A stretch of DNA of 36,499 bases from Smithellaceae bacterium (GCA_028693285.1 JAQUVQ010000027.1:1-36499), one strand, 5' to 3'; positions 1 to 36,499 are shown, counted from the stretch's first letter. Numbers and translations: made by a program. The notes: a model not told the origin generated them from the sequence alone.

Positions 1-1631
1 CCGGTTTCGATGCTTGCCCCGCTGATCAGAAGATTGAGCCCCGACTGCTTTTTCCTCGCGTATTGAAAAGCCCGGGCAATGTTTTTCAGCTCCGTTCTTT
101 GTCTTTCGGCCAGGGGAAGGTCTATGATTTTTCGTTCAGGTCTGTAGAGCTTGCAGAATTTGTTGTCCCGGGCCATCTGCTTTGTTTGTAAATCCGCCGC
201 CTGCGTAAGCATTTGCCCGGTGATCACAAGGTTGCCCCGATCATCCGATTCAGCGGAATTGGCCGCCAGGAAGATGGTGTTCTTGATCAAACCGCCGCTG
301 AACGGATAGCGCTCATTGAGAGCCTTCATATTCACATCCGGGGCCAATTTTATAAAACCGGGCAGCAGCGCTTTCCAGATTTTCAACCTCTGTTCCGCGT
401 CGGGAAGGGGGAAATGGATTTTCATGGAAAGGCGCCGTTCCATGGCGGGGTCGATGCTTGCGGCCTTGTTGGTGGCGAAGATGACCACACACTTGGCTTT
501 TTCAATCTGGATGAGAAGCGTCCGGGCCAGACTGGAGCCTTCCTTGAATATATCGTCGGCTTCGTCGAAGAAAATAAAACCCCGCAGAAGGGCCGCTTCC
601 CGGAAGGCCTGAATCATGACGGATTCCAATGTCCAACTGAACTGTGTATTGTTCAGATTCACGGTGATCAGCGGCCTGCCGAAATGATGCGCCAGCGCCC
701 TGGCCATCATCGTTTTCCCTGTCCCGGAAGGCCCCTGGAAAAAGAGGGCCAGCGCCGTGCCGTATTCCAGAAATTCATCCAACCGGGACCATTCACTCCT
801 TTCTTTCCGGCGGAGATACCTGGCAATGTGATCAACCAGCGGTTTTTTCACGTGCGCGGGCATAATGACCGTTTCCAGATCAATGGCGCTTTGCTCGATG
901 CTGATTTCATTATACGTGCTGTTGTACAATCGATTGTCGCCGACAATGCGGCGGACATGGCGCTCGTTGATGGTTACGGTTTCATCCATGACATGCGAAC
1001 TTCTGTTTTCATAATCGCTCTTGAAGAATATGATCTCGCGGGCAACCAGCGGCGCGCCTCTGCTGAAATATTTTCTTTTCTCCAACTGTTCCCCGTAGTC
1101 CTTACAGAGGATAAAAAGAATGATGCGGATAATAATGCCCCTTGGGTCATCGTCCAAGCCACAGGGACAAAAAGCATTGCGGAAGGTCTTGCTGGTGGCG
1201 TGCATGAACAGGAGCAGAAGAATTTTTTCATCAAAGTCATCCAGTTGGTTTTCCCGGCAAAACAGCGGAAAGAAAAGCTCAGGGCCGGACCGAATCGTTT
1301 TGTTGTGGCGTGACCGATTGATGTTTCGAACCCGGGCAAGCTCCGCTTCGATGTGCTCCCGGGTGATGTTCTGCGGTGTCAGGTCCAGCCCGGCGCAGAG
1401 CCGAATCCCTTCCCCGTCGTTTTCCAGCCCTTCGGTTTTTCCCGACCGGACTGCTGACAAAACAAGCATCAGCAGGGCCTCTTTCTCCAATGCGGCAAGG
1501 TATTCATAATTATCGGCAAATGGGCTTTCCTCCGGTGTTGCCTCACCGTCCGGCACGATGGCAAGCCACTGGCCGGACTGTCCCCCAAGCGGCGTTGGTT
1601 GATTCCTGACGGCATTTTGCGTCTGATTCAT
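1..1631 (-). CDS. AAA+ ATPase, partial (C-terminus beyond the window)
   Basis: The minus-strand frame opens at ATG 1631 and stays open for 543 codons to the window edge, so the protein is longer than seen here. A GGGAGGG ribosome site precedes the ATG, and the gene starts 9 bases after the ClpP-like stop, so the two are almost certainly co-transcribed. Residues 1-250 match no family I recognise. Residues about 255-460 form a classical AAA module (FtsH/VPS4 type): Walker A GPSGTGKT at 300-307, Walker B IFFDEAD near 353-359, sensor-1 Asn388 in FATNK, and the arginine-finger region DPAMERRL near 394-401. After the lid region a new strand-like segment, LLISGAS near 534-540, may begin a second ATPase module, but the window ends there. 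No ClpX-type IGF docking loop is visible in the part present. The substrate is unknown; it may remodel or unfold proteins for the neighbouring protease. Confidence 0.85.
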   Translation of the reverse strand, partial: MNQTQNAVRNQPTPLGGQSGQWLAIVPDGEATPEESPFADNYEYLAALEKEALLMLVLSAVRSGKTEGLENDGEGIRLCAGLDLTPQNITREHIEAELARVRNINRSRHNKTIRSGPELFFPLFCRENQLDDFDEKILLLLFMHATSKTFRNAFCPCGLDDDPRGIIIRIILFILCKDYGEQLEKRKYFSRGAPLVAREIIFFKSDYENRSSHVMDETVTINERHVRRIVGDNRLYNSTYNEISIEQSAIDLETVIMPAHVKKPLVDHIARYLRRKERSEWSRLDEFLEYGTALALFFQGPSGTGKTMMARALAHHFGRPLITVNLNNTQFSWTLESVMIQAFREAALLRGFIFFDEADDIFKEGSSLARTLLIQIEKAKCVVIFATNKAASIDPAMERRLSMKIHFPLPDAEQRLKIWKALLPGFIKLAPDVNMKALNERYPFSGGLIKNTIFLAANSAESDDRGNLVITGQMLTQAADLQTKQMARDNKFCKLYRPERKIIDLPLAERQRTELKNIARAFQYARKKQSGLNLLISGASIET

Positions 1632-1640
1632 AGTCCCTCC

Positions 1641-2207
1641 CTAAGGTCTTTTCCTCATCGGTTCAACAACGTCCACAATGCCCATCCGGACAGCTTCTTC
1701 CGTGGTGAGCCAGGTATCGACATCTCTTAAAAGGTGTGTTTCCAGTTCGTTGCGGTCCTTGATGGCGGAATAGGTCATGTAATGGTTCAGGATGCGTTCG
1801 TGCAGCATGTCTTCTTCCCTCCGCCCCGCGATGAGCTGGCTGTGATTGCCGAAGTTTGCGGCCGAGAAGCGATGCGATAAAATGGATGTCCTTGGCGTGA
1901 CGACGCGATGGCCTTTTTCGCCGGTCATGAAGATCAAAAGCCCCATGGAGGCGATGAGCCCGATGCCGGTTGTGTAGATGGGAATGTTGGACCACTCCAT
2001 GATGTCGATGATGGAAAAGCCGGCCGTGCAGGTGCCGCCCGGTGAGTTGATCACCATCTGAACCTGGTTGATGCTGCCTTTGATGTTGAATTCGATGAGT
2101 TGTTTGCAGATTTCCTCGGCCTTTGCTTCCCCGATCACCCCGGACAGATAAATGATGCCGTAATCGGCCAGTCCCTTTTCCTCCCTTTCCTTTTCTTTAG
2201 CGGCCAT
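1641..2207 (-). CDS. ClpP-like serine protease subunit
   Basis: This 188-residue protein of the ClpP/crotonase fold has the full catalytic triad in ClpP spacing: Ser87 in the ASMG motif, His112 in LSHRFS, and Asp164 in DVDTWLT, followed by the typical EAVRMGIVD helix. The oxyanion-type glycine segment NSPGG lies at 54-58. It lacks a long N-terminal propeptide. Divergent positions (ASMGL, SHRFS) suggest a paralogue rather than the housekeeping clpP, which normally sits beside tig and clpX; neither is nearby. Start ATG 2207 has a GGGAGG site. The gene is first in an operon with the AAA+ gene and divergent from a WYL regulator. ClpP proteases form tetradecamers fed by an AAA+ unfoldase; whether the neighbour plays that part is inference. 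Confidence 0.88.
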   Translation of the reverse strand: MAAKEKEREEKGLADYGIIYLSGVIGEAKAEEICKQLIEFNIKGSINQVQMVINSPGGTCTAGFSIIDIMEWSNIPIYTTGIGLIASMGLLIFMTGEKGHRVVTPRTSILSHRFSAANFGNHSQLIAGRREEDMLHERILNHYMTYSAIKDRNELETHLLRDVDTWLTTEEAVRMGIVDVVEPMRKRP

Positions 2208-2233
2208 TTTAAACCTCCCGTCTTGATTTTGAT

Positions 2234-2274
2234 GTCATCATGCCGCACAGGAGTGTCATTTTTGGTCATTTTGA
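2234..2274. promoter_or_regulatory. Helically phased GTCAT direct repeats, possible operator
   Basis: GTCAT occurs at 2234, 2255 and 2265, i.e. at spacings of 21 and 10 bases, so all three copies face the same side of the helix. The last two extend to near-identical 10-mers, GTCATTTTTG and GTCATTTTGA. They lie in the leader of the clpP-like gene, between its promoter and ribosome site. Binding by the divergent WYL regulator is a guess from position. Confidence 0.35.
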
Positions 2275-2314
2275 AAAAAATATTTTGCGTTTGGGGGCGA
2301 TTGCCGGTAAGGTG

Positions 2315-2342
2315 CTTATAATTATTGCGTTTATCGCTTCAA
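2315..2342 (-). promoter_or_regulatory. Candidate promoter of the clpP-like/AAA operon
   Basis: Read on the minus strand, TTGAAG (2342-2337) and TATAAG (2320-2315) are 16 bases apart, a fair sigma-70 match, about 110 bases upstream of ATG 2207. The same AT-rich stretch reads TATAAT on the plus strand (2317-2322), a possible -10 box for the WYL gene with no good -35. The two promoters may overlap and compete. Confidence 0.4.
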
Positions 2343-2367
2343 AAAAATTAACCTTCAGGTGAAAATC

Positions 2368-3402
2368 ATGCGTCTGAAACTGCTCAAAAAGCTGGTTGAC
2401 GCCATTACGCTGCTGGCGCAGCCGACAGGAACGACGATTTCGTCTCTTTGCGAAAGGCTCGGCGTCAACAAAAGGCAGGCTTACCGGGTGATTCATGAAA
2501 TCCAAAGTGAGTTCAAGATCATGATTGACAAGGATAAACCTCTGCTCGGCGGCGAAACCCGGTACTACCTGGATCGAGAGTTCATCCGCCGGCTTTCCGA
2601 AATCAAGGTGGCGGACCTGAACCTGACTTTCCAGGAACTGTTGAGCCTGTATTCCATTAAAGGTCATGCCCGCCTGTATCGCGGCACGGACATCGAGGCG
2701 AATATTGAACGAGCCTTCGGCAAGCTGGACGTTTTTTTCCCGGAAGCCTTCTCCCGAAAGCTGGAACAGGTCAAAGCGCTGTTTCTGACGGCGGACAAAC
2801 TGTCCAAGGACTACACCGGAAAGGAGGACATTATCGAAGAACTGGCCGAGGCTGTCCTGCAAAAGAAAACCTGCCTTGTGGAGTATCATTCCTATTCTTC
2901 CGGAAAAGTCAGCTCCTTCCATATCGATCCGCTGAAATTATTTGAATGGAACGGCGGTCTTTACACGTCGGTGCGCGTGGCGAAATATGACGCGATTCGC
3001 ACGCTGGCGGTGGAAAGAATCAACACCCTGACGATCACGGACAGGGAATTTGCTTATCCGGAAAACTACAATCCCGATGAAATCCTGGAAGACGCCTTCG
3101 GCATTATCTATGACGATCCGGTGACGGTGAAAATCCGCTTCTGCGCGAAACAGGCGCCGTATATCCGGGAGCGCAAGTGGTGCAGGCATCAGCAGATTGA
3201 AGATCGTGAGGACGGCTGCATCATCCTGACCCTGTCCACTTCCGGCTGGTACGACGTCAAAAAATGGATTCTTTCCTTTGGAGCGGATGCCGAGCTTTTG
3301 GAGCCTGCCGACAAAAGAAAGGAAGTCCTTCAAGAGATCAGCCGGACGGCCTCGCTATACCGATCAGGTATAAAACCGGCAGGGCGACGCATTGAAAGAT
3401 GA
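2368..3402 (+). CDS. WYL-domain transcriptional regulator with N-terminal HTH
   Basis: The N-terminal 60 residues form a winged helix-turn-helix of the HTH_11/DeoR kind (LCERLGVNKRQAYRVIHEI). Residues about 145-225 match the WYL domain (VEYHSYSSGK, HIDPLKLFEWNGGLYT, VERI), and a WCX-like C-terminal extension follows. The layout is that of YafY/PafC-type regulators, whose WYL domain senses a ligand, in some cases nucleic acid. A GTG at 2359 is in frame, but AGGTG sits 6 bases before ATG 2368, so I use the ATG (344 residues). The gene is divergent from the clpP-like/AAA operon with a 160-base shared control region, which makes local regulation of that operon likely. Confidence 0.87.
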   Translation: MRLKLLKKLVDAITLLAQPTGTTISSLCERLGVNKRQAYRVIHEIQSEFKIMIDKDKPLLGGETRYYLDREFIRRLSEIKVADLNLTFQELLSLYSIKGHARLYRGTDIEANIERAFGKLDVFFPEAFSRKLEQVKALFLTADKLSKDYTGKEDIIEELAEAVLQKKTCLVEYHSYSSGKVSSFHIDPLKLFEWNGGLYTSVRVAKYDAIRTLAVERINTLTITDREFAYPENYNPDEILEDAFGIIYDDPVTVKIRFCAKQAPYIRERKWCRHQQIEDREDGCIILTLSTSGWYDVKKWILSFGADAELLEPADKRKEVLQEISRTASLYRSGIKPAGRRIER

Positions 3403-3545
3403 TGATTCGAACCCTCGTGCACATCAGTTCTTATTCCTCACTGGCAATGAAAACCACCACCCCTTTACTTTGAACTGGCTCTTTGGAAAGAAAGTGTGCT
3501 ATGTTTTCTTCCATCCAAAGCGACACATGAAGAGGAGAGCCAACC

Positions 3546-4172
3546 ATGCCGGGTCCTGATTCCATTCAAAAACGCCAGGAAGAGCTGGCCCAACGCCAAT
3601 GGCCGATCGCCGACATTGAAGCACGATTCAACCGATTGGCGCAAAACGGCATTCCACACAAAACGCCGGACCGGGAAAAAATGCTCCGCGACAGGGAAGA
3701 GATTCTGGATCGCGTGCAGCGCCGGGCGGAAGATTACTGTTACCTGATGCGCAACTGCGCCAAGAGCAGCGCCACGGCCCTGTTCGAAGAGTTCGGTCTG
3801 GGCAGCCTGGACATCATCCGCGGATTGGGTCCGTTTCCAGGCCTGGCCATGTCCGGCGGAATCTGCGGACCGGTGGCTGGAGGGCTCATCGCCCTGGGTC
3901 TTTTTTTCTCCCATCCCGATATCACCAAACAGGACGACACCGGCGCGTATCTTTACGGACGGCTGTTCATCCACCGGTTTGAATCGGCATTCGGGAGCCT
4001 CTCCTGCCCGGATATTCAAAAAAGGCTGCTGGGAAAATACTATGATCCCATGAGCAGCATGGAAAATCTCAAGGCGTTCAACGCCAGCGGCGCCCGAAAA
4101 CAGTGCGTGATCGCGCCGGGCATGGGCGCCAGGATTGCCGCGGAAATCATGCTGGAAAGCATGGCTAAATAA
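3546..4172 (+). CDS. C_GCAxxG_C_C family redox protein
   Basis: The 208-residue protein has the family's central signature: Cys in NCAKSSATALFEEFGLG near 70-87, then a glycine-rich stretch ending in GGICGPVAGG, and later cysteines in LSCPDIQ and RKQCVIAPG. These conserved cysteines suggest a redox or metal-binding role; the family has no firmly established reaction. It carries an extra N-terminal helical segment of about 65 residues compared with short members. AGGAGAG lies 7 bases before the ATG. It is followed 79 bases later by the HdrB-like gene, and a second member of the family closes the same locus at 8053, so both probably serve the flavoprotein/CCG complex. Confidence 0.75.
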   Translation: MPGPDSIQKRQEELAQRQWPIADIEARFNRLAQNGIPHKTPDREKMLRDREEILDRVQRRAEDYCYLMRNCAKSSATALFEEFGLGSLDIIRGLGPFPGLAMSGGICGPVAGGLIALGLFFSHPDITKQDDTGAYLYGRLFIHRFESAFGSLSCPDIQKRLLGKYYDPMSSMENLKAFNASGARKQCVIAPGMGARIAAEIMLESMAK

Positions 4173-4251
4173 AGCGTCCAGCCCCTGCCGGACAGGAGCG
4201 GGCGTCAAATCGGGTTTTATGGATCCCATCATTCATCGAGGGAGGTGCTTC

Positions 4252-5286
4252 ATGATTCAACTGAAATTCGATCAGAAGGTTTGCGCAAGCTGCCGCTCGG
4301 CCGACTGCCTGCTCAAATGCCAGTACATGACCTTTAGCGGGCACAAGGAAGCGCACGGGGAAATGATGAAAGTCATGAAGGGAAAGGATTCCCGCGTGCT
4401 GACCGAATGCGTCACCTGCTACGCCTGCGAGGAATACTGTACGCGCGGCAACCACCCCTTTTACCTCATTTCGGAGAAGCGCGAGGAGAAAGGCATGTTC
4501 ACCGCGCCGCGCCCCATCACGACGCAGTGGAAAAACATGACGCAGATGCAGGGAAAGTGCCTGGTGGGCAACGTGAAGGACACGGCGCTTTCCTGCTGCT
4601 ACCTCCCCGAACTGGGGCAGTTGGGAACGGGGGAAATTTTCAAGGACGTCGCCTCGGCGGGCGTCTTCGGCGCGGAATTCATGTGCCCCGCCGTGCACTC
4701 GCACTTTGCCCGCATGTCCGTCATCAAGGAGCGGCTCCCCATTGTCATCGAAAACTACCGCAAGCTGGGCGTCAAAGAAGTCATCTGCATGCATGACGAA
4801 TGCTACGGCACGCTGACCTCGATTGCCTCCGCCTACGGCATGGAGGTGCCCTTCAAGCCGGTTTACTATCTGGATTTCGTTTTGCAGCGCCTGAAAGAAC
4901 TCAAGGATAAAATCAAACCGCTCGGCATCACCGTCGCGTACCAGCGCTCCTGCTCCAACCGGCTCATTCCGGACAAGCTGCCGGTGGTGAAAAAAATCTT
5001 CAAGCTCATCGGCGTGAAAGCTCCCAAGCGTCTCTATCAGGACGAGAACGCGCTTTGCTGCGCGGAAATTCTCCGCTCCGTTTCCGGCTACAAACTGGCC
5101 GACGACGTGCAAAAGCGCAACATCGACGACATGCTGGCCGTTGGCGCCGAATACTGCGTTTTCAACTGTCCGGCCTGCCAGACCTCTTTGTCGGAAAAAG
5201 TCGTCAAACAGGGATTGAAGCCGGTACACATCATCGATCTGTGCAAGATGGCGATCGGCGAAAAAGAAAGGGAGGCCGTCTCATGA
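4252..5286 (+). CDS. HdrB-like (CCG-domain) iron-sulfur subunit
   Basis: The 344-residue protein begins with two Cys clusters, C11-C14-C19-C23 (CX2CX4CX3C) and C53-C56-C59-C63 (CX2CX2CX3C), likely two 4Fe-4S sites. Two cysteine-rich CCG-type halves follow. The second has SCSNR, LCCAEI and NCPAC in the usual order, with CCA in place of CCG. Such modules in heterodisulfide reductase HdrB and in GlcF/LutA proteins hold Fe-S clusters and relay electrons or reduce disulfides. Start ATG 4252 is chosen because GGGAGGTG lies just upstream; the frame is open further upstream without such a site. The stop overlaps the next ATG by four bases (ATGA), so translation is coupled to the flavoprotein. Confidence 0.85.
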   Translation: MIQLKFDQKVCASCRSADCLLKCQYMTFSGHKEAHGEMMKVMKGKDSRVLTECVTCYACEEYCTRGNHPFYLISEKREEKGMFTAPRPITTQWKNMTQMQGKCLVGNVKDTALSCCYLPELGQLGTGEIFKDVASAGVFGAEFMCPAVHSHFARMSVIKERLPIVIENYRKLGVKEVICMHDECYGTLTSIASAYGMEVPFKPVYYLDFVLQRLKELKDKIKPLGITVAYQRSCSNRLIPDKLPVVKKIFKLIGVKAPKRLYQDENALCCAEILRSVSGYKLADDVQKRNIDDMLAVGAEYCVFNCPACQTSLSEKVVKQGLKPVHIIDLCKMAIGEKEREAVS

Positions 5287-6665
5287 GCGATATTCGAAAA
5301 TCCCTCGTGGATATTGTCGGCGAGCGGGGCGTCTCCGACGCTCCGGAAGAACTCTGGTTTTATTCGCGCGATCCCGGGGTGCTCGCGCCTCACAGACCCG
5401 ACTATGTGGTCGCGCCCAAAACCACGGAAGAAGTCCAGAAGATTGTTCAACTGGCAGGCCGTGAAAATATCCCCGTCGTTCCAATGGGGAACGGCATGTC
5501 GCTCGCGGGCCTGGTGATTCCGCTCAAGGGCGGCATCGTTCTGGATATGAAGCGGATGAACAAAATCCTGGAAGTGAATCATATGGCGCGCTACGTGGTC
5601 GTAGAAGGCGGCACTTCCCAGGGCGCGCTCAAAGCCTATCTGCAGAAAAACCATCCGACGCTCCGGCACAGCATTCCCGACGCCCCTTCGACCACCACCA
5701 TCGCCGCCAACGTTTCGCTGCACGGCCAGGGAAGGCTCACCAACCAGTACGGTTTCAACTCCGACATGGTCACGGGGCTGGAAGTGGTCCTGCCCACGGG
5801 CGAGATCTGCCGAATCGGTTCGCCGTCGATCGGCCCCTACTGGATTTCCAAAGGGCCTACGCTTCCCGATTTGTCGGGGCTCTTCCTGGGCTGGCTCGGC
5901 TGCACAGGCGTCATTACCAAGGTGGGCCTGAAGCTCTACCCCAACAAAAAGATCCGGGACGCGGAACTCTTCGTCACGGACCGGGTCGATCTGATTCCGC
6001 ACATCCTCTACAAGCTTACCCACCTGGAAATGCTGGAGGACATCAACGTCTGGTTCCAGCCCAAACCGCTCATGTTTATGGGGAATTACCACATCACGGT
6101 TTTCTTCACGGGTGACACGGAAGAAGAAGTCGAATTCAAAAGGAAGATGGTCTGGGACTGCCTTCAGGAATACATGGATTCCAAAGATGGCGGCTTCATG
6201 TCGATTCAATACATGAAGTCCATGCTCCTGGAAATGCCGGGCCGCAACATCGCCGATTTTGCCGATGTGCCGAAGGGCGGCGGGTTTGAATACTCGGGGC
6301 CCATCGCGCCGATCGAGCATTTTCCGCAATACGCCGCAAAGGTGGTGGAGCTGGCCGCCAAATACAATGTCCTCTATGCCAGCACGGCCCGGCTCATTTC
6401 CGGCGGGCACTCCATGATGTACAGCATCTCTTTTGCCTTCAACCGCAGCGACACCGCCATGATGGAGCGCGTGGAGCAAGCGCTTACCGAAGCGACGGCT
6501 TTTGCCCTGGACATGGGCGGCATTCCCTGGAAGCCCAATTTCAAGGAGCAGAAAATGACGCTTGAAAAAATGGAACCCAACGCGCGCAAGCTCCTGTTGA
6601 TGATCAAGAAAAATCTCGATCCGCAGGGAATCATGAACCCCGGCAACTGGGAGGTGAACTCATGA
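5283..6665 (+). CDS. FAD-linked oxidase, GlcD/D-lactate dehydrogenase type
   Basis: The 460-residue flavoprotein has an N-terminal FAD_binding_4 domain (VVAPKTTEEVQKIVQLA; PMGNGMSLAGL near 66-76; GGIVLDMKRMNKIL) and a C-terminal FAD-oxidase domain ending KKNLDPQGIMNPG, the typical end of GlcD-like enzymes. The family oxidises 2-hydroxyacids such as lactate or glycolate to 2-oxoacids. The exact substrate cannot be read from the sequence. It lies between two CCG/Fe-S genes and overlaps both by four bases (5283-5286 and 6662-6665), so a stable three-subunit complex made in fixed ratio is likely. Confidence 0.9.
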   Translation: MSDIRKSLVDIVGERGVSDAPEELWFYSRDPGVLAPHRPDYVVAPKTTEEVQKIVQLAGRENIPVVPMGNGMSLAGLVIPLKGGIVLDMKRMNKILEVNHMARYVVVEGGTSQGALKAYLQKNHPTLRHSIPDAPSTTTIAANVSLHGQGRLTNQYGFNSDMVTGLEVVLPTGEICRIGSPSIGPYWISKGPTLPDLSGLFLGWLGCTGVITKVGLKLYPNKKIRDAELFVTDRVDLIPHILYKLTHLEMLEDINVWFQPKPLMFMGNYHITVFFTGDTEEEVEFKRKMVWDCLQEYMDSKDGGFMSIQYMKSMLLEMPGRNIADFADVPKGGGFEYSGPIAPIEHFPQYAAKVVELAAKYNVLYASTARLISGGHSMMYSISFAFNRSDTAMMERVEQALTEATAFALDMGGIPWKPNFKEQKMTLEKMEPNARKLLLMIKKNLDPQGIMNPGNWEVNS

Positions 6666-7837
6666 CCTACATTCGGCACATCGAACATGAAAACATCGTC
6701 CATCGCTGCTTCCGCTGCGGCTACTGCAAGTTCCCTTCGGATTACAGCGACTTCAACTGCCCTTCCTACAAGGCCTTTGGCTGGGATACCTTCTCGCCCG
6801 GCGGCCGAATGTGGCTCACCCGCGCGTGGCTGTCCGGCGAAATTGAAACCTCCGCGCGCTTTGCGGAAATTATGTTTTCCTGCGTGGCCTGCGACAACTG
6901 CAAGGATCAGTGCGTGTTTCCCAGGTTCAAGGATTTCCTGCCGGACATCTTTCAGGAAACCCGCGCCGAACTGGTGGGCGAAGGACGGATTCCGCCGGGT
7001 GTGCGCGACTACTTCAAGGCCGTCGCGATAAGCGGCAATCCCTACAAGCTCCCGCAGAGCGAGCGGGGCGACTGGGCCCGCGGGACGGGACTGAAGCCTT
7101 TTACCAACCAGAAGCACCTCTTTTACGCGGGCTGCGTCGGCTCCTACGATGAAGTCGGAAAGCGCATGGCCCAAAGCGTGGGAAAAATGCTGGTGGATGC
7201 GGGCCTGTCGGTCGGCATTCTCGGCAGCGAAGAGACCTGCGACGGCAACGACGTGCGGGTTCTGGGCGAGATGGGACTGTTTGCCGAGCTCGCCCAGGCC
7301 AACATTGAAAAATTCAAGGCAAAAGGCGTCAAAGAAATCATCACGCTCGATCCGCATGCGCTCAATACGTTCAAAAAAGACTACCCCGCCCTTGGCGGAG
7401 TCTTCCAGGTCCGTCACTACAGCGAGGTTTTAGCCGAGCTGGTGAAAAAGAAAAAAATCAAGCTCAAAGCGTATCCGGTCAAGATCACCTACCACGATCC
7501 CTGCTACCTAGGAAGGCATCAGTCCATTTACCAGGCGCCGCGCGAAATCCTGAAGGCTATTCCCAAAGCCGAGTTTGTCGAAATGCATCGCAGCGGTCCC
7601 GATGCTTTCTGCTGCGGCGGAGGAGGCGGAAATTTCTTCACGGACATTCTGGGAACGGCCGAAGACAGCGCCGCCCGCGTGCGTGTGCGCGAAGCCGCCG
7701 AGACGGGAGCTCGGATTCTGGCGGTCGCCTGCCCCAACTGCGCCAAGATGCTCTCCGACGCGGTGAAGATGGAAAATCTGGAAGACCGACTCGAGCTGCT
7801 GGGCATCGCTGAAATTCTGGAGCGGGTCCGGAAATGA
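6662..7837 (+). CDS. HdrD/GlcF-like Fe-S subunit with two CCG domains
   Basis: The 391-residue protein starts with C16-C19-C22-C33 (CX2CX2CX10CP) and C74-C77-C80-C84 (CX2CX2CX3C), two ferredoxin-like 4Fe-4S motifs. Two CCG domains follow. The first is degenerate (AGCVGS, then ETCDGND instead of CCG). The second is complete (DPCYLGRH, FCCGGGGG, CPNC). This resembles HdrD and the Fe-S subunit of glycolate or lactate dehydrogenases, which pass electrons from the flavoprotein to a quinone or thiol carrier. No heme or membrane segment is visible, so it is either cytosolic or docked to a membrane partner encoded elsewhere. It is coupled to the GlcD-like gene by an ATGA overlap. Confidence 0.87.
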   Translation: MTYIRHIEHENIVHRCFRCGYCKFPSDYSDFNCPSYKAFGWDTFSPGGRMWLTRAWLSGEIETSARFAEIMFSCVACDNCKDQCVFPRFKDFLPDIFQETRAELVGEGRIPPGVRDYFKAVAISGNPYKLPQSERGDWARGTGLKPFTNQKHLFYAGCVGSYDEVGKRMAQSVGKMLVDAGLSVGILGSEETCDGNDVRVLGEMGLFAELAQANIEKFKAKGVKEIITLDPHALNTFKKDYPALGGVFQVRHYSEVLAELVKKKKIKLKAYPVKITYHDPCYLGRHQSIYQAPREILKAIPKAEFVEMHRSGPDAFCCGGGGGNFFTDILGTAEDSAARVRVREAAETGARILAVACPNCAKMLSDAVKMENLEDRLELLGIAEILERVRK

Positions 7838-7999
7838 CTTTGGTTCCCTCTCCCTTCGATGGGAGTTGCGGAAAAACGGCAACTCTGCGCCTGTATGTCA
7901 GGAACTGCCTTTGGTACCCTCTCCCTTCGATGGGAGAGGGTTAGGGTGAGGGTGAAATCAAATCCCCCTCCCCCCAGTCCCCGCCCACCAGGGGCGGGG
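7838..7999. repeat. REP-like palindromic repeat cluster
   Basis: A 28-base unit occurs at 7838-7865 and again at 7909-7936 with one mismatch. The second copy completes a hairpin, CCCTCTCCC (7917-7925), loop TTCGAT, GGGAGAGGG (7932-7940), followed by TTAGGGTGAGGGTG. The first copy loses its right arm after GGGAG. A second hairpin, CCCCGCCC/GGGCGGGG, lies at 7979-7999. The motif matches repeats I know to be dispersed between genes in many proteobacterial genomes. It may act on mRNA stability or limit read-through into the following gene. Short open frames across it are artefacts. The rest of 7838-8052 holds nothing else I can name. Confidence 0.75.
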
Positions 8000-8052
8000 A
8001 AGCATCTAAGGAATATTAAGCCTGAAAAAATAATAACGGAGATCATAATCAA

Positions 8053-8577
8053 ATGAACAAAGAAGAAATGCTCGAAGAAGTCTTTAAGAGGGCGAAAGCC
8101 TGTGAACTTCGCGGCGGCAACTGCGCGCAATGCTCGCTGAATGCTATTTTTGAAGTCTTGGGCGTGGAGGATGAAAACGTCGTGCGCTCCGCCACGGGAT
8201 TTGCCGACGGCGTGGGCCTTTCCGGCGACGGCCACTGCGGCGCCCTTTCCGGCGGCACGATGGCTATCAGCTACTTTTTCGGCCGGAAAAAAGAAGACCT
8301 GGGCCGGATGGGCAAGCAGATCAGAGCGCTGCTGCTCGCCAAAAAATTCCATGAACAGTTCGTAAAGGAATTCTCCACCTGCCGCTGCCACGATCTTCAG
8401 GTCAGGCAGTTCGGCCGCTTTTTCAACCTCTACGACATGCAAGACATGAAGGCGGCGCTGGCCGCGGGAATGCCGGAAGGCTGCTCCACACTCGTGGGCA
8501 AGGCGGCGCGCATGGCGCTGGCCATCATCCTCGACGAACAGGCCCGCGGGGACTTGGGGTCAAATCTTTATTCTTGA
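8053..8577 (+). CDS. C_GCAxxG_C_C family redox protein with repeat-derived C-terminus
   Basis: This 174-residue protein matches the family better than the copy at 3546: GGNCAQCSLNAIFEVLG near 21-37, ATGFADGVGLSGDGHCGALSGG near 48-69, a CRCHDLQ motif, and EGCSTLVGKAA near the C-terminus. A redox or metal-binding function is inferred from the conserved cysteines. The last residues after ILDEQAR (GDLGSNLYS) do not belong to the family; they are read from a repeat fragment at about 8550-8590. The fold should be complete without them. GGAG lies upstream, somewhat far from the ATG. It sits 215 bases after the HdrD-like gene, across the REP cluster. Confidence 0.8.
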   Translation: MNKEEMLEEVFKRAKACELRGGNCAQCSLNAIFEVLGVEDENVVRSATGFADGVGLSGDGHCGALSGGTMAISYFFGRKKEDLGRMGKQIRALLLAKKFHEQFVKEFSTCRCHDLQVRQFGRFFNLYDMQDMKAALAAGMPEGCSTLVGKAARMALAIILDEQARGDLGSNLYS

Positions 8578-8586
8578 CATTTGACC
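8550..8586. repeat. RAYT/REP-associated repeat fragment invading a gene end
   Basis: The stretch includes an exact 8-base inverted repeat, GGTCAAAT (8558-8565) and ATTTGACC (8579-8586), around a 13-base loop containing TTCTTGAC. From memory, this kind of GGGGTCA...TTGACATTTGA sequence is common near REP-associated tyrosine transposases in related bacteria. It supplies the last codons and stop of the 8053 gene. No transposase gene is present in the window. Confidence 0.6.
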
Positions 8587-8684
8587 GTCACGCTTCCGTT
8601 TTCACCAGTCGTCGACTGGCTTTGCGTAAATATTTCAAAAATATCCCCCGCGCTGGAAAAAAACACAGTCTTCCCGTGACCGGA

Positions 8685-9653
8685 TTATCCCGCTATGCGC
8701 TCGAGGTTCCTTTTCAGCCCCTCAAATCCGATTCTTTGCACCGCGGAGTGCTGCAATATTCTCTTGTATTTTTCCTCGTTGAGGTTGAACCAGTCCTCGC
8801 GGGTCATTTCAATCAAGCCGGGCGGTGCGTCAAAATCTTTTTCATGGTGCGGGGCGGCGCTGCGGTTCCAGGGGCAGACATCCTGGCAGATATCGCAGCC
8901 GAACACGCGGCCGGCCAACCGATGGTTTGGCATCCCACTGTTTTCCGGGCGGCTCTCGATCGTCAGGTAGGAAATGCAGTGGCCGGCATCCAGCGTCCGC
9001 GGGGCGACAATGGCCTTCGCGGGGCAGGCATCGATGCAGAGCGTGCAGTCGCCGCAGAGATCGGCAACGGGACGGTCGTATTGCAGGGGAATATCGATCA
9101 GAAGCGTTCCAATGAAACAAAAAGAGCCTTTCCCCGGTGAAATCAGGCAGGTGTTTTTGCCGATCCACCCCAGCCCCGCCCGGGCGGCCCACGCCTTTTC
9201 GAGCAGCGGCGCCGTATCCACAAACGCCCGGCCGCGAACCGGCGCGATGCCGGATGAAATTTTCTTCAGCAGACGGTTCAGTTTTTCCCTGACAACGACG
9301 TGATAATCTTTCCCGTAGGCGTACTTTGCCAAAACCGGCGCTTCCGGATCGGTTTGCGTTCCTGACGGATAGTAATTCAAAAGAACGGAAACAACCGAGC
9401 GAGCACCTTGAAACAGCAGGGTCGGATCAACACGCTTCTCCGGTTGCCTTTCCATGTAGGCCATTCCGGCGTGATGCCCGCGTTCGAGCCAAGAGCACAG
9501 GCGGAGAGCGTCTTCCGGAAGCGCTTCGGCGCGGGAAATCCCGCAGCCGTCAAACCCGAGCCGGCGGGCCTCCTCCTTGATCGCGGCGGCCAGCGTTGCC
9601 GGATCACCCCGGTCAGTGGATTGAAAATTTTTTCCTGTGGACGCTGCTTTCAT
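8685..9653 (-). CDS. queG: Epoxyqueuosine reductase QueG
   Basis: QueG catalyses the last step of queuosine synthesis, reducing epoxyqueuosine in tRNA with cobalamin and two 4Fe-4S clusters. The 322-residue protein shows the typical N-terminal segment (ARRLGFDGCGISRA), the conserved region VDTAPLLEKAWAARAGLGW with the catalytic-type Asp146, GKNTCLIS, and the ferredoxin cysteines C200-C203-C206-C210 and C253-C256-C260 (CDICQDVCPWN). The usual HEAT-like C-terminal repeats of longer members are missing, as in many short QueG proteins. A TTG at 9695 extends the frame, but ATG 9653 gives a normal N-terminus. It lies 47 bases downstream of mtgA on the same strand. Confidence 0.93.
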   Translation of the reverse strand: MKAASTGKNFQSTDRGDPATLAAAIKEEARRLGFDGCGISRAEALPEDALRLCSWLERGHHAGMAYMERQPEKRVDPTLLFQGARSVVSVLLNYYPSGTQTDPEAPVLAKYAYGKDYHVVVREKLNRLLKKISSGIAPVRGRAFVDTAPLLEKAWAARAGLGWIGKNTCLISPGKGSFCFIGTLLIDIPLQYDRPVADLCGDCTLCIDACPAKAIVAPRTLDAGHCISYLTIESRPENSGMPNHRLAGRVFGCDICQDVCPWNRSAAPHHEKDFDAPPGLIEMTREDWFNLNEEKYKRILQHSAVQRIGFEGLKRNLERIAG

Positions 9654-9700
9654 TGATTTTATCCCGTTTTCCAATCCTGACGCCCGCGGTTTCAAGACTG

Positions 9701-10540
9701 TCAGGGAAGAACCGCAGGTTCGGGCGCTTCCGTCTGCGCCGGCTCAACGGGAACAGAGGCTTCCTGCTCCGCCGATACCGGCTCAGGGGCTTTTTCTTCT
9801 TCTCCGCCTTCATCCTTCAGAACTTCATCATACTCTTCAATGACAATGCCGCGCCGCACCATGATCTGATAAATTCTCTCCGCCCGGTTGGCCGCATATC
9901 TTGAACTGCCTCCCGGCCGAAAACGGTTCGGATTGGGCAGAGCCGCCGCAAGATGGGCCGCTTCACGCGGTCCGAGGCCGGCGGCGGATTTGCCGTAATA
10001 TCTGCGCGCGGCGGTCCCCACACCAAACAGGCCATCCCCCCATTCGGCCACGTTCAAATAGAGCTCCAGAATTCTTCTCTTGCTCAACTGCCTTTCGATT
10101 CGCCAGGTTAAAATGGCTTCCTTGATTTTCCGCACCGGATTTTTCGCCGGCGTCAGATATAAATTCTTTGCCAGCTGCTGGGAAATCGTACTGCCTCCCG
10201 CCTTGAATTTCTTCTTTTTGATGTCTTTTTCCAACGCCTTCTGCATCGCGTCAAAGTCAAATCCCTCGTGAGACCAGAATTTATCATCCTCGGCAATAAT
10301 CACCGCCTTCATTACATAAGGCGACACGGCCGACAGGGGCACCCAAGATACGGATATTTTTTTGTTAATGCCTTTTTCCTTCCATATCTCTTCCCGGTAT
10401 TCCATGAAGGCGGTTTTGCCGGGACGATCCTTCTGCAGACCGGCCACGTCCGGATAAAAAAAATAGCGGCCGACATCCAGCGTGATAAAAACGGCCACAG
10501 CCAAAAAACTCCATAAAATTATCTTTTTCCACTTTTGCAT
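9701..10540 (-). CDS. mtgA: Monofunctional peptidoglycan glycosyltransferase MtgA
   Basis: MtgA polymerises lipid II into glycan strands at the outer face of the inner membrane. The 279-residue protein has one N-terminal membrane segment (about 7-24) and the GT51 motifs: AEDDKFWSHEGFD with catalytic Glu84, GGSTISQQLAKNLYL, KIKEAILTWRIE, and LYLNVAEWGDGLFGVGTAARRYYGK. No transpeptidase domain follows, so it is the monofunctional form. An acidic, Pro/Glu-rich tail of about 45 residues (EEEKAPEPVSAEQE...) extends past the usual end and is probably disordered in the periplasm. A plausible minus-strand promoter lies near 10585-10610, but its match is weak. Confidence 0.92.
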   Translation of the reverse strand: MQKWKKIILWSFLAVAVFITLDVGRYFFYPDVAGLQKDRPGKTAFMEYREEIWKEKGINKKISVSWVPLSAVSPYVMKAVIIAEDDKFWSHEGFDFDAMQKALEKDIKKKKFKAGGSTISQQLAKNLYLTPAKNPVRKIKEAILTWRIERQLSKRRILELYLNVAEWGDGLFGVGTAARRYYGKSAAGLGPREAAHLAAALPNPNRFRPGGSSRYAANRAERIYQIMVRRGIVIEEYDEVLKDEGGEEEKAPEPVSAEQEASVPVEPAQTEAPEPAVLP

Positions 10541-10794
10541 GAGCGCACTTTCCTCTTGTTTTTCGTTTGCCGCTTCCTATACCTCATTGAAAAAGATTGC
10601 AAAATAAATTTGACATGCCCTTCCATTTTTAGTAAGGGGGACTCGTACGAAGTTGATAAGCTGTCGTTTAATTGTAAACTTTCGTTTTCTGTGTGCAGTA
10701 AAATATCTTTGATATACAAATAGTAGCTTCACCGATCCACAATCTGTGCACCGTTAACAATATGGGGCTCCCCCCGCTAAACAGGAGGTACTTC

Positions 10795-11736
10795 ATGATG
10801 CAACGGCGAACCATAGTATCTTGGGGATTATTTGCTCTTTTCCTGCTGGTCTGTTTTCATATCGACGCCCATGCGGTCCAGTATACCGTTAAAAAAGGTG
10901 AAACCCTCTCCCTCATTTCCAAGCGAACCGGCGTCAGTGTGGCGGAAATCAAAAAAGCCAACCATTTGACCGGCAATACCATAAAACGCGGCCAGATTTT
11001 AAGCATCAAAGAAAAAAAATCTCCATCCCCCGTCACCGCAAAATCAAAAATTCAACCCACTCCATCCTTCTATAAAGTTAAAAGAGGCGACACGCTTCCC
11101 CTGATTGCCCAAAAAACCGGCGTTCCCGTTACGCAGATCGCAAAGCTGAATCATGTCACCACCAGAACCCTGCGCGCCGGACAGAAGCTGATGCTGCCCA
11201 AAGAGGAACCGATCGCGAATGCGCTCCCCGAGGAAGAGGACGATTTGCTGGACGAAGAAGATGACGGATTGACGGATGACCTCTCCGGCGCAATCGCCTG
11301 TGAAGATAAAGCAGGCGAGGAACTTTTGGGCAAATGGGGCAGCGCCGAAGAAAGAAAACTGTTCATCCGAGTGGCAACAGGCTTTCTGGGCGCACCTTAC
11401 CGGCTGGGAGGCGCCACCGTCAAGGGAATTGACTGTTCGGCCTTTGTCCGGAAAATGTACGAATTTTTCGATATCACTCTGCCCCGCACCGCCCGGGAAC
11501 AATCCACAGTCGGCATGCAGGTGAAGCGTGATGAGCTGGTGGAAGGGGACCTGGTTTTCTTCCGGACCAAAAAGCCGATCGGCCACGTCGGCATTTACAT
11601 CGGCAACAACGAGTTCGTTCACGCCTCTTACAAGGCAAAGGCCGTCCGCATCGACAGCCTGGATCGACCCTATTTTCAGAAGAGATTTCAGCGGGCCGTA
11701 CGTCTCAAAGGCCTGGATGAAAATGGCGGCACCTGA
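10795..11736 (+). CDS. Secreted LysM-NlpC/P60 peptidoglycan endopeptidase
   Basis: The 313-residue protein has a signal peptide (hydrophobic 9-21, likely cleavage after DAHA27), two LysM peptidoglycan-binding repeats (about 29-72 and 91-135), a very acidic linker (146-162), and a C-terminal NlpC/P60 domain. The catalytic Cys214 is in GIDCSAF, His264 in GHVGIYIG, and His276 in FVHAS. Such enzymes cut the D-Glu to diaminopimelate bond of stem peptides in the periplasm. Start ATG 10795 is chosen for the AGGAGG site six bases upstream; the frame opens earlier at 10762 without a site. The 254-base gap before it contains no gene. A strong terminator follows. Confidence 0.92.
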   Translation: MMQRRTIVSWGLFALFLLVCFHIDAHAVQYTVKKGETLSLISKRTGVSVAEIKKANHLTGNTIKRGQILSIKEKKSPSPVTAKSKIQPTPSFYKVKRGDTLPLIAQKTGVPVTQIAKLNHVTTRTLRAGQKLMLPKEEPIANALPEEEDDLLDEEDDGLTDDLSGAIACEDKAGEELLGKWGSAEERKLFIRVATGFLGAPYRLGGATVKGIDCSAFVRKMYEFFDITLPRTAREQSTVGMQVKRDELVEGDLVFFRTKKPIGHVGIYIGNNEFVHASYKAKAVRIDSLDRPYFQKRFQRAVRLKGLDENGGT

Positions 11737-11763
11737 TTGTGTTTCGTGACTCAAAAGGTATTC

Positions 11764-11793
11764 AAAAAGAGGCTTGAACGCCTCTTTTTTTTT
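11764..11793 (+). terminator. Rho-independent terminator after the NlpC/P60 gene
   Basis: A perfect 10-base stem, AAAAAGAGGC (11764-11773) with GCCTCTTTTT (11780-11789), loop TTGAAC, runs into a T tract to 11793. It lies 28 bases after the stop codon. Confidence 0.92.
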
Positions 11794-11924
11794 ATTGGCC
11801 GTTTTGCTGGTTGCTTATCCCGGCCGTTTATTATATGAGGACAATCCTGCCGGTTCCCGTATCGAATGGGTGAAAGACTGCTGAATCAACTGGAATAATC
11901 GCAATGTGCCGCAAGGAAGAACCA

Positions 11925-13859
11925 ATGGAAAAAAACATCGTGGAAAAAATTCTGGCCGAACATCTGGTGGACGGCAACCTCGCGCCCGGCGGGGAAATCG
12001 GCATCCGCATCGACCAGACCCTCACCCAGGACGCCACGGGCACCATGGCTTATCTGCAGTTTGAAGCCATGAACGTTCCCCGGGTCCGCACGGAGCTGTC
12101 GGTGAGCTACATCGACCACAACACGATTCAAATCGGCTTTGAAAACGCTGACGATCACCGGTACCTGATGAGCGTCGCGCAAAAGTTCGGCATCGTTCTG
12201 TCGCGCGCCGGGAACGGAATTTGCCACCAGGTCCATCTGGAGCGCTTCGGCCGTCCGGGCAAAACGCTGATCGGCTCCGACAGCCACACGCCCACCTGCG
12301 GCGCGCTGGGCATGATCGCCGTCGGCGCCGGCGGACTGGACGTCGCGCAGGCGATGGCGGGAGAGCCTTTTTACCTTGCGTGCCCTTCCGTGGTAAAGAT
12401 CAACCTCGAAGGCCGGCTTCGCCCCTGGGTTTCCGCCAAGGACGTCATCCTCAAAGTACTGGAAATTTTTTCCACCAAGGGAAACGTCGGAACCGTTTTC
12501 GAATACGGCGGCGAAGGCGCAGCGGCGCTGAGCGTTCCGGAGCGCGCCACCATCGCCAACATGGGCGCGGAATGCGGCGTGACGACCTCCGTGTTTCCCA
12601 GCGACGAGATGACCCGCCGGTTTCTGCGCCTGCAGGACAGAGAGGCACACTTCGTTCCCCTGAGCGCCGATGCCGACGCATCTTACGCCCGCGTCGTGAC
12701 CATCGACCTGTCCCGGCTCGAGCCGCTCGCAGCCAAACCGCACAGCCCCGACAACATCGCGGCGGTCCGGTCGCTCACCGGCATCTCCGTACAGCAGGTC
12801 TGCCTGGGAAGCTGCACCAACTCTTCCTACAAGGATCTCGTGACGGTCGCCGGAATCCTCAAAGGCCGCGTTGCGCATCCCGATGTCAGCTTCATTTTAG
12901 CGCCGGGCTCGCGGCAGGTTCTCGACAATCTTGCCCGCGACGGCTACCTGGCTGATCTGATCGCCTCCGGCGCGCGGCTTATGGAAAACGCCTGCGGCTT
13001 CTGCATCGGCAACAGCCAGAGCCCGCAATCCGGCGCGGTTTCGCTGCGAACCTCCAACCGGAATTTCCTCGGACGGTCAGGCACGCTCGACGCCGACATC
13101 TACCTGGTAAGCCCCGAGACGGCGGCGGCGGCGGTCATCACCGGCCGCTTCACCGATCCGCGCGATCTCGGGATGGATTACCCGAATGTCCGAATGCCTG
13201 AACGGCTGGTCATCGACGACCGCCTGATTCTCCGGCCAACAGAGGCCACCCGGGAAGTGGAAATCTACCGCGGCCCGAACATCGGCGCGCCGCCGGTCAA
13301 CACGCCGCTGCCCGACACGCTTGCCGGTCCGGCAACGATCAAGGTCGGCGACAAAATCACAACCGACCACATCATTCCCGCCGGCGCGCGGATGAAGTAC
13401 CGCTCGAACATTCCCAGGTACGCCGAATTCGTTTTTGAAAACGTGGACGCTGCGTTTGCCCGCCGCGCACTGGCCAACAAGGAAGCGGGCCGGCACAATA
13501 TCATCGTGGCCGGTCTGTCCTACGGCCAGGGCTCGTCGCGCGAGCATGCCGCCATCTGCCCGATGTACCTGGGCGTGCGGGCGGTCATCGCCAAGTCCCT
13601 GGAAAGAATCCACGCCGCCAATTTGATCAACTTCGGCATCCTGCCGCTTACGTTCGTCGATGAAAAGGACTACGACGCCCTCGACGCGGGCGACGACCTC
13701 GAAATCGCCGGTCTGAGAACGGCCGTCGCCGAAAGCGAAATCCTGACGGTCGCCAACCGGACCAAAGGTTCGTCCTTCGCCGTGCGCCTTAGTCTGTCGG
13801 CCAGACAAAAAGAAATGATTCTGGCCGGCGGCGCGCTCAACGTCCGCCGTCAGGAATAA
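11925..13859 (+). CDS. Aconitate hydratase
   Basis: Aconitase interconverts citrate and isocitrate with a 4Fe-4S cluster. The 644-residue protein has the large domain (DQTLTQDATGTMAYLQFEA, GSDSHTPTCGALG with the first cluster Cys, CLGSCTNSS and ENACGFCIG with the second and third cluster Cys positions) fused to the swivel domain (KITTDHIIPAG, GLSYGQGSSREHAA). At about 640 residues it is the short, LeuC-LeuD fusion-like form often seen in anaerobes rather than the 750-890-residue AcnA/AcnB types. ATG 11904 is in frame, but AAGGAAG precedes ATG 11925, so I take the latter. The isocitrate dehydrogenase gene follows after 32 bases, so the two steps are likely co-expressed. Confidence 0.93.
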   Translation: MEKNIVEKILAEHLVDGNLAPGGEIGIRIDQTLTQDATGTMAYLQFEAMNVPRVRTELSVSYIDHNTIQIGFENADDHRYLMSVAQKFGIVLSRAGNGICHQVHLERFGRPGKTLIGSDSHTPTCGALGMIAVGAGGLDVAQAMAGEPFYLACPSVVKINLEGRLRPWVSAKDVILKVLEIFSTKGNVGTVFEYGGEGAAALSVPERATIANMGAECGVTTSVFPSDEMTRRFLRLQDREAHFVPLSADADASYARVVTIDLSRLEPLAAKPHSPDNIAAVRSLTGISVQQVCLGSCTNSSYKDLVTVAGILKGRVAHPDVSFILAPGSRQVLDNLARDGYLADLIASGARLMENACGFCIGNSQSPQSGAVSLRTSNRNFLGRSGTLDADIYLVSPETAAAAVITGRFTDPRDLGMDYPNVRMPERLVIDDRLILRPTEATREVEIYRGPNIGAPPVNTPLPDTLAGPATIKVGDKITTDHIIPAGARMKYRSNIPRYAEFVFENVDAAFARRALANKEAGRHNIIVAGLSYGQGSSREHAAICPMYLGVRAVIAKSLERIHAANLINFGILPLTFVDEKDYDALDAGDDLEIAGLRTAVAESEILTVANRTKGSSFAVRLSLSARQKEMILAGGALNVRRQE

Positions 13860-13891
13860 TTCCGCATTTTCACCCTATGGAGTAAAATACA

Positions 13892-15115
13892 ATGAGCCCA
13901 AAAATCAAAGTGAAGACAACCCTCGTCGAAATGGACGGGGATGAAATGACCCGCGTCATGTGGCGAATGGTGAAAGACAAGCTGCTCTTTCCCTATCTGG
14001 ACATGGACATCGACTACTACGATCTGCACGTCAAGCACCGCGACGACACGGACGACCGGGTCACAACCGACGCGGCCCGCGCCATTCAGAAATACGGCGT
14101 CGGCGTCAAGTGCGCCACGATCACGCCCAATGAAGACCGGGTAAAAGAATACAACCTGAAGAAAGCCTGGAAAAGCCCCAACGGCAAGATCCGCGCACTG
14201 CTCGACGGCACGGTGTTCCGCAAACCGATCCTCGTGAACAACATTCGGCCGGGCGTCGCCGCCTGGAAAAAACCGATTACCATCGGCCGCCACGCCTACG
14301 GCGACGTTTACGACAATTTCGAAATGACCGTTCCCGGCGCGGGCAGACTGGAAGTCGTCTTCACGCCGGCCGACGGCGGGCCGGCGCGCAGGGAACTCGT
14401 GAAGGACTTCCCCTCGGCGGGCATCGTCCAGATCAACCACAACCTGGAGGCGTCGATGCTGAGCTTCGCCAGGGCCTGCTTCACCTACGCGCTTTCCGAA
14501 AAGATCGACGTGTGGTTTTCCACCAAGGACACGATTTCCAAAAAGTACGACGCGGGCTTCCGCGACGTCTTTGACCGCGAATTCGCCGAGCATTGGAAGG
14601 ACAGGTTTGCTAAGGCCGGCATCGAATATTTCTTTACGCTCATCGACGACGCGGTGGCGCGCATCATGAAGACGGAGGGCGGAATGCTCTGGGCGCTCAA
14701 AAACTACGACGGCGACGTGATGTCGGACATGATCGCGTCCGCGAGCGGGTCGCTGGCCATGATGACCTCCGTTCTGGTGTCGCCCTTCGGCTGGTACGAA
14801 TACGAAGCCGCGCACGGCACAGTGCAGAAGCACTACTACAAGCACCTGAAGGGCGAGGAAACCTCCTCCAACTCGATGGCGCTGATTTTCGCCTGGACCG
14901 GCGGCCTGCGCAAACGCGGCGAGATGGACGGCACGCCGGAGGTCGTCGAATTCGCGAACAAAGTGGAAGCGGCGGCCCTGGAAACAGTGGAAAGCGGCGT
15001 GATGACGGGCGATTTGCTTCTGCTGGCGGAAAAGCGGCCCACCAACCGCAAGGTCAACACGGAAGGATTCATCGACGCCATCGCCGGAAACCTGAAGAAA
15101 AAAATCGATGGCTGA
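13892..15115 (+). CDS. NADP-type isocitrate dehydrogenase, eukaryotic-like (type II)
   Basis: The enzyme oxidatively decarboxylates isocitrate to 2-oxoglutarate. The 407-residue protein has the type II sequence: [13 protein letters not shown] at the N-terminus, [36 protein letters not shown], the [10 protein letters not shown] metal/substrate motif, and EAAHGTV near the cofactor site. After EAAHGTV it reads QKHYYKH where the mitochondrial/cytosolic enzymes read TRHYREH; the basic pair Lys-His is kept, so NADP use is probable but not proven. The SSNSM stretch also differs from the usual STNPI. A GGAG site lies upstream. The 3' end overlaps rlmN by eight bases. Confidence 0.92.
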
Positions 15116-16157
15116 GAAAATTCACAATCCTTTGCCCAATCTGTCGGACTTCACCCTTCAGGAGCTGGAAGATTTCATTGCCGCCTCCGGCAAGGAAAAA
15201 TACCGCGCCCGCCAGATCATGAAAGAGCTCCATCAGTCCGGCTGCCTCTCCTTTGACGCCATGACGACGCTCGCGCGCGATTTCCGTCAGACGCTCGCCG
15301 GCGCGGCCAGAATCTACCGGCCGTCGATCGTCAAAATCCAGAAATCGCAGGACGGCACGCAAAAAGTTCTGCTGGGCCTCGAAGACGGCCTTTTTGTCGA
15401 AAGCGTGCTCATTCCGGGGAAAAACCACTGGACGCTTTGCATTTCCACGCAGGCCGGCTGTGCGATGGGATGCGCCTTTTGCCTGACGGCGCGCCAGGGC
15501 TTCAAGCGCAATCTGACGCCGGCGGAAATCGTCGGTCAGGTGGTTACGCTAAAAAAAGAAACGCCCGAGGGAGCGGCCGTGGGCAATATCGTCATGATGG
15601 GCATGGGCGAACCGCTCGCCAACTACGAAAATACGGTGAAGGCGATCCGGATTCTCGTAAGCGACTTCGGCCTGGGCTTTTCCTCGCGTCGAATCACCGT
15701 CTCCACCTGCGGGCTCGCCCCGCAGATCCTCCAGTTGGGCCGCGACATCTGCATCAACCTGGCCGTATCGCTCAACGCCCACGACGACGAAACCCGCAGC
15801 CGGCTCATGCCGGTCAACAAAAAATATCCGCTCGCCGCGCTTCTGGACGCCTGCAAGCAATACCCCATGCCGGGCCGCCGAATGCTCACGTATGAATATA
15901 TTCTCATTGACGGCGTGAACGCCTCACGGCCCGACGCGGAAAAGCTCGCCCGGCTGCTGAAAGATCAGCGCTGCAAGATCAATCTGATCGTGTTTAATGA
16001 ATACCCCGGCTCACCGTTCAAAGCGCCGTCCGCCAAAGACGTGTCGTCCTTTCAGCAGGTCCTGCTCGACCGCCACTTCACCGCCATGCTGCGCAAGAGC
16101 AAGGGCGCCGACATTCTGGCCGCCTGCGGTCAGCTCAGCGGTTCTCACTCAATTTGA
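15108..16157 (+). CDS. rlmN: Dual-specificity 23S rRNA/tRNA adenine-C2 methyltransferase RlmN
   Basis: RlmN is a radical SAM enzyme that methylates C2 of A2503 in 23S rRNA and A37 in some tRNAs. The 349-residue protein shows the N-terminal helical domain ([15 protein letters not shown]), the cluster motif C118-C122-C125 (CAMGCAFC), [22 protein letters not shown], and the C-terminal resolving Cys340 in AACGQL, so both mechanistic cysteines are present. The start overlaps the end of the isocitrate dehydrogenase gene by eight bases, which suggests translational coupling, though the link is probably not metabolic. Confidence 0.95.
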
Positions 16158-16215
16158 CGTAATGCTTTGAAATGTTCATTCACGGGGCTTTACCGGAGAA
16201 ACCGGCACATGCCCG

Positions 16216-17580
16216 TCAACCATGATTCCGAAAAGATTCCTTCATGTCCGCCAGTTTTCTCTGGAGCTGCCGGAGCGTGATTCCCAGAATTTGAGCGGCC
16301 TCGCGGCGGTTGCCGCCGGTGGCGTCCATCACGAAGCGCACGTGCGCCGAATCATTTTCCTTGAGCGTGCACAACCTGCGGGAGAAGGCGTCCCCCTGCG
16401 GCTCCAAAACGACGCCGTTTCCGCCCAGATCCGCGGGCAGGATCACGGGGCCTTCGGCCAGCAGCGCGGCGTTTTCCACCATCTGGGAAAGCTCGCGGAT
16501 ATTTCCGGGATAGTCCCCGTGCGTCAGCCGCTGCATCGCTTCCGGAGAAAACCCGGTAATGTTTTTCTGATGGCGCGCGCAGGCCTTTTTCAGGAAATGG
16601 GAAGCCAGAAGAGGAATGTCCCCTCTTCTCTCCCGAAGCGGCGGCAGGCAGACGCAGGCGGACTTGAGGCGGTACATCAGGTCCATTCGGAATTTTCCCT
16701 CCTGGCAGGCGGTTTCCAGATTGGTGTTCGTCGCCGAAACCAGCCGCACATCCACGCGCACCGGCCGGCCGGCGCCCAGCGGCGTAAACGTCTTGTCCTC
16801 CAGCACTCTGAGCAGTTTGGCCTGCAGACCGATCGGCAGTTCGCCGATCTCGTCCAGAAAGAGCGTGCCGCCGTCGGCCTGTTCAAAAAAGCCGCTGTGC
16901 TGGCTTTCCGCGCCGGTAAAGGCGCCCTTGACATGGCCGAAAATCTGGCTTTCAAACAGGGTGGCCGGAATGGCGGACACATTTACCGGCACAAAGGGAC
17001 CCGCGGGCGCGGGTCCGGCCCGGTGAATGCCGCGCGCCATCAGCTCCTTGCCGGTTCCCGACTCCCCGGTGATCAGCACCGGATTGCCGCTGCGCGCCAT
17101 CACCTGCGCGTAGGAAATCAGCGCCTTCATCTGCTTGTCCTGCGTGATCGTGTCGGCAAACGCGGGCGGAATGTCGGCCGTCTCGCGGCCGGCGCTGATC
17201 GAAAGGCCGGCCAGCAGCCCCTTTCGTTCATAGGCCCGTTCAATGGACAAAAACAGCAGCTCATTGTCCACGGGCTTGACCAGGTAGTCGTAGGCTCCCT
17301 GCCGCATCGCCCGGACGGTGGTTTGAATGTCGTCCACGGCGGTGAGGATGATGAACTCGGTCCCCGGACAAAAAGGTTTGGTGGATTCCAGCACCTGCAT
17401 GCCGTCCACGTCCGGCATCAGCAGATCCAGAAGAACAATGTCGAAGTTTTCGCAGCGGATGCGCAAGACAGCCTCCCGGCCGTTGTCGCAGGCTTCGACA
17501 TTTTTGATGCCTTTCCACTTGAGAACCCGCTTCACGGAGGAAAGAGACAATTCCTCGTCGTCCACAATCAGTATCTTCAT
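16216..17580 (-). CDS. NtrC-family sigma-54-dependent response regulator
   Basis: The 454-residue regulator has an N-terminal receiver (acidic pocket Asp7/Asp8, phospho-acceptor Asp52, Lys102), a central sigma-54 activator AAA+ domain (Walker A GESGTGKE 172-179, GAFTGA loop 219-224, Walker B LFLDEIGE 240-247), and a Fis-type helix-turn-helix at the end (GGNRREAAQILGITLRQLQRKL). The intact GAFTGA means it can contact sigma-54. It is the partner of the histidine kinase just upstream, with which it shares an ATGA overlap. Its target genes are not evident; I found no convincing sigma-54 promoter (GG-N10-GC) near the starts in this window. Confidence 0.94.
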   Translation of the reverse strand: MKILIVDDEELSLSSVKRVLKWKGIKNVEACDNGREAVLRIRCENFDIVLLDLLMPDVDGMQVLESTKPFCPGTEFIILTAVDDIQTTVRAMRQGAYDYLVKPVDNELLFLSIERAYERKGLLAGLSISAGRETADIPPAFADTITQDKQMKALISYAQVMARSGNPVLITGESGTGKELMARGIHRAGPAPAGPFVPVNVSAIPATLFESQIFGHVKGAFTGAESQHSGFFEQADGGTLFLDEIGELPIGLQAKLLRVLEDKTFTPLGAGRPVRVDVRLVSATNTNLETACQEGKFRMDLMYRLKSACVCLPPLRERRGDIPLLASHFLKKACARHQKNITGFSPEAMQRLTHGDYPGNIRELSQMVENAALLAEGPVILPADLGGNGVVLEPQGDAFSRRLCTLKENDSAHVRFVMDATGGNRREAAQILGITLRQLQRKLADMKESFRNHG

Positions 17581-19799
17581 AACCGCTGTCTCCCCACCTC
17601 ATGAATGATCTTCTGAAGCTTATCGATGCTGAACGGTTTGTGCAGTGTAAAGTCGGGCGCGGCTTTGATCTGCGGCGGCACAGAGAGGGCCTTGCGGTCC
17701 GTCGAATAGAGAATCACCGGCAGCAACGGATATTTCGCGCGGATTTTTTCCAAAAGTGTCCAGCCGTTGAATCCCCGGAGGCGGATTTCCGAAACGACGA
17801 TGTCCACTTCCGGATGCTGAGCCAGAAAATCAAGAATATCCTCCATCCGGTCCTGGGCTTCCGACCGCCAGATCACCGCGTCAACAAAGTTGGCCTTGAG
17901 CTCCTTCAGATACTTGACGTTGTGGTCGATGCAGAGGATGGCCGGATACAGGCTGATGTCGGTGGCTCCGTCCACGGGAAGAAAAATCGAAAACCGGCTG
18001 CCGCGTCCCGGGCGCGACAGTACGCTGATCAGCCCGTGATGCTCCCGGATCAGACCGTAGGAAATGGAAAGGCCCAGCCCCGTGCCGTCCCGGTCGCGGC
18101 GCGTGGTGAAAAAGGGATCGAAAATCTGGTCCATGATTTTCTTCTCGATCCCCCGGCCGTTGTCTTCAATGTCCACCACCACCGCCTTGAGGCTGTCGAC
18201 CGAACGGCAGCGGATGGTGATGAGGCCTTTCTGCCCCGAAGGAATCGCCTGATGGGCGTTGATCAGCAGATTGGCGATCACCTGTTCGATCTTCTGGAAG
18301 TGGCCGCAAACCGGCACGACATCGGCGGCGATGTCCTGATCGATGCCGGAGACCGTTCTGCGGATCTGCGCGCCCACGATGACCAGCGCGCCCGCGATCA
18401 CCTCCGGCACCGACATCAGTTTTTTCTGCGCGGTTTCGTCGGAGCGGGAAAACTCCTTGAGGCTGGTCACGACCCGGCTGATCCGGTTGGCGCCGATCTT
18501 GAACGCCTGGACGATGTCGCGCATGTTGCGGCAGACTTCTTCATAGGACAGGCCCCGCTTTTCCCACTCGGGATGCCGGGCGCTCGAACCGGAAAGGATG
18601 GACTCTACGGCGTCCCAGATTTCTTCGAGGATCGGCACGTTGTAGGCGATGAAGCTGACCGGATTGTTGATCTCGTGGGCGACGCCGGCCACGACTTCGC
18701 CCAGCGCCGTGAGTTTGTGCGTCTGAATCATCTGCTGAAGGCGAAGCTCGCCCTCCTGGCGGATTCTCTTGTCTTCCGTGACGTCCTGCCACGCGCCGAC
18801 GATGTAATTGGTCGAACCGGCGGGAAGCTGCACCACCCGCCAGTAATCTGAAAACCAGCGGTAGGAATCGTCCATGACGCGAAACCGGTAGCTGTAGCGG
18901 TGCGTTCCCTTGGCCTGACCGGCCTTGAGCTCGCCCAGAATCCGGGAGCGGTCGTCCAGATGAATATGGTCGGCCCAGAAATTTTCGTCATCGATGAAGC
19001 ACTGCGGCGGATAGCCGGTAATTTCCTCGATGGTGCTGCTCACAAACGTAATGCTGAAGCGCCCGTCCGTTTTCCGGGTATAGGAAATGATCGGCAGGGA
19101 TTCCAAAAGCAGCGAGAGGTGATCGGTGGTCTGCTTGAGCGCTTTTTGCGTCCGGTGGCGCTCCATCAATTCATTGAGCAGCGCCTCGTTGGCCTGGGCC
19201 AGCTCGGCCGTTCTCTCCTGCACGCGCTCCTCCAGCTCCCGGTGCGCCTTGAGCAGCGCCTCCTTGGCCTTCTTGCGCCGGGTGATGTCCTCGAGTGTTT
19301 CGATGGCGCCGATCAGGTCGCCGGCTTCGTTGCGGATAATCGCCGCCGTAAAGCGCAGCCACTTGCCTTGATGGCCGAGCTCCGGAAAAAAGTCAATCGC
19401 CTCGTAGGCCTCGTCGAGCAGTTTGGATCGGATGTACTTGCCCGTGTACCACTTGGATATTTTTTCCTGGGCGCGGCTGACCAGCAAATCCGCCATGCAG
19501 GGGCGCTTTCTCGCGTAAAACGCGCGCCACTGCTGGGAGGTGCCGATGACGTCTTCGGCCCTGATCTTGGTAAGCTGTTCCAGGGCCTTGTTCCAGTAAA
19601 GAAGGCGATGATCCTTGCCGATCACAAACGCGGGGATCGGAGACCGGCTGACGACGCTGCGAAGGCGCTCTTCGCTCTCCCGGAGCTCTCTTTCCGCGAG
19701 GTTCCGCGGGCGCTGAGGCTCCCGGGTCGCCTGAAGGCGGGGACGCCGCTGCCGAACATCTTTTTCCGGAGCCTCTTGTGCCTGCCGCCTGTTCTTCAT
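17577..19799 (-). CDS. PAS-domain histidine kinase with C-terminal pseudo-receiver
   Basis: The 740-residue cytosolic kinase has two PAS domains (about 43-172 and 226-345), a coiled coil between them (175-222), an NtrB/HPK4-type dimerisation domain with His375 in GVAHEINNP, an ATPase domain (N-box IANLLINAHQA, DNGRG, GTGLGLS), and a C-terminal receiver-like domain (618-735). In that domain the phospho-acceptor Asp is replaced by Glu671 (VVSEIRLRGFNG), while Asp625 and Lys721 remain. No membrane segments are seen, so the signal is probably internal, such as redox or energy state. Start ATG 19799 has AAAGGTGA upstream; a longer frame to 20024 runs through the promoter and is rejected. The gene overlaps the NtrC-type regulator by four bases. 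Confidence 0.93.
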   Translation of the reverse strand: MKNRRQAQEAPEKDVRQRRPRLQATREPQRPRNLAERELRESEERLRSVVSRSPIPAFVIGKDHRLLYWNKALEQLTKIRAEDVIGTSQQWRAFYARKRPCMADLLVSRAQEKISKWYTGKYIRSKLLDEAYEAIDFFPELGHQGKWLRFTAAIIRNEAGDLIGAIETLEDITRRKKAKEALLKAHRELEERVQERTAELAQANEALLNELMERHRTQKALKQTTDHLSLLLESLPIISYTRKTDGRFSITFVSSTIEEITGYPPQCFIDDENFWADHIHLDDRSRILGELKAGQAKGTHRYSYRFRVMDDSYRWFSDYWRVVQLPAGSTNYIVGAWQDVTEDKRIRQEGELRLQQMIQTHKLTALGEVVAGVAHEINNPVSFIAYNVPILEEIWDAVESILSGSSARHPEWEKRGLSYEEVCRNMRDIVQAFKIGANRISRVVTSLKEFSRSDETAQKKLMSVPEVIAGALVIVGAQIRRTVSGIDQDIAADVVPVCGHFQKIEQVIANLLINAHQAIPSGQKGLITIRCRSVDSLKAVVVDIEDNGRGIEKKIMDQIFDPFFTTRRDRDGTGLGLSISYGLIREHHGLISVLSRPGRGSRFSIFLPVDGATDISLYPAILCIDHNVKYLKELKANFVDAVIWRSEAQDRMEDILDFLAQHPEVDIVVSEIRLRGFNGWTLLEKIRAKYPLLPVILYSTDRKALSVPPQIKAAPDFTLHKPFSIDKLQKIIHEVGRQRL

Positions 19800-19902
19800 G
19801 GCATCACCTTTCTTTGAAGTTGGAAACCGGCCTCTACCCGCCTTTCGCCAACCCCATTGCGCCGCTGTGAAGAATGGATCTGATAAAATCACTTGGATGA
19901 TG

Positions 19903-19930
19903 ATTATATTGGCTTTACCCGGGAAGTCAA
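19903..19930 (-). promoter_or_regulatory. Sigma-70 promoter of the kinase/regulator operon
   Basis: On the minus strand TTGACT (19930-19925) and TATAAT (19908-19903) are separated by 16 bases. This is close to consensus and lies about 100 bases upstream of the kinase ATG at 19799. Confidence 0.65.
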
Positions 19931-20017
19931 ACGAATCTTTGCCGCCGGCGGACGGGAACCGGCGGCCGGAACCGCGCAGCCTGATTTTTCGCCCCGGCTT
20001 CCGGCTTCTCTTTGTCC

Positions 20018-20046
20018 TTGACACAGGCCCATCCGTTCTTTATAAG
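20018..20046 (+). promoter_or_regulatory. Sigma-70 promoter of the acyl-CoA synthetase operon
   Basis: TTGACA (20018-20023) and TATAAG (20041-20046) are separated by 17 bases, 11 of 12 consensus positions. Transcription would start near 20053, giving a leader of about 157 bases before ATG 20210. Confidence 0.75.
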
Positions 20047-20209
20047 AGCCCTGCCCGGCAAAAGGAAGTCAAGTTCATTTTCCTGGTGTCATTTTGGCGT
20101 TTCACGCTTTGGCTGATGGCGGGCAGCAAGGTGAAGGCGTCGTTTGCTCAGACTGGCTCAAAAACGCGGTTGAATACCAGCGTTGCCGGGCGAAAGGAGC
20201 AATTCGATC

Positions 20210-22300
20210 ATGGAGAAATTCTTCACCCCCCGCAGCATGGTTGTTTTCGGCGCGTCCGTCACCAAAATGAATCTGGGGCAAATTGTCCTCATCAACAACA
20301 AACAAATCGGCTACCCGGGAGAAATCTACGGCGTCGGGTCCCAGGAAGGCGACATCAACGGCGTTCACGTGTACACCAAAGTCGCAGATCTGCCGTGCGT
20401 TCCGGACGTGGCGATTTTCCTGACGCCCGCAAGGACCGTTCCCGGCCTCATGGAGGAATGCGGCCGGAAGGGCATTACGCACGTGGTGATCGAATCGGGG
20501 GGATTCAGCGAATACTCGCACGGCCATCATACCCTGGAAGAGGACGTGCTGGCCGTCGCGCGCAAATACGGCATGAAAGTCATCGGCCCCAACTGCGTGG
20601 GCGTGATCAATTTTGATTATAAAATGATGATGCCCTTCGCCTTCGCCAAGGAAGTCCCTTCCGGCGGCACCCTGGGGCTCATCACCCAGAGCGGCGGTGT
20701 CGGAAGCTCCTATCTGCGAACGGTCGCGGGATTCGGAATCACCGCCGGCAAGTTTGTGTCGATCGGCAACAAGCTGCAGCTCGACGAGGCGGATTTTCTC
20801 GAATACCTGATTCAGGATCCCCGCACGAAATGCATTGCGCTGTATCTGGAAGGCTTCAAGCGCGGACGCAAATTTTTCGATCTGGCCCGAAACTGCGACA
20901 AACCCATCATCCTTCAGAAATCCAACCGGTCGCCCGCGAGCGCGAAGATCGCCCAGTCGCACACAACGGCGCTTTCCGGCGATGACGCCGTGGTGGACGG
21001 AGCCATGCGGCAGGCCGGGGTCATCCGCGTGGACGACGAAGTGGAGCTGGTCAGCGCGGTTCAGATGGTCGGAATGCCGCTCATGAAAGGCAAACGCGTG
21101 GCCGTGCTGTCGCGGTCCGGCGGTCATGCCGTCCTGACGGCCGACGCCTGTGCAAAATACGGATTTGAAATGACGCCCTTTCCGCCGTCGTTCATCGAAA
21201 AGCTCAAAACGATTTACAACACCCGCGTGATCGCCCACCAGAACCCCCTGGATCTCGGCGAAATCTTCGACTACACGATCTTCACGGATATTCTGGAGGA
21301 AGCCCTCAAGCTCGACGACTTTGACGGCGTTCTTTTCAATCATCTGTATTCCTCCGATTTTGAGGCGGAAATGTCCCGGACCTTTCTGGCGGGCGTGAAA
21401 GAGCTTGTCGCCCGCTATGAAAAACCCGTCAGCCTGGCGATGATATCCGATCGGGATGAAATTCTTGACCTGCAGAAAAAGCAGCCATTTCCCGTTTTCG
21501 TGTCTCCGCTGGAAGCGGTGGAGGCCCTGTACGCCTCGCGATCCTATTACGAAAAGAAAACTGCATGCCAAAAGCGGGGCCATCTGGAAAAGTATGACCT
21601 GGATTTGAAAGCGGTTGACCGCATCCGCGCCCGTTGCGGAAAGGAAAAGCGGATTCCGCTCACGGACGAGGCGCTTGCGGTCTCCGCGGCCGCCGGGCTG
21701 CAGCCCGTGAAAAACCTGCTGCTCAAAGATGAAAACATTCCGTCCAGAATCACGCTGCGCTACCCGCTGGCCGCCAAGCTGCTGTCCCGGGACGCCTCTC
21801 ACAAGTCGGACATCGGCGGCGTCGCCGTGAACCTTCGAAGCAAAAAACAGCTTGCCGAAGCCCTGGCCGGCATGAAAAGCAAAATCAGAAACCTGAAGCC
21901 GTCGCCCTCCATCGACGGGTATCTGATTCAGGAAATGGCGCCCGCCGGCGCCGAATGTTTTGTCGGGGGCAGGCGTGATCCCGCTTTCGGCCCGGTCATC
22001 GTGGTTGGTCTGGGCGGCATTTTCATTGAAATTTTCAAAGACACCTCCATCCGGATGGCGCCGGTAACCCCGGGGGAAGCCGAAGGAATGATCCGGGAGC
22101 TGAAAGCCTATCCGCTGCTGGCCGGCGCAAGAGGCAGAGGTCCCGCGGATTGTCAGGCGCTGCAGAATGTGGTATGCAGAATCTCCGCTCTGCTCGCCGC
22201 ATGCCCGGAAATTTCGGAAATCGACCTGAATCCGGTCATCGTGCATCCGGAAGGCCAGGGCGTGAGTCTGGTGGACGCCCGCGTCTTTTTTCAGAAATAG
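20210..22300 (+). CDS. NDP-forming acyl-CoA synthetase, fused alpha-beta form
   Basis: Enzymes of this family convert an acyl-CoA, ADP (or GDP) and phosphate to the acid, CoA and ATP, or the reverse, through a phosphohistidine. The 696-residue protein has the CoA-binding Rossmann domain (MVVFGASVTKMNLG; GPNCVGVINF), the succinyl-CoA ligase-like region with TQSGGVGSS and the phospho-His segment AQSHTTALSGDD (family form SHTGALAG), and a C-terminal ATP-grasp domain (DEALAVSAAAGL, AAKLLSRDASHKSDIGGV, EMAPAGAECFVGGRRDPAFGPV, EIDLNPV). The acyl group cannot be told. ATG 20210 is preceded by AAAGGAGC; a TTG at 20183 is less likely. It leads a probable operon with the DUF748 and lipoprotein genes. 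Confidence 0.92.
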   Translation: MEKFFTPRSMVVFGASVTKMNLGQIVLINNKQIGYPGEIYGVGSQEGDINGVHVYTKVADLPCVPDVAIFLTPARTVPGLMEECGRKGITHVVIESGGFSEYSHGHHTLEEDVLAVARKYGMKVIGPNCVGVINFDYKMMMPFAFAKEVPSGGTLGLITQSGGVGSSYLRTVAGFGITAGKFVSIGNKLQLDEADFLEYLIQDPRTKCIALYLEGFKRGRKFFDLARNCDKPIILQKSNRSPASAKIAQSHTTALSGDDAVVDGAMRQAGVIRVDDEVELVSAVQMVGMPLMKGKRVAVLSRSGGHAVLTADACAKYGFEMTPFPPSFIEKLKTIYNTRVIAHQNPLDLGEIFDYTIFTDILEEALKLDDFDGVLFNHLYSSDFEAEMSRTFLAGVKELVARYEKPVSLAMISDRDEILDLQKKQPFPVFVSPLEAVEALYASRSYYEKKTACQKRGHLEKYDLDLKAVDRIRARCGKEKRIPLTDEALAVSAAAGLQPVKNLLLKDENIPSRITLRYPLAAKLLSRDASHKSDIGGVAVNLRSKKQLAEALAGMKSKIRNLKPSPSIDGYLIQEMAPAGAECFVGGRRDPAFGPVIVVGLGGIFIEIFKDTSIRMAPVTPGEAEGMIRELKAYPLLAGARGRGPADCQALQNVVCRISALLAACPEISEIDLNPVIVHPEGQGVSLVDARVFFQK

Positions 22301-22384
22301 CCGCGGGCTTCGGGATTGCCGACAAGCCGCGCGGAATGCGGATCAAAACGGCCTGCCGCCGGCATCTTTCGAAAGGAGCCCTTC

Positions 22385-25354
22385 ATGCGTCTTTTGAAAA
22401 AAGTCCTGATCGCTGTCCTGGTTTTCGTCGTCCTGATCGGTCTTGCCGGCTTTTTGATTCTTCCCGCCGTTATCAAGCCGGTCCTGGCCAAAAAGATTTC
22501 CGAAGCCCTGCACCGGGAAACGGCCATCGGGCAGATCAAGATCAATCCTTTTGATCTTTCCGCGACGATCCGGGAATTCAAACTGGCCGACCGGGGAACG
22601 CCTGACCCGTTCGTCTCCTTTCAGGAGCTGCACGTCAACGTGGATGTGCTGACCTCCATCTTCCGGCGCGCGCTGATCCTGGAGGAAATCCGCCTGGAGC
22701 AGCCGTATGTCGGCGTCACCCGGAAAGAAGACGGAACCTATAATTTCTCCGACCTGATCCCGAAGGAAGAGGCGCAAAAAAAAGAGCCGTCCAAACCGTT
22801 TCTGTTTTCCCTCAACAACATCCAAATCACCCGCGGCACCTTGGACTTTCACGACGCCCCCAACCGGACCAGCCACACGATCCGCAGCCTGAATCTCGAC
22901 GTCCCGTTTGTTTCCAATATCGATTACTACATGAAGCACTACGTCCAGCCCAAATTTTCCGCCGTCGTCAACGGCCAAACCGTTGCGGTCACCGGGAAAA
23001 CCCAGCCTTTTCATACCTCGCGGGAAAGCCTGCTGGATATTGACATTCGGGATATCGATGTTCCCTTCTACCTGCAGTACGTGCCGGTGAAAATGAATTT
23101 CAAGCTGGTCCAGGCGCTCATGGATATTCGCCTGCAACTGCATTTCATCATCCCCGGAGAACGGGCGCCCGAATTGAGGCTGACCGGCCGGGCCGATTTG
23201 AAAAAAGTGGCCCTCGACGATCTGCGGGGCAACAAAATTCTGCGGCTTCCCGCCATGTCGGCCACTCTGGCTTCCGTCAAGCCGCTGGTTCCCAGCGTTC
23301 ATCTCTCCGAAATTTCGCTTGACGGACTCCAACTGGCCGTCCGGCGCAGCCCGAAAGGCGAGATCAATCTGCTGAATCTGGTCGGAACGCAGTCCAAAAC
23401 GAAGCCGGAAGAAACGGGGGCGAAAAAGAAAATAAACGGCAATGCCGACGCAAAGAAAAAAGAGCTGGACCTTCGGGTGGATGCTTTCCTGCTTGACGCA
23501 GCCGACATCACGTTTACGGACGAGCGGCCGTCCCGGCCGTTTCGCACGCGGATTTATCCCCTGCGCCTGGCCGCCTCGAACTTTTCCCTGAAAAAGGGAA
23601 ACAAGACCGCCATCGATCTTGCGCTCGTCATGGACCGGACAGGCAGGATCAACGCGAAAGGACCTGTCGTCATCTCTCCGTTTACCGCCGATCTGGCGCT
23701 GGGCGTAAAGAATCTGGCGCTCCGTCCCCTTCAGTCCTATGTCCCGGACACCGTCCAGATGGACATTACCGGCGGCGAGTTGTCCACGACCGGAGCCTTC
23801 GCGCTGGCCACCGACGCGAAAGGCGAACCCAGCGTCAAATATGCCGGCCAGATCTCCGTGGATCATCTCGCGACGATCGATCGGGCGCGCGCTCACGATT
23901 TTCTGAAATGGAAACAGCTCCGTTTTCAATCTCTTTCCGCCGGCTATAATCCCCTGTTCGTGAACATTCGGGAAATTGCGCTCAGCGATTTCTTCGCCAA
24001 AATCGTCATCCACCCGGGCGGCGCCACCAATATTCAGCACATCTTCGGCGTGGCGAAAAAGGAAACCGGAAGGCCTGATGCCGCGGCGAAGGCCGGAGAA
24101 AAGATCGCGGCCGCCAAGACCCCGCCGCCCGCTGTGAGCGCAAAACCGGCGCAGCCCCCGCCGGACATCAAAATCGGAAAGGTCAGCTTTCACGGGGGCA
24201 CGGTGGATTTCGCCGACCGCAACATCCGGCCGAACTACGCCGTGACCATGCTCAATCTTCAGGGAAGCGTCACGGGCCTCTCCTCGCAGCAGATCTCGCG
24301 TGCGAAAGTCGATTTGAAGGGAAACCTGGGCTACGGATCGCCGCTGGAAATCGCGGGCACCATCAACCCGCTGGCCAAAGATTTCTTCGCCGATATCAAG
24401 CTCAACTTCAAAGACATTGAAATGAGCCCGGTCACGCCTTACACCAGCAAATACCTGGGGTATCCCGTCACCAAGGGCAAACTCAATTTCAACGTGTCCT
24501 ATCTCGTCGATCAGAGAAAGCTGTCCGCGGAAAATAAAATCTTTTTCGATCAGCTCACCTTCGGCGACAGGGTGGAAAGCCCCGAGGCCATCAAGGCGCC
24601 GGTGCCGCTGGCCGTTTCCCTTTTGACCGACCGGAACGGACAGATCAACCTCGACATTCCCCTGTCCGGAAGCCTCGACGACCCGAAGTTCAAAATCTGG
24701 CCCATTGTCTGGCAGGTTCTCAAAAACATCATTACCAAAGCCGTCACGGCGCCCTTTTCTCTTTTGTCTTCGCTGACCGGAGGGGGCGAGGAAATGAGCT
24801 TTGTCGAATTCAACTTCGGCGGCGCGGACATTCCGGAGGCGGAGCTGAAAAAGATCAGCGCGCTTTCCAAGGCGCTGTATGACCGTCCCCAACTGAAGCT
24901 GGAGGTTGAAGGCTATGTTGACGCAACACAGGATCAGGAAGCTTTGAAAAAAGCAAGATTCAACCGTCTGCTCAAAACGCAGAAGCGCAAGGAAATGATC
25001 GACCGCGGCGAGACTCCCGCTACGCTCGAAGAAATTACAATCGGGCAGGCCGAATACGAGAAATACCTGACCCTGGCCTACAAGGCTGCAAAATTTTCCA
25101 AGCCGCGCACGGCGCTGGGCATCGCCAAAAGCCTTCCGCCCAAAGAAATGGAAAAACTGCTCTTCGACAATACCATCGTCACGGACGCCGATCTGGAGCA
25201 GCTTGCCTCCAGGCGGGCACAGGCAGTCCGCGAACAGCTCTTAAAAGACGGCAAGGTGGAAGCGGGGCGCGTTTTCATCGTCCAGCCCAAAGCCAAAACG
25301 CCCGCGAAGAAAGAAAAGGTAAAAGACAGCCGTGTGGACTTTAAACTGAAATAG
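22385..25354 (+). CDS. DUF748/AsmA-like envelope protein
   Basis: The 989-residue protein has one N-terminal membrane segment (about 7-29) and a long periplasmic body with the recurrent AsmA-like patterns of DUF748 proteins: IGQIKINPFDLSATIREFKL, VNVDVLTSIFRRALILEEIRLEQP, and later ADIKLNFKDIEMSPVTPYTSKYLGYPVTKGKL. The C-terminal 170 residues (after FNFGGADIPEAE) resemble the OmpA-like end found in this family (LEVEGYVDATQD; RAQAVREQLL). AsmA-like proteins are thought to bridge inner and outer membranes in lipid transport; that role here is inference. Low-complexity Ala/Pro/Lys segments near 359-382 and 560-595 are probably linkers. GAAAGGAGC precedes the ATG. Confidence 0.85.
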   Translation: MRLLKKVLIAVLVFVVLIGLAGFLILPAVIKPVLAKKISEALHRETAIGQIKINPFDLSATIREFKLADRGTPDPFVSFQELHVNVDVLTSIFRRALILEEIRLEQPYVGVTRKEDGTYNFSDLIPKEEAQKKEPSKPFLFSLNNIQITRGTLDFHDAPNRTSHTIRSLNLDVPFVSNIDYYMKHYVQPKFSAVVNGQTVAVTGKTQPFHTSRESLLDIDIRDIDVPFYLQYVPVKMNFKLVQALMDIRLQLHFIIPGERAPELRLTGRADLKKVALDDLRGNKILRLPAMSATLASVKPLVPSVHLSEISLDGLQLAVRRSPKGEINLLNLVGTQSKTKPEETGAKKKINGNADAKKKELDLRVDAFLLDAADITFTDERPSRPFRTRIYPLRLAASNFSLKKGNKTAIDLALVMDRTGRINAKGPVVISPFTADLALGVKNLALRPLQSYVPDTVQMDITGGELSTTGAFALATDAKGEPSVKYAGQISVDHLATIDRARAHDFLKWKQLRFQSLSAGYNPLFVNIREIALSDFFAKIVIHPGGATNIQHIFGVAKKETGRPDAAAKAGEKIAAAKTPPPAVSAKPAQPPPDIKIGKVSFHGGTVDFADRNIRPNYAVTMLNLQGSVTGLSSQQISRAKVDLKGNLGYGSPLEIAGTINPLAKDFFADIKLNFKDIEMSPVTPYTSKYLGYPVTKGKLNFNVSYLVDQRKLSAENKIFFDQLTFGDRVESPEAIKAPVPLAVSLLTDRNGQINLDIPLSGSLDDPKFKIWPIVWQVLKNIITKAVTAPFSLLSSLTGGGEEMSFVEFNFGGADIPEAELKKISALSKALYDRPQLKLEVEGYVDATQDQEALKKARFNRLLKTQKRKEMIDRGETPATLEEITIGQAEYEKYLTLAYKAAKFSKPRTALGIAKSLPPKEMEKLLFDNTIVTDADLEQLASRRAQAVREQLLKDGKVEAGRVFIVQPKAKTPAKKEKVKDSRVDFKLK

Positions 25355-25386
25355 CGGTTGCGCGGCGATTTTCGGATTCGGAAAAC

Positions 25387-26535
25387 ATGATAAAATTGCG
25401 CGCGATAATGCTCCTTCTGCTCCTCGGCCTGCTGGCGGGCTCCTGTGCGCCCCTTCTGCCGGTTATCGTTCCCGTCGGGAAAGACCAGGCCCGATGCCTG
25501 CCCTTCTTCCCCGATCAGGACGGCTGGTACGGAGGCGACGGCGCCTACTCCATTGCCCTGGACAAAAAGCGCTCCCTGTGGCTGTTCGGCGACACCTTCG
25601 TTTCGAAAGAAAAGGGGCGGAAGGACCGGATCGGCATGGAGGTGATTCTGGGAACAACGCTGGCCGTTTCCACCTGCGCCGGCGAACAATTTTCCATCCG
25701 GTATTATCTGAAGAAAACAAACGGCAAATTCGCATCGTCCTTCGGCCCAGATCAATGGCTCTGGCCGCAGGACCCGTTCATCGCCGACCGGGTTTTATAC
25801 ATACCGCTTCTGGTGATTAGGCCTCTTCCCGGACCGGCAAGGCCCTTTCACTTTGAAATTGCCGGGCACACCATCGCCCGGATCAGGGATTATTCGGCGG
25901 AAGATCCCAACAACTGGCCGGTGGATTATCTGGACTGGACCGGCGCGATCGCTCCCGGCATCGAGGCCCTCGCCGCCGCATCCGTCGTTCACGGCCGTTT
26001 CGTCTATTTTTATCCACTGTATCGTTCCGGAAAGGACGGCGCTCCCGTCCAGGGCAATCTTTTGGCAAGACTTCCCGCCGACCATCTGGAAAATCCGGCC
26101 GGCCACCTGGAGTACTGGACGCTCGACGGCTGGCAAAAGAAAATCACTCCGGAAAACCTGAAAATGATTTTTTCCCCCGGTCTTTCCGAACTGAGCGTTC
26201 GCTATCGCATGGATAATGAAGAATGGCTGGCCGTTTACCTGTCGCCGGAAGACAGAGGCCGCCGCCTGCTGTACAAAACATCCCGAAAGCCGGAAGGCCC
26301 GTGGAGCCCGCCTGCCGCGCTTATCCAATCCATTGATGAAGTGGACCCCGCAAGCCCGCTGTACCATCCGCAGACGTTCTGCTACGCCGGCAAGGAACAC
26401 CCCCAGTTCGCAAGCGGGAGGGACCTCGTCGCAACGTACGTCTGCAATTCAATGGAAAACATCGATGATCAGGAAAGTTTTCTTCGCCGGAATCTTTTTT
26501 TGTACCGGCCGGTCGTCCGGCTGCTCAGGCGCTGA
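25387..26535 (+). CDS. Lipoprotein resembling DUF4185/beta-propeller proteins
   Basis: The 382-residue protein has a short signal (residues 3-19) and a lipobox-like AGSC with Cys20, so it is probably a lipoprotein, though the -3 residue is Ala rather than Leu. The body has motifs of five-bladed propeller/DUF4185 proteins: GDGAYSIALDKKRSLWLFGDTFVS, WPQDPFIADRVLYIPLLV, LSVRYRMDNEEWLAVYLSPEDRG, and YKTSRKPEGPWSPP. Relatives are often annotated as glycoside-hydrolase-like, but I see no catalytic residues I can assign. It lies 32 bases after the DUF748 gene and probably ends the operon. The ribosome site is weak (CGGA). It is convergent with the receiver gene at 26560. Confidence 0.7.
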   Translation: MIKLRAIMLLLLLGLLAGSCAPLLPVIVPVGKDQARCLPFFPDQDGWYGGDGAYSIALDKKRSLWLFGDTFVSKEKGRKDRIGMEVILGTTLAVSTCAGEQFSIRYYLKKTNGKFASSFGPDQWLWPQDPFIADRVLYIPLLVIRPLPGPARPFHFEIAGHTIARIRDYSAEDPNNWPVDYLDWTGAIAPGIEALAAASVVHGRFVYFYPLYRSGKDGAPVQGNLLARLPADHLENPAGHLEYWTLDGWQKKITPENLKMIFSPGLSELSVRYRMDNEEWLAVYLSPEDRGRRLLYKTSRKPEGPWSPPAALIQSIDEVDPASPLYHPQTFCYAGKEHPQFASGRDLVATYVCNSMENIDDQESFLRRNLFLYRPVVRLLRR

Positions 26536-26559
26536 CCATGAACGGCGTCAGTCCGCCTG

Positions 26560-26931
26560 TTATTTGACCACCAGATGGCGCTCCACTTCCGACATGAACG
26601 TGTCCGGATTGATGGGCTTTTCGATGTAGCCGTTGCAGCCGACCTCCATGGCTTTGTCGCGGTCGCCGACCATGGCGTGCGACGTCACGGCAACAATGGG
26701 AATGGCGGCAAGCTCAGGATTGGCGCGCAGATTCCGGGCGACGGCGTATCCGTCCATGACGGGAAGCTGAATGTCGAGCAGAATCATATCCGGTTTCAAC
26801 GCGGCCGCCATGTCGATGCCCGTCTGCCCGTCCATCGCGGCATGCACCGTATAGCCGTTTTTCTCCAGAATAAACCGGACCAGATAAAGGTTTTGTTCAT
26901 TGTCTTCAATGACCAGGATGTTTCCTTTCAT
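26560..26931 (-). CDS. Stand-alone CheY-like response regulator
   Basis: The 123-residue protein is only a receiver domain: acidic residues Glu9/Asp10, phospho-acceptor Asp53 in LLDIQLPVMDG, Thr83 and Lys105 in YIEKPI. There is no DNA-binding or other output domain, so it must act by protein contact or pass phosphate on. Start ATG 26931 has GGGAGGGAG upstream; the frame extends further into the kinase gene but without reason. It overlaps the kinase stop by four bases (ATGA), which marks the two as a pair. Close relatives are often annotated as DivK-like or hybrid-kinase receivers. Confidence 0.92.
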   Translation of the reverse strand: MKGNILVIEDNEQNLYLVRFILEKNGYTVHAAMDGQTGIDMAAALKPDMILLDIQLPVMDGYAVARNLRANPELAAIPIVAVTSHAMVGDRDKAMEVGCNGYIEKPINPDTFMSEVERHLVVK

Positions 26932-28631
26932 GCTTTTTCTCCCTCCCGCGGCAACAGGAATGTGAAGGTGCTGCCTTTGCCCCATTCGCTTTCCACTCGG
27001 ATTTCACCACCCAGCAAATTCGCCAGCTTCCGGCTGATGGACAGGCCCAATCCCGTTCCGTCGTACTTGCGCGTTATGCCGGATTCAATCTGCTGAAACG
27101 CGTTGAAAAGCTTGTCCATGTCTTCCGGCCGAATGCCGATTCCGGAATCGGCGACGGCGATCACAATTTTCCCATTTTGGATTTCGCATTTCATCCGGAC
27201 AAATCCCTGCTCGGTGAACTTGACGGCGTTGCTCACCAGATTGAGAAGAATCTGCTCCACTCGACGGCGGTCGCTTTTCATCAGGCCGATTTCCGGCGCG
27301 ATTTCCGCTGTCAGTTTCAGATTCTTGTTTTCCGCCAGCGGCTGAGAGGTTTTAATAACTTTCTCCACGGTCTCCCGCAAGTTGAAAGTTTCAGAGACCA
27401 CGTTGAGCTGTTCCGCTTCAATCTTGGAAATGTCCAGAACATCGTTGATGAGGCTCAGCAAATGCCTGGCGCTGTTGTAAACCATCTTGAGCTGCTTTTC
27501 CTGCTCTTCGTTCAGAGGTCCGCCCAGACGCTGCAGCAAAATGCCGGTAAACCCGATGATGGAATTGAGCGGCGTGCGCAGTTCATGGGACATGGTGGCC
27601 AGAAAGGCGGATTTCAGGCGGTCTGCTGACTGCGCTTTTTCCATCGCGAGGGCCAGCTCGGCCGTCCGTTCAATGATCCGCACTTCCATTTCCGAATTAA
27701 TCTGTTTCAACTCCCTGGTGCGCGCATTGACCTGGTTTTTCAGAATAACGCTGCCCCCCAGACTCATCAGCAACACAATACCGGCGATTAAACCGAGAAC
27801 TTGCAACCACACCGGCAGCCTGAACCGAACCTCTTCGGATGTCCATTTTCTCAGCGTTGCATAATATGCCGATTTTGTGTCCTTTTTCAGATAATCAAGA
27901 TGTTGGTCGATAGCCTCCAGCAACTCCCGGGAGGAATTCTTGGGCGCGGCGAAAAAAAGCGCGGACGGTTCAAAAACAATTGCCGTATCGACCAGTCCAT
28001 ACTTCCGGGCATGCATTGAGCCATAAAATTGATTGGTAACGGCGGCGTCGACATCTCCTTTGGCCACCATTTCAAACATGGTCTTATAATCCGCAACGGC
28101 AACAAGCTTTGTATCCAATCCAAATCCCCGGCTGAAACGAGTGAAAGCCTCCTGCTGAACCGATTTGTCCAGAATCGCGACACGTTTGCCGTTCAAATCC
28201 AATATGGATTGTAATCCGCTGTCTTTGCGGGCGTAAGCCTGAAACCATGAGGACAGCACTTGAATCTTGTGAAAGGAAAACCGCTTTTCGCGCTCGGTCG
28301 TCAGGGCCACATCCGGCATCAGATCAATCAGACCTTTCTCCAGACGCTCCAGTCCCTCAGCCCAGGTGCCCGCCACATATTGCACCTCCCAGTCTTCTTC
28401 CGACGCAATATACTCGATAAGATCAATAAATATTCCGGAAGGCCGGCCGGATTCATCCGTGAAAACCTTGGGTGAATTTTCATAAACCCCGACCTTCACC
28501 ACCCGGCTTTCGGCTAGGGCCATGGAACCGCACACGACTGAAACCAGCGTCAGAATAAGCAACCCGTGGATCAGGCGCGCGAAAAAGACGATGGCTTTTC
28601 TTTCGGCAATTCTTCGGTGACCTTTGAGCAT
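26928..28631 (-). CDS. Membrane histidine kinase with periplasmic solute-binding domain
   Basis: The 567-residue kinase has a signal-anchor (12-40), a periplasmic SBP_bac_3 (family 3 solute-binding) domain at about 44-266 (VGVYENSPKVFTDESGRPSG; DLMPDVALTTERE; AVTNQFYG), a second membrane segment (273-297), a coiled coil (300-335), HisKA with His349 (FLATMSHELRTPLNS), and HATPase_c (ILLNLVSNAVKFT, DSGIGI, GTGLGLS). This EvgS/BvgS-like layout suggests a small-molecule ligand such as an amino acid, but the pocket cannot be read. ATG 28631 is preceded by AGGAAG. It follows the barrel gene by 11 bases and is coupled to the receiver gene. Confidence 0.93.
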   Translation of the reverse strand: MLKGHRRIAERKAIVFFARLIHGLLILTLVSVVCGSMALAESRVVKVGVYENSPKVFTDESGRPSGIFIDLIEYIASEEDWEVQYVAGTWAEGLERLEKGLIDLMPDVALTTEREKRFSFHKIQVLSSWFQAYARKDSGLQSILDLNGKRVAILDKSVQQEAFTRFSRGFGLDTKLVAVADYKTMFEMVAKGDVDAAVTNQFYGSMHARKYGLVDTAIVFEPSALFFAAPKNSSRELLEAIDQHLDYLKKDTKSAYYATLRKWTSEEVRFRLPVWLQVLGLIAGIVLLMSLGGSVILKNQVNARTRELKQINSEMEVRIIERTAELALAMEKAQSADRLKSAFLATMSHELRTPLNSIIGFTGILLQRLGGPLNEEQEKQLKMVYNSARHLLSLINDVLDISKIEAEQLNVVSETFNLRETVEKVIKTSQPLAENKNLKLTAEIAPEIGLMKSDRRRVEQILLNLVSNAVKFTEQGFVRMKCEIQNGKIVIAVADSGIGIRPEDMDKLFNAFQQIESGITRKYDGTGLGLSISRKLANLLGGEIRVESEWGKGSTFTFLLPREGEKA

Positions 28632-28642
28632 AACATTTCTTC

Positions 28643-29308
28643 CTAATAGTTTATGGTCATCTGTAATCCGATGAGCTGTCTGGTCCATTCCCACCGACTG
28701 TTCACATTGGAAAAATCCATTCTGAAATAGGGCCCCACCAAAACATGCGCCCCGATATTTTTGTTGATGCCCACCTTGATTCTGTTGAGCATCACCGCCT
28801 TATCGTGATTTTCGTAAAACAGCTCCCATCCGACATAGGGCTGCAAAAAAAGATCGGGGCGGCTGATGTTCAATGTATTCTTGATTCTGGCGTCATTCCA
28901 GTCCGGCGTAATTCTGTATTCATAGCGAATCTGATTGAATATCTTGAAATTAAAAAAAATTTTGGACAGGTTCAGATTGATGCTTGGTTTTTGCTCCAGA
29001 GCCCAGTGCCCGTCGTCATCCTTGGAATAACCCTGCTGATAATAGGCCAGAAAGGAAAGCCAGGCAGCCGGCGTCTGATACTGGAGACCTGCGCCCCATT
29101 CCGTATAGTCGTAATTGGACATCTCATCGTTGGCCTGGACGAAGACATAGGAGACGGCGCGGTATTTTTCATTGAATTTGTAGGAAAAATTTAAATCCGT
29201 ACGCAAAGATGTGTCATGGCCCGCATAAAGAAGCGAAGCAGACATCAACATGAGCAAGGATGCAGCAAGAACAATATCGAAGCACAAAAAACATATTCTT
29301 CGCATCAT
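28643..29308 (-). CDS. Outer-membrane beta-barrel protein (DUF2490-like)
   Basis: The 221-residue protein has a signal peptide (hydrophobic about 5-27, cleavage near LLYAG) and a series of amphipathic, aromatic-rich strands (LRTDLNFSYKF, YRAVSYVFVQ, WGAGLQYQT, FKIFNQIRYEYRI, LQPYVGWELFYE, VLVGPYFRMDF), ending in a Tyr residue as outer-membrane barrels do. The pattern fits DUF2490 proteins of unknown role. Two adjacent ATG codons (29308 and 29305) can start it. The kinase gene follows 11 bases after the stop, so barrel, kinase and receiver probably form one unit; the barrel may admit or report the kinase's ligand, which is inference. Confidence 0.78.
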   Translation of the reverse strand: MMRRICFLCFDIVLAASLLMLMSASLLYAGHDTSLRTDLNFSYKFNEKYRAVSYVFVQANDEMSNYDYTEWGAGLQYQTPAAWLSFLAYYQQGYSKDDDGHWALEQKPSINLNLSKIFFNFKIFNQIRYEYRITPDWNDARIKNTLNISRPDLFLQPYVGWELFYENHDKAVMLNRIKVGINKNIGAHVLVGPYFRMDFSNVNSRWEWTRQLIGLQMTINY

Positions 29309-29390
29309 CAACCCTGTCCCTTGACTGTTCTTGGCGCACGGACTGGATGTCTTCAGCAAAATTTCATCATCGTTCCACTGGGCAATCTTT

Positions 29391-30323
29391 TTACAGCCCC
29401 CGCATAAATTCCGGGCGAAGCATGCCCGGGTCTTTCCGGGACAAGAGCGCCTGAAGCTGCCGGAGCACCCTGCCTTTTTCCTTCGGCATTGTGCCGCGGA
29501 TGGAAAAATAATTGGAAGCGTGCATGGAGCTGAAAAAACAGTTGGAAAAGGTTGAATGCTCCACCATCGTTTTCAATTCCCGCAGCGAATCAAAAGGGGT
29601 GATCATTTCAAAGCGGCCCTGCTCCCATTCCTTGTAAAGTTCCGTTTCGGGAATCAGCGTGAGCGTCAGCGCGCCGGCGTAATCCGGGTCCATTTCCGTC
29701 AGAATTCTCGCCGACTCCAGCGCGTGCTTCTCGCTTCCCGCGACGCCGCCCAGCCCGAGGATCACCGTGACGGACAGGAGAATGCCGGATGCCTTCACTT
29801 TTTTTGCGGCTTCCACCATCTGATCGTGGGTGACGTTTTTTCGAATCTTCTTCAAGACCTCGTCGTCGCCGCTTTCCACCCCCATGTAAAGAATGCCGAG
29901 CTTCTGTTCCTTCAGGTCCCGAAGTTCCTGAACGCTTCGCCGTAAAATGTCCTGCGGAGTGGCGTAGCTGGCAATGCGCTCCAAAGCGGGAAATTTGCCG
30001 TTGAGATACCGCAGCGCCTCCATGAGCTTCGGGTAGGGATACACAAGAGCGTCGCCGTCCTGGAGAAACACCCGCTTTCCGTCCCACTGGCGGAGAATTG
30101 CATAGACGATGTCCGGCTGGCCCGCCATCCACATGCGGCTGTTCACATACAGAGACATGGCGTCGATTTCGCGTTTTACGTCGTCGAGGTCGCGAATGCC
30201 GAGGCTGGTAAAGGAAAAAGCGCAAAACGCACAGGAATTGTTGGAACATCCGGACGTCAGGGGCAGATAATAACTGGCGTGCTCGCTGGGCGGTCGAAGG
30301 ATTTCCGGTCTTGCAAAAGCCAT
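29391..30323 (-). CDS. Radical SAM protein, HemN/Elp3-like fold
   Basis: The 310-residue enzyme carries the 4Fe-4S motif as CX4CX2C (Cys26, Cys31, Cys34 in GCSNNSCAFCAF), the variant usual for a family whose N-terminus reads RPPSE, as here. Later motifs include FLQDGDALVYPYPKL, ERIASYATPQDILRR, LGILYMGVESGDDEVLKKI and VILGLGG, the typical TIM-barrel strands binding S-adenosylmethionine. Family members are often annotated as coproporphyrinogen oxidase-like, but the real substrate is unknown and there is no heme gene nearby. GGGAG precedes the ATG, and a good promoter lies at 30353-30382. No SPASM or B12 domain is present. Confidence 0.85.
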   Translation of the reverse strand: MAFARPEILRPPSEHASYYLPLTSGCSNNSCAFCAFSFTSLGIRDLDDVKREIDAMSLYVNSRMWMAGQPDIVYAILRQWDGKRVFLQDGDALVYPYPKLMEALRYLNGKFPALERIASYATPQDILRRSVQELRDLKEQKLGILYMGVESGDDEVLKKIRKNVTHDQMVEAAKKVKASGILLSVTVILGLGGVAGSEKHALESARILTEMDPDYAGALTLTLIPETELYKEWEQGRFEMITPFDSLRELKTMVEHSTFSNCFFSSMHASNYFSIRGTMPKEKGRVLRQLQALLSRKDPGMLRPEFMRGL

Positions 30324-30352
30324 AATGGGCTCCCTTCCATAAATATTGTGAT

Positions 30353-30382
30353 ACCATACAGACCGAGCCGCCCGTTTGTCAA
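30353..30382 (-). promoter_or_regulatory. Sigma-70 promoter of the radical SAM gene
   Basis: On the minus strand TTGACA (30382-30377) and TATGGT (30358-30353) are separated by 18 bases, about 30 bases upstream of ATG 30323. Confidence 0.6.
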
Positions 30383-30409
30383 GACCGTCCTGACAGGTTC
30401 GTTTTTTTC

Positions 30410-30437
30410 TTGCATCGTTGCTTCAAAGTTGTAAGAT
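30410..30437 (+). promoter_or_regulatory. Weak candidate promoter for the alpha-type acyl-CoA synthetase
   Basis: TTGCAT (30410-30415) and TAAGAT (30432-30437) are 16 bases apart. The match is modest, but no better pair lies in the gap before ATG 30513. Confidence 0.35.
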
Positions 30438-30512
30438 AGCGCCGTTTTGAAACCGGCTTTTTGCGAATACAAATCCTTCGCCACGGCCGGATATAGATCA
30501 AGGAGGAATTTC

Positions 30513-31937
30513 ATGAATCTCGATGCGTTGTTTTATCCCAAAAGCGTCGCCGTTATCGGCGCATCCGACAATCTGGGCGGAGGAAAACTGCCCTATTTTC
30601 AGATCCTGCAAGCCAACGGTTTTGCCGGCGCCCTTTATCCCGTGAATCCCCGACGGGCCGAAGTGGGCGGCGTCAAGACCTGCGCGTCCATCGAAGATCT
30701 TCCGGAACCCGTCGATTTTGCCATCGTCGCCGCACCCGTCGAGCAATCCGTAGACATCGTCAAAGCGGCCGTCCGCAAGCAGATCAAGTTTATCCATTTC
30801 TTCACCTCCGGTTTCGGAGAAACGGGCAATCTGCAACTGGAGCAGGAAGTCATCCGGGAAGCCCGCAGGGGACATCTCCGGATCGTCGGCCCCAACTGCA
30901 TCGGCGTTCAATGCTTCGAGTCGAAAGTTTCTTTCCGACTGACCCATCTGCAGGAGAAGCCCGGTTCGATCGCCTTTTTGGGGCAGTCCGGCGGAATCAC
31001 CTCCAGCTTTGTGGCCATGGCAACCACCCGGGGCATCGGGCTCAATAAAGTGGTCTCCTACGGAAATCAGATCGATCTGAGACTGGAGGATTATCTGGAG
31101 TATCTGGCGGATGACGACAAGATCCGTCTGATCGCTTGCTACGTGGAAGACATCAAGGATGTGAACAAATTTCTGAAAACGCTGAGGCGCACGACGGCCA
31201 GAAAGCCGGTGATTATTCTTAAAGGGGGAAAAACGGAGCTGGGCTCCAAGGCGGCGGCCAGCCACACGGGCGCCATGGCCAGCAATTACACGATTTGGGC
31301 CGCGGCCGTGCGGCAGCACGGCGGGCTGCTGGTGGATGATTTCGAAGAGCTGATGAATCTGGCGATGCTCGGCACCGCGCAGCGATTCCCGCGCGGAAGG
31401 CGCGTGGGATTCATGGGCGCCGGCGGCGGCATCTCCGTGCTCTTTTCCGATCTGGCCGTCACCTCGGGGGTTTTGCTTCCCGAACTGAGCCCCGGCACCC
31501 AGCGAATGATCAGTGAAAAAATCATGGGGGTCAACACCTCGACGACCAATCCCGTCGATCTCGGAGCCTTCGGCTTTGACTTCAACGTGATGCTGCACAC
31601 CATGAAAGCCCTGAACGAAGACGTCAACATCGATGTGATCGTTCCCTATTTTTCCGTTGAATACATCATGCACGCGGAAGTGTTTCTCAAGGTGACCAAC
31701 AGCGCGGACAGCATCATGGCGATGGCCCAACAGATCAAAAAGCCGGTGATCCCCGTCCTGTCGTGCTTTCTGGAAAATGACCTGGAGGCGGAACGCGTCA
31801 GAATTTCCACCTTCAACGCGCTGCGCAAGGCGGGATTCCCCGTTTATTCCACCATCCAGGAGGCTCTTTACGTCATCGAAACCTATTTCGAATGGTCGGA
31901 AAAGCGTGTGCGGGGGAGCAGGAAAACCGCCGAATAG
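30513..31937 (+). CDS. NDP-forming acyl-CoA synthetase, alpha part only
   Basis: The 474-residue protein has the CoA-binding domain (SVAVIGASDNLGGGKLPYFQI; YPVNPRRAEVGG; GPNCIGVQCF) and the ligase domain with GQSGGITSS and the phospho-His motif AASHTGAMASN, but stops before the ATP-grasp (beta) domain present in the gene at 20210. It therefore needs a separate beta subunit, not found in this window, or it serves another CoA-transfer role. AAGGAGGAATTTC places the ribosome at ATG 30513; the frame opens further upstream in non-conserved sequence. Nothing suggests truncation: the stop is clean and the length fits known alpha subunits. Confidence 0.88.
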   Translation: MNLDALFYPKSVAVIGASDNLGGGKLPYFQILQANGFAGALYPVNPRRAEVGGVKTCASIEDLPEPVDFAIVAAPVEQSVDIVKAAVRKQIKFIHFFTSGFGETGNLQLEQEVIREARRGHLRIVGPNCIGVQCFESKVSFRLTHLQEKPGSIAFLGQSGGITSSFVAMATTRGIGLNKVVSYGNQIDLRLEDYLEYLADDDKIRLIACYVEDIKDVNKFLKTLRRTTARKPVIILKGGKTELGSKAAASHTGAMASNYTIWAAAVRQHGGLLVDDFEELMNLAMLGTAQRFPRGRRVGFMGAGGGISVLFSDLAVTSGVLLPELSPGTQRMISEKIMGVNTSTTNPVDLGAFGFDFNVMLHTMKALNEDVNIDVIVPYFSVEYIMHAEVFLKVTNSADSIMAMAQQIKKPVIPVLSCFLENDLEAERVRISTFNALRKAGFPVYSTIQEALYVIETYFEWSEKRVRGSRKTAE

Positions 31938-31992
31938 CGAAAAGATACGGTAAGAAAACGAGGGCCCCGGAATATCCGCCGTCCCGGACGGT

Positions 31993-32388
31993 TCAGTCAA
32001 AATAGCTTCTGTAGGCTTCCGGAAGGGCATCGCGGTTTACCTGGAACAATTCAATGAGCACATTGTCGGGCGCGGGCACCATGACATATTTCCAGACGCC
32101 GATGTCCGTGACGCTTTTTTTGAACGGCACGCCCATGGCCTTGAGCTTTTCGACCACGCCGTCGATGTCGTCGGTCTGGATGCCGAAATGGTGAATGCTT
32201 CCCCGGCCGGAAAAGGAAGGCGCCTGATCGTAGAAATGAATCCGTCCGGTACCGACCCTCATGAACACGTTCCTCGCTCCCGCCAACTCCTCGTCGAGAA
32301 TGATTTTCCCGCCAAAGGCGTTTTGATAAAAGGCCAGGCTTTTTTCGATATCCGACGCAAACAAATGAACATGGTGGACATGGTTCAT
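31993..32388 (-). CDS. VOC (glyoxalase/dioxygenase fold) family protein
   Basis: The 131-residue protein has the paired beta-alpha-beta-beta-beta units of the vicinal oxygen chelate fold: HVHHVHLFASDIEKSLAFYQ at the start and SIHHFGIQTDDIDGVVEKLKAMGVPF in the second half. Candidate metal ligands are His6 or His8, His66 or His67, and Glu113 (VLIELFQ). Members include glyoxalase I, methylmalonyl-CoA epimerase and extradiol dioxygenases; I cannot choose among them. AGGAG lies upstream of the ATG. It follows the amidohydrolase gene by 55 bases on the same strand, so the two may act in one degradation step. Confidence 0.85.
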   Translation of the reverse strand: MNHVHHVHLFASDIEKSLAFYQNAFGGKIILDEELAGARNVFMRVGTGRIHFYDQAPSFSGRGSIHHFGIQTDDIDGVVEKLKAMGVPFKKSVTDIGVWKYVMVPAPDNVLIELFQVNRDALPEAYRSYFD

Positions 32389-32443
32389 GGACTTGCTCCT
32401 TTCTTTACGGGCGTCGCGCAGGCAAACGGGGGGATGCCGCCGC

Positions 32444-33277
32444 CTATGCTTTCGTCAGGGAACGGATCAGCGCGGCTGCGTTGTCGTGAAAGATCCGATC
32501 GTAAAATTCCGAAGAAAGATTCATCTTCAAAAGATTTTCAATCTCCGCTTCCCACGGCGTGATCAGGTTGGGATAATCCGACCCGTATAAAATTCTGGAT
32601 TTGTATTTTTCAAGATACCCGGGTCCGAGGTTGTACCCTTCGTACGGCGCGGGCAAAAAACAGAAGGCGGTGTCGAGATACAAAGCCGGATGCCGGTCCG
32701 CAAGCTCCATGAAACCCGCGTATTCATGAGCGCCCAGATGGGCGATGGTGGCGGGAAGGTCAGGAAAACGGTCCAGAACTTTCATAAACGGGTCAAGGCC
32801 GACATAGGGATTTCCCACGGGGCCGGTCCCGGTATGGAAGAGAATGCGCTTGTTCTTCCGGATCACCAGCTCGTACAGGTCAAAGAGCCTCTCGTCGTAC
32901 GGATAAAAATTCTGGACCAGAAGCTGAAGCTTGAATCCGAGGATTTTCGGGTTTTCCACAAGGCGGCGGGCCATGTCCAGAGCGTGGTCGTCGCCCGGAT
33001 GATAGGCGGCAAAGCAATACAAATCCTCGTACTCCTGAAGGACTTTCTCATTCCACCGGTTCAGATCCTCGGCGATTCCGGCGCGGTGCGCGTAATTGGA
33101 ATACACGATCACGCTCACGCCCGCCCGCCGAAGGCGCTCGATGCACTCCCGGTAATAACAGCGATGAATAATGTGCCAGTTGTACTGCTTCAGAAAAGCT
33201 TCCCAGATGGCATCGAAAAGCCTGTCCGGAAACAGATGAACGTGAAAATCAATTATTTTCTCTGGAATTCCCGTCAT
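32444..33277 (-). CDS. Amidohydrolase-2 family metal-dependent hydrolase or decarboxylase
   Basis: The 277-residue TIM-barrel protein has the family metal motifs: IDFHVHLF (HxH) near the N-terminus, LFHTGTGP, TIAHLGAHE, and ILYGSDYPN with the late Asp. These fit the PF04909 group, which includes ACMSD-type decarboxylases and 2-pyrone hydrolases of aromatic breakdown. The substrate is unknown. I chose ATG 33277, behind GGTGGCG; a GTG at 33322 would add 15 residues without a ribosome site. The downstream VOC gene suggests a small operon. Confidence 0.82.
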   Translation of the reverse strand: MTGIPEKIIDFHVHLFPDRLFDAIWEAFLKQYNWHIIHRCYYRECIERLRRAGVSVIVYSNYAHRAGIAEDLNRWNEKVLQEYEDLYCFAAYHPGDDHALDMARRLVENPKILGFKLQLLVQNFYPYDERLFDLYELVIRKNKRILFHTGTGPVGNPYVGLDPFMKVLDRFPDLPATIAHLGAHEYAGFMELADRHPALYLDTAFCFLPAPYEGYNLGPGYLEKYKSRILYGSDYPNLITPWEAEIENLLKMNLSSEFYDRIFHDNAAALIRSLTKA

Positions 33278-33401
33278 GGTCGCCACCGCCCGCGCGTCTG
33301 TATGCGCCTGTTTGGTTAGCACAACCGGAATTCATAATCAACGGAAAGGTCGGCGGGTGCAAAGATGCCCTTCCCCGGCGCGTACGGGCGGCGGGGATTT
33401 C

Positions 33402-33430
33402 TTGACCCGGCGGAAAATGTGGGCTAAAGA
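33402..33430 (+). promoter_or_regulatory. Candidate promoter for the small exported protein gene
   Basis: TTGACC (33402-33407) and TAAAGA (33425-33430) are separated by 17 bases, about 40 bases upstream of ATG 33471. The -35 is good and the -10 weak. Confidence 0.45.
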
Positions 33431-33470
33431 AAACGGCAAAACCCTTAAACCGCTTTTCCGGGGGAATGTG

Positions 33471-33809
33471 ATGAAAAGAAAATGGACCGCCCTGCTTGCC
33501 GCGATGGTCATCTGCATCAGCGCCGTGCCCGCGTGCGCCGAAGTGACGCAGTCCGACCTTGTGGTCCTCGACGTGGCGCTGATCCGGCCTGTGGGCATCG
33601 TCTCCGTCGCAGTCGGCACGGCACTGTTCATTGTGTCGCTTCCCGTGTCCATTCCCAGCGGCAGCGTCGGCGCCGTGGCGAAAAGCCTCGTGAAGGACAG
33701 CTTCGAATACACGTTCATCAGGCCCGTCGGGAATTTCGACTATGAGCTGGGCACATGGGGCAAAGAGGCCCCGCCCATCTCAGAAAATTCCCGCAGCCGG
33801 ATAAAATAG
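33471..33809 (+). CDS. Small exported protein, conserved type of unknown role
   Basis: The 112-residue protein has a signal peptide (hydrophobic 7-17, likely cut after ACA22) and one further hydrophobic segment, about 40-62 (PVGIVSVAVGTALFIVSLPVS), flanked by the repeated phrase IRPVG (about 38-42 and 82-86). I recall similar short proteins (RPLG...G-TALFIVSLP...SG) in related bacteria, all without known function. GGGGGAATGTG precedes the ATG. The gene lies just before another small membrane protein and a lipid acyltransferase gene, which hints at an envelope role. Confidence 0.65.
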   Translation: MKRKWTALLAAMVICISAVPACAEVTQSDLVVLDVALIRPVGIVSVAVGTALFIVSLPVSIPSGSVGAVAKSLVKDSFEYTFIRPVGNFDYELGTWGKEAPPISENSRSRIK

Positions 33810-33813
33810 GCGC

Positions 33814-33842
33814 TGGACAAGAAATAACTGCTCCGGTATAAA
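33814..33842 (+). promoter_or_regulatory. Sigma-70-like promoter before the small membrane protein
   Basis: TGGACA (33814-33819) and TATAAA (33837-33842) are separated by 17 bases. The predicted start of transcription falls at about 33849, exactly on the first possible ATG. Confidence 0.5.
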
Positions 33843-33848
33843 GAAGCC

Positions 33849-34124
33849 ATGGAAATCCTCATGAGCACACAACTGGCCGTGCCCCTTTCCCAGGTGGCCC
33901 TGCTTCTGGGGATCAGCACCCTGGTCCTGTTTTTTGGACGGGTGAAGCTGGCCCTGCTCATCAACTACTGCTTCACTTTTTACTGGGGGTTTTTTCTGAA
34001 TCCCAGCTTCCGCTCCGAACTGGGAGAACTGGTTCTCAACACCTACACCTACGTCTATATTGGGGTCGGCCTGCTCATCGTCGTTCTGGCCCTGATCGGA
34101 TTTCTTTCCAGCAACGAACGCTGA
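33849..34124 (+). CDS. Small inner-membrane protein with two membrane segments
   Basis: The 91-residue protein has two or three hydrophobic stretches (about 11-29, 34-51 and 66-86), separated by a short loop with NPSFRSELGE. I do not recognise the family. ATG 33849 would be at the first base of the message if the promoter at 33814-33842 is used; ATG 33861 has a GGAA site six bases upstream and gives 87 residues. Either start keeps all membrane segments. It lies between the small exported protein and the acyltransferase gene. Confidence 0.6.
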   Translation: MEILMSTQLAVPLSQVALLLGISTLVLFFGRVKLALLINYCFTFYWGFFLNPSFRSELGELVLNTYTYVYIGVGLLIVVLALIGFLSSNER

Positions 34125-34238
34125 GCCATCCTTTTATTTCATTCCTGTGTGCAAGCGAAGCGCGACTTTGCGCCTGCCCCGGACCGGGTTCGGGTGTCGC
34201 AGACCAGGGGTGTTTTCGAAAAAAAAGCCGCTTTGCAT

Positions 34239-34268
34239 TTGATTTTTTCCCCGCAAATGACCTATACA
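34239..34268 (+). promoter_or_regulatory. Candidate promoter of the acyltransferase gene
   Basis: TTGATT (34239-34244) and TATACA (34263-34268) are separated by 18 bases, about 40 bases upstream of ATG 34311. Confidence 0.45.
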
Positions 34269-34310
34269 TGGACGGAAGGTCACACCAAGGAAAAACGAGG
34301 AGCGAAAGCG

Positions 34311-35216
34311 ATGTGGACATCCATCACCGGATTTTTGCGCGGTGCCCTTGGTCTCGCCTTTCTGGGCATCAATACCCTCTTCTGGGCCGTTCCGGTTTAC
34401 ATCACGGCCGTTTTCAAGCTGATCCTGCCCTTTCGCGCGGCCAGGAACTTCTTTGACGTCATTCTCAATTTTCTATCCTATACCTGGATCTACTGCATCA
34501 ACTGGTTTATCGGGGCCATCAAAACCGTGGAATATGACGTCACGGGGCTTGAAAAACTGAAGCGGAACGAATGGTACATCGTCGTTTCCAACCACCAGAC
34601 CATGATCGACATCATCGTTCTTCAGAAAATATTTCACGGCCGCATCCCCTTCCTGAAATATTTCATGAAGCAGGAGCTGATCTGGGTGCCTATTTTGGGG
34701 CTGGCCTGGTGGGCGCTGGATTATCCTTTTATGAAGCGGTACTCTTCGGAACTCCTGAAAAGAAAACCGCATCTTCGGGGCAAAGATGTCGAGGCAACCC
34801 GGAGAGCCTGCGCGAAGTTCAAGGACCGGCCCGCATCCATCATGAACTTTGTTGAAGGAACCCGCTTTTCCCGCGCGAAACAAGCGGCGCAGAAATCGCC
34901 CTACCGGCACCTTCTCAAGCCGCGGTCGGGCGGCGTATCGTATGTTCTTTCCATGATGGGCGAAAACATGCGAAACCTGATCGACGTCACCATCGTTTAC
35001 CCCAACGGCGTGGAAGATGCCTGGCGGTTTTTCTGCAGCAGAATATCAAGAATCCTCGTCCGGATCGAAGTGCTGCCGATCGATCCCGACCTTCGCGGGA
35101 AGAATCCCGACGATCAGGAATACAGAAACCGGTTCAACCGCTGGCTGAACGACCTGTGGAAAAAGAAAGACTGCACCATCGAGCAGACGCTGGCGCGCGC
35201 TTTTTCTCGCCCCTGA
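34311..35216 (+). CDS. PlsC-like lysophospholipid acyltransferase (YihG/LCLAT type)
   Basis: The 301-residue enzyme has an N-terminal membrane segment pair (about 8-38 and 47-68) and the acyltransferase motifs: NHQTMID (NHX4D) at about 94-100, FMKQELIWVPILGLAWWALDYPFMKR, and VEGTRFS (EGTR). These bind the acyl donor and glycerophosphate. The long C-terminus with LRGKNPDDQEYRNRFNRWLNDLWKKKD matches the YihG/LCLAT subgroup rather than short PlsC. It likely acylates position 2 of lysophosphatidate or remodels phospholipids at the inner membrane. GAGGAGCG precedes the ATG. It is convergent with the Rho_N-like gene. Confidence 0.87.
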   Translation: MWTSITGFLRGALGLAFLGINTLFWAVPVYITAVFKLILPFRAARNFFDVILNFLSYTWIYCINWFIGAIKTVEYDVTGLEKLKRNEWYIVVSNHQTMIDIIVLQKIFHGRIPFLKYFMKQELIWVPILGLAWWALDYPFMKRYSSELLKRKPHLRGKDVEATRRACAKFKDRPASIMNFVEGTRFSRAKQAAQKSPYRHLLKPRSGGVSYVLSMMGENMRNLIDVTIVYPNGVEDAWRFFCSRISRILVRIEVLPIDPDLRGKNPDDQEYRNRFNRWLNDLWKKKDCTIEQTLARAFSRP

Positions 35217-35232
35217 CGCCCGGCCGTCGGGC

Positions 35233-35601
35233 TTACGCCTCGGCAACCCGCCGGGATATTTTTTTAAGCCGGCTGATCTGGCGGCGCAGCAGCAAGGCTT
35301 TCTCCCGGTCGCTGTCCTCCAGCGCCCGGCCGTGCAAAAATTTCAACTCGCGGATTTTCGCCTTGACTTCCGGTTTGGTCATCCTGATTTTGCCCTTGGG
35401 CTTGTGTTTGTGCGCGTGCGGCTCGTCCTTGATGCCCTTGGCCTCTTTGATAAAGGCCACCAGCTCTTCCTTCTTCATTTCGTGAACGGCCTTTTCATGC
35501 GGGAACTGCTCGGCCAATTCCCGCAGTTCCTTCACGGTCAGTTTGTCCAGGTGCTGATCATCATGGGATTTGTGCTCTTTTTTGTGAGTTTCTTCGGACA
35601 T
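35233..35601 (-). CDS. Small charged protein with Rho_N-like domain
   Basis: The 122-residue protein is highly charged. Residues about 18-54 (LDKLTVKELRELAEQF, then MKKEELVAFIKEA) match the Rho N-terminal/SAP-like helical fold, which in other proteins binds nucleic acid. A His/Lys-rich stretch (HAHKHKPKGK) and a basic helical C-terminus follow. It may bind RNA or DNA, but no specific function is known. GGAGG lies ten bases before the ATG. Confidence 0.65.
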   Translation of the reverse strand: MSEETHKKEHKSHDDQHLDKLTVKELRELAEQFPHEKAVHEMKKEELVAFIKEAKGIKDEPHAHKHKPKGKIRMTKPEVKAKIRELKFLHGRALEDSDREKALLLRRQISRLKKISRRVAEA

Positions 35602-35726
35602 CGCTCATAGACCTCCTTGTTTGATTTCAGGAACATCAACGTGCAATGCGAAAAAGGGAAACCGGTTTGGATCTCCTATACCACAACCGCGCTTGAGGTT
35701 CAACCCGCGCAGCCGATTCCTTCCGA

Positions 35727-35755
35727 TTGACACGACATTGCATTTGCCTTATTCT
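35727..35755 (+). promoter_or_regulatory. Sigma-70 promoter of the hemerythrin gene
   Basis: TTGACA (35727-35732) and TATTCT (35750-35755) are separated by 17 bases, about 75 bases upstream of ATG 35830. Confidence 0.65.
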
Positions 35756-35829
35756 CTGCGCAAACAAAATGCCGAAGGGCCGCGCGCAAAACTGTTGGCT
35801 TCAGATTTTTTTTCAAGGAGGAGGAACTC

Positions 35830-36381
35830 ATGAAACCGACCGAAATTTTGAAAGAAGAACACCGGCTAGTCCTTTTGATGCTGAAAATCATGGAGGCGGT
35901 CTGCAAAAAGCTGGAGCAAAACCAGTCCGTGAAAACGGAAGACCTTGACGCCATCATCGATTTCATCCGGGGTTTTGCCGACGGGTGCCACCACGCCAAG
36001 GAAGAAAAACTGCTTTTTCCCGCGCTGGAAAAAACCGGCATGCCCCAAACCGACGGACCCATTGCCGTGATGCTTCGCGAACACGCCCTGGGCCGCGGTT
36101 TTGCCAGAAGCATGAGCGACGCCATCGGCCTCATGAAAAACGGCGACGCGACGGCCGCCAAAACTTTTGTGGAAAACGCCCGCGGCTATATCCAACTGTT
36201 ATGGAATCATATCGACAAGGAAGACCATGTACTGTTTATGATGGCCGAACAGCGCCTGAGTCCCGCCGCGCAGGATGAACTTGTGGAAGGCTTCGACCGC
36301 GTGGAGCGCGAAGAGACGGGCGAAGGAGTTCACGAAAAGTACCACGCCCTGCTGCACCGCATGCGCGACGATTATCTGTAG
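35830..36381 (+). CDS. Hemerythrin-like (HHE) domain protein
   Basis: The 183-residue all-helical protein has the His/Glu pattern of a di-iron hemerythrin: His11 in KEEHRLVL, HHAKEEKLLFPAL near 54-66, REHALGR near 84-90, and HIDKEDHVLF near 124-133. It could bind oxygen, store iron or report oxygen or nitric oxide, a useful trait in an anaerobe. No other domain is fused to it. AAGGAGGAGG lies just upstream of the ATG, so translation should be strong. Tandem terminators of the convergent tRNA gene begin right at its stop codon. Confidence 0.88.
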   Translation: MKPTEILKEEHRLVLLMLKIMEAVCKKLEQNQSVKTEDLDAIIDFIRGFADGCHHAKEEKLLFPALEKTGMPQTDGPIAVMLREHALGRGFARSMSDAIGLMKNGDATAAKTFVENARGYIQLLWNHIDKEDHVLFMMAEQRLSPAAQDELVEGFDRVEREETGEGVHEKYHALLHRMRDDYL

Positions 36382-36408
36382 AAAAAAGCGTTGGAATGTC
36401 TATTCCAA
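36382..36408 (-). terminator. Second terminator of the tRNA-Phe gene
   Basis: On the minus strand, the 7-base stem TTGGAAT/ATTCCAA (36408-36391, loop of four) is followed by CGC and a run of six T. It abuts the stop codon of the hemerythrin gene. Confidence 0.6.
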
Positions 36409-36444
36409 GAAAAAAGGGGTCCGCCATTTATTGGCTAACCCCTT
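36409..36444 (-). terminator. First terminator of the tRNA-Phe gene
   Basis: On the minus strand, AAGGGGT (36444-36438) pairs with ACCCCTT (36420-36414), with an inner GCCA/TGGC stem, and leads into a run of T. It begins nine bases after the tRNA CCA end. Confidence 0.8.
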
Positions 36445-36452
36445 GATTTTAC

Positions 36453-36499
36453 TGGTGGGTCAGGGCAGAATTGAACTGCCGACACTCGGATTTTCAGTC
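36453..36499 (-). tRNA. tRNA-Phe (GAA), 3' half, cut by the window edge
   Basis: Read on the minus strand, the sequence gives the end of the anticodon arm with loop CTGAAAA (anticodon GAA), the 3' anticodon strand TCCGA, a five-base variable loop, the T arm GGCAG-TTCAATT-CTGCC, the acceptor strand CTGACCC, discriminator A and an encoded CCA (36455-36453). The 5' half lies beyond the window. Confidence 0.93.

Follow-up and report, generated by a model that had tools for sequence, protein, structure and literature searches.

The locus at positions 1-3402 of the window (the whole stretch of DNA analyzed, 36,499 nucleotides from a Smithellaceae bacterium) raises the question of what a ClpP-like peptidase does beside an AAA ATPase that is not ClpX. 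The original prediction, in which a WYL regulator gene is transcribed away from a clpP-aaa operon, holds in both arrangement and coordinates on ORF reading of this region. The HTH-WYL-WCX transcription regulator is encoded at 2368..3402 on the plus strand, with orthologues in L021, L022, L020, and L081; the listed ORF begins from GTG at 2359, and the ATG at 2368 is the better start and agrees with the relatives. On the minus strand are the gene for the ClpP-like serine peptidase (1641..2207) and, 9 bases past its stop as previously read, the AAA ATPase gene (3..1631), which is open at the contig end and comprises the first 543 codons of about 753. Contig C52 of the near-complete host genome (2.68 Mb in 95 contigs), whose named close matches are metagenome assemblies of Smithella and Syntrophaceae, coincides with the window from end to end, so the AAA gene is not extendable leftwards, and no second AAA copy or lost 3′ end is present elsewhere in the assembly, where only a low-scoring FtsH-like protein was found. 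Where estimable, dN/dS against relatives is 0.05-0.17 for the three genes, which indicates purifying selection on each; the comparison of the WYL gene with L021 is saturated. The remaining neighbors in the window, on the other side of the module, are metabolic genes, and the ClpP-AAA pair of L022 lies in the same metabolic context. A gene for a C_GCAxxG_C_C-type redox protein (3546-4172) and a similar-looking gene (8053-8577) enclose a glycolate-oxidase-like gene cluster in the window, and in L022 two genes related to these redox-type genes are placed immediately past the WYL gene that accompanies the pair.

The peptidase is a ClpP (S14) by Pfam match, triad, and fold. It scores 112 bits against PF00574 (cut-off 20.2), its fold matches solved ClpP with Z 26, and the retained residues Ser87, His112, and Asp164 fall on the catalytic triad of E. 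coli ClpP in the alignment. The NCBIfam models of the housekeeping ClpP subfamily are missed (103.9 against 228 bits and 82 against 308 bits), and the gene is indeed far from tig and clpX, the housekeeping tig-clpP-clpX cluster being located on a separate contig, C78. Substantial changes occur at the surface that receives ClpX. The E. coli ClpP positions that we take to form the docking pocket are Y60, Y62, F82, F112, L114, and L189, and in 8/8 pair ClpPs examined these are replaced much alike, Y60 by Gln, Y62 by Val or Ile, F82 by Trp, F112 by Val, L114 by Thr, and L189 by Glu or Gln, with the Trp at the Phe82 position being specific to the pair. The corresponding residues in the host's housekeeping ClpP are canonical or conservatively changed. 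The N terminus is also short, and the axial N-terminal loop is absent from all eight pair ClpPs examined.

In a phylogenetic tree the pair ClpPs cluster with their nearest kin, the stand-alone phage ClpPs, apart from the housekeeping ClpPs (100/100), and within this cluster they form a group of their own (94/99). The phage-encoded proteins (jumbo phages, PMC7824862; Phosso and BUCT-ZZ01) are 36-41% identical to the pair ClpPs and share this clade, but they lack the Trp at the F82 position, and no AAA of the pair type was found next to these kindred phage genes. A review raises the possibility that jumbo-phage ClpP is turned against the host (PMC7824862). Bacillus phage G carries a ClpXP pair of its own, in which the ClpP-like gp257 adjoins the ClpX-like gp258 (L124:214-1089).

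The Walker A, Walker B, and sensor/SRH regions of the ATPase are intact, as first described. The N-terminal region of 250 residues that had been left unassigned is the domain PF22977, "Winged helix domain, variant" (921..1544, minus strand; 1.4e-26, 94 bits against a cut-off of 27). This domain is known from injection-system ATPases, and it is also found in the L026 AAA protein encoded beside contractile-tail genes. The first, active AAA domain (168..914, minus strand, with limits taken from the predicted model of a relative) contains the Walker A motif GPSGTGKT, the Walker B motif FIFFDE, and the SRH ATNKAASIDPAMERR. It matches PF00004 (5.1e-18) with the SRH present, the solved-structure sequence matches are to Cdc48/VCP, and the closest folds are PAN, FtsH, and p97 (Z 19-21). 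The ATPase therefore belongs to the classical AAA clade and not to the Clp clade. Relatives of intact length have about 753 amino acids, with the last 250 residues forming a second AAA domain that lacks Walker motifs; hhalign aligns it with the first domain over most of its length (E ~1e-6), and a low-confidence model predicts secondary-structure elements for it that follow the AAA order. Confidence in the model of the full ATPase is low (pLDDT 61, pTM 0.36). In the window only the start of this degenerate domain is present (3..140, minus strand; assigned from hhalign, alignment, and model), and its remainder and the C terminus are read from relatives since the contig ends within the gene. The pair resembles ClpXP, ClpAP, and ClpCP in the ClpP fold, the triad, and the ATPase partner gene beside the peptidase. 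It differs in having a classical-clade rather than a Clp/HCLR ATPase and in the altered pocket and N terminus of its ClpP. The ClpX model TIGR00382 is missed (14.4 against 370.75 bits), which agrees with the earlier non-ClpX assignment, and the aligned AAA members have no columns corresponding to the internal conserved [LIV]-G-[FL] loop (the IGF loop) that contacts ClpP, the only such sequence being a C-terminal LFG.

The ClpP-AAA pair is a conserved module. It is present in 10 Syntrophaceae genomes and in three other Desulfobacterota families, with strict co-occurrence of ClpP and AAA in 13 genomes, which represent four families or more, and the WYL gene accompanies it in most, so that the triplet extends well beyond the strain in which it was noticed. 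In every intact locus the two genes are adjacent. Among order-level relatives the adjoining ClpP is 68-91% identical to that of the window and the AAA only 39-76%; with the AAA profile, three further Desulfobacterota families also gave full-length homologues, each encoded immediately after a clpP whose product belongs to the same clade (57-66%). Blind searches with ClpP only and with AAA only returned the identical three of ~394 phylum genomes. In the order (154 genomes) the ClpP profile matched nine, and the AAA profile matched the same nine and one more, whose contig starts inside the AAA gene. Hypergeometric probabilities for the co-occurrence, calculated with phylogeny ignored, are 1e-7 (phylum, 3/3 in ~394) and 1e-13 (order, 9/9 within 10), and no orphan ClpP or orphan AAA was seen in the order and phylum searches. 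The distribution is patchy, as 6/20 sampled genomes of the same genus have the pair. Across the phylum to which a Burkholderia genome belongs, 398 genomes gave no match to the ClpP clade at E 1e-40; as this search had no positive control, it indicates only that the clade is rare there. A scan of IMG/VR with the AAA alignment gave no relatives, and plasmids and phages gave only partial matches below 35%, the best of which, on a Nostoc plasmid, has no adjoining ClpP.

The regulator of the window matches the WYL (1.3e-11, 44.8 against 21.8 bits) and WCX (2.1e-17, 63.7 against 23.9 bits) domains; a PADLOC match of the same protein to "Cas3c" was rejected, as the model probably contains a WYL part. 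Between the divergent genes is a conserved promoter block (2252..2293) with the direct repeat GTCATTTT-N2-GTCATTTT in a 10-bp period, a candidate WYL operator, and no exact inverted repeat occurs in this promoter. Orthologues of the window regulator are divergent from clpP in four loci (window, G013, G015, and G019), and all four carry the motif GTGTCATNTTTGGNCATTTT in the intergenic region; among the 127 loci fetched, this motif is otherwise found only in repeat copies of the same four. Four further loci (G008, G018, G035, and G047) encode a different, non-orthologous WYL protein, 25-28% identical to that of the window, and all have the palindrome GTTCC-N7-GGAAC upstream of clpP (chance 0.03 per locus). 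The two WYL classes and the two motifs thus segregate 4:4 with zero crossover, and both motifs are absent from all other fetched loci, including L081, whose WYL protein is 44% identical to that of the window. This joint exchange of regulator and motif is good evidence that the WYL proteins control the clpP-aaa operon, as had been proposed. The arrangement is similar to the BrxR, CapW, and PafBC-type regulators in having an HTH-WYL-WCX protein next to a defense-like operon with promoter repeats, but here a protease-ATPase pair is regulated and one of the classes has direct rather than inverted repeats. BrxR, which recognizes inverted repeats, is the repressor of a phage-defense island (PMC9122601).

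HbYX tails of PAN and Cdc48 insert into the 20S proteasome, and the IGF loops of ClpX insert into ClpP. In the pair ATPases LFG is found at the C terminus of 9/9 intact ClpP-linked members, usually with a few residues after it, compared with 0/33 relatives without ClpP (38 rows that include five duplicate pairs), and it is kept in homologues down to 27% identity. By analogy with the HbYX tails of proteasome ATPases (PMC12352868), we read LFG as a putative ClpP-docking tail. A (D/E)FG end also occurs in several eCIS-type relatives that lack ClpP (L026, L066, L079, and L088), so FG may be an ancestral element that predates any ClpP docking, with the Leu alone specific to the pair. The PAN/Cdc48-20S proteasome and Cpa (PMC6017811) share with the pair a classical AAA motor, a Cdc48-type tandem AAA arrangement, and a C-terminal hydrophobic-aromatic-x tail. 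They differ from it in that the pair has a ClpP chamber in place of 20S, a degenerate second AAA domain, a winged-helix N-domain, and usually residues after the LFG.

We assign a probability of roughly 0.6 to the reading in which the product of the WYL-controlled operon is an additional compartmental protease, a dedicated ClpP-AAA machine similar to the Cdc48- and PAN-proteasome systems, for which we infer the proteolysis, the docking, and the defense role. Its sequence-based part comprises the intact ClpP fold and triad, the classical AAA architecture, the strict co-occurrence, the altered pocket, the conserved tail, and the regulator-specific motifs. In such a machine ClpP would assemble into a tetradecameric chamber on which an AAA hexamer would stack, directing its C-terminal hydrophobic-Phe-Gly tail into the remodeled ClpP pocket, and the winged-helix domain might select the substrate or sense a nucleic-acid-bound partner. 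The WYL protein would repress the operon until a nucleic-acid or stress signal, for example phage infection, brought about release, and the activated machine could then degrade a phage or host protein, together with the HD and nuclease gene products in many loci. The fullest form of this reading, an independently evolved Cdc48-proteasome analogue that joins a ClpP chamber to a classical tandem AAA through an HbYX-like LFG and serves under interchangeable WYL regulators as an inducible anti-phage protease, is proposed tentatively and is on balance somewhat doubtful. To our knowledge, all characterized ClpP partners are in the Clp (HCLR) ATPase clade. Some anaerobic bacteria have, beside the normal ClpP-ClpX, an additional ClpP whose operon also encodes an unrelated Cdc48-type motor and is under a stress- or defense-type switch; the pair looks like a degradation machine that evolved independently and is probably related to defense. 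If true, the pairing of ClpP with a classical Cdc48/PAN-type ATPase would mean that chamber and motor are exchangeable across the two major groups of ATP-dependent proteases, and a regulated degradation machine would be added to the bacterial defense or stress repertoire.

Nuclease and defense neighbors are present in several loci, a context counted without a background control, and no defense gene lies beside the pair in the window. An HD-domain gene is next after the AAA gene in five genomes, followed in several loci by PD-(D/E)XK-type nucleases (PF22558) and an ERCC4 nuclease. A DUF2779 nuclease-like gene is near the pair in L018, L023, L025, L081, and L083, with a truncated similar N terminus in L024, and within the order DUF2779 occurs in 5/10 pair genomes against 11/144 others (Fisher 0.001, phylogeny ignored). 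ZacABC and a type I methylase are found in L024, a type I restriction subunit in L018, and a NERD-UvrD helicase in L083. From these nuclease, HD, ZacABC, and restriction-type neighbors a defense role is probable, the window side being metabolic. The same dedicated ClpP-AAA protease could instead act in stress or quality control (e.g. DNA damage, as in PafBC/SiwR-type WYL regulons), a possible but rather unlikely role. WYL proteins also run DNA-damage responses (PMC10693628 and PMC11804915), and the metabolic surroundings of the pair in the window and L022 would suit such a function, but patchy presence within the genus, recurrent nuclease and defense neighbors, and phage-type ClpP kin all argue against it. 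No literature on ClpP-AAA defense pairs was found, ClpP is absent from the text of the DefensePredictor and BREX-diversity papers, and the libraries searched contain no described system that corresponds to the module. The ZacABC candidate defense operon is complete in L024 (3078-9263), with PADLOC scores reaching 1100 bits; it follows the pair after a few genes and adjoins the HD and nuclease genes. An RtcR-type CARF-AAA-HTH regulator (5.6e-137) is encoded in G035 (L018:2968-4467), also a few genes downstream of the pair.

The main counter-evidence to an unfoldase function is in pore loop 1, which is variable across ten members and lacks the classical aromatic-hydrophobic-Gly motif; such poor conservation is unexpected for a processive unfoldase. 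It therefore leaves room for an IetAS-like scheme, in which the AAA protein would be a remodeler or sensor and ClpP a separate effector that cleaves a target or the AAA protein itself. The closest PADLOC and NCBIfam models are those of IetA (7.5e-17 and 3.4e-15), and the missing axial loop and the ATPase-less phage ClpPs are also consistent with a two-step switch. We nevertheless consider it improbable, as all pair members combine the LFG tail with the docking-pocket changes. The pair is similar to the IetAS anti-phage system in combining an AAA ATPase with a serine protease gene, but its AAA scores 56 bits against the IetA cut-off of 510, and the partner in all intact loci is ClpP rather than the subtilase IetS. 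The AAA protein falls outside any family with a known unrelated role, the closest named being the eCIS ATPases for the winged helix and IetA, far under cut-off, for the AAA domain.

That the pair is left over from a phage or contractile-injection element, its phage-type ClpP and eCIS-type AAA being kept for particle maturation, is very improbable: the ClpP kin are phage proteins and PF22977 is shared with the tail-associated L026 AAA, but no sheath, tail, or other structural genes were seen near the pair loci, and the purifying selection, the pair's own regulator and promoter motif, and the position of the active domain argue against it. The eCIS AAA ATPases (PF22977) likewise combine the variant winged helix with two AAA domains, and some have (D/E)FG ends, but their active domain is the second rather than the first, and they are encoded with sheath and tail genes and without ClpP. 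A second double-AAA ATPase, IetA-like (2.4e-35) and with two intact Walker motifs, is encoded in G008 between the WYL gene and clpP (L023:5767-8025).
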